Positions 1-64,000 of a DNA stretch of 64,000 nucleotides are shown in pieces (position 1 is the stretch's first letter; each line of letters opens with the position of its first letter). This stretch comes from Desulfomicrobium sp. ZS1 (GTDB lineage: Bacteria; Desulfobacterota; Desulfovibrionia; Desulfovibrionales; Desulfomicrobiaceae): NCBI RefSeq assembly GCF_024204645.1, contig NZ_CP100351.1, positions 2,542,001 through 2,606,000 of the forward strand, given 5' to 3'. The translations under genes were made by a program, and so were the position numbers. The notes beneath the pieces are model-generated. The model was not told where the DNA came from, searched no databases, and worked only from the letters and a program-made list of their open reading frames with translations.

Positions 1-1
1 G

Positions 2-403
2 GACTGGTCCGAATTCGGCCAGGACATCGTCAGCGTGCATACCGCGGGACAAAGAGAGCTGACAACGAACATCGACTATGACGACACATGGCACTTCGCG
101 GTGGGCGTTCGCTACGCGTTGACGCCGCAGTGGCGTGTATCCGCAGGCGTGGCCTACGATTCGTCCATGGCCGACGACGACACGCGCAGCCCGACCCTGC
201 CCGTGGACCGCACCTGGCGCTACGCCGGCGGCGTGCACTATGCCTGGAGCGAGGATCTGAAGCTGGATCTGGGCTACGAGTACATCGACACCGGCAAGGC
301 AGAAATCGACGTGGAGCGCGGCCCCCTGGCGGGCAGGCTGCAGGGCGACTACGGGCCCAACGCCATCCATGTCATCAATCTGTCCGTCGCATACAGATTC
401 TAA
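2..403 (+). CDS. FadL/OmpP1-type outer-membrane channel, C-terminal part
   Basis: The last 133 codons of a gene whose start lies left of the window. The translation alternates hydrophobic and polar residues as in beta strands, for example WHFAVGVRYALTPQWRVSAGV and LKLDLGYEYID, and ends in a terminal aromatic (VAYRF), the usual signal for outer-membrane barrel insertion. The pattern fits the C-terminal barrel of the FadL/OmpP1/TodX family, which moves long-chain fatty acids and other hydrophobic compounds across the outer membrane. The next gene, 16 bases on, also encodes an outer-membrane-like protein, so the two are probably cotranscribed. The N-terminal hatch cannot be seen, so the substrate cannot be inferred. 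Confidence 0.8.
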   Translation, partial: DWSEFGQDIVSVHTAGQRELTTNIDYDDTWHFAVGVRYALTPQWRVSAGVAYDSSMADDDTRSPTLPVDRTWRYAGGVHYAWSEDLKLDLGYEYIDTGKAEIDVERGPLAGRLQGDYGPNAIHVINLSVAYRF

Positions 404-419
404 CCTCCAGGAGGCATTC

Positions 420-1244
420 ATGTTCGGAATTACTCTGCGGAAATTGTGTCTGACGGCTTTCCTGACGGCATTGCTTGCAGCATTCGGTGCGGCGCCGGGC
501 ATATGCGAAGACGATCAGTCCACTGAGTTGGCCAAGAAGCTGGCCAATCCGGTGGCCAGCCTGATCAGCGTGCCGCTGCAGTTCAACTATGACGAGAACT
601 ATGGGCTGAGTGACGACGGAGAAAAATTTTACATCAACGTCCAGCCGGTCATTCCCTTTGCTCTGAACGAAGACTGGAACCTCATCTCGCGCACCATCCT
701 GCCGCTGGTTCACCTCAGCGACATCCCCCCCGGCAATGACGAGACAGGCCTGGGCGACATCACCCAGAGCCTCTTCTTTTCGCCCTCGCAGCCAACAGAC
801 AGAGGGCTCATCTGGGGCGTTGGCCCCGTGTTTCTGCTGCCCACTGCCACGGACGAACTGCTCGGGTCCGAAAAATGGGGGGCCGGGCCAACTGCCGTGG
901 TCCTGAAACAGACAGGTCCGTGGACAGTCGGATTCCTCGGCAACCATGTCTGGTCCTTCGCCGGGGAAGACGACCGTGCCGACATCAACGCGTCGTACAT
1001 GCAGCCTTTCCTGGCCTACGTCACAAAGACGCACACCACGTTCAACCTGAACACGGAATCCGTTTACGACTGGGAGGCCGAGCAGTGGTCCGTGCCGATC
1101 AATTTCCAGGTCAGCCAGTTGCTCAAGATCGGCGGGCAGCCGATCTCCATTGGCGCAGGTGTGCGCTACTGGGCCGAATCGCCCGATGCCGGGCCGGAAG
1201 ACTGGGGCGCGCGCCTCAGCCTGACGTTTCTGTTCCCGAAATAG
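420..1244 (+). CDS. MetA-pathway/neuromedin-U-type outer-membrane protein
   Basis: 274 residues. The start is set by AGGAGG at 409-414, five bases before the ATG, and by the signal peptide that follows (basic MFGITLRK, then a hydrophobic run ending near APGICE). The mature part has phrases typical of the family annotated as 'transporter' or MetA-pathway of phenol degradation: PVASLISVPLQFNYDENYG, LNLISRTILPLVH-like segments, and GLGDITQSLFFSP. These proteins are predicted beta-rich outer-membrane proteins of unproven function. It directly follows the FadL-type gene, which suggests joint handling of a hydrophobic substrate. That is inference; only the family resemblance and the export signal are visible. 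Confidence 0.7.
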   Translation: MFGITLRKLCLTAFLTALLAAFGAAPGICEDDQSTELAKKLANPVASLISVPLQFNYDENYGLSDDGEKFYINVQPVIPFALNEDWNLISRTILPLVHLSDIPPGNDETGLGDITQSLFFSPSQPTDRGLIWGVGPVFLLPTATDELLGSEKWGAGPTAVVLKQTGPWTVGFLGNHVWSFAGEDDRADINASYMQPFLAYVTKTHTTFNLNTESVYDWEAEQWSVPINFQVSQLLKIGGQPISIGAGVRYWAESPDAGPEDWGARLSLTFLFPK

Positions 1245-1425
1245 CTTAGGGCCAAAAAAACGTAAAATGGTACTTAACTGATGCATCTTTTGTATACCAA
1301 TCAGTATTTCTTGATATTGCGCAGGACAATCTAAAGCCAAGCAGAAATCACCGGAGAGAGAAATGCGCAGAACTTTGGTGATAGTAGCAGATGTAACCAC
1401 TAATTCTAATCAGGCTAGGATAGTC

Positions 1426-2904
1426 ATGAACACCACCAGACAAACCCTCATGATTTTAGTTTTAACGAGTATTGCTGTCCTATCTCTGCTTACGGGATGC
1501 AAAAGCAACGCTGATGCCATCTCCACAGCCGGGAAAATGGACAAAAAAGTCGGTATCGACGCGCCTGGAATCGAAGAAATCAAGGCCATTGCTGAGGAAG
1601 GGTTCATCTACGGTCTTCCGATTGTGATGAATTATGCGGTGATGAACGAGTTCTGCATTGATAAAAACTCGGGGCAATACAAGGGACCGTTCAACTCGAT
1701 GTACAACGAGCGTCAAGTTTTCACCTACAAGGACACCGCTGTCGTTACGCCCAACAGCGACACGCCCTATTCGATGGTTTGGCTGGACCTGCGCGCGGAG
1801 CCGATGGTGATCTCGGTTCCGGCGGTGGAAAAAGAGCGCTATTACTCGGTCCAGCTGATTGATGGCAACACCTATAACTATGGTTACATCGGCAGCCGTT
1901 CAACAGGCGTTGAGGCCGGAAGCTACCTTGTGGCGGGCCCCGGCTGGAAAGGCAAGATTCCCGAAGGAATCGACAAGGTGTTCCGCTCATCGACCCCCTT
2001 CGGACTCACTGTTTTCCGTACCCAACTCCTCAATGCCGAGGATATGCCCAACGTGCAGAAGGTGCAGGATGGATACAAGGCGCAGCCGTTGTCCGCGTTT
2101 CTGAAACAACCTGCTCCACCTGCCGCTCCGAAGATTGACTTCGTCCCCGCCACCACCAAGGGAATCAAAGAGAACTTCTATGCCTATCTCGATGCCGCGC
2201 TCGAATTCGTGCCCGAGACGCCGGAGAACAAGGAGATCCTCGCCAGACTGGCGCGTATCGGCGTCGGCCTGGGCAAGACCTTCGACTTCAAGGATCTCTC
2301 GCTGGAACACAAGGCCGCCGTCCTGGTTGCAATGAAGGAAGGCGACGACAAGGTGAAGAAGTATCTGAGCACCGGAATGAAGAATATCAATGGCTGGAAG
2401 GTCGGGGCGCTGTTTGGTGACAGCGCTTTCTATAATGGTGATTGGCTGAAGCGTGCGGCCGCCGCTGTGGGCGGGATCTACGGCAACGACGCGGTCGAGG
2501 CGATGTATCCAATGACCCGCACGGATTCCACGGGCGAAACGATCGACACCAGCAAACACAACTACACCATCACCTTCCAGGCCGACCAGTTTCCGCCGGT
2601 CAATGCCTTCTGGTCGGTTACCATGTATGACGGCAAGAGCCAGTTGCTGATCAAGAATCCGATCAACCGCTACCTTATCAATTCGCCAATGCTGCCGGAC
2701 ATGAAGAGAAATGCGGACGGCTCGCTGACGATCTACATTCAGAAGGATTCGCCTGGTACCGACAAGGAATCCAACTGGCTGCCTGCACCCAACGACACCG
2801 CCTATCTCGTGATGCGTCTCTACTGGCCCAAGACCGAAAAACCTTCGATCCTCCCGCCAGGCATGGGCACTTGGGCACCTCCGGGGATCGTCAAACTGAA
2901 ATAA
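1426..2904 (+). CDS. DUF1254/DUF1214 lipoprotein
   Basis: 492 residues from ATG 1426. An in-frame ATG at 1363 also exists, but 1426 has AGGA at 1417-1420 and starts a proper lipoprotein signal (MNTTRQTLMILVL..., lipobox LTGC about residue 22), so I prefer it. The N-terminal half is a DUF1254 domain (YGLPIVMNYAVMNEF, VVTPNSDTPYSMVWLDL). The C-terminal half is a DUF1214 domain (FPPVNAFWSVTMYDGKSQLL, YLVMRLYWPK). The function of these domains is not established; they are often found in the cell envelope of environmental bacteria. Two more DUF1254 genes, one truncated, lie within 6 kb, flanking a sulfatase and its maturase. Confidence 0.85.
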   Translation: MNTTRQTLMILVLTSIAVLSLLTGCKSNADAISTAGKMDKKVGIDAPGIEEIKAIAEEGFIYGLPIVMNYAVMNEFCIDKNSGQYKGPFNSMYNERQVFTYKDTAVVTPNSDTPYSMVWLDLRAEPMVISVPAVEKERYYSVQLIDGNTYNYGYIGSRSTGVEAGSYLVAGPGWKGKIPEGIDKVFRSSTPFGLTVFRTQLLNAEDMPNVQKVQDGYKAQPLSAFLKQPAPPAAPKIDFVPATTKGIKENFYAYLDAALEFVPETPENKEILARLARIGVGLGKTFDFKDLSLEHKAAVLVAMKEGDDKVKKYLSTGMKNINGWKVGALFGDSAFYNGDWLKRAAAAVGGIYGNDAVEAMYPMTRTDSTGETIDTSKHNYTITFQADQFPPVNAFWSVTMYDGKSQLLIKNPINRYLINSPMLPDMKRNADGSLTIYIQKDSPGTDKESNWLPAPNDTAYLVMRLYWPKTEKPSILPPGMGTWAPPGIVKLK

Positions 2905-3001
2905 TCCAATCGTGAAATATTGTTCTGGTCTGTGGGTTGCTCTTTTTGAACGACCCGTGGATCAGCAAAAAAAGTCAATTCCAAACCATAAAGGTCATCC
3001 T

Positions 3002-3331
3002 ATGAAAATTAAACACATCATTACGCTCATAATGGCACTCGCCGCCTTCGTGCAGCCCCTGACTGGCCAGGCAGCAGACGTCACCCCGGATGAAGCCCGC
3101 GCCATCGCCAAGGAGGCTGCCGTTTACGGCTTTCCGGTCATCGATAGCTACCGCGTCAACTACGAATATTTCTTCAAGCCGGGCACGCCCGAGTACAAAG
3201 GGGCGCCGAACACGCTCATCAACGTCCCCCGAGTTTACACGCCGGCGGACACAGCGATCCAGACGCCCAATTCGGACACACCCTATTCCTTCATTAAATC
3301 AAGCCAGATAAACCAGCGTCTGGTTGTCTAA
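3002..3331 (+). pseudogene. Truncated DUF1254 protein remnant
   Basis: An ATG at 3002 opens a signal peptide (MKIKHIITLIMALAAFVQ) and about 75 residues of DUF1254 N-terminal sequence, including AVYGFPVIDSYRVNYEYF and IQTPNSDTPYS. The similarity to the neighbouring DUF1254 proteins stops exactly after DTPYS. A short unrelated tail (FIKSSQINQRLVV) runs to a stop 20 bases before the sulfatase-maturase gene. Complete members are 450-500 residues, so roughly three quarters of the gene is missing. A deletion joining this gene to the region upstream of the maturase would explain it. The fragment may still be translated and exported, but it lacks the DUF1214 half. Confidence 0.75.
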
Positions 3332-3351
3332 CGTCGGAGAAAATCGACTCC

Positions 3352-4674
3352 ATGCATTCACAGGAACTCTCAGCCTCTTTCCCAGTAGCCCTGACCCCGG
3401 GCGTGCACCTCATGGCCAAGCCTGCCGGGCCGGATTGCAATCTGCGCTGTGCGTACTGCTTTTACCTCGAAAAGGAAGCGTTGTTCCCGGATATCAAACG
3501 CCCGCGCATGACGGACGAGGTTCTGGAAGCCTATGTGCGCCAGACCGCCGCAGCCAACCTGAACACGCCGGGAGGGCTGCTCTTCAGCTGGCAGGGCGGC
3601 GAACCCACGCTCATGGGACTGCCTTTCTTCCGCCGGGCCGTGGAACTGGAGCGCAAATACGCTGAAGGACAAGCCGTTGCCAACACCCTGCAGACCAACG
3701 GCACCCTGCTGACCGACGAATGGTGCGAATTCCTGGCCCAAAACGGATTCCTGGTGGGCCTCAGCCTGGACGGCCCGGACTTCGTGCACGACCGCCATCG
3801 ACGGGACGCCGCCGGCAGGGGTACCTTCGAGCGGGTTCTGCGGGCTCTGAAGCTCATGCAGAAGCATGGCGTGGAGTACAACGTCATGGCCACGGTCAGC
3901 CGCGAGAGCGCCGGTCAGCCGCTCGAAATCTATTCCTTTTTCAAAGACCAGGGCGTGCGCCACGTCCAGTTCTCGCCCATCGTGGAGCGCGAACCGGACG
4001 AGCGGGCGAGACAGCTCGGGCTGCATCTGGCCCTGCCTCCATCATCCGGCGGGGAAATCGCCCCTGCGGTCACTCCCTGGACCGTCGAACCGGAGTGCTT
4101 CGGAGATTTCCTGATCACCATTTTCGACGAATGGGTCCGCCGCGACGTGGGCTCCATGTTCGTCATGAACTTCGAGTGGGCCCTGGCCACCTCCCTCGGT
4201 GAGGAAGGGGCGGTGTGCACCATGGCCCGCCATTGCGGCAACGCCTGCATCGTCGAACACAACGGGGACGTCTATTCCTGCGACCATTTCGTCTACCCGG
4301 AATACAGGCTCGGAAACATTCTGAGCGACGACGTCACCGCCCTGGTTTCGTCTCGGCGGCAGATCGAATGGGGCCACCGAAAGGAATCCGGACTTCCAGG
4401 TCAGTGCCTGCAGTGCCCCGTCGGCCGGGTCTGCCGGGGCGGGTGCCAGAAGCACAGGTTCGCCGTTACGGAGACCGGGGAAGCTGGCCTCAATTATCTC
4501 TGCTCCGGATATTTGAAGTATTACAGGCATATCGGAAAATACATGGCCGGCTTCAAAAAGCTGATCGAACTGGACCTTGCGCCCGAACGAATCATGGGGG
4601 CCATTGACACGCCGCTCCTGATTCCGGCCTCGGAAAAGTCGGGAAACCAGCCTGTATTGTTGTGGATTCGCTGA
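3352..4674 (+). CDS. Radical SAM anaerobic sulfatase-maturating enzyme (anSME)
   Basis: 440 residues. It oxidises the active-site Cys or Ser of a sulfatase to C-alpha-formylglycine without oxygen, acting in the cytoplasm before export. The radical-SAM cluster motif CNLRCAYCFY is near residue 27. SWQGGEPTLMG follows, then LSLDGP. A C-terminal SPASM-type cysteine set binds auxiliary [4Fe-4S] clusters: CTMARHCGNACIVEHNGDVYSCDHFVYPEYRLGN, then CLQCPVGRVCRGGCQKHR (given here as separate segments). The stop is 42 bases before the sulfatase ATG, so the enzyme and its likely substrate form one operon. An alternative is another SPASM peptide modifier, but the adjacent sulfatase makes anSME by far the best reading. 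Confidence 0.93.
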   Translation: MHSQELSASFPVALTPGVHLMAKPAGPDCNLRCAYCFYLEKEALFPDIKRPRMTDEVLEAYVRQTAAANLNTPGGLLFSWQGGEPTLMGLPFFRRAVELERKYAEGQAVANTLQTNGTLLTDEWCEFLAQNGFLVGLSLDGPDFVHDRHRRDAAGRGTFERVLRALKLMQKHGVEYNVMATVSRESAGQPLEIYSFFKDQGVRHVQFSPIVEREPDERARQLGLHLALPPSSGGEIAPAVTPWTVEPECFGDFLITIFDEWVRRDVGSMFVMNFEWALATSLGEEGAVCTMARHCGNACIVEHNGDVYSCDHFVYPEYRLGNILSDDVTALVSSRRQIEWGHRKESGLPGQCLQCPVGRVCRGGCQKHRFAVTETGEAGLNYLCSGYLKYYRHIGKYMAGFKKLIELDLAPERIMGAIDTPLLIPASEKSGNQPVLLWIR

Positions 4675-4716
4675 TTGCGACATGATTTCGTCCCTTTTGA
4701 AACAGAGGAGAAAATT

Positions 4717-7176
4717 ATGACTGGAACACAAAGCAGAGCGCTGACCGCCATTGGCAGTCTGGGCATGGCGCTGGCAGCGATATTCGCTCAGCAGCCCGTC
4801 GTGGCCCTGGCGCAGCAGGCGGCAGAGTCCCTGGACCGGACGGTCCTGCCCATTCCGGAACCAAAACGGCAGACCTTCACGGAAGTGGACGTACGGAAAG
4901 CCACGGCGCCGCCGCGATTCGCCGTCACGCCTCCGCAAGGCGCGCCCAACGTGGTCGTCGTGCTCCTCGATGATCTCGGCTTCGCCGGGACCAGCACCTT
5001 CGGTGGCCCCATCGACACGCCCAATTTCGACCGCATCGCCGACGAAGGCGTGTATTACAACAATTTCCACACCACGGCGGTCTCCTCGCCCACGCGTGCG
5101 GCCATCAAGAGCGGGCGCAACCACCACGTTTGCAACATGGGCGCCATCATCGAGATGGGCACGACCTTCCCCGGCAACACCGGCCAGATCCCCAATGACG
5201 TCGCGCCAGTGGCCGAGATGCTGCGTTTGAACGGCTACAGCACCGGCGCTTTCGGTAAATGGCATGAGACTGCGGCTTGGGAGGCCAGCGTGTCCGGTCC
5301 CTTCGACCGCTGGCCGACCCGTCAGGGCTTCGACAAGTTCTACGGCTTTTTGGGCGGCGAGACCAACCAGTGGGCACCGTTCATCTATGACGGCATTCAT
5401 CCCGTGGAATTGCCTGCGGATCCGAACTACCATTTCATGACCGACATGACGGACCAGACCGTAGCCTGGATCAAGTACCAGAAGGCATTGACCCCGGACA
5501 AACCGTTCTTCGTCTACTTCGCTCCAGGCGCCGTGCATGCCCCGCACCATGTGCCTCAGGATTGGATCGCCAAGTGGAAGGGCAAGTTCGACCAGGGCTG
5601 GGACGCGATCCGCGAGCAGACACTGGCGCGCCAGATAGAACGCGGCATCGTTCCCAAGGGCACGAAGCTCGCGCCCAAGCCCGAGGCGATTCAGGACTGG
5701 AACACGCTCTCGGCTGATGAAAAGCGGCTCTTTACCCGCCAGGCCGAGGTCTTCGCGGCATTTCTGGCCATGACCGATCATGAGATCGGCCGGGTCATCA
5801 AAGCCATCGAAGACACGGGACAACTCGACAACACGATGCTCATCTTCGTCTACGGCGACAACGGCAGCAGCTCCGAGGGCGGACGCAGCGGCATGTTCAG
5901 CGAGATGACGTATTTCAACGGCGTGCAGGAAACCGTTCCGGACATGCTCAAATTCCTGGACAAGTGGGGCGGCCCCGAAACCTACCCGCACATGGCTGCA
6001 GGCTGGGCCGTGGCCCTCGATACGCCCTACCAGTGGACAAAGCAGGTCGCGTCGGACCCCGGTGGAACCAAGGTCGGCATGGCCATTCGCTGGCCCGAAG
6101 GCATCAAGGCCAAGGGCGAACTGCGCACCCAGTTCCACCATGTCGTCGACGTGGCCCCGACCATACTGGAAGCTGCCGGCCTGCCCGAGCCCAAGAGCGT
6201 GAATGGAGTGGAACAGCGGCCCATGGACGGCGTGAGCATGGCCTACACCTTCGACGACGCCGCCGCCAAGGAGCGGCACATCACGCAGTACTTCGAGATG
6301 TTCGGCAACCGGGGCATTTACCATGAAGGCTGGTTCGCGCGAACCATCCACCGGGCGCCGTGGGAGCAAAAAGCCCGCCGCGCGCTGGACGACAATTCCG
6401 CCTGGGAGCTGTACGATACGCGCACCGATTTCAGCCTGGTCAACGATCTGTCGTCCAAGCATCCGGACAAGCTCAAGGAACTGCAGGCGCTTTTCCTGGC
6501 CGAAGCATCGAAGAACCACGCGCTGCCCATCGACGACCGCGTCTTCGAGCGGGTGAATGCGGAACTGGTGGGACGACCCGATCTGATGGCCGGCCGAACG
6601 TCCATCGTCCTGGCCGAAGGCATGACGGGGATGACCGAGAACGTGTTCCTGAACATCAAGAACAAGTCCAAGACCATCACCGCCGAGATCGACGTGCCCG
6701 AAGGCCGGGATGCCAACGGCATCATCATGGTCCAGGGCGGTCGTTTCGGCGGCTGGGCCCTGTATGTGAAAGACGGCATTCCGGCCTACGACTACAACTT
6801 CCTGGGCCTGGAGCGCACGACCGTGGCCGGGGCCGAGAAGCTTAAAGCCGGAAAATACACGCTGCGCTTCGAGTTCGCCTATGATGGAGGCGGGTTTGGC
6901 AAGGGCGGGATGGGAACGCTTTATGTGAACGACAAGAAGGTCGGAGAGGGTCGCATCGGTCGCACGCAGCCAATGATATTCTCTGCGGATGAAACTGCCG
7001 ATGTGGGCATCGATCTGGCGACGCCGGTGGTGGAATCCATCGGGGCGGAAGCCAAGTCCCGCTTCAACGGGCGGATTCCGAAGGTGACGGTGGAGGTCAA
7101 GGCTGCAAAGCCTGCGGAAAAGGCCGAAGCCGACGCTGCAATCCTCCTGGCCGACAAAAAGGCCATGGCGGATTAG
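4717..7176 (+). CDS. Serine-type periplasmic arylsulfatase
   Basis: 819 residues. The ATG at 4717 is chosen for the GAGGAG at 4705-4710 and because it starts a signal peptide (MTGTQSRALTAIGSLGMAL..., cleavage near ALAQQ). It belongs to the alkaline-phosphatase/sulfatase superfamily: metal-binding VVLLDDLGFAG at about residues 81-91 and the modification motif S123-S-P-T-R at 123-127, followed by AAIKSG. Ser replaces Cys in the C/S-x-P-x-R signature, so it should need the anSME encoded just upstream. About 200 residues after the catalytic domain form a beta-rich tail. It hydrolyses sulfate esters in the periplasm. In a sulfate reducer, the released sulfate could feed respiration (inference). 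A perfect 11-bp hairpin follows the gene. Confidence 0.92.
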   Translation: MTGTQSRALTAIGSLGMALAAIFAQQPVVALAQQAAESLDRTVLPIPEPKRQTFTEVDVRKATAPPRFAVTPPQGAPNVVVVLLDDLGFAGTSTFGGPIDTPNFDRIADEGVYYNNFHTTAVSSPTRAAIKSGRNHHVCNMGAIIEMGTTFPGNTGQIPNDVAPVAEMLRLNGYSTGAFGKWHETAAWEASVSGPFDRWPTRQGFDKFYGFLGGETNQWAPFIYDGIHPVELPADPNYHFMTDMTDQTVAWIKYQKALTPDKPFFVYFAPGAVHAPHHVPQDWIAKWKGKFDQGWDAIREQTLARQIERGIVPKGTKLAPKPEAIQDWNTLSADEKRLFTRQAEVFAAFLAMTDHEIGRVIKAIEDTGQLDNTMLIFVYGDNGSSSEGGRSGMFSEMTYFNGVQETVPDMLKFLDKWGGPETYPHMAAGWAVALDTPYQWTKQVASDPGGTKVGMAIRWPEGIKAKGELRTQFHHVVDVAPTILEAAGLPEPKSVNGVEQRPMDGVSMAYTFDDAAAKERHITQYFEMFGNRGIYHEGWFARTIHRAPWEQKARRALDDNSAWELYDTRTDFSLVNDLSSKHPDKLKELQALFLAEASKNHALPIDDRVFERVNAELVGRPDLMAGRTSIVLAEGMTGMTENVFLNIKNKSKTITAEIDVPEGRDANGIIMVQGGRFGGWALYVKDGIPAYDYNFLGLERTTVAGAEKLKAGKYTLRFEFAYDGGGFGKGGMGTLYVNDKKVGEGRIGRTQPMIFSADETADVGIDLATPVVESIGAEAKSRFNGRIPKVTVEVKAAKPAEKAEADAAILLADKKAMAD

Positions 7177-7189
7177 TCTGAACACGCAT

Positions 7190-7225
7190 CGGTGAGGATC
7201 TGGACAAATCCGATCCTCACCGTTT
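7190..7225 (+). terminator. Hairpin after the sulfatase gene
   Basis: CGGTGAGGATC at 7190-7200 pairs perfectly with GATCCTCACCG at 7212-7222 around an 11-base loop, followed by TTTC. It lies between the sulfatase and the next DUF1254 gene. The T run is short, so it may be a partial terminator or an mRNA-stabilising stem. Confidence 0.6.
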
Positions 7226-7261
7226 CAATGTCGCTGAAGAATTCCTCACGGAGGGTCTATC

Positions 7262-8770
7262 ATGGAAAACAAGTTCGTTCTGCAGATGTGGCTGGTCGCC
7301 ATCGCGTTTTTGGTCGCAATACCGGGCTCGGCGCAGTCTTCGCAATACAAAATGACGACCGACATCCCGCCCGGCATCGCAATGCCGGACAGCGTGGAGA
7401 CACGCCTGGGCACGCTCAAGTTTTTTGATGGTTTTCCCGACGACGCCTCGGTTGAAAAAATCTATGACAACCTCGACTTTCAGCGCGCGGTGCAGGCCTA
7501 TCTGCTGGCGCTGCCAGCCGTGAACATGGCTGGCCTGCGAGAAGGTTTACTGCAGCTTGGGCCGCCCAACACCACGATTCCGACATTCGACACGATGATG
7601 GATTCGCGGTCCCTGTTTCTGACCGCGAACGCCAACACGGCCTACACCTGGGTTTGGATCAATCTGAAGGACGGCCCTCTGGTCGCAGAGGTTCCGCCCA
7701 TGGTGCTGGGCATGATTGATGATTTCTGGTTCCGTTATGTCACCGACATAGGCATCGTCGGCCCCGACAAAGGCAACGGGGGCAAGTATCTGCTCCTGCC
7801 GCCCGACTATAAGGGTGATGTGCCGCAGGGTTATATCGTCGTGCGTGTCCCCACCTACGAATCCATTCTCGTCTGGCGTAATTTTCCCGTGAAAGGGGAT
7901 ATCAAGCCCGCCATCGAAAGCCTCAAGAAACTCACCCGGATTTATCCCCTGGATCAGGTCGGCAACCCGCCGGAAAATACATTTGTAAATATTTCCGGAC
8001 GGGAATTCAGCACGGTGGCCCCAGCCGACTATAAGGTCTGGGAACTGCTCAATCAGGTCGTTCAGGGCGAACCGGTCGAGTCTCTGGACCCGGTGACGCT
8101 CGGCTTTTTTGCGTGCATCGGCATCGAGAAAGGCAAGCCTTTCGCTCCCGATGCACGCATGAAGGAAATCCTGACCGAGGCGGCGGCAGTGGGCGACGCC
8201 ACGGCGCGGACCATCCTTTTCCAGAGCAGGATCCCCGAGGCCTTCTACTATCCGAACAGCACGTGGCGTCAGTGGCTTGGCGGCTACAAATTCGAGTCGC
8301 AGCCCGGCGTGCATTATCTGGACGCAGCGTCTTTCTTCTATTTCTATGCGACCGGCGTGACGCCAGCCATGGAAGCGAAGATGGTCGGACAGGGCTCCCA
8401 GTATGCTGTCGGGTTGGTCGATTCCACCGGCGCTGCCCTGGATGGTGGCAAGAACTACCGGCTGCATCTGCCGCCCAACATCCCGGTGAAGGATTTCTGG
8501 TCGGTGATTCTGTACGATAACCAGACCCGCTCCATGCTCCAGACCGACCAACAATTTCCGATGGTCAGCAGCCAGGACAAAAACGTTCTCGTCAACGCCG
8601 ACGGTTCTGTGGATGTCTATTTCGGACCCAAGGCACCGGCTGGCAAGGAGCACAACTGGATTCAGACAATTCCCGGCAAGGGTTGGAACACGCTGCTGCG
8701 TCTCTATGGACCGCTTCAGCCATGGTTCGACAAGACCTGGCGTCCGAGTGAGATCGAAGAGGTGAAATGA
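7262..8770 (+). CDS. Exported DUF1254/DUF1214 protein
   Basis: 502 residues with GGAGG eight bases before the ATG. A signal peptide (MENKFVLQMWLVAIAFLVAIPGSAQ) precedes a DUF1254 domain (FQRAVQAYLLALPAVNMAG, LTANANTAYTWVWINL). A DUF1214 domain follows near the C-terminus (IPVKDFWSVILYDNQTRS, NTLLRLYGPLQPWFDKTW). It lacks the lipobox of the paralogue at 1426-2904, so it is probably soluble in the periplasm. It closes the locus of sulfatase, maturase and DUF1254 genes. Function unknown; the repeated pairing with a sulfatase suggests a shared substrate or stress response, which is inference. Confidence 0.85.
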   Translation: MENKFVLQMWLVAIAFLVAIPGSAQSSQYKMTTDIPPGIAMPDSVETRLGTLKFFDGFPDDASVEKIYDNLDFQRAVQAYLLALPAVNMAGLREGLLQLGPPNTTIPTFDTMMDSRSLFLTANANTAYTWVWINLKDGPLVAEVPPMVLGMIDDFWFRYVTDIGIVGPDKGNGGKYLLLPPDYKGDVPQGYIVVRVPTYESILVWRNFPVKGDIKPAIESLKKLTRIYPLDQVGNPPENTFVNISGREFSTVAPADYKVWELLNQVVQGEPVESLDPVTLGFFACIGIEKGKPFAPDARMKEILTEAAAVGDATARTILFQSRIPEAFYYPNSTWRQWLGGYKFESQPGVHYLDAASFFYFYATGVTPAMEAKMVGQGSQYAVGLVDSTGAALDGGKNYRLHLPPNIPVKDFWSVILYDNQTRSMLQTDQQFPMVSSQDKNVLVNADGSVDVYFGPKAPAGKEHNWIQTIPGKGWNTLLRLYGPLQPWFDKTWRPSEIEEVK

Positions 8771-8838
8771 TCCTTGGCTTCGGCGCCAGGCTGAGGTCTT
8801 GATGAAAGAAAATGCAGAATACGATGCACGGCGCACCG

Positions 8839-8871
8839 CAAAAAAAGCGAAGCCATATCAATGACTTCGCT
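8839..8871 (-). terminator. Terminator of ssb
   Basis: Read on the minus strand, AAGCGAAG and CTTCGCTT form a stem around a 12-base loop, followed by an uninterrupted run of T. It lies 33 bases after the ssb stop and also faces the end of the convergent DUF1254 gene. Confidence 0.85.
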
Positions 8872-8903
8872 TCTCTTATTGACAAACCTTATTCTGTTCT
8901 CTC

Positions 8904-9386
8904 TCAGAACGGCGCGTCATCCATTCCGCTGGCCTCGGAGGGGAAGGCTGGGCCCATGTCGTCGTCGTAGCCTGCGTTCGCGCTGCCGCCCTGGGGTGCT
9001 GCCTGGGGCCGCTGCTGGTACTGCGGGGCTGCGGCGTAGCCACCTTCGGTTGGACGGGAATCAAGCCCCTGCACGCGGTCGGCCTTGATCTCGGTGGTGT
9101 ATTTTTCCACGCCGTCCTTGTCGGTCCACTTGCGGGTCTCGATCTTGCCCTCGATGTAGACCAGTCGGCCCTTGGCGAGATAATTTCCGCAGAATTCCGC
9201 CTGCTTGCCCCAGACAACGATGCGATGCCATTCGGTCTTCTCGACCTTCTGACCGTCTTTACCCGTGTATGTCTCATCCGTGGCGATGGAAAAATTGGCC
9301 ACCGGCTGCCCGGACGGAGTGTAGCGCATCTCCGGATCACGGCCCAAACGGCCGATCAAGATTGCTTTGTTCAGACTACCTGCCAT
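8904..9386 (-). CDS. ssb: Single-stranded DNA-binding protein
   Basis: 160 residues. An N-terminal OB fold (MAGSLNKAILIGRLGRDPEM, then WHRIVVWGKQAEFC and LVYIEGKIETRKW) coats single-stranded DNA during replication and repair. A flexible Gln/Gly/Ala-rich linker follows. The acidic tip DDAPF is a variant of the usual DDIPF that recruits partner proteins. The length is normal for bacterial SSB. GAGGAG precedes the ATG. It follows a minus-strand gene with 27 bases between stop and start and has its own terminator at 8839-8871, so it may be both read through and independently expressed. Confidence 0.97.
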   Translation of the reverse strand: MAGSLNKAILIGRLGRDPEMRYTPSGQPVANFSIATDETYTGKDGQKVEKTEWHRIVVWGKQAEFCGNYLAKGRLVYIEGKIETRKWTDKDGVEKYTTEIKADRVQGLDSRPTEGGYAAAPQYQQRPQAAPQGGSANAGYDDDMGPAFPSEASGMDDAPF

Positions 9387-9413
9387 GTCGTCTCCTCGTG
9401 TATGTTGATTCGG

Positions 9414-9764
9414 TCATGGATTGGCCACCTGCCTTTCCAGCTCGCCAAGCCCCTCTTCGATCCGGTCGGAGGCCTGGTTGGCGGCCTGCGGGTTCCAGTC
9501 GGCAAGGTGCCGCTGCAAGTCCTCCACCGCCTTCACGACCTTGGGAAGTCCCGAGGCCACAACCGCGCGAAAGGCCTCGGGCATGACTCCGAACTGATAC
9601 AGGTCATCAAGCGCCCTGACAAGCTCGAGCACCCCCGCCATCTCGTACGGAAATCCGGGTTTGGTCTCCTCGAAGGCCAGGCTCCAGAGACGGGGCCAGG
9701 CCTTGCGGACATCCGCTTCGTCGTAGGTGTAGGCATACACTCGAACCTGCAGGACCTTGCCCAT
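9414..9764 (-). CDS. Uncharacterised 116-residue protein in the acc cluster
   Basis: A small, mostly helical protein with no signal peptide or membrane segment (MGKVLQVRVYAYTYDEADVR at the N-terminus; LPKVVKAVEDLQRHL and ASDRIEEGLGELERQV later). Its ATG overlaps the stop of the biotinyl-like gene by one base (TGATG), with GGAGGAG upstream, so the two are translationally coupled. I do not recognise the family. Coupling to acetyl-CoA-carboxylase-type genes suggests an accessory or regulatory subunit, but nothing in the sequence proves it. Confidence 0.75.
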   Translation of the reverse strand: MGKVLQVRVYAYTYDEADVRKAWPRLWSLAFEETKPGFPYEMAGVLELVRALDDLYQFGVMPEAFRAVVASGLPKVVKAVEDLQRHLADWNPQAANQASDRIEEGLGELERQVANP

Positions 9765-10414
9765 CAGTCTCTCTCCTCCCAGTCGCTCTGCACGCGGCTG
9801 ACAACTTCCTGAATCTGGCCTAGCTGATCTTCAGGGCAGACGCCGATGAGCGGGCTGTCCCGATCCACGGAATCGTTGGTCTCGAAATAGACGGCATAGA
9901 TGATGCCGGCCGGGCCGCTGTAGCGGATCGAGGTCTCGCGCTTCATGCGCGAAAGGATGAAAAGCTCCATCCCGTCCTCGATATGCACGCTCTGGCTGCC
10001 CTTGGTCTTGACCTTGATGTCCACGTCGGGGAAGAAATAATACTTCCCCTTCTCCGGAGCCAAAAACAGGGACAAAGAGCGGCGCATAATGCGGGCGATG
10101 ACCTCTTCGCGGGTCAGATAATGCCGGATGGTCATGAGCTCCTGACCGGCCTGCACGAACTGGCCGTTTGCGACCTCGCCCAGAGACATGACCTCGCCCT
10201 TCTGCGGGGCATAGAGGGGTTTTTTGACATTCTCGCGCTCCATGCGGACCAGCAGCGTCCCGGGCACCTCTTTCCAGGTACCGCTGGGGCCGACGACCCG
10301 CACTCCAGGCTCTTTGGCCACGAATTCCACTTTTCCGCTATGGGGAGCCCGGATGGAGATTTTCTCGTAAGGCTCCTCGCGCAGCTCACGAAGCAATTCT
10401 TTGACGTCTATCAC
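9764..10414 (-). CDS. Atypical biotinyl/lipoyl-like domain protein
   Basis: 216 residues starting with GTG (AGGAG about six bases upstream). Two stretches look like barrel-sandwich folds: residues 20-97 (ISIRAPHSGKVEF, then LYAPQKGEVMSLGEVANGQ) and 128-192. In the second, LFILSRMKRE lines up with the IVEAMKM biotinylation motif of BCCP, with Lys158 in the biotin-lysine position and Arg flanking it instead of Ala and Met. It lies nine bases after the fused carboxyltransferase gene, so it is the obvious candidate carboxyl carrier. Whether the altered motif is still recognised by biotin ligase is uncertain. It could instead be a non-biotinylated structural subunit. Confidence 0.75.
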   Translation of the reverse strand: MIDVKELLRELREEPYEKISIRAPHSGKVEFVAKEPGVRVVGPSGTWKEVPGTLLVRMERENVKKPLYAPQKGEVMSLGEVANGQFVQAGQELMTIRHYLTREEVIARIMRRSLSLFLAPEKGKYYFFPDVDIKVKTKGSQSVHIEDGMELFILSRMKRETSIRYSGPAGIIYAVYFETNDSVDRDSPLIGVCPEDQLGQIQEVVSRVQSDWEERD

Positions 10415-10423
10415 GTACGACTC

Positions 10424-12664
10424 CTATCGGTAGTAAAGGTTGCGGCCACCCATGGTTTGCAGGGACTGGACCAGGTTGCCCCGGATTTCCCGGCGATCCC
10501 AGATGCCCTGGATATGCCCGCGAGACAGCGCCTGATAGGCGTTGTGGTAATTAGGCGGGATATCCATGCCCGTGGTCTCCTTGATGACCCCGGGACCGGC
10601 GAAACCGATATTGGCCGAACGCACCGCGAACTGGTACGGCGAGCACCCCAGAAAACTGGCCACCGGACCGGCGTAGGAATTGGTGTCGTAGAGCACCAGG
10701 TACAGGCCGCCGGCTTCCGTGTAGCGGCGCACGGCCATGGTGCAGCGCGGCATCTGGATGACGCCGTTGACGCCTTCCTGGATGCGGATGCCCGCGGTGC
10801 CGTGCACATACGACAGGAAAGGCAGCTGTTTTTTACGCGCACGCTCCATGGCGCGCATGAACTTCTCGCCCTCGGCCGCGCCCACGCTGCCGCCGCGAAA
10901 AGCGCCCATGAACATGGCGACCATGACCGACGTGCCCTCAATGCGGGCTTCGAAGGTCATGCAGCCGCATTTGTGGCCGGTCTTGCGTTTGGCTTCGTCA
11001 AGCTTCAGGTCGAACCCGTCGAACTTGAGGGGATTGGTGGACTCGATCTCGCTAAAGACCTCGTAAATGGAACCCGGATCAAAAATGTTGTGCAGATACC
11101 ACTGGTATTCCATGGGAAAATGATGCCCGCAGAAGCTGCACACCCCGGCCCATTCCCCGAAAAGATCCGGCGCCCACTGGTCCAGGCAGCCATGCACGGC
11201 GGTGTTGGGGCAAACCACGGCCCGATCGGACTTGGCCTGAGGGCTGACGTACTGCCACTTGCCGCTGTTCTGCGCACCGTCGTCCCAGGCGGACAGGGAG
11301 GTCAGCCCGGCCTTGTCCACATCCTTCTTGGCCGTGCCGAACGACAGCTTGGACATGATGTTCTTCCAATACCTCGTCGAACGACCGACCACGACCTGCA
11401 TCTCCGCGTGCATGTCCTCGGCCAGCTCCGTGACCTTCTTGTGCTGTTTGCCGAACAGGTCGTAGCGGAAATAGGAATACAGGGAGGAAAAGAACTCCCC
11501 GGTCCATTCACTGCCGCGACTGAACCAGTGCCGCTTGTCGAGATACGCGTCCTGGGCCATGCGGCGGAATTTCACGTAACGAGTCCAGAGCAGACGCTCC
11601 TTGGCCCGGCTGTCGAGACTCCAGCGTACATACACGTCCGCGCCCTTGTGCCGCCGCAGCGCGAGCGACCTGAAAAGGCGCATGCCCCGGACGTTCAATA
11701 CAATCTCGTCGGTGGACGAAATCACGGATTTGCGCAGCTTGCGAAAGAAGTCATAGTGTTCGGGCCGGGCGCCAAGCTCGGGTTCATTGATCTTCCAATC
11801 CACGAAACCCATGGCGCGGTTGTCGTCGGCCGTCATCTTGAGTTGCTTGGCGCAGTGCTCGATGAGTTTGGGTTCGGCCCGCTGCCCGCCGCGCAGACGG
11901 CCTTCGATGGCGGCCGCGCCCTCAGGGGAAATGACCGAGTAGTAGCCATGCGACATCATGATGCGCGTGTCTGCGAGGCCAATGGCCTCGGCTCCGCCGG
12001 ACCCGCCTTCGGAGATGACGGCCACGATGGGCACCTTGAGCCCGGCCATTTCGTAAAGATTCTTGGCGATCTGCTGGGCCGCCCCGGGATAGTCCTCAAT
12101 GGGGTAGGAGCCGGGGGTGAAGATATATGTATGGATGGGGATATTTTCCGTCTCCGCGACCTTCATATAGTGCAAGGCCTTGGCGTTGCCCCAGGGCTTG
12201 ACCGAACCGCCGTTGCGGAATTCCTGGCCGTGCCCCTTTTCCTGGCCGATGACCATGACCGCCTGGTTATGAACCTTCTTGCCCTGCCTGCGGGTGATGT
12301 ACGCCCGCGCGATGAGCATGCTCGGGTCGATGCTGTAGTCGTCCTGGCCGCCGATCTCGGTGTAGTTGTCGTACACGTTCTCAAGAATGTCCTTGAGACA
12401 GATGCGCTGCGGGTGCCGGACGATGCGCACCTTGTTCATGGGGGTCAACTCGCGTTCGAGCTTCTTTTCCAGAAAACGAAACAGCTCTTCCAGAGTTTCC
12501 AGTTGCCGGACGGCTTCCTGCTTGGGCAGGCCGGGCTCGCGAGCGACGTACTCGCCGAGCTTGGCCTCCAGCATGATGACATTGGTATTTTCATCGGGCC
12601 CGAAGATGTCCAGAATATATTTCAGACGGTCCCGAAGTTCTTGTATGCGTTTTTCGATATCCAT
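10424..12664 (-). CDS. Fused acetyl-CoA carboxylase carboxyltransferase (AccA-AccD)
   Basis: 746 residues containing both carboxyltransferase halves. The N-terminal half resembles AccA (MDIEKRIQELRDRLKYILD, VIGQEKGHGQEFRNGG, VISEGGSGGAEAIGLADT, YYSVISPEGAAAI). A linker of about 150 residues leads to an AccD-like half with a four-cysteine zinc ribbon (CPNTAVHGC, then CSFCGHHF). The crotonase-type core follows (FMGAFRGGSVGAAEGEKF, FLSYVHGTAGIRIQEGVNG, GFAGPGVIKETTGMDIP). It transfers carboxyl from carboxybiotin to acetyl-CoA in fatty-acid synthesis. The order alpha then beta in one chain is unusual, because most proteobacteria use two genes. The carrier-like gene follows after nine bases and accC lies 275 bases upstream on the same strand. 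Confidence 0.9.
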   Translation of the reverse strand: MDIEKRIQELRDRLKYILDIFGPDENTNVIMLEAKLGEYVAREPGLPKQEAVRQLETLEELFRFLEKKLERELTPMNKVRIVRHPQRICLKDILENVYDNYTEIGGQDDYSIDPSMLIARAYITRRQGKKVHNQAVMVIGQEKGHGQEFRNGGSVKPWGNAKALHYMKVAETENIPIHTYIFTPGSYPIEDYPGAAQQIAKNLYEMAGLKVPIVAVISEGGSGGAEAIGLADTRIMMSHGYYSVISPEGAAAIEGRLRGGQRAEPKLIEHCAKQLKMTADDNRAMGFVDWKINEPELGARPEHYDFFRKLRKSVISSTDEIVLNVRGMRLFRSLALRRHKGADVYVRWSLDSRAKERLLWTRYVKFRRMAQDAYLDKRHWFSRGSEWTGEFFSSLYSYFRYDLFGKQHKKVTELAEDMHAEMQVVVGRSTRYWKNIMSKLSFGTAKKDVDKAGLTSLSAWDDGAQNSGKWQYVSPQAKSDRAVVCPNTAVHGCLDQWAPDLFGEWAGVCSFCGHHFPMEYQWYLHNIFDPGSIYEVFSEIESTNPLKFDGFDLKLDEAKRKTGHKCGCMTFEARIEGTSVMVAMFMGAFRGGSVGAAEGEKFMRAMERARKKQLPFLSYVHGTAGIRIQEGVNGVIQMPRCTMAVRRYTEAGGLYLVLYDTNSYAGPVASFLGCSPYQFAVRSANIGFAGPGVIKETTGMDIPPNYHNAYQALSRGHIQGIWDRREIRGNLVQSLQTMGGRNLYYR

Positions 12665-12939
12665 AAGAGTTCGCGATTGCCTCGCAGGCTTGGGTTATCA
12701 GGCTGCCCCGAAACGGCGAGCTGCTTCGTCACTGCAGAAAACCCGGACCCTCGCGTCTGTAAAATACCCTTGCGGGCACACGTACGCTTCGGTCCTGGAT
12801 TTTCTTTGTTTCTCGCATCTCACCATTTTTGAACAGCCTGAACATTGGTAATTATTCACTATTATACCGGACGAACCGGCCTAGCTTGAGCGCTTAATCA
12901 ATATCCGGCGCGGAAGTGATCCCGAAGCCGGCTCAAATT

Positions 12940-14370
12940 CTAGAAAGCCAGAATGCCCTCTGTCTTGCGCTTCAGGAATTCGACATTGGACTTCAAGGCC
13001 TCGCCGGAAGCGTTCTGACCCTGCAGGTTCAGGGAATTCAGAAATTCCACGCCACGAGCCTTGGCCTCGGCCAGGTCCTTGCCCCAGATGATGGCCAGGG
13101 CCAGGTTGGGGTCGAAATCCGTAGGGATCTCGTATTCTCGATCCGTAGGGACCTGACTGTGCAGCTTGAGCCAATCCTGCTCCGGCCAGCCGAAGGAGGT
13201 TATGCGGCCGACCCAGGGGGAAAACTTGTTGTCCGGGTCCTCGGCGATGATGCGGTATTCGATGCCGACGCCGTTCAAGGTGATGTCCTTCTGGGTGTAC
13301 CCGAGCGGCGCGCCCAGACCCACCCGGATCTGTTCGGCGATGAGATCCACGTCGCCCTTGCCCTTGATGGCGGCGATGCGCGCGGAGACTCCGTTTTCAA
13401 CCTGGATGCGGGTGTTGACTTCCATCAAAAACGGCTGGCCCGTGGGGCTGACGATCCATTCCCAGGTCCCGACGTTGTCGTAGCCGGCTTCGCGGGCCAT
13501 GCGCAGGGAATATTCGGTGATGTCTTCGAGCACCTTTTTGGCGTCGAAGGCGTAGCGCAGGGAGGACGGATCGAACCCGGGCGCGACCTCGATGCGTTTC
13601 TGGTGGCCAAGGGACTGCACCGAGCAGTTGCGGGTGCCGAAATGGACGGGATTCTGGCCCGTGCGGTCGGAAACGACCTGCACTTCCAGATGGTTGAAAT
13701 CGAAGATGCGCTGTTCGATGAGCACGCCTTCATCACGGAACTGGCGCTTGGAGTAGCTCTTGATGCGGCGCAGGACGCTGCGGAACTTGTCCAGATCCTC
13801 CACTTCCTCGATGCCCATGCCTCCGCCGCCGGCCGAAGCCTTGACCAGGATGACGGGCTTGGCCACACCCTGTTCCGTCTGAAAATCGAACAGGGACTTG
13901 GCGATGTGCTCGGCTTCGAGATCGTCGGTCACGGGCTTGTCCGACCCTGGCACCGTGGGCACGCCGAGCTTGCGGGCCAGGCGTTTGGTGTTGATCTTGT
14001 CGCCGAGCTCGCGGATGACCTGCCAGGAAGGCCCGATGAAAATGAGCTTATGCTCACGCTGGGCCACGCGGCGGGCGAAGCGGTAATCTTCGGCAAAGAA
14101 GCCGTATCCGGGATGAATGGCCGTGGCCTTGGCCTCATCCGCCACGGCAAAGAGTTCGTTGGCGTCGAGATATGAACTGACCCGGTACAGGGACTCGTCC
14201 CCGCCGAGTTTGCGCGCCAGGACGCAGTGCTCGCTGTCCTTGTCCGGCTCGGTGAAAAGCGCCACAAATGCCAGACCCAGCTTGCGGCAGGCCTGCATGA
14301 TGCGAATGGCGATCTCACCCCGGTTGGCAATGAGAACTTTATGTTTCTTGAATTCGATAGGGTTCTTCAT
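12940..14370 (-). CDS. Biotin carboxylase (AccC-type)
   Basis: 476 residues from ATG 14370, preceded on the minus strand by AAGGAAAGG. It carries the N-terminal biotin-carboxylase signature HKVLIANRGEIAIRIMQAC, the ATP-grasp loop VKASAGGGGMGIEEVED, and FNHLEVQVVSDRTG and FLMEVNTRIQVENGVS of the catalytic core. It carboxylates biotin with bicarbonate and ATP, the first half-reaction of acetyl-CoA carboxylase. The length fits a stand-alone AccC rather than a pyruvate carboxylase fusion. A pyruvate carboxylase subunit A is possible, but the carboxyltransferase gene downstream is of the acetyl-CoA type. The open frame continues upstream past 14370 without a credible start. Confidence 0.9.
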   Translation of the reverse strand: MKNPIEFKKHKVLIANRGEIAIRIMQACRKLGLAFVALFTEPDKDSEHCVLARKLGGDESLYRVSSYLDANELFAVADEAKATAIHPGYGFFAEDYRFARRVAQREHKLIFIGPSWQVIRELGDKINTKRLARKLGVPTVPGSDKPVTDDLEAEHIAKSLFDFQTEQGVAKPVILVKASAGGGGMGIEEVEDLDKFRSVLRRIKSYSKRQFRDEGVLIEQRIFDFNHLEVQVVSDRTGQNPVHFGTRNCSVQSLGHQKRIEVAPGFDPSSLRYAFDAKKVLEDITEYSLRMAREAGYDNVGTWEWIVSPTGQPFLMEVNTRIQVENGVSARIAAIKGKGDVDLIAEQIRVGLGAPLGYTQKDITLNGVGIEYRIIAEDPDNKFSPWVGRITSFGWPEQDWLKLHSQVPTDREYEIPTDFDPNLALAIIWGKDLAEAKARGVEFLNSLNLQGQNASGEALKSNVEFLKRKTEGILAF

Positions 14371-14489
14371 GTTTAAAAGAGCCTTTCCTTGTGTGAACTG
14401 TTGGGCGTTGAAAAAAGACGAAACTCCTTCATAAAGCCGGACCCGCTTATATCCATAATCGCATCGGGGCAAGTCCGGCCGGCGGGGCC

Positions 14490-14535
14490 ATCCTTGCCAA
14501 AAATGGAAATAAACTCTTCGGAATCCTTGCCAAAA
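14490..14535. repeat. 13-bp direct repeat upstream of accC
   Basis: ATCCTTGCCAAAA occurs at 14490-14502 and again at 14523-14535, a 33-bp (about three helical turn) period. It lies in the 345-base divergent gap between accC (minus) and the phosphorylase gene (plus). The gap otherwise holds only AT-rich sequence around 14550-14590. The phasing is compatible with an operator for a dimeric regulator, but none is identified. Confidence 0.4.
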
Positions 14536-14715
14536 CAGAAACAATCCGCAAGAATGATATAAAATAAGTGTGATTTCTTTAAATCGCGGCCGCCCCGAAA
14601 CACGCTGCAAAATTTCAAAAAAACCAGCTTCTGGAAACCGTATAACAGCCTTTGGAGAACTGTCCAGATTCACGGGCCGACGAGCTTCCAGCCTAAAAAT
14701 ACAAGGATAACGACA

Positions 14716-15552
14716 ATGACCGATATACAGACCAGAGCCCTGACTGCCACCGAGTGGATCAAAAACAACTGCCCGTCCGCACCCAAAACCGGCCTTGTGC
14801 TCGGCAGCGGCCTGGGGAAATGGATCAAGCCCGCGTGGATTCAAAAAAGCATCCCCTACGCGGACATCCCCGGCTTCCCGGTCTCCACCGTTGAAGGACA
14901 CGCAGGGACGCTGCTTGTGGCCGAGATCAAGGGCACGCCGGTCTTCATCTTTTCCGGCCGCTTTCACCTCTATGAAGGCTATCGTCCGCAGGAAGTGACT
15001 CTGCCCATTATCTGCCTGGCCCTGCTCGGGGCCTGCAACCTGATTCTGACCAATGCCGCCGGGGCACTCAATCCCCTCTTTGCCACCGGCGGGCTCATGC
15101 TGCTGACCGACCACATCAACATGACCGGGCACAACCCGCTGACCGGCCCCAATATCGACGCCTGGGGACCGCGCTTCCCCGATATGTCCCAGGTGTATTG
15201 CCCCACGTTGCGGGAGCAGGCCATGCAGGCCGGGCTGGCCTGCGGACAGCGCCTGGAGCAGGGCGTGTACGTGGCGGTAGCCGGCCCGAGCCTTGAAACT
15301 CCGGCCGAGACTCGCATGTATCGCATCATGGGCGCCGACGCCATCGGCATGTCCACGGTGCCCGAAGCCATCACCGCCCATCACATGGGCCTGAAGGTGC
15401 TGGGAATTTCCTGCCTGACCAACAAGAACCTGCCGGATTGCATGGCCGAAACATCGCATGCGGAAATCTTAAGTCAGGCCAATGCATCCGCCGACGCCCT
15501 GGGTTCGCTCCTGTCCGCCCTCATCCCCAACTTGGGAGGCCGCCATGGCTGA
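14716..15552 (+). CDS. Purine nucleoside phosphorylase
   Basis: 278 residues. It cleaves purine nucleosides with phosphate to base plus (deoxy)ribose-1-phosphate in purine salvage. Family signatures in order: GLVLGSGLGKWI (phosphate loop), VEGHAGTLLVAEI, FIFSGRFHLYEGY, LILTNAAGALNPLF, VAVAGPSLETPAETRMYRIMGADAIGMSTVPEA, and CLTNKN near the end. This is the trimeric PNP class. AAGGA lies upstream of the ATG. The gene overlaps the start of the following HEAT/receiver gene by eight bases, an unusual partner for a salvage enzyme. Confidence 0.95.
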   Translation: MTDIQTRALTATEWIKNNCPSAPKTGLVLGSGLGKWIKPAWIQKSIPYADIPGFPVSTVEGHAGTLLVAEIKGTPVFIFSGRFHLYEGYRPQEVTLPIICLALLGACNLILTNAAGALNPLFATGGLMLLTDHINMTGHNPLTGPNIDAWGPRFPDMSQVYCPTLREQAMQAGLACGQRLEQGVYVAVAGPSLETPAETRMYRIMGADAIGMSTVPEAITAHHMGLKVLGISCLTNKNLPDCMAETSHAEILSQANASADALGSLLSALIPNLGGRHG

Positions 15553-17161
15553 TCACGCCCATTTGCTCGCCGAGATCAAGGACAACATCCACCAACAAGA
15601 CCCCATCAAGGCACGCCTGGTACTGGGATACCTGGAAAACATGGATAAGAACATCCGTGAGCAGGTGCTGGGCGCTTTCCGGGAGGCTGCGCCCGAGTTT
15701 GCCGTGCCGGTCCTGTGCAGGTTCATCTCCGAACACCGGGACATGGTCGCGGGTCTGCCGCTGGTCCGGGAAATCCTGGCCGTCAAGATTCTCGCCCAGC
15801 CGGAACTGCTCGCCAAGGCCATAAGCGACCCGCAAACCCCTTGCCGCAGCATGTACATTTCCATGGCCGGAGATCTGCGTCTGGAAGAAGTGGTCGACAA
15901 TCTGATCGAAGCCCTGCTCGCGGCCTCTGACGTGAGCGAGATCAACCAGATCCTCGACACCCTGGGAGAAATCGGCGACCCGCAGGCCACCAACGCCGTC
16001 AGCGAGTTCCTCTATTCCGGCAACCGGAATCTTATCATCAGCGCCACCAAGGCTCTGGGCAAGCTGGCCACGCCCACCGCCATGCTGCGGCTGGCCGAAC
16101 GCATGGGCACGGACAACCAGCTCGATCTCTTGATCCTCGACATTTTCGCCAAGGTTCAAGACTCCATCTCCCTGGACAAACTCAATGAGGCCATGCGCTC
16201 CCACTACGCCCATCTGCGCACCTACGCCAAAAAGACCCTGGTCAGTATCGGCCCCAAGGCCGTGCCCATCCTGACCGAGAATCTGCTCTTCGACGACGCC
16301 GACCTGCGCATCCATACATTAAATGTACTGGGCGACATCGGCGACCCGGCCGCCATCTCGCCTATCCGAAAACTGCTGCACACCCACCCCGCCAACGCCA
16401 ACGTGCGTTTCGCCGCCTACGAAGCCCTGGGCCTCTTGCCGCTGGACCGGGGGGCGTACGTGCTGACTCAGGGTCTCGGTGACCCGGTGGACCATGTCTG
16501 CATCGCCGCGGCCAAGGCCATCGACCGCAATTTCAACGAGATCATGGCCGCCGGAATCAAGAACCTAGCCAGCGAAAGGGACGAGGATGCCCACCGCATC
16601 ATAAGGACCGCCATCAACGCCCAGGCCAAAGAGATATTCTTAAGCCTCATGGAAGAGGAACGCTTCCAGCCCATGGCGTTAAGCCACCTTGGCCGGGCCC
16701 ACCAGGACATCCGCGACTTCTTCTACGCCATTCTGAAAGAGCACGGCTACTCTGGGCTGGCCCTCAAACTCCTGGCCCCGGAAGAAAAAAAGACGGCGGC
16801 CCGCAAACGCATCTGCGCCGTGGACGACTCGCGCATGATTTTGAGCATCTACAAATCGACCCTGCACGAACTGGGCTTCGAGCCCGTGCTCTTCGAATTC
16901 CCGGCCAGCGCCCTGGAATGGCTGCAATCGAACACCCCGGAGATGGTGCTTACGGACCTGAACATGCCGGACATCACCGGCATCGACCTGACCCGGGCGA
17001 TCCGCAAATCCTTCTCCAAGAAGGAACTGCCTGTGGTCATGGTCACCACCCAGGACGAAGCCAACGACAACAAGGCCGCCCTGGAAGCCGGGGTCAACGA
17101 CATCCTGCGCAAGCCCTTCACGGCGGAAAGTTTGCAGGCGGTGTTCAAGAAGTTCTTGTAG
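15545..17161 (+). CDS. HEAT-repeat protein with C-terminal receiver domain
   Basis: 538 residues from ATG 15545. The first 410 residues are alpha-helical repeats of HEAT/PBS-lyase type, with recurring blocks such as LDTLGEIGDPQATNAVSEFL, LKALGKLATPTAML-like and LNVLGDIGDPAAISPIRKLL. A complete CheY-like receiver forms the last 120 residues (RICAVDDSRMILSIYKS, phospho-acceptor Asp in MVLTDLNMPDITG, Thr in VVMVTTQDEAND, Lys in ILRKPF). It is cytoplasmic, with no DNA-binding or enzymatic output domain. Phosphorylation probably alters a protein-binding scaffold. The start lies inside the phosphorylase gene, implying translational coupling. No partner kinase is adjacent. Confidence 0.9.
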   Translation: MADHAHLLAEIKDNIHQQDPIKARLVLGYLENMDKNIREQVLGAFREAAPEFAVPVLCRFISEHRDMVAGLPLVREILAVKILAQPELLAKAISDPQTPCRSMYISMAGDLRLEEVVDNLIEALLAASDVSEINQILDTLGEIGDPQATNAVSEFLYSGNRNLIISATKALGKLATPTAMLRLAERMGTDNQLDLLILDIFAKVQDSISLDKLNEAMRSHYAHLRTYAKKTLVSIGPKAVPILTENLLFDDADLRIHTLNVLGDIGDPAAISPIRKLLHTHPANANVRFAAYEALGLLPLDRGAYVLTQGLGDPVDHVCIAAAKAIDRNFNEIMAAGIKNLASERDEDAHRIIRTAINAQAKEIFLSLMEEERFQPMALSHLGRAHQDIRDFFYAILKEHGYSGLALKLLAPEEKKTAARKRICAVDDSRMILSIYKSTLHELGFEPVLFEFPASALEWLQSNTPEMVLTDLNMPDITGIDLTRAIRKSFSKKELPVVMVTTQDEANDNKAALEAGVNDILRKPFTAESLQAVFKKFL

Positions 17162-17222
17162 GAAGTCCGGGACAGGGCCTCGGTGGTAGGGCTTCTTAAA
17201 GGATGGAACACGTGGAGCAAGA

Positions 17223-17315
17223 GGGCAGGCACGTGGGCCTGCCCCTACGGTTTGGTGACACGATCACGCATCTGTCATGATCCGCGCGTGTAGGGGCGGC
17301 CCTCTGTGGCCGCCC
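17223..17315. repeat. 93-bp palindromic element with imperfect terminal inverted repeats
   Basis: The left end GGGCAGGCACG...TGCCCCTAC (17223-17248) and the right end GTAGGGGCGG...GGCCGCCC (17290-17315) are inverted copies, matching at 19 of 26 positions, around a unique 41-base centre. It fills part of the 392-base gap between the HEAT/receiver gene and the NtrC-type gene. The structure is that of a small non-coding, possibly mobilised, intergenic repeat. No transposase is present. Confidence 0.6.
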
Positions 17316-17388
17316 TTCTTTGCGTGCCCTTGCCCGGTCCAACCCGGAACGCGGCCGCACAGGGATGTCTTCAAGGAAAAAACAGAAG

Positions 17389-17417
17389 ATGGATCCCCGC
17401 CTGCGCGGGGATGACGG
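17389..17417. repeat. Short intergenic palindrome (ATTCCCGC family, variant)
   Basis: ATGGATCCCCGC, CTGC, GCGGGGATGACGG: a perfect short stem, GC-richer variant of the ATTCCCGC-CTTC-GCGGGAATGAC palindromes found again near 29.8 and 35.8-35.9 kb. The rest of the gap to 17553 shows no gene. Confidence 0.65.
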
Positions 17418-17553
17418 CTTTATGCGGTGACCTATATTCCGCATCCCGCTTTTTTCGACAACCTGGGCATCTGTGATTTTCAGGCAGTATGCCCCTGCGC
17501 CGCCCGAGCGGGCCGGGTTGGGCCGCCCTGAGACGTCTTCAATGTGAAAAACA

Positions 17554-18888
17554 TCACCCCAACCCCAGGCGCTTCAACTTCTCCCTGAGCGTTTTGCGGT
17601 CGATGCCCAGGATCTCGGCAGCGCGGGTTTTGTTGTCGCCGGTGCGGGCCAGGACCGCGCGGATGTGGTCCGCTTCGACCTCGGCCAGGGTCTTGTCCCC
17701 GTGCCGGCCGCGGGTGATGGAAAATCGCATGGACTCAGGCAGGTCGGTGATGTCGATGACCGGCCCGTCACCGACGATGACCAGGCGCTGCAACAGATTC
17801 TCCAATTCCCGGACATTGCCGGGCCAGGCGTACTGGGCCAGGGCGTCCAGCGCCTCGTCGGTCATGCGCGGGGTCTCGCGGTTCATGTCCGCGGAGAATT
17901 TGCGCAGGAAATGATTGGCCAGCATGAGGATGTCGTCCCCGCGTTCGGCCAGGGACGGCAGGCGAATCTCCACGACATGAATGCGGTAAAAGAGGTCCTC
18001 CCGGAAAAGGCCCTGCGCCACCAGCCGTTTCAAATCCTTATGCGTGGCCGCGATAATGCGGGTATCGACGGTGCGGGTACGTGACGACCCGACCATGCAA
18101 AATTCCTTGCTCTGCATGACCCGGAGCAACTTGGCCTGCAGATTGGGGCTGGCGTCTCCGATTTCGTCCAGAAAGATGGTTCCACCGTTGGCGATCTCGA
18201 AAAAACCGGCCCGACTGTCTTTGGCGCCGGTGAAGGCTCCCTTAACGTGGCCGAAGAGTTCGCTCTCAAGCAGGGTGTCGGGAATGGCCGAGCAATTGAC
18301 CGGCACAAAGGCCGAAGCCCTGCGGTCGCTGTTATAGTGCACGGCGCGGGCCACCACTTCCTTGCCAGTGCCCGATTCCCCGGAAATGAATACATTGGCG
18401 CTGGTCTGTGCAGCCTTGCGGATAAGCCCGTAAACGGCCTGCATCTCCGGACAGTTGCCGATGATCCCGAAGACGCTGAGTTCCTGGCCGCCTGCATGGG
18501 CGGCGCGCCTCCTGACCTGTTTTTCAAGAATCCGCCGGACCACGGCCAAGAGCTCCTCGCCGGTGAAAGGCTTGGCCAGGTACTCTCCGGCCCCGTCGCG
18601 CATGGCCTCCACGGCCCCGCTGATCGTCGGATAGCCCGTAATCATCATGATCTCGGTATCTTTGAAATTGTCCCGCACATACTTGATGAGCTCCAGCCCG
18701 TTTGCCCGAGGCATCTTGTAATCGGTGATGATCAGGTCCACGGGCGTCTCGTCCAGAAAGGCTCCGGCCTCCTCGACGCTGCCGCAGGTATGGACCACAT
18801 ATCCCGCCCCGGTCAGGTTGCGCGAGATGACTTCAAGGGTGGCGGGGCTGTCGTCCACGGCCAGAATTGTCGTAGCCTTGTCCTGCAT
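17554..18888 (-). CDS. NtrC-family sigma-54-dependent response regulator
   Basis: 444 residues. Receiver domain 1-125 (AVDDSPATLEV, phospho-acceptor Asp56 in LIITDYKMPR), AAA+ domain about 140-370, and a Fis-type helix-turn-helix at the C-terminus (NKTRAAEILGIDRKTLREKLKRLG). Walker A is GESGTGKE, the sigma-54 contact loop GAFTGA is intact, and Walker B is GGTIFLDEIGD. It should bind enhancer DNA and activate sigma-54 RNA polymerase when phosphorylated. It sits 13 bases after the histidine kinase gene and ends a six-gene run headed by a sigma-54 promoter at 23511-23528, so autoregulation of the run is likely. AAGGA precedes the ATG. Confidence 0.95.
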   Translation of the reverse strand: MQDKATTILAVDDSPATLEVISRNLTGAGYVVHTCGSVEEAGAFLDETPVDLIITDYKMPRANGLELIKYVRDNFKDTEIMMITGYPTISGAVEAMRDGAGEYLAKPFTGEELLAVVRRILEKQVRRRAAHAGGQELSVFGIIGNCPEMQAVYGLIRKAAQTSANVFISGESGTGKEVVARAVHYNSDRRASAFVPVNCSAIPDTLLESELFGHVKGAFTGAKDSRAGFFEIANGGTIFLDEIGDASPNLQAKLLRVMQSKEFCMVGSSRTRTVDTRIIAATHKDLKRLVAQGLFREDLFYRIHVVEIRLPSLAERGDDILMLANHFLRKFSADMNRETPRMTDEALDALAQYAWPGNVRELENLLQRLVIVGDGPVIDITDLPESMRFSITRGRHGDKTLAEVEADHIRAVLARTGDNKTRAAEILGIDRKTLREKLKRLGLG

Positions 18889-18901
18889 GCTTTTTTCGTC
18901 C

Positions 18902-20416
18902 TTATTTGTCGTCGATGGCCGGATTCATTTCACGCACGCTCCCGCCGCATGGGAAGGTGATCTCGAAACGCGTGCCGCGGCCCGGTTCACTCTCCACTTC
19001 GATGACTCCTCCGTGGGCATGGACGATCCCGTGCACCACCGCAAGGCCAAGGCCCGTGCCCTGATCCACGTCCTTGGTTGTGAAGAACGGATTGAAAATC
19101 TGGCGCATGACTTCCGGGGTCATGCCCACTCCGCTGTCGCTGACCAGAAGGTAGACGTCATCCTTGAAAGACAGGGTTTCTATGGTCAAGACCCCGCCCC
19201 CGGGCATGGCGTGGATTCCGTTGACCACCAGATTGACGATGACCTGCTTCAGATGCTGCGGGTCGGCCATGATCGTCGGCAGGCCTTCGGCCAGGTTCAT
19301 GCGCACCTCGACCTTGCCCCGGGATGCGCTCATCTCGATAAAATACAGGGAATCACGGATGACCTGATTCAAATCGATCAAGGTTTTTCGCAAAGGCACC
19401 TGACGACCGAAGATCATCAGCTTCTTGATCACCTCGCGGCTGTGCAGGGCCGCCTTGATGATGCTGTCCAGATCCTTCATGGCCTGCGCCGGAAGGCCCG
19501 GGGTCTGTTCGGCCAGCTGCGCGAACCCGAGGATATTGGCCAGGGGCTCGTTCAACTCATGCGCCACTCCGGCCGCGAACTGGCCGATCTTGGCCAGCCG
19601 GTCGGCGTGCTGCAATTGGCGTTCAAGATTCCTCTTGGTCGACAGGGCTTCGCGCTTGGCGATGATCCAGCCGACATGCTTGGCCAGGGCTCCAAGAAGT
19701 TCGGATTCGGTAGGCAAAAAGGCGTAGGCCGTTCCATCCTCGGCGCTGCCTGACAGGCTGACGCTGAGGTGCCCGCGCTTCACCCTCTGCACCACCACCT
19801 CCTGCTCCAGACGGCACGAGGCATCGGGCGCGAATTTCCCGCTGATCAGCACCTCGCCATCGAGGAGCAGCCGCACGCCCGTGGACTCGGGATGCTGAAA
19901 CGAAGGGGGGATGATGGCCAGTATCTCGCGCAGAATGTCCGGCAGCTCACTGTCCATGTTCGAGACGATGCGATTCATGGCGTGCAGGCAGGACAACTCC
20001 TTGTTGAGGGCCACCAGCCGGCCGTGTTCGTGCAGCAGTTCATGCTGGCGCAGCACATGGGCCGTGACATCCTGGCCGACGCAAAGAACGCTGACCAGAC
20101 TGTGATGGGAATCAAACAGAGGCTTCATGTTCCAGTCGATATACACCTTGCGGCCATCCCTGGCCATGAGAGAGCCTTTCATGAACGCGAGCGTCCCGGC
20201 CTCGACGATCCCGGCGAAAGTTTCCCGGGACATGTCAACGCGCTTGGCATCCACGCAAAGCTCAAACCAATCCCGACCGGCAATGGAGCCTATCTCGTAG
20301 CCGGAAAGCGCCTCGAAGCGCGAATTTCCATGGATGATCCGCCCGCCCTCGTCCAGGGTGACGACAATGCCGTGGCTGAGTTCCATGACGGTATTGTAAT
20401 ATTCGGAAAGATTCAT
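18902..20416 (-). CDS. PAS-containing sensor histidine kinase
   Basis: 504 residues from ATG 20416, preceded by GGGAG. No transmembrane segment is visible, so it senses a cytoplasmic signal or is recruited to a membrane partner. An N-terminal PAS domain (1-120: GRIIHGNSRFEALSGYEIG) is followed by a GAF-like segment (about 140-255). The dimerisation/H-box is FAAGVAHELNEPLANILGFA, and the ATPase domain has N box VIVNLVVNGIHAM, G1 DSGVGMTPE and G2 GTGLGLAVVHGIV. The glutamine-free HELNEP box is typical of kinases paired with NtrC-type regulators. It is cotranscribed with the regulator at 17554-18888, which is its likely phospho-acceptor. Confidence 0.94.
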   Translation of the reverse strand: MNLSEYYNTVMELSHGIVVTLDEGGRIIHGNSRFEALSGYEIGSIAGRDWFELCVDAKRVDMSRETFAGIVEAGTLAFMKGSLMARDGRKVYIDWNMKPLFDSHHSLVSVLCVGQDVTAHVLRQHELLHEHGRLVALNKELSCLHAMNRIVSNMDSELPDILREILAIIPPSFQHPESTGVRLLLDGEVLISGKFAPDASCRLEQEVVVQRVKRGHLSVSLSGSAEDGTAYAFLPTESELLGALAKHVGWIIAKREALSTKRNLERQLQHADRLAKIGQFAAGVAHELNEPLANILGFAQLAEQTPGLPAQAMKDLDSIIKAALHSREVIKKLMIFGRQVPLRKTLIDLNQVIRDSLYFIEMSASRGKVEVRMNLAEGLPTIMADPQHLKQVIVNLVVNGIHAMPGGGVLTIETLSFKDDVYLLVSDSGVGMTPEVMRQIFNPFFTTKDVDQGTGLGLAVVHGIVHAHGGVIEVESEPGRGTRFEITFPCGGSVREMNPAIDDK

Positions 20417-20470
20417 AACCACTCCCGTACCTTGAGCCGGTCCACCTGGCAAAGGGCATTCGCCCGGCCC

Positions 20471-20511
20471 AAAAATTTCGGCGCGGCCCCCCTAAGAGGC
20501 CACGCCGAAAA
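20471..20511 (-). terminator. Intra-operon terminator/attenuator before the kinase gene
   Basis: On the minus strand TTTCGGCGTGGCC pairs with GGCCGCGCCGAAA (one mismatch) around a 9-base loop and is followed by TTTTTG. It lies in the 135-base gap between the small membrane-protein gene and the kinase gene. It would let permease transcripts outnumber those of the kinase and activator. Confidence 0.7.
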
Positions 20512-20551
20512 TGATGCCTTATGCAGGGCAAGCCCCTGCAGGCATTGCAAA

Positions 20552-21253
20552 TCAATGACCGCTGATTTTCAGGCCCCATCCTTCGAAGATAAAGAGGATG
20601 CCGAAGCCATACCAAATGGTGTAAACGACATAGAAAACCAGGGAGAAGATGACGATTCCGGCCTTGTCCCTGATCTGCTCGGGTACCACGTTGTAGTAGT
20701 TATAGGCAGTCTCCACGACCTTGGAATTGATGTTGTAGGCGACCTTGGCTGCGGCGAACGCCTTCTGATCCGTCAACCCCTTGTCTAAACCGGCCAGGAT
20801 CGTGTTCCAGTTGTAGAGTGCCTGACGGTCATCCTTGGATTCCAGGGCGGGATACTTGGCCTTCAAGGCGGCGCCATCGTTATGGTACATCTTGTCCGCG
20901 TCTTCAAGGCTGGCGCTGAGGATGGCAAAGTAGTCGCCACTCACGGTCAATTCCTTGCCCTGGGCGGATGCAGTGGCCCCTGCGGCGGTGATCAGCGCAA
21001 CGCTGTCGGCGGCCTGTGTCTCGCTTTTCATCTTCATGGTCACGTTGATCTGGGTGCCGGACACGGTCTTGGCTTCTTCCTTCAGATTATCCACATAGTA
21101 TGCAGAACCCTTGGAGATGGAATTGTACAGGTTGTCCAGATAGCCCATGGCGTTGTGCCCGTCGAAAATAGGCTGGAACATGGCGATAAGGACTATGAAG
21201 AAGGTTACGATCAGGACAAGTCCCCCGGTGAATTCCTTTTTGTTATGAATCAT
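20552..21253 (-). CDS. Two-helix membrane protein coupled to the TauE permease
   Basis: 233 residues. One transmembrane helix lies near the N-terminus (GGLVLIVTFFIVLIAMFQPI), and another near the C-terminus (AGIVIFSLVFYVVYTIWYGFGILFIFEGW). About 160 mostly polar residues lie between them, probably in the periplasm, and include VTMKMKSETQAADS and KYPALESKDDRQALYNW. I do not recognise a named family. The ATG is four bases after the permease stop with GAGGA upstream, so production is tightly coupled. The arrangement suggests an accessory subunit or periplasmic domain for the permease (inference). Confidence 0.8.
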   Translation of the reverse strand: MIHNKKEFTGGLVLIVTFFIVLIAMFQPIFDGHNAMGYLDNLYNSISKGSAYYVDNLKEEAKTVSGTQINVTMKMKSETQAADSVALITAAGATASAQGKELTVSGDYFAILSASLEDADKMYHNDGAALKAKYPALESKDDRQALYNWNTILAGLDKGLTDQKAFAAAKVAYNINSKVVETAYNYYNVVPEQIRDKAGIVIFSLVFYVVYTIWYGFGILFIFEGWGLKISGH

Positions 21254-21257
21254 AAGA

Positions 21258-22535
21258 TTAGTCCTCGTACTTCAGTGTCTTGATATTCTTGAAAAATGCT
21301 CCGAATACCCAGATGCCGAACAGGGAGATGACGATGAAGAACAGGTACATGCCCACCGTGTCCATGACCGAGGTGAAACCGGCCAGGGACTCGGGCAGAT
21401 AGCCCATGGCGACCATCTTCTTGGGCAGGGCGAAGAAGCGGTTGACGAAACCGGCCATGACCGAAAGGGCGAAGAAGCCGCGAATGGTGATGCCGGGCAC
21501 GACCTTGGTCACCAGGGCGCCGACCTGGATGCCGAGCAGGGAACCGAGCAGCATGCCCATGGCCAGGGTGTAGAAGATGAAGCCGTAGATGGCGTACTGG
21601 GTGATGGCGCCGTAACCAGCCGTGAACACGATCTGGAAGATGTCCGTGCCGACGGTGGTGAGCGAAGAGACGCCCAGGATGTAGACAAAAATGGGGAAGG
21701 TCAGGAAGCCGCCGCCAACGCCCATGATGCCCGCAGCCATGCCGACCAGCACGCCGGAGAGGACCAGAAAGATCCAGGAGATCTTGCGCCCGCCGGGAAT
21801 GAGGCCCTGGTCGAAAGAGACCATGGGCGGCAAATTGACGGACTGCAGTTTCTTGGCGATGCCCGTCATGCCGGCGCCTTCGCTGGTGTCATGCGCGCCG
21901 CCCGACTGAACGGCCTTCTTGGCGCTCCAGTAGTCGTACATGCCGTAAAAACCCAGGAAGCCGAGCATGACCGTGTACACGGTGGTGATGAAGGCGTCGC
22001 TCAAAACCGGATTGATATTGTAGAGCGCACGGTTGATGCCCGCGCCCACTGTCGTGCCGATGATGGCGCCGATGAGAAAGACGAAAGCCAGGGGCACGGA
22101 CACGTTGCCCATCTTGCGATGCAGGACGCTGCCCATGATGGCCTTGGCAAAAATGTGAAAGAGGTCCGTGCCGACGGCCAGGATGCCCTTGACGCCCGCG
22201 CTCATGAGTGCCGGGGCGATAATGAAGCCGCCGCCTGCGCCGATGCAGCCTGAAATGAGACCCGCACCCACGCCAATGAAAATCGACACAAAGAAAATAT
22301 ACAGGCTGTAAAAGGAAGGACTGTAGGCTTCTTTTCCGCCAATCACGCTCGGCAAAGCCTGGCCGATTTCATCGGCATAGGCCCATCCGCCAAGCACGGC
22401 AGGAATGAGCATGAGGCACAGCAGCCAGATCCGTTTCTTGTCGCCCATGATGATTCGGGCGTTTTCCACTTCCCACCGGGCAAAGGACCGCGAGCCCTCC
22501 ACCATGAATGCTCCCCAATCTTTAAAGAATCCCAT
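21258..22535 (-). CDS. TauE/SafE-family anion permease
   Basis: 425 residues from ATG 22535 (GAGGAGG 11 bases upstream). An upstream ATG at 22577 would add 14 residues but has a poor ribosome site. The protein has many transmembrane helices and the family's paired glycine-rich signatures, IFIGVGAGLISGCIGAGGGFIIAPALM and GVLVGMAAGIMGVGGGFLTFPIFVY (given here as names of the two repeats). TauE/SafE proteins export sulfite, sulfoacetate and related organosulfur anions, which fits a sulfate reducer. It is flanked by response regulators and a kinase on the same strand, so its expression is likely signal-controlled through sigma-54. Confidence 0.9.
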   Translation of the reverse strand: MGFFKDWGAFMVEGSRSFARWEVENARIIMGDKKRIWLLCLMLIPAVLGGWAYADEIGQALPSVIGGKEAYSPSFYSLYIFFVSIFIGVGAGLISGCIGAGGGFIIAPALMSAGVKGILAVGTDLFHIFAKAIMGSVLHRKMGNVSVPLAFVFLIGAIIGTTVGAGINRALYNINPVLSDAFITTVYTVMLGFLGFYGMYDYWSAKKAVQSGGAHDTSEGAGMTGIAKKLQSVNLPPMVSFDQGLIPGGRKISWIFLVLSGVLVGMAAGIMGVGGGFLTFPIFVYILGVSSLTTVGTDIFQIVFTAGYGAITQYAIYGFIFYTLAMGMLLGSLLGIQVGALVTKVVPGITIRGFFALSVMAGFVNRFFALPKKMVAMGYLPESLAGFTSVMDTVGMYLFFIVISLFGIWVFGAFFKNIKTLKYED

Positions 22536-22595
22536 ACGCGTTACCGCCTCCTCGTAATCTTGTGTATTCAGGACCATGTTCCCTGTGCAGGTGGC

Positions 22596-22991
22596 TTACT
22601 CCAACCCGCGCCTCTCACCCGCTTTCCTGCTCCGGGAACAGGCCTCCCGGATTTTGCCGACCAGGACATCAAGCTCCACCGGCTTCATCAGATAGTCGAA
22701 CGCGCCCATGGCCATGCCCGAAATGGCGACTTCCATGTCGGCGTGCCCGGTCAGCATGAGCACCTGCACCTGCGGAAAACGCAACTTTATCTCCCGCAAG
22801 ACCTGAATGCCGTCCATGCCGGGCATTCCTACATCAAGGACTACCACATCGGCGGGTTCCACCTCAAGCTCTTGCAACCCCTCCAGGCCGCTGCCGGCCT
22901 CCCGGACGAGAAAACCCCTTTTATGCAGGCGTTTGGCCATGGTGACCAGGAACTGCGTCTCGTCGTCGATAAGAAGAATGCTTTCAGCCAT
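22596..22991 (-). CDS. Single-domain response regulator (second of pair)
   Basis: 131 residues from ATG 22991 (GGAG upstream). A CheY-like receiver only: acidic pocket LLIDDETQF, phospho-acceptor Asp in VVVLDVGMPGMDG, Thr in VLMLTGHADME, Lys in YLMKPVELDVL. No output domain. It resembles the preceding receiver at 23014-23445 closely enough to be a tandem duplicate, differing mainly in the C-terminal tail. It may act as a phosphate sink or shuttle for the downstream kinase. The gene starts 22 bases after its paralogue. Confidence 0.92.
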   Translation of the reverse strand: MAESILLIDDETQFLVTMAKRLHKRGFLVREAGSGLEGLQELEVEPADVVVLDVGMPGMDGIQVLREIKLRFPQVQVLMLTGHADMEVAISGMAMGAFDYLMKPVELDVLVGKIREACSRSRKAGERRGLE

Positions 22992-23013
22992 GAGCGCTCC
23001 ATTTTGATCGCCG

Positions 23014-23445
23014 CTACGTTCGGCGACTGGCGATCTCCCGAACCCGTGCGTCGACGATCTTCTCTTCATGCCTGCGCTTTTTCTCCACCGCTTCCTTGAC
23101 CTTTTCGACCAGCACATCGATGCTGCATGGCTTCATCAGATAATCCGAAGCCCCCAGCCGCATGCCGTCGATGGCCGATTCCACGGTGGCGTGTCCGGTC
23201 AGCATGATCACTTCCACCAGAGGAAATTGCTGCTTGATGAGCTGCAGCATCTCGATGCCGCTGCGTCCGGGCAGCTTCACGTCAAGGATGACAACCTCGA
23301 TTTCGCCATGCAGCGCAAGCTTCTGCAAGGCCTCTTCGCCGCTGCCTGCGTGAAACACTTCCATGCTCCGCATGGTCAGGCGTTTCTTCATGATTTCGAT
23401 GAACTGCGCATCGTCATCGACAAGCAAGATATTGGCGTCGGTCAC
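23014..23445 (-). CDS. Single-domain response regulator (first gene of the operon)
   Basis: 143 residues starting with GTG, with AAGGAGGG seven bases upstream. Receiver motifs: ILLVDDDAQFIE, phospho-acceptor Asp in VVILDVKLPGRSG, Thr in VIMLTGHATVESA, Lys in YLMKPCSIDVLVEK. A charged helical tail follows (EAVEKKRRHEEKIVDARVREI). It is the first gene after the sigma-54 promoter at 23511-23528, about 57 bases from the predicted transcript start. No DNA-binding domain is present. Confidence 0.92.
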   Translation of the reverse strand: MTDANILLVDDDAQFIEIMKKRLTMRSMEVFHAGSGEEALQKLALHGEIEVVILDVKLPGRSGIEMLQLIKQQFPLVEVIMLTGHATVESAIDGMRLGASDYLMKPCSIDVLVEKVKEAVEKKRRHEEKIVDARVREIASRRT

Positions 23446-23510
23446 TCAGCCCTCCTTGACGGGCCTGCCCGCTTGATCCGCAGGTAAGCCTTCTTCTGGT
23501 TCAAACACAT

Positions 23511-23528
23511 AAAGCAACGCACATGCCA
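23511..23528 (-). promoter_or_regulatory. Sigma-54 (-24/-12) promoter
   Basis: Read on the minus strand: TGGCATG, four bases, TTGCTTT. The invariant GG and GC dinucleotides have correct spacing and the flanks match the TGGCAYR-N4-TTGCW consensus. It sits 66 bases before the first receiver gene. The downstream genes include an NtrC-type activator with GAFTGA. Confidence 0.85.
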
Positions 23529-23683
23529 ACGCGCGCCTGCTTTTGCGTGTGAACAAACAAGGCCGGACCTAGACAATTATTACAACTGGCTGATTTTATG
23601 GAAGGCTACAAAAAAGCACGACGAATGGGTTCGCCACTGAAGAGTGGGGGAAGAGACCATAACGTAATTTCAAGCCAACAACC

Positions 23684-23716
23684 GGGGCGTTTCGCCCCAC
23701 GGGGACATTTCGCCCC
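23684..23716. promoter_or_regulatory. Paired candidate enhancer palindromes
   Basis: GGGGCGTTTCGCCCC (23684-23698, perfect 6-bp arms) is followed after two bases by GGGGACATTTCGCCCC (23701-23716, imperfect left arm). Their centres lie about 190 and 205 bases upstream of the predicted sigma-54 transcript start, a usual place for NtrC-type activator sites. The likely binder is the activator encoded at 17554-18888. Confidence 0.7.
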
Positions 23717-23782
23717 AAAACGGAAATCCGGCAGCCAAATCATTTGAAATCATGGATGAAATATCGGCAGGGAGAAACGAGC

Positions 23783-23797
23783 GGGGCGTTTTGCCCC
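23783..23797. promoter_or_regulatory. Third candidate enhancer palindrome
   Basis: GGGGCGTTTTGCCCC, the same GGGGC-N5-GCCCC pattern as at 23684-23716, about 290 bases upstream of the predicted start. Apart from these sites, the promoter and the terminator at 23829-23862, the 463-base gap holds nothing I recognise. Confidence 0.6.
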
Positions 23798-23828
23798 GTT
23801 CATGAATAGCGGAAACAACGAGCACGCG

Positions 23829-23862
23829 AAAAAACATCCGCCAGCCACAAAAATCCTGGCGG
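23829..23862 (-). terminator. Terminator of the TPR gene
   Basis: On the minus strand CCGCCAG and CTGGCGG form a stem around an 11-base loop followed by ATGTTTTTT. It lies 47 bases after the stop of the TPR gene and separates it from the sigma-54 unit. Confidence 0.75.
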
Positions 23863-23908
23863 GGCTGATGAAAAAAACAGGGCTGGGGACAGCGGCGGGA
23901 TGATCGTA

Positions 23909-24397
23909 CTACGCTTGCGTCAGCGCCTTTTCCACGGCTTCGGCCACCTCTGCTCCGGTCAAGGGTTCGCCGGTTTCAAAAAGAGCGCGATGCACGTTGA
24001 TTTCGCGCATGACCGCGATGTGATCGCGATCCACAAATCCCTTCCAGACATCCATGCACTTCTCAAGCTGCTCGCGCCGGGCATAGGCCAAGCCTAAATA
24101 AAGGCAGACCAGATAATCGCCGGGATGCTGCTTGACGACCATCAGCAACTGGTCCTTGGCCTGCACGTATTCACCCAGATGATAATGGCACATCCCCTGT
24201 CTGATCCGGGCCTCCTTGTGGGCGCGGTTTTCCTTGAGCACTTCCTTATACAGGTCGCGGGCGGCGCCATAGTCCTTGCGCACATAGGCCGCATCGGCGG
24301 CGCCGATATCAGCGCCGATGCCGGAAACAGGCTTGTCCCCACCCGACTCGCGCAGGCGGCGGGCCATGCCGAAAAGAAGGTCGCGTCTTGAGATCAT
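23909..24397 (-). CDS. Tetratricopeptide-repeat protein
   Basis: 162 residues, cytoplasmic. At least three helix-turn-helix repeats have TPR spacing and residues: DAAYVRKDYGAARDLYKEVLKE, RQGMCHYHLGEYVQAKDQLL and YLGLAYARREQLEKCMDVWK. The N-terminus MISRRDLLFGMARRLRE has adjacent arginines but no hydrophobic core, so it is probably not a Tat signal. The gene is transcribed divergently from the FG-GAP gene across a 163-base gap and has its own terminator. The partner is unknown. Confidence 0.85.
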   Translation of the reverse strand: MISRRDLLFGMARRLRESGGDKPVSGIGADIGAADAAYVRKDYGAARDLYKEVLKENRAHKEARIRQGMCHYHLGEYVQAKDQLLMVVKQHPGDYLVCLYLGLAYARREQLEKCMDVWKGFVDRDHIAVMREINVHRALFETGEPLTGAEVAEAVEKALTQA

Positions 24398-24560
24398 GGA
24401 GTCCTCTTATTATTGTTATGATGCGATGAAAACATGCCGCGCCCAACCCGCCGCATCCACGGCAGTTGTTGACATTCCCCGGATTCCTTACCATGAAGAA
24501 CCACTTTATTGTTCGCCATTCAACCGACAAAGTCCGAAATCTGTATTCCCGGAGGAGACA

Positions 24561-26195
24561 ATGTTCAAGAGACTTCTCATCAACCTCGCCGTCCTGCTTC
24601 TTTGCGCCGCCCCGGCCCTGGCCCAGGAGGCCAAGACCTTCGCGGTGCTGCCCTTTGGGGTGCATGGACCGCAGGAGTATCAATATTTGAGCCAGGGCAT
24701 TCAAAGCATGCTGACCACGCGTCTGACCTGGCCCGAAAATTTCACTCCTGTTGATGCCGGGGCAATCAAAAAGGCCGCAGCGAGCCTTCCCGCCGACGCA
24801 GCCTCCGCCGAAAAGATCCGCCAGACGCTGGGCGTGGATTATCTGGTCTGGGGATCTCTGACCGTCATGGGCCAGGAATGCAGCCTGGACGTCAACACCC
24901 TGGACCCGCAAGGCCAGAACATCCCCCGCCCGACGCAGTCGACCTTAAGCCAGGTCATCCCGAGCCTGGAAACCGTGGCGAAAGACATCAACTCCCAGGT
25001 CTTCGGCAAGCCCGAATCCGCCGTGGCCAAGGCCGAGCCCGTGGTCACGCCCATGAACGAAGCCCTTATCGTCAATGAAACCAAGGCAGGCACGGCCTAC
25101 GCCAACCCGTCCCTCAAATATGAAGACACCGACACCTCCATGGGCCGCTGGCGCAGCCAGACACTGCCTTTCGCTTCACGCGGGATGGTGGTGTGTGATG
25201 GGGACGGGGACGGAAAGAACGAAATCTTCATGCTTACGGACAGCACGCTGATCGCTTACCAGTTAACCAACGGCGAAATGCGGCAAGTGGCAGAAGTGGA
25301 TTTGCCCAAAAACCGCAACTATCTGCGTCTGAACAGCATCGACATCAACCGCGACGGGCGCCACGAGCTGGTCGTCGCCAGCGCCATCGACCAGAAGCCC
25401 TCTTCCTTGATAGCGGAATTCGACGGCAAACTCTCCATCGCCGAAGACAGTATCCCCTATTTTCTGGGCGTGCTGAACATGCCCCCATCCTTCATGCCGA
25501 TGCTGGTCGGCCAGGGCGTGGGCAAAGCCAAGTACATGCAGAGCAGCATCCACCAGATGATCAAATCAGGCGGAAAATTCGAACTTGGCCCCACTATCAG
25601 CCTGCCGCAGGGCGGCAACGTCTTCAACGTGACATTCCTGCCTTTTGAAGACAGCCACCAGATCCTCATGATCGACGATTACGACCGTATGCGCGTGTTC
25701 AGTTCCACCGAATCGCTCCTGACCGTTACCGAAGAGACATATGCGGGGTCGAATCTCGGCGTCGAATACCACCCGGCTGCCCTTGGCCTGAAAGCGCCCG
25801 ACGCGAAGCATTCCCCGCAATACACCGTCTACTTCCCATTGCGCGGCATCCCCTGCAACCTGGACAAGGACAACCGCTACGAGCTGATCATCAGCCGCAA
25901 CATTTCCGTCTCGGCCCAAATGTTCTCCAACTATCGCGATTACCCGCAGGGTGAAATGCACAGCCTCTACTGGGACGGCGTGGGCATGAGCCTGGAGTGG
26001 AAAACTTCCCGCATCAAAGGGACCATCGCCGACTACGCCTTGGCCGACATGGACAACGACGGCATTCTTGATCTGGTGGTCAACATCAACTCGCACACCG
26101 GCATGACCGGCACGGCAAAGAAGAAGACCATGGTGGTGGCTTACCCCTTAGATCTCTCCCAAGCGAATGGGAAAGTTCAAAAAACTGAACAGTAA
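24561..26195 (+). CDS. Exported FG-GAP/VCBS-repeat protein
   Basis: 544 residues from ATG 24561, chosen for GGAGGAG at 24551-24557 and a signal peptide (MFKRLLINLAVLLLCAAPALAQ). Residues 25-150 resemble the N-terminal domain of TolB/FlgO-type envelope proteins (KTFAVLPFGVHGPQEYQYLSQG, GVDYLVWGSLTV). The rest carries calcium-binding-type FG-GAP repeats: CDGDGDGKNEIFML, DINRDGRHELVVAS, NLDKDNRYELIISR and DMDNDGILDLVVN, implying a beta-propeller. It probably acts in the periplasm or on the cell surface. The porin gene lies 121 bases downstream. Confidence 0.88.
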   Translation: MFKRLLINLAVLLLCAAPALAQEAKTFAVLPFGVHGPQEYQYLSQGIQSMLTTRLTWPENFTPVDAGAIKKAAASLPADAASAEKIRQTLGVDYLVWGSLTVMGQECSLDVNTLDPQGQNIPRPTQSTLSQVIPSLETVAKDINSQVFGKPESAVAKAEPVVTPMNEALIVNETKAGTAYANPSLKYEDTDTSMGRWRSQTLPFASRGMVVCDGDGDGKNEIFMLTDSTLIAYQLTNGEMRQVAEVDLPKNRNYLRLNSIDINRDGRHELVVASAIDQKPSSLIAEFDGKLSIAEDSIPYFLGVLNMPPSFMPMLVGQGVGKAKYMQSSIHQMIKSGGKFELGPTISLPQGGNVFNVTFLPFEDSHQILMIDDYDRMRVFSSTESLLTVTEETYAGSNLGVEYHPAALGLKAPDAKHSPQYTVYFPLRGIPCNLDKDNRYELIISRNISVSAQMFSNYRDYPQGEMHSLYWDGVGMSLEWKTSRIKGTIADYALADMDNDGILDLVVNINSHTGMTGTAKKKTMVVAYPLDLSQANGKVQKTEQ

Positions 26196-26316
26196 AAAAA
26201 ATTTTACTTTTTAGCTTGAATCGCCCAAAAAAGGCTTGCTTTTTGGACTCGACTTACACTACCTACTTAGCAGGCGTCAGATGATTAGTTTTTTTCACAG
26301 CAAAAGGAGAAAGAAC

Positions 26317-27654
26317 ATGAAACGTTTTGCTCTCGTAGCCCTGGTCGCCGCCCTGCTGTTCAGCATGGTCACCAGCGCTTCCGCCACCGAACTGAAAGTT
26401 CGTGGCAACATCGACGTGTACGGTATGTGGTCCGCCAACCTGAAGGATTTCGATTCCGACAAGGCTGATGGCGACAACTACACCACCAACCAGCGCATGC
26501 GCACATACTTTGACTACGTAGCCAGTGAAAACCTCAAGGCCGTCCTTGGCCTGGAAATCGACAACGATTGGGGTGCTGACTCCGCTTCCGACTGGGGCAC
26601 CGACGGCAAGGGCAACATCGAAGTGAAGCACGCCTACCTGGACTTCAACTTCCCTGACACCCAGGTCAACGTCAAAGCCGGTCTGCAGTACGTAGCCCTG
26701 CCCAGCATCTTCGGAAACCCCGTCTTCGAAGATGACGCTGCCGCCATCGTTGTCAGCGCTCCTGTCAACGATATGTTCGCAGTTGCTGTCGGCTACACCC
26801 GTGGCATTGATGGTAGCACCTCTTTCTCCGCCGGTGAAGGCGAAGACAAAGACGACAAGGACATGGCTTTTATCGCCGCCCCTGTCACCCTTGATGGCTT
26901 CAGCATCGCGCCTTACTTTGGCTATGCTTGGATCGGTGAAAATGTAGATAACACGGCTGCGTACTGGACCATCAACTCCACCGCTGATAACGTGTTGGTG
27001 CCCGCCAGCGAAGGGGATTTAACTGACGATGCAACCGTTTGGGTACTGGGCGCCAATGCCGAACTGACCATGTTCGATCCTCTGACCTTCGCCGCTGACC
27101 TGATCTATGGCGAGTTGGAAAACGACGATTACGAAACCAAGGGTTGGTACGGCGCTCTGGCCGCTTCCTACAAGATGGACATCATGACCGCCACCCTGTT
27201 CACCACCTACTTCTCCGGTGCTGACGAAGATGGCGACGAAGACAACTACCTGCCGACTCTGTCCGAAGGTTGGGGCCTGACTCCTTACATCGGCGGCGTT
27301 CGCGCTTTCAGCACCTCTTGGGATACCTTCTCCGGTATTGATGCCGACATGAACCTGGCTTCCTGGGTTGTCGGTCTGAAGCTCGCCAAGATCCAGTTCA
27401 TCGACAAGCTGTCCCACGACCTGACCATCGCTTACGCCATGGGCACTAACGATGAAGATGCCACCAATGCTGACGGCGATCACTATGCCTTCGACGAAGA
27501 AGATTCCGCTTGGGAAGTGTACTTTGTCAACAAGTACATGATCTATGAAAACCTGGCCGCCATCAACGAACTGGGCTTTTTCGCCCCTGAGTTCGACGAC
27601 GCCGAAGAAGACAATTCCTACTTCGCCACCGTCGGCTTCCAGTACAAGTTCTAA
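26317..27654 (+). CDS. Desulfovibrio-type outer-membrane porin, copy 1
   Basis: 445 residues from ATG 26317 (AAAGGAGAAAG upstream). A clean signal peptide (MKRFALVALVAALLFSMVTSASA) precedes the mature start TELKVRGNIDVYGMWSANLKD. The chain is acidic, rich in beta strands, and ends in the insertion signal FQYKF. It belongs to the homotrimeric porin family abundant in Desulfovibrionales. The high proportion of preferred codons suggests strong expression. A paralogue follows at 28192-29553 with the same mature N-terminus and the same downstream terminator. Confidence 0.9.
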   Translation: MKRFALVALVAALLFSMVTSASATELKVRGNIDVYGMWSANLKDFDSDKADGDNYTTNQRMRTYFDYVASENLKAVLGLEIDNDWGADSASDWGTDGKGNIEVKHAYLDFNFPDTQVNVKAGLQYVALPSIFGNPVFEDDAAAIVVSAPVNDMFAVAVGYTRGIDGSTSFSAGEGEDKDDKDMAFIAAPVTLDGFSIAPYFGYAWIGENVDNTAAYWTINSTADNVLVPASEGDLTDDATVWVLGANAELTMFDPLTFAADLIYGELENDDYETKGWYGALAASYKMDIMTATLFTTYFSGADEDGDEDNYLPTLSEGWGLTPYIGGVRAFSTSWDTFSGIDADMNLASWVVGLKLAKIQFIDKLSHDLTIAYAMGTNDEDATNADGDHYAFDEEDSAWEVYFVNKYMIYENLAAINELGFFAPEFDDAEEDNSYFATVGFQYKF

Positions 27655-27680
27655 TTCGGGTTTTCACACCTGACGCCTTG

Positions 27681-27714
27681 GGGCCGGAGACGCAAAACTC
27701 CGGCCCTTTTTTTT
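27681..27714 (+). terminator. Terminator of porin copy 1
   Basis: GGGCCGGAG and CTCCGGCCC form a stem around ACGCAAAA, followed by eight T. The same sequence recurs after porin copy 2. Confidence 0.95.
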
Positions 27715-28191
27715 GCCATCAAGCCTGGCTCCGCCTGAGTTTCGCATCCCGATCTATCCAAAATAGACCTTTCCAGTCGCACGAATCACACGCAGCGCAG
27801 AGACGTGGATATTCATGTCTGCGAGGCTTCATCTAAGATGCCCCCCTGACCCAGCCAACTACATTAACGCAAGCGTAGAAAAGTATCCAACGCAGTAAGT
27901 ACAAAAATGCGCATTTGAAAAAAATTAGCTTACGTATCCATCGTTTCACTTTTTTTACAGCCGAAGATCCAGACATTCGCAAAACATAGTCAGCAACGAT
28001 ACACCTGTTTTAACTAACTAGCACACCTACTTATTTTTTTCATAACTCCCTCTAAAAATACGACCATGTTTTTATAAAAAACTAACACTACTCCTAATTT
28101 CAAACACAGGAGCAAGCTGTACAGAGATGGAATGCGTTTTTCTGTCGGCTGTCAGATGTTTTTAAAAACACAAAGGTTAAAGGAGGAAGTT
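27715..28191 (+). other. AT-rich leader between the two porin genes
   Basis: No gene is seen in these 477 bases. From about 27890 onward the DNA is far richer in A and T than the surroundings, with several T and A runs (28031-28090), as in the upstream region of a strongly or variably expressed gene. No single promoter stands out by inspection. A short in-frame extension from ATG 28132 into the porin gene lacks a ribosome site. Confidence 0.5.
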
Positions 28192-29553
28192 GTGAAAACA
28201 CGTTTTATCTTGCACTGCGCGGCATCGATTGTGCTGTGCGCCGTCCTGGCTGCCAGCGCGTCGGCTACGGAACTGAAAGTTCGTGGCAACCTGGATGTCT
28301 ACGGCATGTGGTCCACCAATCTTAAGGACCATAACTCCGAAGTCAGCGATGCCGACAACTACATGACCACCCAGCGCATGCGCACCTACTTCGACTATGT
28401 CGCCAACGAAAACCTCAAGGCCGTCCTGGGCCTGGAAATCGACAACGTCTGGGGCGACAATTTGGACAACGTCGGCGGCGACTGGGGCACAGATGGCAAG
28501 GGCAATATCGAAGTGAAGCACGCTTACATGGACTTCACCCTCCCGGAAAGCCAGGTCAACATCAAGGCCGGCCTCCAGTACGTGGCCCTACCCAGCGTCT
28601 TCGGCAACCCTGTTTTTGAAAATGATGCTGCCGCTCTGGTGGTCAGCGCACCCCTCACCGACATGCTTGGCTTGGCCGTCGGCTACTCACGTGGCGTAGA
28701 TGGTAGTTATAACACCGCAAGCGCTGAGAGCAATTCTCCGCTTTACGGCGAGAATAAAGATGACGTCGATATGGCCTTCCTGCTCGCCCCCATCAAACTT
28801 GATGGGTTTGCCGTTAGTCCGTACGTCGCATATGCGTGGTTAGGTCAAAACACGCTGCATGCCGATCTGGATGGCGATGGCGTTTTCGACGTCATGGCTA
28901 CCGATGACGCCACCGCGTTGGTCTTTGGCGCCAATGCTGAACTGACCATGTTCGACCCACTGACCTTTGCCGCCGACTTCATCTACGGCCAGTCAAACTG
29001 GCAATACGAAGATTCTGACATTGACTCCGACGGCTGGTATGCCGCCCTAGCAGCATCTTATAAATTTGACGTGCTGACCGCCACCCTGTTTACCACCTAT
29101 GCTACTGGCTTTTCCGATGTATCTGACGACGACATTGGTGTTCTTCCAACTCTCGCAGAAGGCTGGGGCCTGAGCCCGTACATCGGCGGCGTGCGAGCTT
29201 TCAGCACGACATATGACTCTTTTGCCACAGACACCTTGGGTGTCGGCTCCGATGGCACGGGTCTTTGGACCATGGGCCTCGTGCTGGACAACATCTCCTT
29301 CGTGGACAAGCTGTCTCACACGCTGGTCCTTGCCTATGCCCAGGGCACTAGTGACGAAGACTCCATAGCCCTTTTCACCGAAGAGGATTCCGGTGTTGAG
29401 GCGTACCTGGTCAACAAATACATGATCTACGAAAACCTGGCCGCCATCAACGAACTGGGCTACTTCTCCGGCTCCAGCGAAGATCTGGAAGATCTCGACT
29501 ACGACCTCGACGCTTCCTACTTCGCAACCCTCGGCTTTTCGTACAAGTTCTAG
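28192..29553 (+). CDS. Desulfovibrio-type outer-membrane porin, copy 2
   Basis: 453 residues. The start is the GTG at 28192: AAAGGAGG lies five bases upstream and it opens a normal signal peptide (MKTRFILHCAASIVLCAVLAASASA). The mature protein begins TELKVRGNLDVYGMWSTNLKD and ends FSYKF. It shares long blocks with copy 1, such as MRTYFDYVA, GNIEVKHAY and ELTMFDPLTFAAD, and diverges mainly in the segments corresponding to extracellular loops. It is thus a tandem duplicate, with loop variation suggesting altered specificity or surface exposure. Confidence 0.9.
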   Translation: MKTRFILHCAASIVLCAVLAASASATELKVRGNLDVYGMWSTNLKDHNSEVSDADNYMTTQRMRTYFDYVANENLKAVLGLEIDNVWGDNLDNVGGDWGTDGKGNIEVKHAYMDFTLPESQVNIKAGLQYVALPSVFGNPVFENDAAALVVSAPLTDMLGLAVGYSRGVDGSYNTASAESNSPLYGENKDDVDMAFLLAPIKLDGFAVSPYVAYAWLGQNTLHADLDGDGVFDVMATDDATALVFGANAELTMFDPLTFAADFIYGQSNWQYEDSDIDSDGWYAALAASYKFDVLTATLFTTYATGFSDVSDDDIGVLPTLAEGWGLSPYIGGVRAFSTTYDSFATDTLGVGSDGTGLWTMGLVLDNISFVDKLSHTLVLAYAQGTSDEDSIALFTEEDSGVEAYLVNKYMIYENLAAINELGYFSGSSEDLEDLDYDLDASYFATLGFSYKF

Positions 29554-29580
29554 ACCAGCTTTTTACATCTGACGCCATCT

Positions 29581-29612
29581 GGGCCGGAGACGCAAAACTC
29601 CGGCCCTTTTTC
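29581..29612 (+). terminator. Terminator of porin copy 2
   Basis: The same GGGCCGGAG-ACGCAAAA-CTCCGGCCC hairpin as at 27681, followed by TTTTTCATTT. The conserved bases before it (TGACGCC) are shared too. Confidence 0.95.
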
Positions 29613-29768
29613 ATTTGCGAGCGGCCTTCATGAGGGGTGAACCGTGCCGTCGGCGCTTCACGCCTGATGAAGGAATTGACTTTTGAGGGGTTCGGGGCAT
29701 AGACTTTTTTGGATTCGCAAAGCGACTCCCTGGGAAAGGGGATGGATTTCGCGCCGTTGCCCGACATA

Positions 29769-29838
29769 GCCCGCCTTCGCGGGAATGACAGAGGTGTGGA
29801 CGCCTTTTCTTGTCATTCCCGCGAAGGCGGGAATCCAT
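29769..29838. repeat. Two opposed short palindromes (ATTCCCGC family)
   Basis: CCCGC-CTTC-GCGGGAATGACA at 29769-29790 faces TGTCATTCCCGC-GAAG-GCGGGAATCCAT at 29811-29838, so the pair forms a larger inverted repeat with a 20-base centre. It lies in the 332-base gap before hisD, which otherwise has no gene. Confidence 0.75.
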
Positions 29839-29885
29839 GCCTTTATCCGTCAATCACCCCACAACGAACCCATGCGAGAGCATTC

Positions 29886-31196
29886 ATGCCTTTGAGATTT
29901 CTTGAATATTCGTCACCCAATGACTGGACCGCCATCGCGTCCTGGATGGCGCGCCGTGATGCCGGCGAGGACAATGTCGAGCCTCTGGTGCGAGACATTC
30001 TGGCCCAGGTTCGTAAACGCGGCGACGAGGCCGTAGCGGAATACACCCGGCGCTTTGACTGCCCGTCGCTGAGCGCTGCTGGGCTGCCGGTGCCCAAGGC
30101 CGATATCAGCCGCGCCCTGGAACTGATACCCGCAGAGGACGCGGCCATCATCCGCGAAGCCGCCGCCAACATCCGCGATTTCCACCTGCGTCAGAAGCAG
30201 AACTCCTGGATCACCACCCCGGCCCCCGGCACCACACTGGGCCAACTCGTGCTGCCAGTGGACCGCGCCGGGCTCTACGTCCCCGGCGGTCAGGGCGGGG
30301 AGACGCCGCTCATTTCAAGCCTGCTCATGAACGCCATCCCGGCGCAGGTCGCAGGGGTGGGGGCCATCTGCGTGGTCAGTCCGCCGCGCAAGGACGGCAC
30401 CCTCAACCCGTATATTCTGGCCACCGCCGCCATTCTCGGCATCGACACCATGTTCATGTGTGGTTCGGCATGGGCCATAGCGGCCCTGGCTTACGGCACG
30501 GAATCCATCCCACGGGTCGATGTCATCGCCGGTCCCGGCAACATCTTCGTGACCACAGCCAAGCGGCTGCTGGTCGGACAGGTCGGCATCGACATGATCG
30601 CGGGACCGAGCGAAATCGCCATCCTGGCCGACTCCACCGCCAAGCCGAAATGGCTGGCCGCGGACATGCTCTCCCAGGCCGAGCACGACCCGCTGGCTTC
30701 AAGCATCCTCATTTCTGCGGACACGCAGCTCCTGGAAGAGGTCAAAAAGGAACTGGCCCAGCAGCTTCCCGCGCTGCCACGCCAGGAAATCGCATCCAAA
30801 TCCCTGTCCGAGTGGAGCGCGCTCATTCATGTGCCAGATCTTGAAATGGGCATGGATCTCATCAACCGCTTGGCTCCCGAGCATTTCGAACTGAGCGTGG
30901 CCGACCCCTGGGCGCTCGTCGGCGCGGTGCGCAACGCAGGGGCCGTTTTCATGGGCCACAGCACGCCCGAACCCGTAGGCGATTATTTTGCGGGACCAAA
31001 CCACGTGCTGCCCACTCTTTCCACGGCGCGCTTTTCATCGGCCCTGTCGGTGGACACTTTTTGCAAAAAAACAAGCCTGATCTGCACTGACCAGGCCTAC
31101 ATGAACAGTCACGGTTCCAAGGTGGCCCGTCTGGCCCGCCTGGAAGGGCTGGAAGCTCATGCCCGTAGCGTCGAACAACGTTTGGAGAACCCATGA
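29886..31196 (+). CDS. hisD: Histidinol dehydrogenase
   Basis: 436 residues from ATG 29886. It catalyses the last two oxidation steps of histidine synthesis, histidinol to histidine, with NAD and zinc. Visible signatures: VDRAGLYVPGGQGGETPLISS, DVIAGPGNIFVTTAKRLL, GIDMIAGPSEIAILAD, LSQAEHDPLASS with the catalytic and zinc-site residues, and EPVGDYFAGPNHVLPT. The length is normal. The ribosome site is weak (GAGAG). It is followed by purC with an ATGA overlap. No other his gene is nearby, so the pathway is scattered in this genome. Confidence 0.97.
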   Translation: MPLRFLEYSSPNDWTAIASWMARRDAGEDNVEPLVRDILAQVRKRGDEAVAEYTRRFDCPSLSAAGLPVPKADISRALELIPAEDAAIIREAAANIRDFHLRQKQNSWITTPAPGTTLGQLVLPVDRAGLYVPGGQGGETPLISSLLMNAIPAQVAGVGAICVVSPPRKDGTLNPYILATAAILGIDTMFMCGSAWAIAALAYGTESIPRVDVIAGPGNIFVTTAKRLLVGQVGIDMIAGPSEIAILADSTAKPKWLAADMLSQAEHDPLASSILISADTQLLEEVKKELAQQLPALPRQEIASKSLSEWSALIHVPDLEMGMDLINRLAPEHFELSVADPWALVGAVRNAGAVFMGHSTPEPVGDYFAGPNHVLPTLSTARFSSALSVDTFCKKTSLICTDQAYMNSHGSKVARLARLEGLEAHARSVEQRLENP

Positions 31197-32092
31197 AAAT
31201 CGTTACCAAAACAAAAATCCGTGAATTTCCGCTCCTCTCTCGCGGAAAAGTCCGCGATATCTACGAAATCGACCCACAGACCCTGCTTATCGTGACCACG
31301 GACCGCATGTCCGCCTTTGACGTGATCATGAACGAGCCCATCCCCTACAAGGGCGTGGTCCTCAATCAGATCACCCTCTTCTGGATGGACGCCTTCAAGG
31401 ACCTGGCCGCCAACCACCTTCTGGCCACGGACGTGCGCGACTTTCCCGCCGCCCTGGCCCCATACGCGGATGAACTGGAAGGCCGGGCCGTAGTGGTCCG
31501 CAAGGCCAAACCCCTGCCCATCGAGTGCATTGTGCGCGGCTACCTGACCGGCTCGGGCTTCAAAGACTACAAGGCCACCGGATCAGTCTGCGGATACAAA
31601 CTGCCCACCGGGCTGGTTGATTCCGCCAAACTGGAAACTCCGCTCTTCACCCCGTCGACCAAGGCGGACCTTGGCGCTCACGATGAAAACATCACCCTGG
31701 CCGATGCCAAATCACGCATCGGTGAAGGGCTGCTCAAAAAGATCCAGGAACTGTCCCTGGCCATCTATTCACGCGGGCGCGATCTGGCCGCGCAGCGCGG
31801 CATCATCATCGCCGACACCAAGTTCGAGTTCGGACTGAACGAAAAGGACATCCTGCTCATCGACGAGGTCATGACCCCGGACTCCTCCCGTTTCTGGCCT
31901 GCGGACAGGTACATCCCGGGCCAGTCGCAACCTAGTTTCGACAAGCAGTATCTGCGCGACTGGCTGAGCAGCACGGACTGGGACAAGACCCCTCCGCCCC
32001 CGGCGCTGCCCGCCGAAGTCATCGCCGAAACACAGAAGAAATACCTGGAAGCCTTTGAACTGCTGACGGGTTCCCCTTTGCAATTGCCGTAA
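31193..32092 (+). CDS. purC: Phosphoribosylaminoimidazole-succinocarboxamide (SAICAR) synthase
   Basis: 299 residues. It joins aspartate to CAIR with ATP in de novo purine synthesis. Motifs: LSRGKVRDIYEI (nucleotide binding), LLIVTTDRMSAFDVIM, PIECIVRGYLTGSGFKDY, and FEFGLNEKDILLIDEVMTPDSSRFW near the end. The approximately 300-residue form is the longer, eukaryote-like class found in many delta- and other proteobacteria. The ATG overlaps the hisD stop by four bases, so the two are translationally coupled. fabI follows 26 bases later. Confidence 0.97.
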   Translation: MKIVTKTKIREFPLLSRGKVRDIYEIDPQTLLIVTTDRMSAFDVIMNEPIPYKGVVLNQITLFWMDAFKDLAANHLLATDVRDFPAALAPYADELEGRAVVVRKAKPLPIECIVRGYLTGSGFKDYKATGSVCGYKLPTGLVDSAKLETPLFTPSTKADLGAHDENITLADAKSRIGEGLLKKIQELSLAIYSRGRDLAAQRGIIIADTKFEFGLNEKDILLIDEVMTPDSSRFWPADRYIPGQSQPSFDKQYLRDWLSSTDWDKTPPPPALPAEVIAETQKKYLEAFELLTGSPLQLP

Positions 32093-32118
32093 GGCGCAAA
32101 CATTACCGGAGAAAATCC

Positions 32119-32883
32119 ATGCTCGTTCAAGGGAAGAAAGCCCTGATTTTCGGCGTGGCCAACGACAAGAGCATCGCCTACGCCATTGCCAAGGAGCTCA
32201 AGGACAACGGTGCGTCCATCGCGCTGAGCTACGCAGGAGAGGCGCTCAAGAAACGGGTCGAGCCCATCCATGAGGAACTCGGCAGCGAATTCATGTTCCA
32301 GTGCGACGTGGCCGACGACGCGGCTATCGCCGAGTCCGCCGAGATCGTGAAGGAGAAATGGGGCAGTTTCGACATCCTCGTTCATTCCGTGGCCTTCGCC
32401 AATCGCGATGACCTGAAAGGCCGCTACGTGGACACCTCCCGCGACGGGTTCCATCTGGCCATGGACATTTCAGCCTACTCGCTGGTGGCCTTGTGCAAGG
32501 CGTTCGATCCATTGCTGAGCGACAACGGCTCGGTCATGGCCATGACCTATTACGGTGCGGAAAAGGTCATCACCAATTACAACATCATGGGAGTGGCCAA
32601 GGCCGCGCTGGAGTGCAGCGTGCGCTACCTGGCCATGGACCTGGGCGAACGCGGCATTCGCGTCAACGCCATCAGCGCCGGGCCGCTCAAAACCCTGGCC
32701 TCGTCCGGCATCTCCGGCTTCAAGACCATCCTGTCCACCATCGAGGAACGCGCCCCGCTGCGCCGCAACATCATCCAGGAAGACGTAGGCAAGACCGGCC
32801 TCTTCCTGGCCTCGGACCTGTCCCGCGCCATCACCGGCGAGGTCATCTACGTGGACTCGGGATACAACATCATGGGCATCTGA
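32119..32883 (+). CDS. fabI: Enoyl-[acyl-carrier-protein] reductase
   Basis: 254 residues. It reduces trans-2-enoyl-ACP with NADH in the last step of each fatty-acid elongation cycle. It is a short-chain dehydrogenase fold with the FabI form of the nucleotide loop (IFGVANDKSIAYAIAKEL). SVAFANRDDLKG and the catalytic Tyr-x6-Lys set follow (MTYYGAEKVITNYNIMGVAKAALE), then INAISAGPLKTLASSGI. GGAG precedes the ATG. It is third in the hisD-purC-fabI run and is followed by a strong terminator. Confidence 0.97.
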   Translation: MLVQGKKALIFGVANDKSIAYAIAKELKDNGASIALSYAGEALKKRVEPIHEELGSEFMFQCDVADDAAIAESAEIVKEKWGSFDILVHSVAFANRDDLKGRYVDTSRDGFHLAMDISAYSLVALCKAFDPLLSDNGSVMAMTYYGAEKVITNYNIMGVAKAALECSVRYLAMDLGERGIRVNAISAGPLKTLASSGISGFKTILSTIEERAPLRRNIIQEDVGKTGLFLASDLSRAITGEVIYVDSGYNIMGI

Positions 32884-32904
32884 TGCCCGCTGTAAGCCTC
32901 TGGC

Positions 32905-32932
32905 AACCCCTTCCCACTGAAGGGGTTTTTTT
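32905..32932 (+). terminator. Terminator after fabI
   Basis: AACCCCTTC and GAAGGGGTT pair around CCACT, followed by TTTTT. A near copy ends the next gene (35662-35687). Confidence 0.93.
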
Positions 32933-33003
32933 GTGCCGGAGCTTTACCGCACCGATAGAATTCGTCCGCGACAAATCGAAACACGCCATTTTCGGAGCCT
33001 TGA

Positions 33004-35544
33004 ATGACCTCGACGCGATTTTCCTCCACCGCTCTGCCCACACGCAGACTTGCCGTTCTTATCCTGGCCTTTCTCCTGTCGGGCATGTGCGCCCTTGCCT
33101 ACCAGGTTGTCTGGGCCAGAATGCTCTCCCTTGTTTTCGGCAGCACCAATCAGGCCATATCAACGGTTCTGGCCGTCTTCATGCTGGGTCTGGCATTGGG
33201 GAGCCATGGCGGGGCGAAGTTGAGCAAGCGCGGAAAGAATCTTGGCGTCATTTACGGTTTGCTTGAAATCGCGCTCGGGTGTTACGCGCTCGCCTTCCCG
33301 TTCATTCTTTCCAACGCGGAATCGATACACGCCGCCATGTTCTCCGCGTCGTATGATTCCGAACTCTCTCTGGCCCTGTACAGATTTCTCATTGCCCTGG
33401 CATTGCTCATCATCCCGACATCCATCATGGGCGCGACCTTGCCTGTTCTGGCGCAGTATGTCGAAAAAGATGCAGGCAAGGCCGGTTCACGTATCGGAGT
33501 CCTGTACGCCATCAATACTTTCGGAGCAGCGCTTGGCTCCTTCTCCAGCGCGTTCCTTTCCATACCGTACTACGGGCTCAACTGGACCATCTATTTCGCG
33601 GCGATCCTGAACGTGACAATAGGTTTGGCCTGCGTCTTTCTTTTGCGCGACACGTTCTTGCAACATACTGAAAAACCGTCCACATTTTCAAAGAAAACAA
33701 GTAAAAACGATAAAAAGCCCAACCGCGCCGAAGACGCCGCAACGATTCCCTTCGCGGTTCCGATTTTCATTCTTTTTCTTGTCGGGACCATCGGCATGCT
33801 GCTTGAAAACGCATGGAGCCACGCGCTCGTCCTTGTTTTCGGGACCTCGGTATACGCATTCTCGACCATGCTCACGGCCTATCTCATCGGTCTTTCAGCC
33901 GGCTGCTATTTTTCCGCGAGATACCTGCTTTCCTATTGCTCCACCACATTCCTTGCAGGGCTCCTTATCCTTGACGGCGTGACCATCCTGGCAGTCACGC
34001 CGGCCATAGGTTTTCTTCCGTCGTGGTTCGTCACCGTCTTCGGGGATATGCAGGCCCGGTGGCATATGGTCATGGCCAAGGAATTCCTGGCCTGCGCCGC
34101 GCTCATGTTCATCCCGACCTTCATCGGAGGCGCGACGTTTCCCCTCTGTCTGCACATCATCACGCGCGCCGTGAAAAACCGGTCCGTGGAAACCGGCGTC
34201 TCCACTTCCATCGCCTACATCTGGAACACGGTCGGAAGCATTTGCGGAGCCCTGATCGCCGGCTTCATCATCATACCGCTGGCGGGATCGGAACGCTGCC
34301 TCATCATCGCGGCCAGCCTGGCGCTGGGCGGCGCGGCAGCGGTCATTCTCGGCACCAGGCCACAGGCTTCGTACCGGAAGGCTTTCGCAGGCGGCATCAT
34401 CCTTGTCGCACTGGCCGCGCCGGTCTTTTTCACCACGTGGGACGCGACAAAAATGAACTCCGGCGTCTACGTCTATTCAAAGTTCTTTGACTCCGACAGC
34501 GCCCTGGAACGGGAAATGAAGAACTACGAACTGATTTTCTACAAAGAGGGCTCAGCAAGCGTCGCGGTGCTTGAATCATCGCTCGGACACAGATTTCTGA
34601 GGGTCAACGGCAAGACGGACGGTTCCAGCGAGGGAGACAATACAACGCAGATGCTCCTGGGGTACCTGCCGTACCTGTATGCGCGAAATACGGCAGACGC
34701 CCTCGTCATCGGCTTGGGAACCGGCATTACATCGGCATGCGTACTTGATCTTCCCGTGGACTCAGTTGAAAGCATCGAGATTTCTCCGGAAGTCGTCGAA
34801 GCAGCCGGGTTCTTCTCCGCGCTGAACGAGCGCGTGTTCACCGATCCCCGCTCCACGCCTCGAATCCTCGATGGACGCACATGGCTTTCTTCCATGCCCA
34901 AAAAATACGACATGATCATTTCAGAGCCTTCAAACCCGTGGCAGACGGGCAACGCGAACCTCTTCACCGCGGATTTTTTCCGCATAGCCGGGAACAGGCT
35001 CAATGAAGGCGGCATTCTGTGCCAGTGGATACCGTATTACAACATGGACAGTTCGCATTTCAAACTGATCATAAAATCCCTGCAAAGTGTCTTTCCCTAC
35101 GTGCACCTGTGGATGTCCGGAACGGACACGTTCTTGCTCAGCTCGATGCAGCCGCTTGAAATCAATGCGCAACGCCTCAACAACCTGTTTGATCGTACGG
35201 AAGTCCGCAAAAAATTTGAAGACATGCACATTGAAACACCCGGATCTCTTCTGAGTTTCTATTACCTCAACACCGCGTCATTGCAGACGATGACCCAGGG
35301 CATAACTTCGTTGAACACGGATTCCTTCCCCGTCGTTGAATTCCATTCTCCGAAATTCCTGCTTGGCCCAAATCGGCCGGACATTTTTTTCGACATTCTC
35401 GAGGCGTCCTACGCGTCTTCCCTGGAGATTTCCGATTCCGACCTGGACACCAACGCGCGTATTCTCCACCGGCGGAACTTTTATTCCCGCTGGAGAATTC
35501 CAGACAGGGTCACGGAAGAAATGCTGCGGCGGTCAGTTTACTGA
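33004..35544 (+). CDS. Membrane-embedded spermidine-synthase-like fusion protein
   Basis: 846 residues. The first 480 hold about 14 hydrophobic helices in two blocks separated by a polar lysine-rich loop (about 220-245: KKTSKNDKKPNRAED). The C-terminal 350 residues have a Rossmann methyltransferase-like fold related to spermidine synthase: ALVIGLGTGITSACVLDLPVDSVESIEIS (shown as one region) and DMIISEPSNPWQTGNANLFT. The acidic pair that binds polyamine in true synthases is replaced (IISEPSNPW), so polyamine synthesis is unlikely. The architecture is the 'fused MFS/spermidine synthase' family of unknown function. It is flanked by near-identical terminators and a short repeat of the fabI end. 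Confidence 0.85.
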   Translation: MTSTRFSSTALPTRRLAVLILAFLLSGMCALAYQVVWARMLSLVFGSTNQAISTVLAVFMLGLALGSHGGAKLSKRGKNLGVIYGLLEIALGCYALAFPFILSNAESIHAAMFSASYDSELSLALYRFLIALALLIIPTSIMGATLPVLAQYVEKDAGKAGSRIGVLYAINTFGAALGSFSSAFLSIPYYGLNWTIYFAAILNVTIGLACVFLLRDTFLQHTEKPSTFSKKTSKNDKKPNRAEDAATIPFAVPIFILFLVGTIGMLLENAWSHALVLVFGTSVYAFSTMLTAYLIGLSAGCYFSARYLLSYCSTTFLAGLLILDGVTILAVTPAIGFLPSWFVTVFGDMQARWHMVMAKEFLACAALMFIPTFIGGATFPLCLHIITRAVKNRSVETGVSTSIAYIWNTVGSICGALIAGFIIIPLAGSERCLIIAASLALGGAAAVILGTRPQASYRKAFAGGIILVALAAPVFFTTWDATKMNSGVYVYSKFFDSDSALEREMKNYELIFYKEGSASVAVLESSLGHRFLRVNGKTDGSSEGDNTTQMLLGYLPYLYARNTADALVIGLGTGITSACVLDLPVDSVESIEISPEVVEAAGFFSALNERVFTDPRSTPRILDGRTWLSSMPKKYDMIISEPSNPWQTGNANLFTADFFRIAGNRLNEGGILCQWIPYYNMDSSHFKLIIKSLQSVFPYVHLWMSGTDTFLLSSMQPLEINAQRLNNLFDRTEVRKKFEDMHIETPGSLLSFYYLNTASLQTMTQGITSLNTDSFPVVEFHSPKFLLGPNRPDIFFDILEASYASSLEISDSDLDTNARILHRRNFYSRWRIPDRVTEEMLRRSVY

Positions 35545-35661
35545 ACAGTGCGTCAGCGTCCCTGACATCCATGAGTCGGCGATCCAAGCCGCCGCCTCTT
35601 CACAGGGCTGGAGAGGGTATTATCATGGGCATCTCAAGCCCCAGCACCCGCTACCGACACC

Positions 35662-35687
35662 AACCCCTTCCCGCGAAGGGGTTTTTT
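35662..35687 (+). terminator. Terminator after the spermidine-synthase-like gene
   Basis: AACCCCTTC-CCGC-GAAGGGGTT followed by TTTTG. It is nearly identical to the terminator after fabI. Confidence 0.92.
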
Positions 35688-35775
35688 GTTGGCTATCGGT
35701 TCATTCTTTTTCCATTCCGCCGCGTGGCATTGTCAGTCATGGTCCAATATGCATGGTGCCAAGAGACAGATGAAG

Positions 35776-35803
35776 ATGGATTCCCGCCTTCGCGGGAATG
35801 ACG
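35776..35803. repeat. Short intergenic palindrome (ATTCCCGC family)
   Basis: ATGGATTCCCGC, CTTC, GCGGGAATGACG: the canonical form of the family, opposed by the copy at 35914-35941. The 720-base gap 35545-36264 holds no gene, only these palindromes, a terminator and the 174-bp element. Confidence 0.8.
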
Positions 35804-35913
35804 CCTATTGATCCCGGTAAATATGTGTTCTGTCCAATTTGCCTCAGAAAGGCTGACTTCCGTACAACTCTATTGAATTCCGCATATCTCCATTGAATCC
35901 CCGCATATCGCCA

Positions 35914-35941
35914 TGTCATTCCCGCGAAGGCGGGAATCCAT
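35914..35941. repeat. Short intergenic palindrome, opposite orientation
   Basis: TGTCATTCCCGC, GAAG, GCGGGAATCCAT: an inverted partner of the copy at 35776-35803, 110 bases away. Confidence 0.8.
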
Positions 35942-35988
35942 CTTCCAGCAGCGAATCGCCGAACTAACGCACACCACCAGCGCCTCAA

Positions 35989-36162
35989 GGCCTGTTGTCG
36001 GCGTGGTCCTCGGCACCGTCGGATGTCTGACTGAGCCAGGCATCGTTTGTTGAATCGTTGCCGGACGCGCTGTCCGGGCTTCCCGCCCTGCACGCAACGA
36101 TTCAACTCTACGAGGCCGGAAAAGGAGTTCCGGCGGGGCTGAGGGCCATGCCGACAACGGGC
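35989..36162 (+). repeat. 174-bp palindromic element, copy 1
   Basis: The ends GGCCTGTTGTCGGCGTGG and CCATGCCGACAACGGGC are inverted repeats of about 25 bases with few mismatches. The interior includes a block (CACGCAACGATTCAACTC, TACGAGGCCGG) repeated in inverse orientation at 42967-43140, which has the same length of 174 bases. No convincing protein is encoded and no transposase is near. The structure is that of a MITE-like or large REP-type element. Confidence 0.75.
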
Positions 36163-36264
36163 CGTCTGCCGCACCCTCACCATTTTCTTCTTCACACTTG
36201 CCCCGCGCTTAAACATGCTTATTTCCACTACGTTCCAACGCACCATAAACCGGAGGCCACCCTC

Positions 36265-36696
36265 ATGGAAAAAAAACATGCCGTCTGCCCAAACTGCCAG
36301 ACCGTCAACGCCGTGCTAACCGAACGCATCCGCCAGAACCCGATCTGCGCCAAGTGCGCCACGCCCCTTCTGCCAGCCCGTCCGATCGACCTTACGGATC
36401 AGACCTTCGATCGATTCGTGTCCCGTTCCACCCTGCCCGTGCTCGTCGATTTCTGGGCGCCCTGGTGCGGACCGTGCAAAATGATGGCGCCAGCCTTTAA
36501 CGAGGCAGCGGCGACCCTTCAAGGGCAGGTGATCCTGGCCAAGATGGACACCGAGGCCCAGCGCGCCATCCCCTCACGCTTCACCATCCAGTCCGTGCCA
36601 AGCTTGGTCCTCTTCCGAAATGGCAAGGAGGTTGCGCGCACAGCCGGGGCCATGCCCGCAGGCCAGATCCAGGCGTGGGTAAGGCAGCAACTGTGA
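36265..36696 (+). CDS. trxC: Thioredoxin with N-terminal zinc finger (TrxC/Trx2 type)
   Basis: 143 residues from ATG 36265 (CGGAGG eight bases upstream). It is a cytoplasmic dithiol reductase. The N-terminal 30 residues contain two CxxC pairs, CPNCQ and CAKC, which bind zinc as in E. coli Trx2. The thioredoxin fold follows with the active site FWAPWCGPCKMMAP and the cis-proline loop IQSVPSLVLFRNG. Length and domain order match the family. It stands alone between the 174-bp element and tRNA-Ser. Confidence 0.95.
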   Translation: MEKKHAVCPNCQTVNAVLTERIRQNPICAKCATPLLPARPIDLTDQTFDRFVSRSTLPVLVDFWAPWCGPCKMMAPAFNEAAATLQGQVILAKMDTEAQRAIPSRFTIQSVPSLVLFRNGKEVARTAGAMPAGQIQAWVRQQL

Positions 36697-36832
36697 GCGA
36701 ATTTTTGCACTAGCCTTGGTCTGTCTGATTGCCTCAAAAACACTTTACTGCTCACGCTGATTGAATAACGCGAAGTAACTCGCTAAAATTGGTAGGCTTT
36801 GGCCTGAAATTCAAATTCCGCCAATTTTTCCC

Positions 36833-36861
36833 TTGCCAAACCAAGTGCTCTGACATAGGAA
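36833..36861 (+). promoter_or_regulatory. Possible promoter of tRNA-Ser/ffs
   Basis: TTGCCA and TAGGAA are separated by 17 bases, 16 bases before the tRNA. The -10 match is weak; position is the main support. Confidence 0.35.
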
Positions 36862-36877
36862 CGTTTTTCCCGATCGC

Positions 36878-36969
36878 GGAGAGGTGGCCGAGTCTGGTTT
36901 AAGGCGCACGCCTGGAAAGTGTGTGTACCTCAACGGGTACCGGAGGTTCGAATCCTCTCCTCTCCGCCA
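36878..36969 (+). tRNA. tRNA-Ser (anticodon GGA)
   Basis: The 7-bp acceptor stem is GGAGAGG/CCTCTCC, with discriminator G and an encoded CCA at 36967-36969. The anticodon arm is CACGC-CTGGAAA-GTGTG, giving GGA, which reads UCC and UCU. A long class II variable arm (TGTACC...GGGTACC) is characteristic of serine tRNAs. The T loop TTCGAAT is standard. Confidence 0.97.
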
Positions 36970-36984
36970 TATTGAAAAATGAAA

Positions 36985-37071
36985 GGGAAGCCGGGTGGCG
37001 GAAACGCTGCCAACCCCGTCAGGTCCGAAAGGAAGCAGCGGTAACAGTTGTTTTCGGGTACCCGGCTTCCC
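36985..37071 (+). ncRNA. ffs: 4.5S signal recognition particle RNA
   Basis: A long hairpin closed by GGGAAGCCGGGT at 36985-36996 and ACCCGGCTTCCC at 37060-37071. The apical part contains the invariant Ffh-binding motif: GTCAGGTCCGAAAGGAAGC in the lower strand and tetraloop region, flanked by AGCAGCGG. About 87 bases, the bacterial short form without an Alu domain. It lies 15 bases after tRNA-Ser and is probably cotranscribed with it. It has a strong terminator. Confidence 0.95.
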
Positions 37072-37072
37072 T

Positions 37073-37109
37073 GGCAGGTGCGAAATTTTTCGCTCCTGCC
37101 TTTTTTTTT
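37073..37109 (+). terminator. Terminator of the SRP RNA
   Basis: GGCAGGTGCGAAA pairs with TTCGCTCCTGCC, followed by nine T. Confidence 0.95.
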
Positions 37110-37249
37110 ATATTTGGCCCTTCTTCCACGCGCGCAGCCCTTCCCCATTGGCATCGGGCCATTATATTTACCGATAACGCGCATTCATGTTTCCAGTTTC
37201 CTTCCCGTGCCCATATCGGTTACGGGATCAAACTCATCACGGAGGACTT

Positions 37250-38101
37250 GTGACAAAATTCTCATTCCTGGGAGCCCTCATCCTGAGCCTTTGTCTCGTC
37301 GTTATGGCCATGCCTGATTTCGCCGATGCAAGACGCTTGGGCGGCGGAAGCTCGTTCGGGAGCAGACCGTCCTATTCCAAAAGTTATCAGAAGCCCTCGG
37401 CACCAGCGTCCTCGCCCACAAATCAGGCCGCACCCGGCGCATCCCCCATGGGCGGACGCGGCATGTTTGGCGGCTTGCTCGGCGGAATGCTCATGGGCGG
37501 ACTGCTGGGATCACTCTTTTTTGGCGGTGGATTTTCCGGAATTTCGTTTATCGACATTCTCTTGATCGGTGGCGGTCTTTTTCTGCTCATGCGTTTTCTG
37601 CGCAGTCGCCAGCCGGCTCCGCAGACCGCCGGAGGGCCTACCCGAGTTCACGACATGAACCGCGATGCCTGGAGCAACCTGCGTGCCTCGCAGCAGCACA
37701 CCGCATCCACGGCCCCCGACTACCCGGCAGGATTTGACGCCGACGACTTCCTGCAAGGCGCCAAGGCTGCGTATACCCGTCTTCAGGCCGCCTGGGACGC
37801 GCGCGACATGGACGACCTGGGCCAGTTCACCTCTGCGGACGTCTTCGCCGAGATTCAGTCTCAGGCAGCGGCGGACCCGAATCCCGGAAAAACGGAAATC
37901 CTGCTTCTGGAGGCCACGCTCCTTGAAGTCAAGACCCTGGGTAACCAGACCATAGCCACGGTTCTCTTCGACACCATGCTGCGCGAGGACTCGACCTCGG
38001 CTCCGGCCGAACAGGTCCGCGAAGCGTGGCATTTCAGCCGTTACGAAGCCGGCGGCGCAAAGCACTGGGTCGTGGAAGGCATTCAGCAACTGGAAAAATG
38101 A
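37250..38101 (+). CDS. Tim44-like domain membrane protein
   Basis: 283 residues from GTG 37250, preceded by GGAGGAC. A hydrophobic signal or anchor at the N-terminus (FSFLGALILSLCLVVMAM) is followed by a Ser/Pro/Gly-rich segment. Next comes a glycine-rich membrane part (MGGRGMFGGLLGGMLMGGLLGS, then IDILLIGGGLFLLMRFL). The C-terminal 130 residues form a Tim44-like domain (FLQGAKAAYTRLQAAWDARDMDDLGQFTS, ending VREAWHFSRYEAGGAKHWVVEGIQQLE, named as regions). Bacterial members are inner-membrane proteins of unclear function. Its stop overlaps the zinc-ribbon ORF downstream. Confidence 0.88.
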   Translation: MTKFSFLGALILSLCLVVMAMPDFADARRLGGGSSFGSRPSYSKSYQKPSAPASSPTNQAAPGASPMGGRGMFGGLLGGMLMGGLLGSLFFGGGFSGISFIDILLIGGGLFLLMRFLRSRQPAPQTAGGPTRVHDMNRDAWSNLRASQQHTASTAPDYPAGFDADDFLQGAKAAYTRLQAAWDARDMDDLGQFTSADVFAEIQSQAAADPNPGKTEILLLEATLLEVKTLGNQTIATVLFDTMLREDSTSAPAEQVREAWHFSRYEAGGAKHWVVEGIQQLEK

Positions 38102-38307
38102 TGCGTTCGGACCAGTCCCACGAAAACGACGACATTCCCTGCCCGATCTGCGGCAAACCGGCGCAGATCAGGGGCAGGTGAGCCGTGGCGCGCATCTCCT
38201 GCAGGTACTGCGGGAGCGACGTCTTGGCCAGTGCGTACAAGGATGCCATCGAAGCGTACAAACAAGGATTATGCTCCGGGGAGGATACGGACCCGGACAC
38301 TCCCTGA
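38098..38307 (+). pseudogene. Small zinc-ribbon ORF interrupted by an in-frame TGA
   Basis: An ATG overlapping the Tim44-like stop begins MMRSDQSHENDDIPCPICGK, and TGA occurs at 38179-38181 (codon 28). The same frame then continues as AVARISCRYCGSDVLASAY... to a stop at 38305-38307. The two halves together give two CxxCG knuckles (CPICG, CRYCG), one complete zinc ribbon, so they were almost certainly one gene of 69 codons. Either a nonsense mutation has broken it, the second half restarts at GTG 38185, or the TGA is decoded as selenocysteine. A 9-bp hairpin lies 14 bases after the TGA (38196-38216). Confidence 0.55.
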
Positions 38308-38340
38308 GACCACAAACTTCATTCTATAAGGAAACCGTAC

Positions 38341-39162
38341 ATGAAAAGAATCCTCTCCCTGACGGTACTCTTTTGTGCCGTTGCCGCGTCCGCGCTGGCC
38401 GCCGCTCCCGAAGCCGCCCTCAAGGCGCTGGCCCTGGGCAATGAAAAGTTCGTTCTGGAGCAAAGCCTGGAGCCCGCGCCCGTGGCCATCGTCATCGCCG
38501 ACCCGGCCATCTCCGTACCGGTGACCGACCTTTTCGGTCTGGCCGAACCAAAGCTCGCCGTGGTCGAGCCCGAAGGCGGTTTTGGACCCAACACCGGCCT
38601 TGCAGTACAGGGCACGGACATAAGCGTCCCCCTGATCGTCGTTCTCGGACTGGAAGAAAACGCGGTTTGGGCGGTCTATGCCAACACGCTGGTGGCGTCT
38701 CCGGACCTGATCCATGCGGTATTGAAGGGCCAGATTTCAGTCGTGGGAGCTGTGGTCGACGCGCAGAGCGGAGCCGTCACGATTCTTGGCGCTCACCCCG
38801 AACTGCAGATTCTGGTCGGACAGTACCTACTTACGCTGCCTTCCGAGTCCGAGACCGACGTGGCGGCTGAAACAGCGGCAAAAGTCGCGCCCGAAACCGA
38901 AGCCGCGGCCCAGACCCAGGCAACATCGGCTCCTGCGGTGGAAGAAAATCAGGACACCAAATCCCATGAAGCCGTAGTCAAGGAAGACGCCGCCCAGGCA
39001 GAAGGCCACGCAGCGTCCGCCGAAACAGACCACGGCGCAGCCGCAGGCGACGCCCAGACCACGCAGGAATCCGGCGGCTCAGGCTTCATGCTTGTCCTCG
39101 TATTCATCGCCGCCCTCATTGGAGTGATTGTGTTCATGGACAAGACTGTGCTCAAAGGCTGA
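38341..39162 (+). CDS. Membrane-anchored pseudo-carbonic anhydrase (no zinc ligands)
   Basis: 273 residues with a signal peptide (MKRILSLTVLFCAVAASALA) and AAGGA upstream. Residues 24-160 align by eye with the beta-carbonic anhydrase encoded next (39385-40359): PVAIVIADPAISVP against FATVIACSDSRVP, VPLIVVLGLEENA against TPVLMVLGHSYCG, and VVGAVVDAQSGAVTILGAHPE against VVGAVYDILTGKVNILGAHPN. Every zinc or catalytic residue (Cys, Asp, Arg, His, Cys) is replaced. An Ala/Glu-rich linker and a C-terminal helix (FMLVLVFIAALIGVIVFMDK) follow, as in the neighbour. It is probably periplasmic, inactive as an anhydrase, and regulatory or structural. Confidence 0.8.
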   Translation: MKRILSLTVLFCAVAASALAAAPEAALKALALGNEKFVLEQSLEPAPVAIVIADPAISVPVTDLFGLAEPKLAVVEPEGGFGPNTGLAVQGTDISVPLIVVLGLEENAVWAVYANTLVASPDLIHAVLKGQISVVGAVVDAQSGAVTILGAHPELQILVGQYLLTLPSESETDVAAETAAKVAPETEAAAQTQATSAPAVEENQDTKSHEAVVKEDAAQAEGHAASAETDHGAAAGDAQTTQESGGSGFMLVLVFIAALIGVIVFMDKTVLKG

Positions 39163-39189
39163 GCGCAAGAGGATGCACATCGCTTTCAC

Positions 39190-39224
39190 ACGGCGCACGG
39201 CTTCGGCCGCGCGCCGTTTTTTTT
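39190..39224 (+). terminator. Terminator after the pseudo-carbonic anhydrase
   Basis: ACGGCGC and GCGCCGT pair around a GC-rich loop with an inner GGC/GCC stem, followed by eight T. Confidence 0.9.
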
Positions 39225-39384
39225 ATCCTCTCGTAAGGTCCCCTGACAAAAAAACTTTCGATTACAACACTTCTTGAAATATGCTTGAAGCTACGTTAGA
39301 TTTGAGAATATTTTCCCAAGTATACTTTATTCGCAAGATCGCAGCCAAGGCTGCTCACCTCAAACCTTCAATCAGGGGTCCAAC

Positions 39385-40359
39385 ATGTTCATCAAACGTC
39401 TTGTCCTGGTCTTTCTGCTTGTCTTTGCTCCGCTTGCGGTCATGGCGTCATCTCCTGGCGTCCATCCCGTAAGTCCCGAAAATGGATTGAAGATGCTCAC
39501 CGAAGGAAACCTGCGCTTCGCTCTGGGCCAATCGACCCACCCCAACACCAGTTTTTCCAGACGTCTGCTGACCACCACGGAAGGACAGGCCCCCTTCGCT
39601 ACGGTCATCGCCTGTTCCGATTCGAGAGTCCCGGTTGAAATCCTTTTCGATCAAGGGATTGGAGACTTGTTTGTGATCAAGGTCGCCGGCAACGTGGCCG
39701 ACACGGACGAAATCGGATCCGCCGAGTATGGCGTGGATCATCTCGGTACGCCGGTGCTGATGGTGCTCGGACACTCCTACTGCGGCGCCGTCACGGCCGT
39801 GACCACGGGCGCCGAAGTCCATGGCAGCATTCCCGCCCTGGTCGACAACATCGTGCCGGCGGTGGAAAAGGCTCGCCATGAACACCCGGATGCCGAAACT
39901 CCCGAACTCATCGTCCAGGCCATCGAGACCAATGTCTGGCAGGCCGTCGAAGACCTGCTCGGCAACAGCCACGCTATCGCCGACCGGGCCAAGGACGGCC
40001 GGGTTATCGTGGTTGGGGCCGTGTACGACATCCTCACCGGCAAGGTGAACATTCTGGGCGCTCATCCCAACCAGACCGAACTCCTGGGCGGAGTGACGCC
40101 CCCGGTCCACGCCGAACCGGCAAAGGATGCCCACGCTCCGACCGAACAGTCCCCGGCCGAGTCGGCTCCGGCCGAACAGGCGGACGCCGCCCATGCGGAA
40201 CCCACCGTGGAGAAGGCCGCGACCGAAGGGCATGCCGAGGCGGCGGAAGCCCCTTCCTCCGGAGGATTCGGCTTTTTCTCCTTTATCGTGTTCATTCTTC
40301 TGCTCGTTGGAGCGGTCGTCGTGCTCGACAAGAAGATACTCAATCCCGATCAGGACTAA
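39385..40359 (+). CDS. Exported, membrane-anchored beta-carbonic anhydrase
   Basis: 324 residues. It interconverts CO2 and bicarbonate. A signal peptide (MFIKRLVLVFLLVFAPLAVMA) precedes a complete beta-class domain with zinc ligands Cys77, His130 and Cys133 and the catalytic Asp79-Arg81 pair (IACSDSRVPVEILFDQG; VLGHSYCGAV). After residue 235 comes an Ala/Glu/Pro-rich linker of about 50 residues and a C-terminal helix (FFSFIVFILLLVGAVVVLDKK). The domain should thus sit in the periplasm, tethered to the membrane. The same layout in the upstream paralogue points to tandem duplication. The ribosome site is weak. A terminator separates the two genes. Confidence 0.93.
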   Translation: MFIKRLVLVFLLVFAPLAVMASSPGVHPVSPENGLKMLTEGNLRFALGQSTHPNTSFSRRLLTTTEGQAPFATVIACSDSRVPVEILFDQGIGDLFVIKVAGNVADTDEIGSAEYGVDHLGTPVLMVLGHSYCGAVTAVTTGAEVHGSIPALVDNIVPAVEKARHEHPDAETPELIVQAIETNVWQAVEDLLGNSHAIADRAKDGRVIVVGAVYDILTGKVNILGAHPNQTELLGGVTPPVHAEPAKDAHAPTEQSPAESAPAEQADAAHAEPTVEKAATEGHAEAAEAPSSGGFGFFSFIVFILLLVGAVVVLDKKILNPDQD

Positions 40360-40365
40360 GACGCA

Positions 40366-40391
40366 AACCCGGCCCGGCCGGGTTTCTCTTT
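40366..40391 (+). terminator. Terminator after the carbonic anhydrase
   Basis: AAACCCGGC and GCCGGGTTT form a tight stem, followed by CTCTTTT. Confidence 0.8.
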
Positions 40392-40503
40392 TCCAGGGTG
40401 CGGCACAGGGCAGAACGCGCAATCTTGAATGCCGATCTTGTTCAAACACCACAAATCAGGTAGAGGGCTTGTAATCGTATCTTCCTATTCATGCGGAGCA
40501 TCC

Positions 40504-41253
40504 ATGATCCGGACGTTGCACCTTCTCCTCCTGATCTTCTTTCTAAGCACCGGCCTTGGCTTGGCTCAGGAACATATGACCTGCGGGGTCGCGACGGGCT
40601 TTCCGCCCTATCAATTTGCCATTGATGGAGAGCCCGCCGGATTCGACGTCGATGTGGCAAAAGCCGTCTGTGCCCGGCTTGATGCGTCCGCCCGTTTCGA
40701 ACAGGGAGAATGGGACAATGTCGTGAGCATGCTGCTCTTCGGCCGGATAGACATGGTCGTGGGCATGGAGGTCAACACATTCCGCCACGAGTATTTTGAA
40801 TTTTCCACGCCCTACGCCAAACGCCATGACGTAGTCTTTGTCTCCGCAAACAGCACCGTGACCAGCGTTGAAGACCTTTTTGGCCTGATCATAACCGGAG
40901 ACAGGCACTCCTTTGTAGAGCTGCTGTGGAAAAAAGAAGGCATCCATCACAAAATCCGCATCATGCAGGCCAAGACCAAGGAAGACTCCATGGACCTTCT
41001 GGCGCGTGGAGAAACTACGGCAGCCATCATGCCGCTGGAAGTCGGCAAATATCTGGCCAAACAGCGCGGCCTCAAAATCCGGGTGCTCATGAGTCCGGAC
41101 CCGGGCTCCGAGGTGGCCATCGCGCTGCGCAAAGGGCAACCAGAGCTGCTCAAGAGGATAAACGAGGCGCTCCTGGAAATGCAGACCGATGGAGAACTGA
41201 GCGCCCTGTCCCGCAAATGGTTCTCAAACACCACGACACAAAGACAGGAATAG
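40504..41253 (+). CDS. Family 3 periplasmic solute-binding protein
   Basis: 249 residues from ATG 40504, which opens a signal peptide (MIRTLHLLLLIFFLSTGLGLAQ). The mature part has the SBP_bac_3 pattern: CGVATGFPPYQFAIDGEPAGFDVDVAKAVCARL, then MLLFGRIDMVVGMEVNTFRHEYFEFSTPYA, and a C-terminal KINEALLEM-like helix (named as regions). Such proteins bind amino acids or serve as sensor domains. No ABC permease or ATPase is adjacent, so this is an orphan binding protein. It faces the convergent TM2 gene after 10 bases. Confidence 0.9.
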   Translation: MIRTLHLLLLIFFLSTGLGLAQEHMTCGVATGFPPYQFAIDGEPAGFDVDVAKAVCARLDASARFEQGEWDNVVSMLLFGRIDMVVGMEVNTFRHEYFEFSTPYAKRHDVVFVSANSTVTSVEDLFGLIITGDRHSFVELLWKKEGIHHKIRIMQAKTKEDSMDLLARGETTAAIMPLEVGKYLAKQRGLKIRVLMSPDPGSEVAIALRKGQPELLKRINEALLEMQTDGELSALSRKWFSNTTTQRQE

Positions 41254-41263
41254 AAACCGCCTT

Positions 41264-41671
41264 TCAGCCGTTGGTGGCGTTCAGGACCGTGATCTGATCA
41301 TTCAAGGTCCAGAAATCATAGATATAGCCGATCAGAAAAAATCCTCCGGTCAGCATGTAGAGGATTCCCGTGATCCACTTGCCCATGTACATGCGGTGCA
41401 CGCCCAAAACGCCCAGAAAGGTGAGCAGAATCCAGGCCAGGGAATAATCGATGCGTCCGGCCCGAAATCGCAGCGCAGCCGTGCGTTCCATGGACGGGAT
41501 GAGAAAAAGGTCAACAATCCAGCCGATAAAAAGAAGGCCCAGGGTGAAAAAATAGATCGTCCCGGAAATGGGGCGACCATAATAAAAGCGGTGCGCTCCC
41601 GTAAATCCGAAAATCCAGAGCAGATAGCCCATAAAAGTGCTGTGCGTTTCAACCGTGTTCTCTCCACGCAT
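41264..41671 (-). CDS. Double TM2-domain membrane protein
   Basis: 135 residues with two TM2 modules in tandem. Each has a helix, a short GxHRFYxG-type turn and a second helix ending in a GxIxD motif: residues 12-58 (FGFTGAHRFYYGRPISG, LLFIGWIVDLF) and 78-125 (LGVLGVHRMYMGKWITG, GFFLIGYIYDFWTL). It is an inner-membrane protein of unknown role. Most TM2 proteins carry a single copy, so this is an internal duplication. A purine-rich GGGGGA lies upstream of the ATG. Confidence 0.88.
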   Translation of the reverse strand: MRGENTVETHSTFMGYLLWIFGFTGAHRFYYGRPISGTIYFFTLGLLFIGWIVDLFLIPSMERTAALRFRAGRIDYSLAWILLTFLGVLGVHRMYMGKWITGILYMLTGGFFLIGYIYDFWTLNDQITVLNATNG

Positions 41672-41829
41672 AAAGTCCCCCTGTTTTATTGAGTATCATG
41701 TCAAATGTCCCGGGTTTCATAAAATGAAACGTGGCCTCGGACATTGCCGATCCATTTCTGGCTTGTTGACCTTTTCTAATCAAAAAGCAATGATATCGGC
41801 AACTCGCATCCATAAGGAATCTCATTCCC

Positions 41830-42936
41830 ATGATACATAAAAATCGACTGACAAACACATTTTTCGACCTGGTCCGCCTCGACAGCCCCTCCGGCCAGGA
41901 AAAACCCGTGGCCGACCATCTGTGCGCCCTGCTCAGCGCCAGGGGCTATGATGTCCACGTCGATAACGCCGGCTCTTTTTTCGGCGGCAACTCGGGCAAC
42001 GTCATCGTCCGCGTTCCCGCCACCGGCCCCGGCGACGCCATGGCTTTTTCCGCGCACATGGACTGCGTCGATCCCTGCATAGGCGTTGAGCCAGTCCTGA
42101 CCGACGGCGTCATCCGCTCCGCCACGAACACCGTCCTCGGCGGCGACGACAAGGCCGGCATCAGCGCCATTCTGGAAGCCCTCTTCCACCTTGAAGAAGA
42201 CGGCATCCCCCATCCCGAACTTTTCCTGCTTTTCACGGTTTGCGAAGAGGCCGGGATGTTCGGGGCCAAGCATCTGGATTTTTCACGGATCAAAGCCAGG
42301 GAAATCGTCGTCCTCGATTCAAGCGGGGAGGTCGGCACCATTATCGTCCGCGCGCCATCCAAGGCCGGCCTGTCCATCACCTTTCACGGCCGCGCGGCCC
42401 ATGCCGGCATCGAACCGGAAAAAGGAATCAGCGCCATCCAGATAGCGGCCAACGCGGTCAGTCGCATGAAGCTTCTGCGCATCGACGAGGAAACGGTCGC
42501 CAATCTTGGACGCATCGAGGGCGGAGGACAAACCAACATCGTTCCGGACTGCGTGACCCTGACCGGAGAGGCCAGATCACACAGCAACGCCAGGCTCATG
42601 GCCCAGATCGAGCACATGCGCCTGTGTTGCGTCGAAGCGGCCCAGGAATTGGGCGGGAATTTTGATTTCAGCCACGAAATCTCCTACCCGGCCATGGACG
42701 TTCCCGCCGACAGCAAACTCCTGCACCGCGCCCTGCACGCCTGCAACGACCTGAACCTGACCGCGGCGGTCAAGGGCACGGGCGGCGGCAGCGACGCCAA
42801 CATCTTCGCCGGCCAGGGCCTGTCCTGCATCAACCTGGGCATCGGCATGAGCAGGGTGCACACCACGGATGAATTCATCCGCGTCGACGACATGGTAAAA
42901 GCAGTGCAACTCACGGCGGCCCTGATGCAGCGGTAG
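41830..42936 (+). CDS. M20-family metallopeptidase (PepT-like)
   Basis: 368 residues, cytoplasmic. A zinc-dependent aminopeptidase/tripeptidase-like hydrolase. Metal-site motifs: FSAHMDCVDP (first His and Asp), VLGGDDKAGISAILEAL (bridging Asp), FTVCEEAGMFGAKHLD (catalytic Glu pair), DSSGEVGTIIVRAPSK, and a C-terminal GGGSDANIF plus the last His in SRVHTTDEFI. The lid domain has ITFHGRAAHAGIEPEKGISAI. AAGGA is present but 12 bases from the ATG. A 174-bp repeat element lies just downstream. Confidence 0.92.
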   Translation: MIHKNRLTNTFFDLVRLDSPSGQEKPVADHLCALLSARGYDVHVDNAGSFFGGNSGNVIVRVPATGPGDAMAFSAHMDCVDPCIGVEPVLTDGVIRSATNTVLGGDDKAGISAILEALFHLEEDGIPHPELFLLFTVCEEAGMFGAKHLDFSRIKAREIVVLDSSGEVGTIIVRAPSKAGLSITFHGRAAHAGIEPEKGISAIQIAANAVSRMKLLRIDEETVANLGRIEGGGQTNIVPDCVTLTGEARSHSNARLMAQIEHMRLCCVEAAQELGGNFDFSHEISYPAMDVPADSKLLHRALHACNDLNLTAAVKGTGGGSDANIFAGQGLSCINLGIGMSRVHTTDEFIRVDDMVKAVQLTAALMQR

Positions 42937-42966
42937 GAGTCCGGGAGGTTCCGAGATGCGGCCCGC

Positions 42967-43140
42967 GGCCTGCTGTCGGCATGGCCCTCGGCCCCGCCGG
43001 AACTCCTTCACCGGCCTCGTAGAGTTGAATCGCTGCGTGCAGGGCGGACAATCAGTACAGTGCGGCAGGCAGCGTTCAACAAACGATGCCTGGCTCAGTC
43101 AGACAGCCGACGAGGCCGAGGGCCATACCGACAGCAGGCC
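42967..43140 (-). repeat. 174-bp palindromic element, copy 2 (inverted relative to copy 1)
   Basis: The ends GGCCTGCTGTCGGCATGG and CCATACCGACAGCAGGCC are near-perfect inverted repeats, one mismatch in about 27 bases. The interior matches the reverse complement of 35989-36162, including CCGGCCTCGTAGAGTTGAA and TGCGTGCAGGGCGG, with about 80-85% identity by eye. It starts 30 bases after the peptidase stop. The 357-base gap otherwise holds only the terminator at 43239. Confidence 0.78.
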
Positions 43141-43238
43141 TTGAGGAACTGGCGGACGACATCATTCTTACGGCCGCATGTAGGAAGATGATGAATTAAT
43201 CCCTGAGGACGATTGCAGCGATCTTCCGTTCATAACGC

Positions 43239-43273
43239 AAACGGGCGACCCTTGGGCCGCCCGTTTTGTTTTT
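43239..43273. terminator. Convergent terminator between the peptidase and gatB
   Basis: AAACGGGCG and CGCCCGTTT pair around a short loop, with TGTTTTT following on the plus strand. The stem can serve gatB transcripts from the other side as well. Confidence 0.8.
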
Positions 43274-43293
43274 GCGAGATATGGCGCTTCAGC

Positions 43294-44724
43294 CTAACCG
43301 AGTTTTTTGGCCAGCAGCTGGTTGACCAGCCCCGGATTGGCCTTGCCTTTGGATTTCTTCATGACCTGGCCGACAAAGAAGCCAGTCAGTTTCTTGTCTC
43401 CGCCCTTGTATCGCTCCACTTCGGACGGATTCTCGGCCAGGACTTCGTCGACCAGGCCTTCGATGGCCGAAGTGTCCGAAATCTGCACCAGGCCCTTGGC
43501 CTTGACGTAGGCCTCGGGGTCACCGCCGGTCTCAAACAGTTCCTTGAACACGTTCTTGGCGATGGTGCCGCTGACAAGTCCGTCATCGACCAGCTTGACC
43601 AGCCGGGCCAGATCCTGGGCGCGGAGCTTGCATTCGGCCAGCGTCGCGCCGCGATCGTTCAGTTCGCGCATGACCTCACCCATAACCCAGTTCGAAATCT
43701 TCTTGGGCTCATTGTAGGCCGCAAGCGCGGTTTCGAAATAGTCGGCCACCTCTTTCTCCGCAGTCAGCACCAAGGCGTCGTATCCGGGCAGCCCGAGCTC
43801 CTCCTGAAAACGGCGACAGCGTGCCTCGGGCAGCTCCGGCAACTCGCTCCGCCACTTCACCATCTGCTCTTCCCCGATAATCAGGGGCAAAAGGTCCGGG
43901 TCCGGGAAGTAGCGATAGTCATGAGCCTCCTCCTTGCCGCGCATGGAGCGGGTCACGCCCTTGGCCGTATCAAAGAGGCGGGTCTCCTGCACGACCTGCT
44001 CACCGTCCTCGACCAGATCGATCTGGCGCTCCACCTCGTACTCGATGGCGCGCTGGATGTTACGGAAGGAGTTCATGTTTTTGAGTTCCGCGCGAGTGCC
44101 GAACTCCTCCTGGCCGCGCGGGCGGATGGAGACGTTGGCGTCGCAGCGAAAGCTGCCTTCTTCGAGGTTGCCGTCGCAAATGCCGAGGTAGACCAGGATG
44201 GCGCGCAGGCTTTTCAGGTAGGCCACGGCCTCCTCGGCCGAGCGCATGTCCGGTTCGCTGACGATTTCAATCAGCGGCACCCCGGCCCGGTTCAGGTCCA
44301 CGTAGGAGGCGTTGTCCGTGGCGGAGTGAATGTTCTTGCCCGCGTCGTTCTCCATATGGATGCGGGTGATGCCAATGCGCTTCTCACCCTTTTCCGTATG
44401 AATGACGATGTGACCGTGCTCGGCCACGGGCAGCTCGAACTGCGATATCTGGTAGCCCATGGGCAGATCGGGATAAAAATAGTTCTTGCGCGCGAAAAGG
44501 GACCGGCGGTTGACGGTGCAGTCCACGGCCATGGCCATCTTGACCGCGTACTCCACGGCCCGGGCGTTCAAAACCGGCAGCATGCCCGGCATGCCCGTGC
44601 AGACCGGGCAGGTGTTCTCGTTGGGACCGGCCCCGAACTGGGTCGAACAGGAACAGAATATCTTGCTTTTGGTCCTCAGCTGGGCATGGACTTCAAGGCC
44701 GATAACCACTTCGTAATCGCGCAT
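43294..44724 (-). CDS. gatB: Asp/Glu-tRNA amidotransferase subunit B
   Basis: 476 residues. The GatCAB complex converts Glu-tRNA(Gln) and Asp-tRNA(Asn) to the amides; subunit B binds the tRNA and activates the carboxylate. Signatures: [72 protein letters not shown] (regions), and the C-terminal helical YqeY-like tail with [27 protein letters not shown] precedes the ATG. gatA and gatC are not in the window. Confidence 0.97.
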
Positions 44725-44741
44725 ACTGGCTCCTTCCCGCC

Positions 44742-45398
44742 TCAGCCGACAGGCTTTGCGGCATACAATTCCGGATTGAGGGCCGGATCGTTATACATTT
44801 TGCACTGAAAATAGACCCTCGGACTCTTCACGCCCTGGGCGTAATCGTCGATAAGCTCCAGGACGGATCTGGAGAGGTCCCGGTGCTGGGCTTCGAGCAA
44901 TTGGAGCTTGTCCAGGCAGCTCTCAAGGTGCTCGGCGGCCACGTCGACGCGACCCGTCTGCTCGCGCATGTGAAAAATCTTGAGACTTAAGATGGAAAGG
45001 CGATCCAACGCCGCGCCCAGCGTCTCGGTATTGAAGCGGCGCGACTGCTCGGGCAGATCCTTCTGGGCGGCAAAGGTGGCAACGGCTCGCACCAGCCAGG
45101 CATCGACCTGCTCCATGAGATCGTTGCGCTGCTGATTGAGACCGTCGATCTCGCGCTTGCAGCCGGTGATGACGCTGTCGTCCACATCCTTGCGCCGGGC
45201 CCTGTCCTCGACGTGCCAGAGCAGAAAATTTTTCAAATGCTGGCGCAGGACAAGCTCCACCAGCCCGTCGCCGGGCCGCTCCGGGAGGTCCGCCGGGGCG
45301 TCCTCTTCATGCCACAGGGCGACGCTGTTCAGCTGCGCGGTCCAGGCCTGACGCAAAAGGTCCTTGAGGGTCTGCGGGTCGATGGGCTGCATGATCAT
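44742..45398 (-). CDS. DUF4254 protein
   Basis: 218 residues, helical and soluble. The N-terminal phrases [20 protein letters not shown] and [16 protein letters not shown], followed by [16 protein letters not shown], match the DUF4254 pattern known from delta-proteobacteria and Bacteroidetes. Its function is unknown; the family is often found beside glycosyltransferase or envelope genes. The ATG overlaps the mltA stop by four bases (ATGA), with AGAGGA upstream, so it is translationally coupled to a cell-wall enzyme. A second ATG two codons on is equally possible. Confidence 0.8.
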
Positions 45399-46543
45399 TC
45401 CTCTTTTTTGAGCAGAAAATAAACGCGACTTGACGCTTGCAGATGCCCGGCCAAAAATTCGGCCCTCGGACCCGCGCCGCAGAAAAGATCCAGGCGGCTC
45501 CCCTTGATGGCCCCGCCCCGGTCCTGGGCCAGTCCCAGGAACGACGTGCGCGCATCACTGCCGCCGGTATCCGGCAACACGGTATCCACGGCCAGAATAC
45601 TGCCAAGCGGCAGAAAGGCAGAATCAGTAGCCATGCTGACCATCGGCGTCAATGTTCGCCCCATGGCCCCAAGCGGCCCGTCCTGCGCCAGCCGGAAAAA
45701 GACGTAACTTGGGTTGGTGTTCAAAAGTTCCTGCGCCTCATACGGGTGCTCGCGCAGATAGGCCCGAATGCGCTGCATGGACATCTCATCCGCAGGGATC
45801 AGCCCGCGCTCGATCATGACCTTGCCCAGGGAAACGTACTCATGTCCGTTCTTGCCTGCGTAAAGAATATGGCGCACCGATCCGTCAGGCAGACGCAGAC
45901 GGCCCGAGCCCTGGATCTGCAAAAAAAAGACGTCAACCGGGTCCCGGGTCCAGGCAAGAGGCCGTTCCGTCAAGGCCAGAACGCCCTGGACGTCGATTTG
46001 CTCACGCGAATAATAGGGTGCGATCCCCTTTTCATCCAGGCGATACGTCAACCGCTGTCCCGTCCAGCGCGGATGAAACCGGCCCAGATCGACGCTGTGC
46101 AAATCAGCCGGAAGGCCGTAGAGGGGCACCGGAAAACGCGGATCCGGCTCAAGGCTGCCCTCCATCTCGGGCTCATAATAGCCGGTCATCAGCGGATCGG
46201 GACGAACTTCAATCCACCGGAACTCCCGTGCCAGGAGGTCCGGGTCTTCCACGAGCGCGGGAATACGCGTTTGCAGGTGCTCCAGAGAGGAGGAAAGCTG
46301 CCCCCAAGTGCACTCCGGACCGTCCGCGCCAAAGGGGTTTTCCGCCGCAGGGCGGGTGCGCACGTAGGCCAGGGAGTGCCCGATGGCACGGGTCAGCGCG
46401 GCCGGGTCACTCGTCGCGGTAGCCGCCACCCGGACCGCAAGAGCCCGGTCCGGCCCCTGCTCCACAAGCCGGGGCGGCCTGGGCGTAACGGCGCAGGCGC
46501 ACAGCAACGTCAGGCACAAGGCTGCGGCGAACACTCTTTTCAC
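45395..46543 (-). CDS. mltA: Membrane-bound lytic murein transglycosylase A
   Basis: 382 residues from GTG 46543. This start overlaps the upstream stop (GTGA), has AAGGGA upstream, and opens a lipoprotein-like signal (MKRVFAAALCLTLLCACAV). It cleaves peptidoglycan to 1,6-anhydromuropeptides at the outer membrane. MltA-specific motifs: LMTGYYEPEMEGSL, RWTGQRLTYRLDEKG, FFLQIQGSGRLRLPDGS, GKNGHEYVSLGK, and the C-terminal 3D domain VDTVLPDTGG, FLGLAQDRGGAIKGSRLDLFCG. The catalytic Asp lies in the 3D domain. It is part of a three-gene coupled operon. Confidence 0.94.
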   Translation of the reverse strand: MKRVFAAALCLTLLCACAVTPRPPRLVEQGPDRALAVRVAATATSDPAALTRAIGHSLAYVRTRPAAENPFGADGPECTWGQLSSSLEHLQTRIPALVEDPDLLAREFRWIEVRPDPLMTGYYEPEMEGSLEPDPRFPVPLYGLPADLHSVDLGRFHPRWTGQRLTYRLDEKGIAPYYSREQIDVQGVLALTERPLAWTRDPVDVFFLQIQGSGRLRLPDGSVRHILYAGKNGHEYVSLGKVMIERGLIPADEMSMQRIRAYLREHPYEAQELLNTNPSYVFFRLAQDGPLGAMGRTLTPMVSMATDSAFLPLGSILAVDTVLPDTGGSDARTSFLGLAQDRGGAIKGSRLDLFCGAGPRAEFLAGHLQASSRVYFLLKKEE

Positions 46544-48309
46544 AGAGCGCGTCCCTTGTCCGGAATACGCGCATCGAAATACTTGCCCACCCCGTACTCC
46601 ATCCGCCTGAAAAAACGCTTGGGTTCGGGACCGATGATCTGCATTTCTGGATGCTTGTCCTGCATGTCGAGGGCGATGTGCATCTCCTTGGTGCAGCCCG
46701 TGGAAAAAGTCGAATCCTTGCCGTGCCATTCCGCGGGGACGACCTCGCCCATCAGTTCAAAGCTGGTCTCGATGTCGGAAACGGTCTGGAAGCGCCAGAC
46801 GTCAATGAACCCGCTGCGCTGGACCCGCTCCCACATGTACATGAGATCGTCCCCGTCCATCCCTTCCACAAAGTGCTCGGCCGGGTTGATGATCAGCAGG
46901 TTGGCGTGGCGAGACCGCAAATGGGAGACAAAGGTGTTCACGACGCCAAGGGCGACTTTGGTCTGCCCCGGTATACTGCCGATGATTGCGCTGTAGAACA
47001 TGACCTGGCGGGCCATTCCCCGGGCGCTGCGCATCTGCGCGATAATGGAGTCAGCCTGGGCCACGATCTGGGATTCGGTGATCTTGGTCACGCGCAACGA
47101 TTTTTCCTTGAAGCGGATCTGGTCCAGCCCGTCGCGATCCCGGTACAGGCAAAGGATGTCGCGAGTGAAGAGATGGGAGTTCTTGATCAGCCGGCGATGG
47201 TGGGGGAAATCCTTGGCGATGATCAGATCCGCCTCTTTCCAGGAGCGGGCGAAGGTCACGCTGGTGCGCCACAGATTGAGCCGCTCCCGAGTGCCGTCGG
47301 AGATGACCAATAGTGGGCTCTCGCGCTGGGCGCGCAGGAGCTCGTTCTTGCTCATGCGGCTGTTTTCCACAAAAAGAGCCTCACCCAGAGCGTCCTGCAA
47401 GGCGCCGTCGTGCTCCACATCCCAGATCACCGGGCTGTCCAGGCAATACCCTTCCTTCAAAGCCAGGATGACCTTGTGTCCCAGACGGACCAGCACGCGA
47501 ATGAGACGCAGGTCAAAGATGATGCCGCCGCTGCTGCCCGGGAGATACAGGATCTTGAGCTTTTTCTGCTCGCTGTCCGGCCCCATGATCCTGGTCATGG
47601 TTTCTTTGAATTCAGGCCAGGGGGCGCAAACCTCCTCGAAAAAGGACGCGTCGTCCCGGACTGAAGCCGGATTTTCCCAAATCTGCGGGCGCAACGACAG
47701 ACGGCACAGCCGGGCCATCTCAAGCAATTCCAGTTCCCAGCGCAGATGCATTATGGAAGAGCACCCCAGATTGGAATCGGGGCAGGCGTAAAGGCTGCGG
47801 CTCATATCCGGGCCGTTCATGAAATCGAGTGCGCGCTTGTTGGCCTGGCGCTTTTCCGTGCGTTGCGGATCATGAACCCCGCTCATGGCCATAAATATGG
47901 TCATGAGCTGCTTCAAGAACCGCGAGGGGATAAGGAATGGCGCATGAAGCACCTGCCGGACCTTGTGCCGGGACAGGGCGAAAATCTTGCGCCGCGTGTA
48001 GCGGTCCTTGATGTTGATGCGCGCCAGATGCACCAGCAGTCGCCATTTCTCGCGGTACTCCTGCCGCAGGGCCGGGGAAAGCCGCGTGTGCAACAGATTC
48101 TCGAACATCTCATCCGAACAGGGCACAAAAACCTGATCGTCATCCACATCGACCATGAAGCGCAACTGTTCCTGCTGGGCGTTCTCCGCCGGGTTGACCG
48201 TAGGCTCGATGTTGTTCTCGGTCATGAAATGCAGCAGCCAGGCATCAAGGTAAGGATCCAGTCCGTAACGCAATTCACGGACCGAAGTAAAATCCGGCAA
48301 TTTGGACAT
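46540..48309 (-). CDS. Large protein with distant ARMT1/DUF89-like domain
   Basis: 589 residues from ATG 48309 (GGGAG upstream). No signal peptide or membrane helix. The middle of the chain resembles the ARMT1/DUF89 metal-dependent phosphatase fold: KILYLPGSSGGIIFDLRLIRVLVRLGHKVILALKEG where family members have DNAGEIVFD, then SPVIWDVEHDGALQDALGEAL, and EADLIIAKDFPHHRRLI. The family's metal-binding Asp-Asn is changed to Gly-Ser, so catalysis is doubtful. The stop overlaps the mltA start by four bases. The function in cell-wall turnover is unknown and the assignment is by eye. Confidence 0.65.
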   Translation of the reverse strand: MSKLPDFTSVRELRYGLDPYLDAWLLHFMTENNIEPTVNPAENAQQEQLRFMVDVDDDQVFVPCSDEMFENLLHTRLSPALRQEYREKWRLLVHLARINIKDRYTRRKIFALSRHKVRQVLHAPFLIPSRFLKQLMTIFMAMSGVHDPQRTEKRQANKRALDFMNGPDMSRSLYACPDSNLGCSSIMHLRWELELLEMARLCRLSLRPQIWENPASVRDDASFFEEVCAPWPEFKETMTRIMGPDSEQKKLKILYLPGSSGGIIFDLRLIRVLVRLGHKVILALKEGYCLDSPVIWDVEHDGALQDALGEALFVENSRMSKNELLRAQRESPLLVISDGTRERLNLWRTSVTFARSWKEADLIIAKDFPHHRRLIKNSHLFTRDILCLYRDRDGLDQIRFKEKSLRVTKITESQIVAQADSIIAQMRSARGMARQVMFYSAIIGSIPGQTKVALGVVNTFVSHLRSRHANLLIINPAEHFVEGMDGDDLMYMWERVQRSGFIDVWRFQTVSDIETSFELMGEVVPAEWHGKDSTFSTGCTKEMHIALDMQDKHPEMQIIGPEPKRFFRRMEYGVGKYFDARIPDKGRAL

Positions 48310-48492
48310 CAACACTCCCGTCTGTAGAAGGGGCAATGAATTTCATGTTCGCGGAACACGGGCCTTGCGAGCGTGCAGGATCGCCCGGTAAATTGGCCTG
48401 TAAACCCTTCTCGGTCAAGCACCGGCTTGGCCCGGCGCACGAGGCAAACGCGGTCCGGCACTTTGGACCGAAATCTTTGGGTCTATAATAAG

Positions 48493-48525
48493 AAAAAGGC
48501 GCACGGGCATCACGCTCGTACGCCT
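48493..48525 (-). terminator. Terminator of bfr
   Basis: On the minus strand AGGCG-ACG-GC and GC-CGT-CGCCT form a long, slightly bulged stem, followed by TTTTTCTTATT. Confidence 0.88.
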
Positions 48526-48548
48526 GACGACGCTTCGACTGACGAAAA

Positions 48549-49088
48549 TCAGTTTCCGCCGCTGATCAGAAAGCCCTTGGTGGAGGGGCCGGTGGAGGCG
48601 GAAGTTCCTGCGATCTTGGAGAGATAGGTGTCGCCCAGGGTCTCGATATGCGTGCCCACATTCTCGAAATAATTCATGTGGGCCTGCTCCTCTTCGATGA
48701 TGGTCTCGAAAAGCTTGGCGCTGATGGCATCGCCGTTGTCTCGGCAAGTCAGCAGAAACTGGCTGTAGATATCGATGGTGTCGTCTTCGAGGACCGCATC
48801 GTAAGGGTAAATAGCCCGAACGTCCTGGGCCTTTTTCAGGTCGCCCTCGTAGGAGGTGGTCGGCTCGCCGCCCAATTCCTTGATGCGCTCGGCGAACATC
48901 TCGGCGTGGCGCATTTCATCGATGGCGATGAGCTTCATCTTGGCGGCCAGTTCGCCGTAATCCATGCTGTCCAGGCCGTAATGCTGGTTCATGTACTGGG
49001 TGATGGCGAAAAGCTCCATGGCCCGAGCCTGGTTCAAGGCGTCGATGACGTGTGCCCTGCGTTCTTCCTTGGAAAGTCTTTCAGTCAT
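48549..49088 (-). CDS. bfr: Bacterioferritin
   Basis: 179 residues. A 24-mer iron store with a diiron ferroxidase centre in a four-helix bundle. Ligand motifs: NQARAMELFAITQYMNQHYG (first Glu), AIDEMRHAEMFAERI (Glu and His, ExxH), and IIEEEQAHMNYFENV (second ExxH). A methionine in MKLIAIDEM is near the expected haem-ligand position at the subunit interface. The tail of about 20 residues is Gly/Ser/Thr-rich. It resembles the Desulfovibrio protein. In an anaerobe it protects against oxygen and peroxide by removing free iron. AGGAG precedes the ATG and the gene has its own terminator. Confidence 0.93.
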   Translation of the reverse strand: MTERLSKEERRAHVIDALNQARAMELFAITQYMNQHYGLDSMDYGELAAKMKLIAIDEMRHAEMFAERIKELGGEPTTSYEGDLKKAQDVRAIYPYDAVLEDDTIDIYSQFLLTCRDNGDAISAKLFETIIEEEQAHMNYFENVGTHIETLGDTYLSKIAGTSASTGPSTKGFLISGGN

Positions 49089-49293
49089 GGTTTTCTCCTG
49101 AAATATTTGAGGTTCATTGATTCAACAAAAGGTGCAAACTTTGTCTACCAAATACCCGGGGCGAGGAGCAAGTCATTTCAAAACCGATTCCAGTCCATCG
49201 CCCCCTTGAAGGCCCGCCCCTTCAGGAGTAAGCAACCAATCTTTCCTACGCATATCACTTCACGCTTCACGCCAAACGCAAAAAGGACCGTTC

Positions 49294-50172
49294 ATGCTCG
49301 TCTACGCCAAACTCGTCGGCTCGGTCTTCTTCTGGGGCGCGACCTGGATCTCCGGCCGCGTCCTGGCCCAGGACATGGGCCCCTTCTCCGCCGCGCTGCT
49401 GCGCTTTGTCACAGCCTCGGCCTTTCTGCTGTTCTGGGCGTGGCGCGCCAACGGCTCCTTTCCGGCTCTGCCGAAAAAAGACATCCTGCCCGTGGCTTTT
49501 TTGGGCCTGACCGGCATATTCCTTTACAACGCCTTTTTCTTCACGGGCCTCAAAACCGTCCCCGCCGGACGCGCGGCGCTGATCATCGCTTCCGTGCCCG
49601 TCATCATCAGCATCATCTCGGCCCTGATGCTCGGCGAGCGTCTGACTCGGGGCAAGATCGCGGGAACCCTGCTGTCCCTGACCGGGGCCGCCATCGTTCT
49701 CTCCGGCGGAAATCCCCTGGACCTTTTTCGCGGCGGACTCTCGCGCGGAGATCTCATGATCCTGGGCTGCGTGGCGGCCTGGACCGCCTACTCCGTGGCC
49801 GGGAGCCGGGTCATGAAGCGGGTGAACCCGCTCATGGCCGTGACCTGGTCCTGCATCCTCGGCACCCTCATGCTCCTTACCCCCGCCCTGACCCACGGAC
49901 TGCTCGAGGACATCCGCCGGGCCAGCCTGATCGACTGGGGCAACATCCTCTTCCTGGGCGTCATCGCCACGGGTGTGGCCTTCACCTGGTACTACGCCGG
50001 CATCCGCGCCATCGGCGCCGCCCGGGCCGGCATCTTCATCAACCTCGTGCCGGTCTTCGCCATCGCCATGGGCTACGTCATCCTCGACGAACCCGTGACG
50101 TCCGCCCTGCTCACCGGCGGCGCCATGGTCATCTCCGGGGTCTGGCTGGCAAATCGGCCGGTTTCATCCTGA
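49294..50172 (+). CDS. EamA/DMT-family transporter
   Basis: 292 residues, ten predicted transmembrane helices in two EamA halves. The first half begins KLVGSVFFWGATWISGRVLAQDMGPFSAALLRF with SVPVIISIISALMLGERLT. The second ends VPVFAIAMGYVILDEPVTSALLTGGAMVISGVW (regions). Such drug/metabolite transporters usually export amino acids or small metabolites; the substrate cannot be told. AAGGA precedes the ATG. It is transcribed toward the convergent tex gene. Confidence 0.92.
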   Translation: MLVYAKLVGSVFFWGATWISGRVLAQDMGPFSAALLRFVTASAFLLFWAWRANGSFPALPKKDILPVAFLGLTGIFLYNAFFFTGLKTVPAGRAALIIASVPVIISIISALMLGERLTRGKIAGTLLSLTGAAIVLSGGNPLDLFRGGLSRGDLMILGCVAAWTAYSVAGSRVMKRVNPLMAVTWSCILGTLMLLTPALTHGLLEDIRRASLIDWGNILFLGVIATGVAFTWYYAGIRAIGAARAGIFINLVPVFAIAMGYVILDEPVTSALLTGGAMVISGVWLANRPVSS

Positions 50173-50200
50173 AGCGCAATACCCGCGCTTTGAATTTTTT

Positions 50201-50236
50201 ATAGGGCCCATAGGTCCTATAGGACCCATAAGACCC
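50201..50236. repeat. Tandem 9-bp repeat with palindromic units
   Basis: Successive units of the form TATRGGNCC can be read on the minus strand (TATGGGTCC, TATAGGACC, TATGGGCCC, TAT). The whole can fold on itself and ends in AAAAAA on that strand. It lies in the 73-base gap between the convergent transporter and tex genes. Confidence 0.6.
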
Positions 50237-50245
50237 ATTGCCCTC

Positions 50246-52375
50246 CTACCCCGCACGCATGGACAGCCCGATGCGCCGGCGCTTCACATCCACCTCCAGC
50301 ACCGTGACCTGTACCTGCTGTCCGGCCCGGACCACCTCGCCGGGGTCGCTGACATAGCGGTCGGCCAGGTTGCTGATGTGCACCAGCCCGTCCTGGTGCA
50401 CGCCCACATCCACAAAAGCTCCGAAACGCGTCACGTTGGTGACGATGCCCGGCACCGTCATGCCCGGATGCAGATCCGCCATGTCGTGCACGTCGGCGAA
50501 GCGAAAGACCTGAAAAGGGGGTCGGGGGTCGCGGCCGGGCTTTTCCAGTTCGGCCATGATGTCGCGCAGTGTCGGCAAGCCCACCTCTGCGTCCACATAC
50601 CTGCCAAGCTCGATGCCCTTGCGCACGCTCCCGTCCCGCAGCAGATCCGCCACTCCGCAGCCCGCATCCTTGGCCATGCGCCCCACCAGCGCGTAGCGCT
50701 CGGGATGGATGGCACTGCCGTCGAGGGGGTTCTTCCCATCCCGGATGCGCAAAAATCCCGCGCACTGTTCAAAGGCCTTGGGTCCCAGACGCTTGACCTT
50801 GAGGAGCCCCTTGCGATCCACGAAAGGCCCGTTTTCCCGGCGATGCTCGACCATATTGGCCGCCAAAACCGGGCCAAGGCCCGAAACATGGGCCAGGAGC
50901 TCGGGGCTGGCCGTGTTCACGTCCACCCCGACCTGATTGACGCAGGACACAACCACGTCGTCGAGGCTCTTCTTCAGGGCCGCCTGATCCACATCATGCT
51001 GGTACTGGCCTACGCCGATGGACTTGGGGTCGATCTTGACCAACTCGGCCAGCGGGTCCATGAGCCTGCGGCCGATGGACACCGCGCCCCGGTAGGTCAG
51101 GTCCAGGTCCGGAAACTCCCGCCGTGCGATCTCCGACGCCGAATAGACCGAGGCTCCGGCCTCGTTGACCAGAATGACGTCCACCTGGGCCGGCAGACTC
51201 AGGCCCCGCACAAAGGTTTCGGTTTCACGGCCACCCGTGCCGTTGCCAACCGCAATGGCCTGCACGGCGTGGGTCTTGACCAGCGCGGTGATGACCCGCC
51301 CCGCCTCTTCGGCCTGCCCTTTGCCCCCAACGGGAAAAATCGTCTGCCAGTGTAGCAAGTTCCCCTGCTCGTCCAGGCAAGCGAGCTTGGCGCCGGTGCG
51401 CAGACCCGGATCAAGGGCCAGAATCCGCCGTGGCCCGAGCGGCGGAGCCAGAAGCAGCTCGCGCAGATTGGCGGCGAACACGCCGATGGCTTCCGCATCG
51501 GCCTTGGTGCGCAGCTCGCCCCAGAGCTCCGTTTCGAGCGACGGCGCCAAAAGACGGCCATATCCGTCGGCCACGGCTTCCTGCACGATCGCCCCGCACT
51601 GTCCCGTGGGAATGGGAAAAAGTCGGCCCAGGCCCGCCAGGGCCTCGTCCTGGTCGGGACGCAGGGACAGGGAGAGGATCTTTTCCCGCTCTCCGCGCAG
51701 CATGGCCAGGATGCGGTGTCCCGCCGCAGTGCGGGCGGTCTCGCGCCAGTCGAAATAATCGCGGTACTTCTCACCCGCCTCGTCCTTGCCCTTGCGCACG
51801 GTGGAGGCAATGACGCCCTTGGCCGCGAAAAGCCTGCGCATACCCTCGCGGCAGCGGCGATCCTCGCTGACCTGCTCGGCGATGATGTCCCGCGCCCCGG
51901 CCAGGGCTGCCTGAACGTCGGGCACGTCCAGCTCCGCATTCACGAACCCGGCAGCTTCGGCCAGCGGGTCAACCTTTCCGGCCAGAATCGCCTGGGCCAG
52001 AGGCTCAAGTCCCCTCTCCCTGGCCATGGTCGCGCGGGTGCGCTTCTTGGGTCGGTACGGAAGGTAGACGTCCTCCAGCTCGGCCAGGGTCGCAGTGCGC
52101 AGCACGGCCTGCTCCAGTTCCGCGCTCAGCAGATCACGCTCGCGCAGGCTGCCGAGGATGGACTCACGGCGCTTGTCCAGCTCGCGCCCCGCTTCCAGCG
52201 CGTCGCGGACGTTCTGGATGGCCACCTCGTCAAGCCCCCCGGTGCGCTCCTTGCGGTAGCGGGCGATGAAGGGGACCGTGCCACCCTCGTCCAGCAATTC
52301 CGCCACGCTCCTGACCTGGGCCTCGGGGATGGCTGCGGCCTTGCTTACGCGCTTGAAAATATCCGATTCCGGCAT
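50246..52375 (-). CDS. tex: Tex-family RNA-binding transcription accessory protein
   Basis: 709 residues from ATG 52375 (AAGGAG six bases upstream). Domains in order: N-terminal helical Tex domain (AAAIPEAQVRSVAELLDEGGTVPFIARYRKE), YqgF/RNase H-like domain (ILALDPGLRTGAKLACLDEQG, VGNGTGGRETETF, VNEAGASVYSASEIARREFP), helix-hairpin-helix region (VDVNTASPELLAHVSGLGPVLAANMVEHR), and a C-terminal S1 RNA-binding domain (GMTVPGIVTNVTRFGAFVDVGVHQDGLVH). All are named as regions. It is a cytoplasmic nucleic-acid-binding protein affecting transcription. The length is slightly short of the usual 720-780. Confidence 0.96.
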   Translation of the reverse strand: MPESDIFKRVSKAAAIPEAQVRSVAELLDEGGTVPFIARYRKERTGGLDEVAIQNVRDALEAGRELDKRRESILGSLRERDLLSAELEQAVLRTATLAELEDVYLPYRPKKRTRATMARERGLEPLAQAILAGKVDPLAEAAGFVNAELDVPDVQAALAGARDIIAEQVSEDRRCREGMRRLFAAKGVIASTVRKGKDEAGEKYRDYFDWRETARTAAGHRILAMLRGEREKILSLSLRPDQDEALAGLGRLFPIPTGQCGAIVQEAVADGYGRLLAPSLETELWGELRTKADAEAIGVFAANLRELLLAPPLGPRRILALDPGLRTGAKLACLDEQGNLLHWQTIFPVGGKGQAEEAGRVITALVKTHAVQAIAVGNGTGGRETETFVRGLSLPAQVDVILVNEAGASVYSASEIARREFPDLDLTYRGAVSIGRRLMDPLAELVKIDPKSIGVGQYQHDVDQAALKKSLDDVVVSCVNQVGVDVNTASPELLAHVSGLGPVLAANMVEHRRENGPFVDRKGLLKVKRLGPKAFEQCAGFLRIRDGKNPLDGSAIHPERYALVGRMAKDAGCGVADLLRDGSVRKGIELGRYVDAEVGLPTLRDIMAELEKPGRDPRPPFQVFRFADVHDMADLHPGMTVPGIVTNVTRFGAFVDVGVHQDGLVHISNLADRYVSDPGEVVRAGQQVQVTVLEVDVKRRRIGLSMRAG

Positions 52376-52539
52376 GGGAACTCCTTGAAGTTGTGATCGA
52401 AGGGAGGACGTAGTTCTTGCGGGGCGGGAGATCAATACCGTACATGCTTCAGACGATACGCACAAACGAACGCACTCCCACCCAAAGGCCCAAGGCACCG
52501 AAGCGGTCCGGACGCGTTCATCTTCCAGGAAATTAATTC

Positions 52540-52932
52540 ATGACGATCAGAATACTGCTCCTCTGGGCGGCCATCATCCCCATGGCCATCGCCAACGGGA
52601 TACTCCGCGACGCCGTCCTCGTCAGGTCGCTCGGACAGAAAAGAGCGCGGACTGTCAGCGGCCTGAGCCTGAGCGCGGTCATTCTGGCATGGACCATCCT
52701 GGCCATCCCCTGGGTGCCGCTCCCCGGCCTCATGCAGTACGCGGGCGTCGGCCTCATCTGGCTGACGCTGACAATCGCCTTCGAATTTCTCTTCGGCCGA
52801 ATCGTCGCCCGGAAATCCTGGCAGGAACTCCTGCGGGCCTATCGTTTCGAGAACGGCGACATCTGGCCCCTGGTCCTCATGGCGGTCACCGTCTCACCCG
52901 TGGCGGCAGCCGCGCTGCGGATCTTCCCGTAA
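52540..52932 (+). CDS. Small four-helix membrane protein
   Basis: 130 residues with four hydrophobic segments: IRILLLWAAIIPMAIANGI, LSLSAVILAWTILAIPWV, YAGVGLIWLTLTIAFEFLFG and IWPLVLMAVTVSPVAAAAL. A conserved-looking basic loop RSLGQKRARTVSG lies between helices 1 and 2, and ARKSWQELLRAYRFENGD before helix 4. I know no functional name. It is followed after 27 bases by the PNPOx-fold gene and may be cotranscribed. AGGAAA lies upstream of the ATG. Confidence 0.78.
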   Translation: MTIRILLLWAAIIPMAIANGILRDAVLVRSLGQKRARTVSGLSLSAVILAWTILAIPWVPLPGLMQYAGVGLIWLTLTIAFEFLFGRIVARKSWQELLRAYRFENGDIWPLVLMAVTVSPVAAAALRIFP

Positions 52933-52959
52933 CCGGAGATTCATCTCAAGGGCTCCTCC

Positions 52960-53433
52960 ATGCTGAACCACCCCATGCGCCGCAAAAAGAACGAAATCAC
53001 CGACCGCCAGGAAATGCAGGGCGTCATCCACGCCAGCCAAGTCATGCGCCTGGCCCTCTGCCTGGAGAACGAGCCCTATGTCGTGCCCATGTCTTTCGGC
53101 TACGACGGCAGCGCACTCTATTTCCACTGCGCTCCAGAAGGACTCAAGCTCGACATCCTGAATCGCAATCCGCGCGTGTGCTGTCTCTTCGAGCACGGGC
53201 TGGCCTTCGATCCCAAGGGCGCGAGTCCTTGCTCCTGGGGCTTCTCCTATGCCACGATCATCGTTCACGGCAAAGCCGTTCGGATCACCGACCTTTCTGA
53301 AAAGCTCGCGGCCCTGCAGGTCATCACGAACCAATTCTCCACAAACGACGAGCGAGTCCCGGCGGACAAGGTCGAAAAAGTCGAAGTCTGGAAGATCGTG
53401 ATTCTGAAAATGACGGGCAAACGGGCAGGATAA
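52960..53433 (+). CDS. Pyridoxamine 5'-phosphate oxidase-fold flavoprotein
   Basis: 157 residues; an alternative start is the ATG five codons later. It has the split-barrel FMN-binding pattern: EITDRQEMQGVIHASQVMRLALC, YVVPMSFGYDGSALYFHCAPEGLKLDILNRNPRVCCLF and SYATIIVHGKAVRI (regions). This is the NimA-like subfamily, whose members reduce or sequester nitro and flavin-linked substrates. Residues needed for true PdxH activity are not evident, so the physiological substrate is unknown. Confidence 0.88.
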   Translation: MLNHPMRRKKNEITDRQEMQGVIHASQVMRLALCLENEPYVVPMSFGYDGSALYFHCAPEGLKLDILNRNPRVCCLFEHGLAFDPKGASPCSWGFSYATIIVHGKAVRITDLSEKLAALQVITNQFSTNDERVPADKVEKVEVWKIVILKMTGKRAG

Positions 53434-53486
53434 CGATGCCAGTAGACCAGGCGTCTGTCTGGATCCGCCTGAAGCCGGCGCGGCGT

Positions 53487-54524
53487 CTAAGCCGCGCCGC
53501 CCAGCTCCCTCCACCCCTTCAGCAGCCCAAAGCACCCGGCCAGCATCATGTCGCCACCCGGCGCCAGGAATTCCACTTTGGCGTCGACCAGCAGGGCCCG
53601 CCTGGGACCGAGCACGACGATGCGGCCAAAGCCGTCCGGCAGGTCCGGCACGGTCACGCAGCCGTGGCCGCCGTCGTCGAAGACTTCTGTATTTAGAAGC
53701 TCCCCACGCCGAAACCGTGCCAAATGATCCAGAAGCTTGGCCTCGTCCAGGTGTCCGGTATGGTGCTCATACACGCCCATGACCTGACGGCCATGCACCA
53801 GAAAGGCGATGGTGTGGCTGTTGCCGACATTGACCACCAGCACGCCGTCCGTGACCGCCGTGCGCTCCACGCCCGGATCGAAAAGCGCTCCCAGCAGGGC
53901 CGCCGAGCCCGTGTCGGCCACCATGCCCACCCCGATGGAGCGGCGCAGGCAGGCGAGGCGGGTCATCTCCTCGGGCGGGTCGACGTAGAGCAGGCGCGAA
54001 ATGTCCCCGCCGTCCTCGTTCATGAAGCGCTCCCAGTAGGCGAAGCGCGAGATACGGTTGCTCTTGCCGGGGTGGAAGCCGTGGTCCTGCACGCAGGCCA
54101 GGACCAGGTCGGGTTGGGGCAGGCCCGCGTGCTGCAAGAGGCCGCGCCAGAATCCCGGATCGAAGTCCGTCAGCAGCACCTGCGAAGCCGAAAGGGGCGC
54201 AATGGAGGTAATCTCGATGCCGTGCCCGCGTACCTGGTCCAGATCATCGCCCAGGGCCAGCGCCGCCTCAGGATGGGCGTAGACTTTAAGCCCCGCGTCC
54301 TGATGGGCCTTGACCGCCCGCCAGAACCCGCCGCCCATGTTCTGTCCGTAGAGATAAATGTCACGACCCGCCGTTGTCAGTTCGCGGATGCGGGCCGCCA
54401 CGTTCCTGGCCGGTGAGGGCAGGATGAACTTGGGGCAGTTCTCCAGCTCCAGGCCTTCCTGAAAGAGCAGCACGTCCTGAGTACCGCTGCCGATATCGAG
54501 AATGAGACAGGTTTTGGCTGTCAT
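53487..54524 (-). CDS. DUF1786 ASKHA-like protein
   Basis: 345 residues from ATG 54524 (AAGGAG upstream). The N-terminus CLILDIGSGTQDVLLFQEG is an actin/hexokinase-type phosphate-1 loop, and DGVLVVNVGNSHTIAFLV is a second, phosphate-2-like loop, so an ATP-binding ASKHA fold is likely. The family is DUF1786, sometimes labelled 'putative pyruvate formate-lyase activating enzyme', but no radical-SAM cysteine motif is present, so that label looks wrong. An inverted repeat overlaps the stop codon (GGCGCGGC/GCCGCGCC). It is convergent with the PNPOx gene. Confidence 0.8.
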   Translation of the reverse strand: MTAKTCLILDIGSGTQDVLLFQEGLELENCPKFILPSPARNVAARIRELTTAGRDIYLYGQNMGGGFWRAVKAHQDAGLKVYAHPEAALALGDDLDQVRGHGIEITSIAPLSASQVLLTDFDPGFWRGLLQHAGLPQPDLVLACVQDHGFHPGKSNRISRFAYWERFMNEDGGDISRLLYVDPPEEMTRLACLRRSIGVGMVADTGSAALLGALFDPGVERTAVTDGVLVVNVGNSHTIAFLVHGRQVMGVYEHHTGHLDEAKLLDHLARFRRGELLNTEVFDDGGHGCVTVPDLPDGFGRIVVLGPRRALLVDAKVEFLAPGGDMMLAGCFGLLKGWRELGGAA

Positions 54525-54677
54525 GTTAATGCTCCTTGAAAAATGAATCCGGCTTTGCCGCGGGCGTCTGCCCCCCTCCCTCGGACCAAGGCAGGCAGAG
54601 GTAATCTGTTTCAAGCCCCAGGTCCAGAAAGGAGAACGTCTCATGTTTGATCGTTTATCCGCTTGCAGGAAAGACAC

Positions 54678-54714
54678 AAAAAACCGGCCCCGGCATTGTC
54701 TGCCGGAGCCGGGC
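54678..54714 (-). terminator. Terminator of clpB
   Basis: On the minus strand CCGGCTCCGGCA pairs with TGCCGGGGCCGG (one wobble), loop GACAA, followed by TTTTTT. Confidence 0.93.
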
Positions 54715-54735
54715 GGTTTTACTCTCTTGCAATCT

Positions 54736-57330
<2,595 letters not shown>

Positions 57331-57355
57331 AAGAATCCTCCCTTTGTCTGCGCCG

Positions 57356-57670
57356 TCAAATCCGATTCGATAGATTCCGCAGTCGCTCTTCCAGATGATC
57401 GATGCGTTCCAGCAGATCGACAATAATGACGCCTGCCACCGGGCTCAATTCAAAGTCGGCGCACAGCCGTCTGTACTTTCGGCCACGGAGCACATCCATA
57501 CGCACAAACAAAAATTCCTGTTGGGCCGTTGTGGATGGAATGATCCATTCCATGCGGACAAGTTCCAAAAGACTGTCTTCGGTGAGGCCTGTCAGTTCCA
57601 GAAACTCCTTGGTACCGATGCGTTCGGAAGTCGCCGGAAGACCATGTTCATGAATCTGCACAAGTGTCAT
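57356..57670 (-). CDS. cbpM: Chaperone modulator CbpM
   Basis: 104 residues. An N-terminal MerR-like winged-helix segment ([30 protein letters not shown]) is followed by [40 protein letters not shown], the CbpM pattern (regions). It binds the J domain of CbpA and blocks its stimulation of DnaK. It lies nine bases after the cbpA stop with AGGAG upstream. HspR is a possible alternative, but the location after cbpA favours CbpM. Confidence 0.88.
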
Positions 57671-57679
57671 ATCCTGCTC

Positions 57680-58639
57680 CTACCTGGCCTGAAATGTTGC
57701 GATCGCGGACAACTCTTCCCAGAGTTCGCGTTCCCGGTCCGTCAAGGTCTTGGGCGAACGGATGGCGATGCGCACGAACTGATCCCCCTGACTCGCGCCC
57801 TTGCCAAGGCCCTTGCCGGCCAGACGTAACTTCTGTCCACTGCTCAGACCGGCCGGAATGTTCATGTCCACGGGACCGTCCAGGGTCAGGATGCGCACCG
57901 AGCAGCCCAGCACGGCTTCCCAGGGGGCCAGCCGCAGATCATAGACCACGTTCACGCCTTCAAGACGAAACAACGGATGCTCGGCAATGGCCACCTGCAA
58001 AAGCAGATCACCCGCCGGACCGCCACCGGAACCCGGAGAGCCCTGCCCCGAAAGACGGATCTTGGCTCCGTCCTTCACTCCGGCCGGGATATTGACCTCC
58101 AGCGTCTTCGATTGCATTCGCGGCATGCCGTCGGCGCCGCGAACCTGCTCCTGCAGGGTGATGGTCTTGAGTCCTCCGCGATAGGCTTCCTCCATGGACA
58201 GGGTCAGGCGAACTTCCGCGTCGCGGCCCCTGCTACGCGAGGGCCGCCCAAAAGGATCTCCGCCAAAACGACTGCCGCCGAAACCTCCAGACTGACCAAA
58301 TCCACCGGCTTGGCCGAAAATCGTTTCAAAGAAGTCACTAAAACCCTCTCCGCCAAATCCGCCGGATCGGAACTGAAAATTCTCATACCCCGGAGGCGGC
58401 TGAAAATTCTGGCCCTCCTTCCAGTTGGGGCCGAGGGAATCGTACAGCTTGCGCTTCTCCGGATCCTTCAAGACCTCGTAGGCTTCGTTGATTTCCTTGA
58501 ATTTGCCTTCGGCCGCAGGATCGTTCGGATTCAAGTCGGGGTGATATTTGCGAGCAAGTTTTTTAAAAGCCTTGCTGACATCCTCCTGACTCGCGCCCTT
58601 CGCCACTCCGAGCAGATTGTAATAATCTTTATATTCCAA
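57680..58639 (-). CDS. cbpA: DnaJ-class co-chaperone CbpA
   Basis: 319 residues starting with TTG at 58639 (AAGGAG ten bases upstream; no ATG or GTG in a sensible place). J domain at residues 1-70 with the HPD motif ([10 protein letters not shown]), then a Gly/Phe-rich stretch ([20 protein letters not shown]). The two beta-barrel substrate-binding domains follow directly ([29 protein letters not shown]). The cysteine zinc finger of DnaJ is absent, which identifies CbpA rather than DnaJ. First gene of the operon with cbpM and clpB. The TTG start would lower the yield. Confidence 0.93.
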
Positions 58640-58678
58640 AGCAGTACCACTCCTTATGCTCGTGATGTACGCGAAAAG

Positions 58679-58706
58679 ATAATACTTGATCTCGTTAAGT
58701 CAACAA
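58679..58706 (-). promoter_or_regulatory. Possible promoter of cbpA-cbpM-clpB
   Basis: On the minus strand TTGTTG and TATTAT are separated by 16 bases, giving a transcript start near 58672, about 33 bases before the TTG. A CTTGAAA lies just upstream, reminiscent of a heat-shock -35, but no CCCCAT-type -10 is found at the right distance. Confidence 0.45.
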
Positions 58707-58720
58707 TTTGACACAAAATT

Positions 58721-59347
58721 TCAAGCGTACTCGTAACGCGAAAAAATCGGGTTCAGCGGTAACAGTACGAGCCATAAGGGGCGTCCCAAATACGCCCACA
58801 AATCCACATCCACAGCCTGCACCCTGTCTCCGAGAACCTGGCGAAAATGAATTTCACGTCGGATCAGATCATCCAGTTCGGGACAGATCGATCCCGCTAA
58901 ATCAGTTTCCACCTTGACCAGCCGCAGGGCCTGCTCGACCGGAAAATTGTTTTCATGATCCGTGATGCAGCCCCAAAGTCCCGATTGCTGTGAAATTATG
59001 TCTTCCCGAGACAGGGTCGGAGCAGCCATGGCCTCAAGAACCTGCGCGGTGTCGGCACAAAAAAGCGACCGGCATTCCAAGGGACGATGACCATATATTG
59101 AGCAGGTTTTTACTTGAGACAAGAAATAAATGCATTCCCAGCCTCTGTCTTTTCCACGAATTTTCATCAACTCCAAAGGCAAAGGCTGCAGGGACTGCGT
59201 CCGTGGATCAAAGGCCATCTCGCCGCGGCGCAGACAGACAACATCACTCAAGGGAATATGCTCAAGCAATCCCAGATCCGCCTCATGCAGAGCTGGCCCG
59301 CCCTTTTCGCAACATGTGCCGCACCGCTGGCATTTACTAAAGGTCAT
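58721..59347 (-). CDS. YkgJ-type cysteine-cluster protein
   Basis: 208 residues from ATG 59347 (GGAGAG upstream). The N-terminal CQRCGTCCEKGGPALHEAD is the CxxCxxCC signature of the YkgJ/UPF0153 family, expected to bind zinc or an iron-sulfur cluster. Further cysteines follow in WECIYFLSQVKTCSIYGHRPLECRSLFC, giving the usual second cluster (regions). The C-terminal half is helical with no known motif. The function of the family is unknown. The frame is open upstream to 59422 but lacks a ribosome site there. Confidence 0.88.
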   Translation of the reverse strand: MTFSKCQRCGTCCEKGGPALHEADLGLLEHIPLSDVVCLRRGEMAFDPRTQSLQPLPLELMKIRGKDRGWECIYFLSQVKTCSIYGHRPLECRSLFCADTAQVLEAMAAPTLSREDIISQQSGLWGCITDHENNFPVEQALRLVKVETDLAGSICPELDDLIRREIHFRQVLGDRVQAVDVDLWAYLGRPLWLVLLPLNPIFSRYEYA

Positions 59348-59470
59348 TATCTCTCCAGATACGTAATAACAAACCATCACCTGTTTATCGGCACGCGCTG
59401 CACCAATTGCCGACCTCGCCATTATTGTAGGTTAGCGCCATGCCCACAACAGTCAATGCCCAGAAATAGC

Positions 59471-59495
59471 GAAAAGCCGGTCGTGCCGGCTTTTC
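59471..59495 (-). terminator. Terminator after the 115-residue protein gene
   Basis: GAAAAGCCGG and CCGGCTTTTC form a 10-bp perfect stem with a five-base loop. It ends transcription of the gene at 59524 and possibly of the dsr operon upstream. Confidence 0.85.
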
Positions 59496-59523
59496 GAGGA
59501 GATTTGCGAAATAATTTCAGTGA

Positions 59524-59871
59524 CTAATTGTAAAGTTCCGTCTCAAGCCACTGTTTCACGTCATCATTCACAGGATAGATGCCCTTGTGATTATAGACTC
59601 CCTTCATAAACGTATCGGCCAGTTTTTCCGGAAGCGGGAGCACGGCCAGTTCATCGGCCCCGTCCGAATTGCGGTATAAAAGAGTCACTATCGGCTTTTC
59701 ATTCCAAGTATTTACGACAAAGTAATGAGAATGGTCTTCCTTTCCTTTGACTGCATACTGATAGCCACCGCGATAACCGTTGTTGCCCCATTCAAGGTAA
59801 ATGGCAACCGCATCTTCCGGAGTCATTTCCCAATCGATTATAAGGTCTTTAAAAGCTCGTAACTGTCCCAT
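59524..59871 (-). CDS. Uncharacterised 115-residue protein downstream of dsrN
   Basis: A small soluble acidic protein (MGQLRAFKDLIIDWEMTPED at the start; HYFVVNTWNEKPIVTLLYRN; LPEKLADTFMKGVYNHKGIYPVNDDVKQWLE, named as regions). No signal, membrane segment or cysteine cluster. I do not recognise the family. GGAGG lies eight bases before the ATG. The gene is 53 bases after dsrN and before a strong terminator, so it may be the last cistron of the dsr operon or be separately transcribed from the AT-rich gap. Confidence 0.75.
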   Translation of the reverse strand: MGQLRAFKDLIIDWEMTPEDAVAIYLEWGNNGYRGGYQYAVKGKEDHSHYFVVNTWNEKPIVTLLYRNSDGADELAVLPLPEKLADTFMKGVYNHKGIYPVNDDVKQWLETELYN

Positions 59872-59924
59872 AATTCACCTCCGTTTATCTTGAGATAAAT
59901 TATTAATAACAATTACTAGAAACG

Positions 59925-61358
59925 TCAAGTGGACTCTTTTAATCTGATATCAGGGCAGGGCCGTCCGGCATTGCGGCATCCCTGATAAATCCGGGCGGCC
60001 GAGACGAAATTTTTGGCCCAGAGCGTATTTCCCAGGGCATGCATATGCGTATAACCTGCCAAACAATTGCGGTACAAGACGCCATCGTGTCCCTTGGCCA
60101 TGCCCTGGCCAAGCTCAACGTGAAAGACAAAGGATTCGATGCAGCTGGTGTCGACGCAGCGGGAATAGTGAAACTCGTGTCCAGTCAGACGAGTTTCCAA
60201 AGGATAGAACGGGTTTGGGGAAGCGACAAGCGCGCTCATGTAGCCGTGGCCCTGCGGCTTTTTAAAAACCTTGGTCTCCAGTGGAAAAACATCGGCCATG
60301 GGGTACGTCGCGCCTTCATAGTGAAGTTCCCGGCTCAAATACATGAGACCGCCGCACTCGGCATACAGAGGCATACCGCCAAGGACACGCTCCTTGACCG
60401 ATTGACGCATGGCTGCATTTTTGGTCAGGCCCTCGGCCAAGGTCTCGGGAAACCCGCCACCCATGTATACGGCATCAACGTCAGGCAGTTCATGATCAGC
60501 CAGGAGACTGAATTCAACCAATTCAGCGCCGGCATGCCGCAACGCCTCGAAATTTTCCTGGTAATAAAACCACAACGCAGCATCGCGAGCGACACCGATG
60601 CGCACCGGAACGGATTTTCTGGAGCATGGATACAACGGAGCCAAATCCAGCTTAACGGAAGGAGCCTGGCGTGCGATGTTCAGGCACGCATCAAGGTCTG
60701 CATGAGTGCGTAAAAAAACAGCGAGTTCAGAAAAAGGGTCCTGACTGAACTCCGCATCGGAAATGAGCCCCATATGCCGTTCAGGAATGGGATTTTCAGG
60801 CAGTTTTGGCAGCACGCCAAGAACCTGCACATCCGTATATTTTTCGATGGATTGGCGCAGAATCTTTTGATGTCTGCCACCGGCGGTGCGATTGAGGATT
60901 ACTCCCCGGATATCCACTTCAGGATCGAACATGGTCAAGCCGAGGACAATGGCAGCCATGGTTCGCGTGACCTTGGTGCAGTCGGCCACGATAATGACGG
61001 GGCACTGCAGTGATTTTGCAAGCTCGGCAGAGGAACAGGTCCCGAGCACGTCTTTCCCGTCGTAAAGTCCTCGATTGCCTTCCAACAGGGCCAAATCAAC
61101 GCCCTGCGCCCTTGACCAGAAAAGATTCCGCAGCACTTCGGAAGACAATAAAAAAGGATCCAGATTGCTTGTGATGCTCCGGCTGGCAAGGCCAAGCCAT
61201 TTGGCATCAATATAATCTGGACCCTTCTTGAAGGCCTGAACAGTCAGACCTTGCTCTGTGAAAGCGCGAGCCAGCCCCAGGCTGACGATCGTCTTTCCGG
61301 AACCGCCACCAAGACCGGCAACAAGAATCCGAGGACACGTCAGTAAAGAGGCTGGCAT
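59925..61358 (-). CDS. dsrN: Cobyrinic acid a,c-diamide synthase-like siroheme amidase (DsrN)
   Basis: 477 residues. A CbiA-type fusion: an N-terminal dethiobiotin-synthetase-like ATPase (ILVAGLGGGSGKTIVSLGLARAF, FKKGPDYIDAKW, LALLEGNRGLYDG), and a C-terminal class I glutamine amidotransferase (VDAVYMGGGFPETLAE, catalytic Cys in LYAECGGLMYLSRE, late His in GYTHMHALGNTLW). Position directly after dsrD makes it DsrN, thought to amidate siroheme for dissimilatory sulfite reductase. A cobalamin-pathway role cannot be excluded from sequence alone, but no cob genes are near. The start follows dsrD by nine bases with a weak ribosome site. Confidence 0.93.
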   Translation of the reverse strand: MPASLLTCPRILVAGLGGGSGKTIVSLGLARAFTEQGLTVQAFKKGPDYIDAKWLGLASRSITSNLDPFLLSSEVLRNLFWSRAQGVDLALLEGNRGLYDGKDVLGTCSSAELAKSLQCPVIIVADCTKVTRTMAAIVLGLTMFDPEVDIRGVILNRTAGGRHQKILRQSIEKYTDVQVLGVLPKLPENPIPERHMGLISDAEFSQDPFSELAVFLRTHADLDACLNIARQAPSVKLDLAPLYPCSRKSVPVRIGVARDAALWFYYQENFEALRHAGAELVEFSLLADHELPDVDAVYMGGGFPETLAEGLTKNAAMRQSVKERVLGGMPLYAECGGLMYLSRELHYEGATYPMADVFPLETKVFKKPQGHGYMSALVASPNPFYPLETRLTGHEFHYSRCVDTSCIESFVFHVELGQGMAKGHDGVLYRNCLAGYTHMHALGNTLWAKNFVSAARIYQGCRNAGRPCPDIRLKEST

Positions 61359-61367
61359 CAGAAAATC

Positions 61368-61604
61368 TTAATCTTCGCCTTCTGTATGTGCCTGCTTTCC
61401 AGCGCCGGGAACACCGTACATGGTGGTGCTGCCGCTGGACCAGTATTCAAGAACACCCTCGGACACAAGCTGGTTGATTACTTTCTTGGCATCGCGCATT
61501 TTCATATCGGGAAAAAGAGCGGCCAAGTCGTTGAAATAAAACTTTGATTTCTGCTTGGACTTGGACTCGATGTACTCCAACACGATCTCTTTAGGATCTG
61601 CCAT
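61368..61604 (-). CDS. dsrD: DsrD, activator of dissimilatory sulfite reductase
   Basis: 78 residues (MADPKEIVLEYIESKSKQKS at the start, FYFNDLAALFPDMKMRDAKKVINQL, SEGVLEYWSSGSTTMYGVPG, as regions). The winged-helix fold, size and position after dsrB match DsrD of sulfate reducers. DsrD was long suspected to bind DNA and is now known to stimulate sulfite reduction by DsrAB allosterically. Presence of DsrD marks a reductive, not sulfur-oxidising, dsr system. It is separated from dsrB by a hairpin. Confidence 0.97.
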   Translation of the reverse strand: MADPKEIVLEYIESKSKQKSKFYFNDLAALFPDMKMRDAKKVINQLVSEGVLEYWSSGSTTMYGVPGAGKQAHTEGED

Positions 61605-61624
61605 GCTCGCCTCTCTTATGGGTT

Positions 61625-61646
61625 AGGGCCGACTTGCGTCGGCCCT
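61625..61646 (-). other. Intercistronic hairpin between dsrB and dsrD
   Basis: AGGGCCGAC-GCAA-GTCGGCCCT, a perfect 9-bp stem with a four-base loop on the minus strand, but without a T run. It may stabilise the dsrAB message or partly stop transcription before dsrD. Confidence 0.65.
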
Positions 61647-61671
61647 ATTGGTTGTCAAATCAGCGGTCAGG

Positions 61672-62832
61672 TTAGAACTTGAAGTTCGTGGTCTGACGCC
61701 ACGTGTAGTATGCCGGATCACGGAAGTCATCGATCATGTGCTCAGAGAACTCAAGACCGGTCTTCTCGAAGAAGCGTTCCCAACCAATGCGTTCAGCCCA
61801 GTCACCAACGCGCTCGTACTTACGAGCATCGGAAGCATACGCTTCAACGATCTGACGGATGGTCTTGGCCAATGTGGGCCAACGGGGCGGTTCATTGGGA
61901 ATGAAGGCCACGACGACCTTGGAGAACTTGGGATTGCTGATGCGGTTGGAAACCTTGCCGCCAGCCATGATGACCAGTCCGTCACCAGTCTGGTCGGACA
62001 GGGGCAGAGACGGACACATGGTGTAGCAGTTACCACAGAACATGCAGCGCTCGTTCTTGATGGCAACGGTGTTCACGGTCTTGGTTTCGCCCTTTTCCGT
62101 GACGATTTCCTTCTTGGTAGGACGGATTGCGCCTACGGGGCAGGCGGCAACGGCCAACGGAATTTCGCACAGATTGTCCAGCCATTCGTGGTCGATGATC
62201 GGAGGCTTGCGGTGGTAGCCCAGGATGGCGATATCGGAGCAGTGAACGGCACCACACATGTTCAGACAGCACGCCATGGAGATACGAACCTGAGCGGGCA
62301 TGCGCATCTGACCGAACTCTTCGAAGAGTTCATCCAGAACGACCTTGACCGTACCGGAGGCATCAGTAGCCGGGGTGTGACAGTGAACCCAACCCTGGGT
62401 GTGAACGATGTTGGTGATACCGGCACCGGTTCCGCCAACGGGGAACTTGTGGCTGCCGCCATCGAACTTCTGGGCGTTCAAGTACTCTTTGAGCTTCTTT
62501 GCTTCTTCAAGAGTCTCGACCATGAATTCGATGTTGTTACGCGTGGTGAAACGCAGATGACCACCACAGAACTTGTCGGCGATAGCGCACAGGGCGCGGA
62601 CATGGCCGACAGACATGAGACGGGCACCGCCGCAACGGACGGTGTAGACTTCGTCGCCACCCTCAGCCTTGTGCATCAAGAGGCCGGGTTCGACGATTTC
62701 ATGCCACAGCCATTTGCCTTTGTTCTTGGCGATAACAGGAGGCAGAAATTCGGAAAAATGGCGCGGGCCAATATCCGTGATTCTGTTTTCCATAGGTTTT
62801 GCGGGATTATATCCGGAAGAAACGAAAGCCAT
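61672..62832 (-). CDS. dsrB: Dissimilatory sulfite reductase beta subunit
   Basis: 386 residues. With DsrA it forms the A2B2 enzyme that reduces sulfite in the cytoplasm during sulfate respiration. Visible: N-terminal [20 protein letters not shown], the sirohaem/[4Fe-4S] cysteine set [20 protein letters not shown], a ferredoxin-type cluster insert [20 protein letters not shown], and a C-terminal tail [12 protein letters not shown]. Length and motifs match the Desulfovibrio enzyme. AAGGGGG lies seven bases before the ATG; dsrA ends 14 bases upstream. Confidence 0.99.
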
Positions 62833-62846
62833 TGTCGACCCCCTTC

Positions 62847-64000
62847 TTATCTCTGATGGTGTTTACGGTAATCCGCGATGTCGCGATCCCAGCCGCCTTC
62901 AACGTCCTCTTCCTTCCAGAAGATGTACGGGTTATGACGGGGTTCCATTACATGCTGGGGAACTGGGGTAAGGCCGACGGCGGAAATGGCCTTGGCCAAG
63001 CCCTGGCGCTTGATGAGCTCGCCAAGACGCTCGCGGTTCTTGCCCTCTTCCATCCACCATTCCCAGATACCTTCGATGAGCTCTTTGATCGCGTCGTAGG
63101 GTTCCTCGACCTTGATGAAAGGCACCAACAGGGAGCCCATCTGGGCGCCGTCGAGAATCGGAGCCTTTGCGCCGACGAGGATCGACAGACCGCGGTCATT
63201 ACCGATGCGCAGAGCGCGAGGCATGACGTTCAAGCAGTGCATGCAACGGGTACATTCACGGTTGTTGATCATCAGCTTGCCATCTTCCATCCACATGCAT
63301 TCGGTGGGGCACAGATTGATGACTTCCTTTTCGATGTCGAAAGCGCCCCAATCCTTGCCGGAATGAGCGCCGCCATTAGGCTGTATTTCACCACCGATGT
63401 AGGCGGCAACAGCTTCCTGATCGATACGGATGTCGTCACGCCACGTGCCGATGAAGGACATGTCGGAACGAGCGATGGACGCCACGCAACCATTCGGACA
63501 GCCGTCAAACTTGAATTTGAACTTGTAGGGGAAAGCCGGACGATGCAGCTCATCCTGGTATTCCAGAGTCATCTGGTAGCACAATTCCTGCGTGTCGTAG
63601 CAAGCCCATTCACAACGGGACTCGCCCAAGCAACAAGCGGGAGTACGCAGGTTGGAACCGGAACCGCCAAGGTCGGTGTTCATGTTGTGGGTCAGTTCAT
63701 GGAAGATTTCTTCCAACTGAGGAGTGGTGGTACCCAGCAAAACGATGTCACCGGTAGCACCATGGAAGTTGGTCAGACCAGAACCGCGCATTTCCCAAAG
63801 ATCACACAACTTGCCCAGGAATTCGGTCGTGTAGTACTTTCCGTTGGGCTGGTTGACGCGCATGGTGTGGAAATGGGCAACACCAGGAAACTTCTCAGGC
63901 TGGTCACAGTAACGGCCGATAACGCCGCCGCCGTAGCCGAAAACACCAACGATGCCGCCGTGCTTCCAGTGAGTGGTGCCGTCCTTGTAGGACAGTTCCA
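62847..64000 (-). CDS. dsrA: Dissimilatory sulfite reductase alpha subunit (5' end beyond the window)
   Basis: The last 383 or so codons are present; the reading frame runs on past the window edge, so the N-terminus and promoter are missing. It begins in [21 protein letters not shown] and includes [20 protein letters not shown] with the sirohaem-cluster cysteines, [17 protein letters not shown], and the ferredoxin insert [20 protein letters not shown]. These are diagnostic of DsrA. The Met codon at 63863 is internal and not the start. It is cotranscribed with dsrB. Confidence 0.99.

Follow-up and report, generated by a model that had tools for sequence, protein, structure and literature searches.

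This locus, in the closed 3.87-Mb genome of a bacterium whose nearest named relatives belong to Desulfomicrobium, is probably a two-component, sigma-54-dependent anion-carrier locus, and comparison across genomes indicates that the activator it encodes very probably switches the carrier on through three conserved sites by the promoter. The activator and the sites form a specific, testable pair whose geometry is conserved, and the carrier that they would control has a partner protein seen, in our sample, only in genomes with dissimilatory sulfite reductase. Six genes follow one another on the minus strand, encoding two stand-alone receivers (RR1 and RR2), a TauE/SafE permease, a partner membrane protein, a PAS histidine kinase, and an NtrC-type activator, and this order is shared by most Desulfomicrobium loci. 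An earlier sequence-only reading had recognised the same one-strand layout, but the range it gave for the unit, 20552–23797, omits the kinase and the activator, which occupy 20419–17554. These last two are considered a pair on the basis of their adjacency. Coordinates refer to the window, i.e., the whole 64-kb stretch of DNA analysed.

Table 1. Features of the carrier locus, in the direction of transcription.
Feature	Coordinates	Strand	Details
Distal enhancer-like dyad GGGGCAAAACGCCCC	23783..23797	-	same place across the genus; 79% identity vs 40% background
Middle dyad GGGGCGAAATGTCCC (imperfect)	23702..23716	-	18 bp from the proximal dyad
Proximal dyad GGGGCGAAACGCCCC	23684..23698	-	begins 170 bp upstream of the -24 element; 92% identity
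IHF-like site AATCAGCCAGTTG	23583..23595	-	one mismatch to WATCAANNNNTTR; 67 bp upstream of the -24 element
-24/-12 sigma-54 promoter TGGCATGTGCGTTGCTTT	23511..23528	-	motif scan and conservation
RR1, stand-alone receiver	23014..23445	-	143 aa; PF00072; DD10-11, D55, T83, K105 intact; conserved C-terminal tail
RR2, stand-alone receiver	22596..22991	-	131 aa; PF00072
TauE/SafE (TSUP) permease	21258..22577	-	439 aa; 8-10 hydrophobic segments; PF01925
Partner protein	20552..21253	-	233 aa; two TM helices flanking a predicted extracytoplasmic domain
Intrinsic terminator	20476..20510	-	16-bp stem, then TTTTT; between partner and kinase genes
PAS histidine kinase	18902..20419	-	505 aa; PAS-HisKA-HATPase; no TM segment predicted
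NtrC-type sigma-54 activator	17554..18888	-	receiver, AAA+ with GAFTGA, Fis-type HTH

Promoter, enhancer-like dyads, and their distribution

The promoter has GG and GC elements at the fixed spacing of sigma-54 promoters, close to TGGCAC-N5-TTGC, and is one of four sites in the window that match 10 or more of the 12 consensus positions and have the GG/GC core. Its sequence, TGGCATG-N4-TTGCTTT, has a single exact match in the 3.87-Mb genome, which is the locus promoter itself, and the genome encodes RpoN (439.6 bits versus a cut-off of 277.35). Upstream are three copies of a dyad of the form GGGGC(R)AAA(Y)GYCCC, comprising a tandem pair with a spacing of 18 bp, located some 170 bp ahead of the promoter, and a distal site roughly 100 bp beyond. 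The -24/-12 site that the sequence-only reading had placed on the minus strand at 23528–23511 and the three GGGGC...GCCCC palindromes it had described are all present where it located them.

Genome-wide motif counts were obtained by pattern searches. Four sites match the strict pattern GGGGCRAAAYGYCCC exactly; three of them cluster in a 115-bp stretch upstream of the locus promoter, while the fourth (L240) is located between two unrelated genes, with no adjoining sigma-54 site visible by eye. When one mismatch was allowed, nine sites were found in the genome and nine with the reversed-pattern control; thus, it is the clustering and conservation of the dyads, and not the lone motif, that exceed chance. 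The definition of a whole-genome regulon was attempted and given up, the loose pattern GGGGCNNAANGCCCC with two mismatches giving no excess over the control and the strict pattern returning only the locus promoter and the one site without an adjoining sigma-54 promoter. Since strict matches are confined to these two places, the regulon in this genome looks local.

Within Desulfomicrobium, the dyads are conserved islands at fixed spacing. All three dyads at near-constant offsets, and the same -24/-12 site before RR1, were seen in most upstream regions compared; in the alignment of nine diverged species, identity was 79, 82, and 92% for the dyads, 80% for the promoter, and 95% for the ribosome site, versus 40% for the rest. 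An IHF-like site, absent from the sequence-only reading, lies between the dyads and the promoter. A site resembling WATCAANNNNTTR occurs at the identical 67-bp offset in 10 of 11 other loci of the genus, and near there in some others; overall, the interval contains such a site in 16 of 25 loci, versus 3.2 expected from shuffles. The D. vulgaris orp sigma-54 promoters are reported to require IHF (PMC3897727), and IHF may bind at our locus too.

Orthologous loci were retrieved with the partner protein as the query. To follow the dyads beyond the genus, a position weight matrix trained on the genus sites alone was run over 94 loci outside the training set. Loci were called positive if a dyad scoring 11 bits or more lay 140–185 bp upstream of a -24/-12 site, and were counted as activator-bearing if their activator was at least 50% identical. 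Dyad and promoter were found together in 11 of 12 genus loci with this matrix, in 10 of the 15 activator-bearing loci from other genera (54–69% identity; the other five fell below the threshold), in none of the 79 loci without it (1.03 Mb scanned), and in none of ten shuffles of the activator-bearing loci, counts to which we attach no p-value, since the thresholds were fixed after earlier scans had revealed some of the sites and the genomes are related and not independent. The distance between dyad and promoter was 149–179 bp, mostly 167–175 bp. The dyads follow the activator and are therefore tied to it as strongly as sequence allows. The sequence-only reading had named a lack of conserved motifs beside orthologous operons as a result that could refute it; the motifs proved to be conserved across genera, and its suggestion that the encoded activator is the likely ligand of the dyads gains support from the co-occurrence.

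Individual loci illustrate how the arrangement varies. In a Desulfobacterales contig with a 57% identical activator (L108), two promoters are present, and a dyad precedes each of them at exactly 170 bp. The dyad arms drift in some Pseudodesulfovibrio loci (GGTAC or GATAC versus GGGGC) with positions retained, one of them (L086) having dyads at -164 and -261, and the -24/-12 site is also kept in loci of this type; the names Pseudodesulfovibrio and Maridesulfovibrio are recorded for L078 and L079 and are otherwise assigned by similarity. In one genome (G011), the activator lies more than 1 Mb from the carrier operon, and the dyad is retained at the carrier promoter (L044) despite this distance, which fits action in trans.

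Transcription of the locus and the proposed mechanism

In every Desulfomicrobium locus tested, a T-tailed hairpin comparable to the terminator in Table 1 (energies of -17 to -32 kcal/mol) separates the carrier block from the kinase gene, while none was found in several Pseudodesulfovibrio and Maridesulfovibrio loci. The sequence-only reading had missed this terminator. Of the "self-controlled sigma-54 unit" that it proposed, the sigma-54 promoter and the enhancer-like dyads stand, but the uninterrupted unit is weakened by a strong, genus-conserved terminator inside it. A single autoregulated operon would have no strong terminator ahead of its regulator genes, and one is found here, so that self-control as a single operon requires either read-through or a second promoter. 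On the simplest reading, the carrier block would be made in excess and the regulators would be expressed via read-through; a hidden second promoter for the kinase and activator is possible.

Two other interpretations of these elements were weighed. One could tentatively propose that the kinase and activator genes constitute a separate transcription unit past the terminator, with no autoregulation; this is compatible with the terminator found in all Desulfomicrobium loci tested and with the unlinked activator of G011, but only about 55 bp are left between the terminator and the kinase start, the scanned region contains no sigma-70-like site on the kinase strand, and the hairpin is not a feature of all Pseudodesulfovibrio and Maridesulfovibrio loci. 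It is very improbable that the dyads work as RNA, forming hairpins or terminators for the TPR gene upstream, and are not protein sites. Although GGGGCGAAAYGCCCC, downstream of the TPR stop, can form a GC-rich hairpin, and the distal dyad appeared weakly terminator-like in the terminator scan, no T-runs follow the dyads, their spacing to the promoter is constant though other genera have a different gene upstream, the tandem pair is phased at 18 bp, and the dyads track the activator (10/15 versus 0/79).

In the activator-driven mechanism that we infer for the locus, the cytosolic PAS kinase would phosphorylate the NtrC-type activator, which would occupy the paired dyads at about -170 relative to the -24 element, together with the distal dyad, while IHF would bend the DNA between the dyads and the promoter. 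Sigma-54 polymerase would transcribe RR1, RR2, the TauE carrier, and the partner membrane protein; the terminator after the partner gene would keep expression of the kinase and activator below that of the carrier, and read-through past it would give limited autoregulation. The carrier and its partner, a dsr-linked unit, would move a sulfur oxyanion, and the two receivers, derived from an older kinase–receiver–carrier block, would probably modulate the carrier or the signalling post-translationally.

Carrier, partner protein, and receivers

The permease scored 122.7 bits against PF01925 (cut-off 32.6) and has the many transmembrane segments typical of the family; it is highly conserved (mean column identity 69%), and homologues suggest that its true start may lie about 13 codons further in. 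The partner protein matched no Pfam or NCBIfam family. Its structural model, predicted with confidence (pLDDT 92.6, pTM 0.80), had no PDB match at E ≤ 0.001 in a fold search, and a search of solved structures with both TauE and the partner returned nothing useful. Among 247 Desulfobacterota genomes of 25 families, the partner was present in 57, all of which carry dsrA (57 of the 125 dsrA-positive genomes), and in none of the 122 dsrA-less genomes (Fisher p 3.5e-21, uncorrected for relatedness). This confinement points to a sulfur oxyanion, and the carrier and partner most likely form a dsr-linked unit moving sulfite or sulfate. The partner protein could serve as a marker of, and a handle on, sulfur-oxyanion movement and its regulation in sulfate reducers.

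The direction and nature of the transport may be considered in more than one way. The sequence-only reading had inferred export of sulfite or a sulfonate from the TauE/SafE family and the sulfate-reducing host; the dsrA link supports a sulfur oxyanion, and transport in either direction is conceivable. Import of sulfate instead of export of sulfite seems somewhat unlikely: one TSUP clade in sulfate reducers has been treated as candidate sulfate importers, clade B includes genomes that have a TSUP protein as their sole candidate for sulfate transport (PMC5840216), and the strict dsrA link would suit this function, but the characterised TauE of other bacteria is assigned to sulfite export, and a unit present in under half of the dsrA-positive genomes (57/125) cannot be a general sulfate importer. 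It is doubtful that the substrate is a non-sulfur one, with the operon responding to stress from some other anion, for example nitrate or molybdate. Nitrate sensitivity in D. vulgaris is governed by another TauE gene, DVU0251 (PMC4001038), and a PSE operon linked to sigma-54 influences fitness on molybdate (PMC10102598); however, DVU0251 (963 bp) and DVU0250 (588 bp) are unlike the TauE–partner pair, and the link to dsrA also argues against such a substrate. The TauE of this nitrate cluster (DVU0251, 320 aa) was rejected as a counterpart of our carrier, its size and context being different.

In all 74 loci with enough flanking sequence, the partner gene follows TauE; a stand-alone receiver precedes the pair in 54 of them, with at least two receivers in 43, and a kinase is encoded upstream in 55, while an activator at least 50% identical is present in just 18. 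Since the activator occurs in far fewer loci, the kinase–receiver–TauE–partner block is wider than the activator, and the receivers belong to an older kinase–receiver–TauE block spread over Desulfobacterota. The Pseudodesulfovibrio and Maridesulfovibrio loci have both kinases. RR1 stands out for its conservation: its acidic, threonine, and lysine residues are intact, its LTGHATVESAIEGMKLGAFDYLMKP surface is nearly invariant, and its C-terminal tail is conserved as well. As the receivers carry no DNA-binding domain, their target may be a protein, possibly the carrier. One could speculate further, although we find this rather improbable, that TauE and the 233-aa partner are a dsr-dedicated sulfur-oxyanion transporter gated by phosphorylated stand-alone receivers, with a phosphorelay acting on the carrier and not on DNA, and that a second, sigma-54 layer sets the amount of the transporter in Desulfomicrobium, Pseudodesulfovibrio, and Maridesulfovibrio.

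Relation to known sigma-54 systems

Sigma-54 control of such carriers is already known in D. vulgaris, in which nine sigma-54 operons, reported with no substrate data, encode TSUP or PSE transporters (PMC4641369). The Desulfomicrobium activator–site pair was not found in the literature searched, supplementary tables aside, in which a D. baculatum prediction may exist, and it appears to be new.

The locus resembles the DVU0946 and DVU0539 regulons, in which the sigma-54 operons of NtrC-type regulators are preceded by palindromes and a putative anion exporter is encoded (PMC3333781, PMC4641369). These paralogous regulators bind the palindromes at their own operons (PMC3333781), and activation was shown there in an E. 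coli reporter. The transporters differ, DVU0543 being a member of the PSE family (TC 2.A.98, PMC10102598), unlike TauE. The assignment of our operon to DVU0943-0946 was dropped in view of the PSE transporter in the D. vulgaris regulon and the lack of an activator orthologue in five g34 genomes. In this genus, which we take to be Nitratidesulfovibrio, the best activator match was 45% identical, indicating no clear orthologue in those five genomes; the published por promoter sequence of D. vulgaris Hildenborough had no match in 288 genomes of the family. Judged on the g34 genomes, the locus has neither the orthologous activator nor the PSE transporter that characterise the DVU0946/DVU0539 group.

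Control of DVU0132-DVU0133 by DVU0110/DVUA0057 is similar in that a TSUP permease is under sigma-54 control, with a motif conserved in D. baculatum, but the activators in that case are associated with exopolysaccharide genes and act from elsewhere (PMC4641369). The search for DVUA0057 of the plasmid pDV1 yielded generic activators alone, at no more than 44% identity, among the matches listed. DVU2957-DVU2964, under the control of DVU2956, is likewise a sigma-54 operon that includes a TSUP carrier and has conserved sites upstream, whereas the activator there is a one-component protein and the sites are three half-sites (PMC4641369); the clade B TSUP gene DVU2958 lies within this range (PMC5840216). 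The sulfite exporter TauE of Cupriavidus necator (cited in PMC5840216) shares the Pfam TauE family with our carrier and is distant from it, in another gene context.

Carrier, partner protein and dsrA

The TauE/SafE carrier gene is paired with that of its membrane-protein partner in the window and at 80 loci (L070–L149). All 57 Desulfobacterota genomes with the pair contain the dissimilatory sulfite reductase alpha gene, dsrA, and the pair was found in none of the 122 Desulfobacterota genomes lacking dsrA. In the window, some 40 kb separate dsrA from the operon, and the gene extends past the window edge. The partner belongs to a protein family without a name; its fold is confidently predicted, and a search with the model revealed no PDB match at E ≤ 0.001.

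Regulatory genes around the carrier

In many Desulfobacterota, a histidine kinase gene and two or three genes of stand-alone receivers precede the carrier (L078–L149, L220–L227); this kinase is missing from the corresponding position in Desulfomicrobium. Across this genus, a strong intrinsic terminator separating the carrier block from the regulator genes is conserved.

Two smaller Desulfomicrobium genomes, G006 and G011, encode the activator (78% identity) apart from any carrier operon and next to an MFS-like gene (L249, L250); a search for the partner gene in G006 gave no match.

Other features of the window

The HEAT-repeat gene, convergent with the activator gene, is kept beside it in most of the genus. 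The two porin-like genes form a tandem similar pair, and each of the three additional sigma-54-like sites agrees with the consensus at 10 or more of 12 positions.

Positions of features in the window
Feature	Position	Strand
Sigma-54-like site	1519	-
HEAT-repeat protein with C-terminal receiver	15482-17161	
Intrinsic terminator	20510-20476	
TauE partner	20552-21253	-
Porin-like outer-membrane protein	26236-27654	+
Porin-like outer-membrane protein	28132-29553	+
Sigma-54-like site	36621	+
Sigma-54-like site	37688	-
dsrA	62874-64000	-
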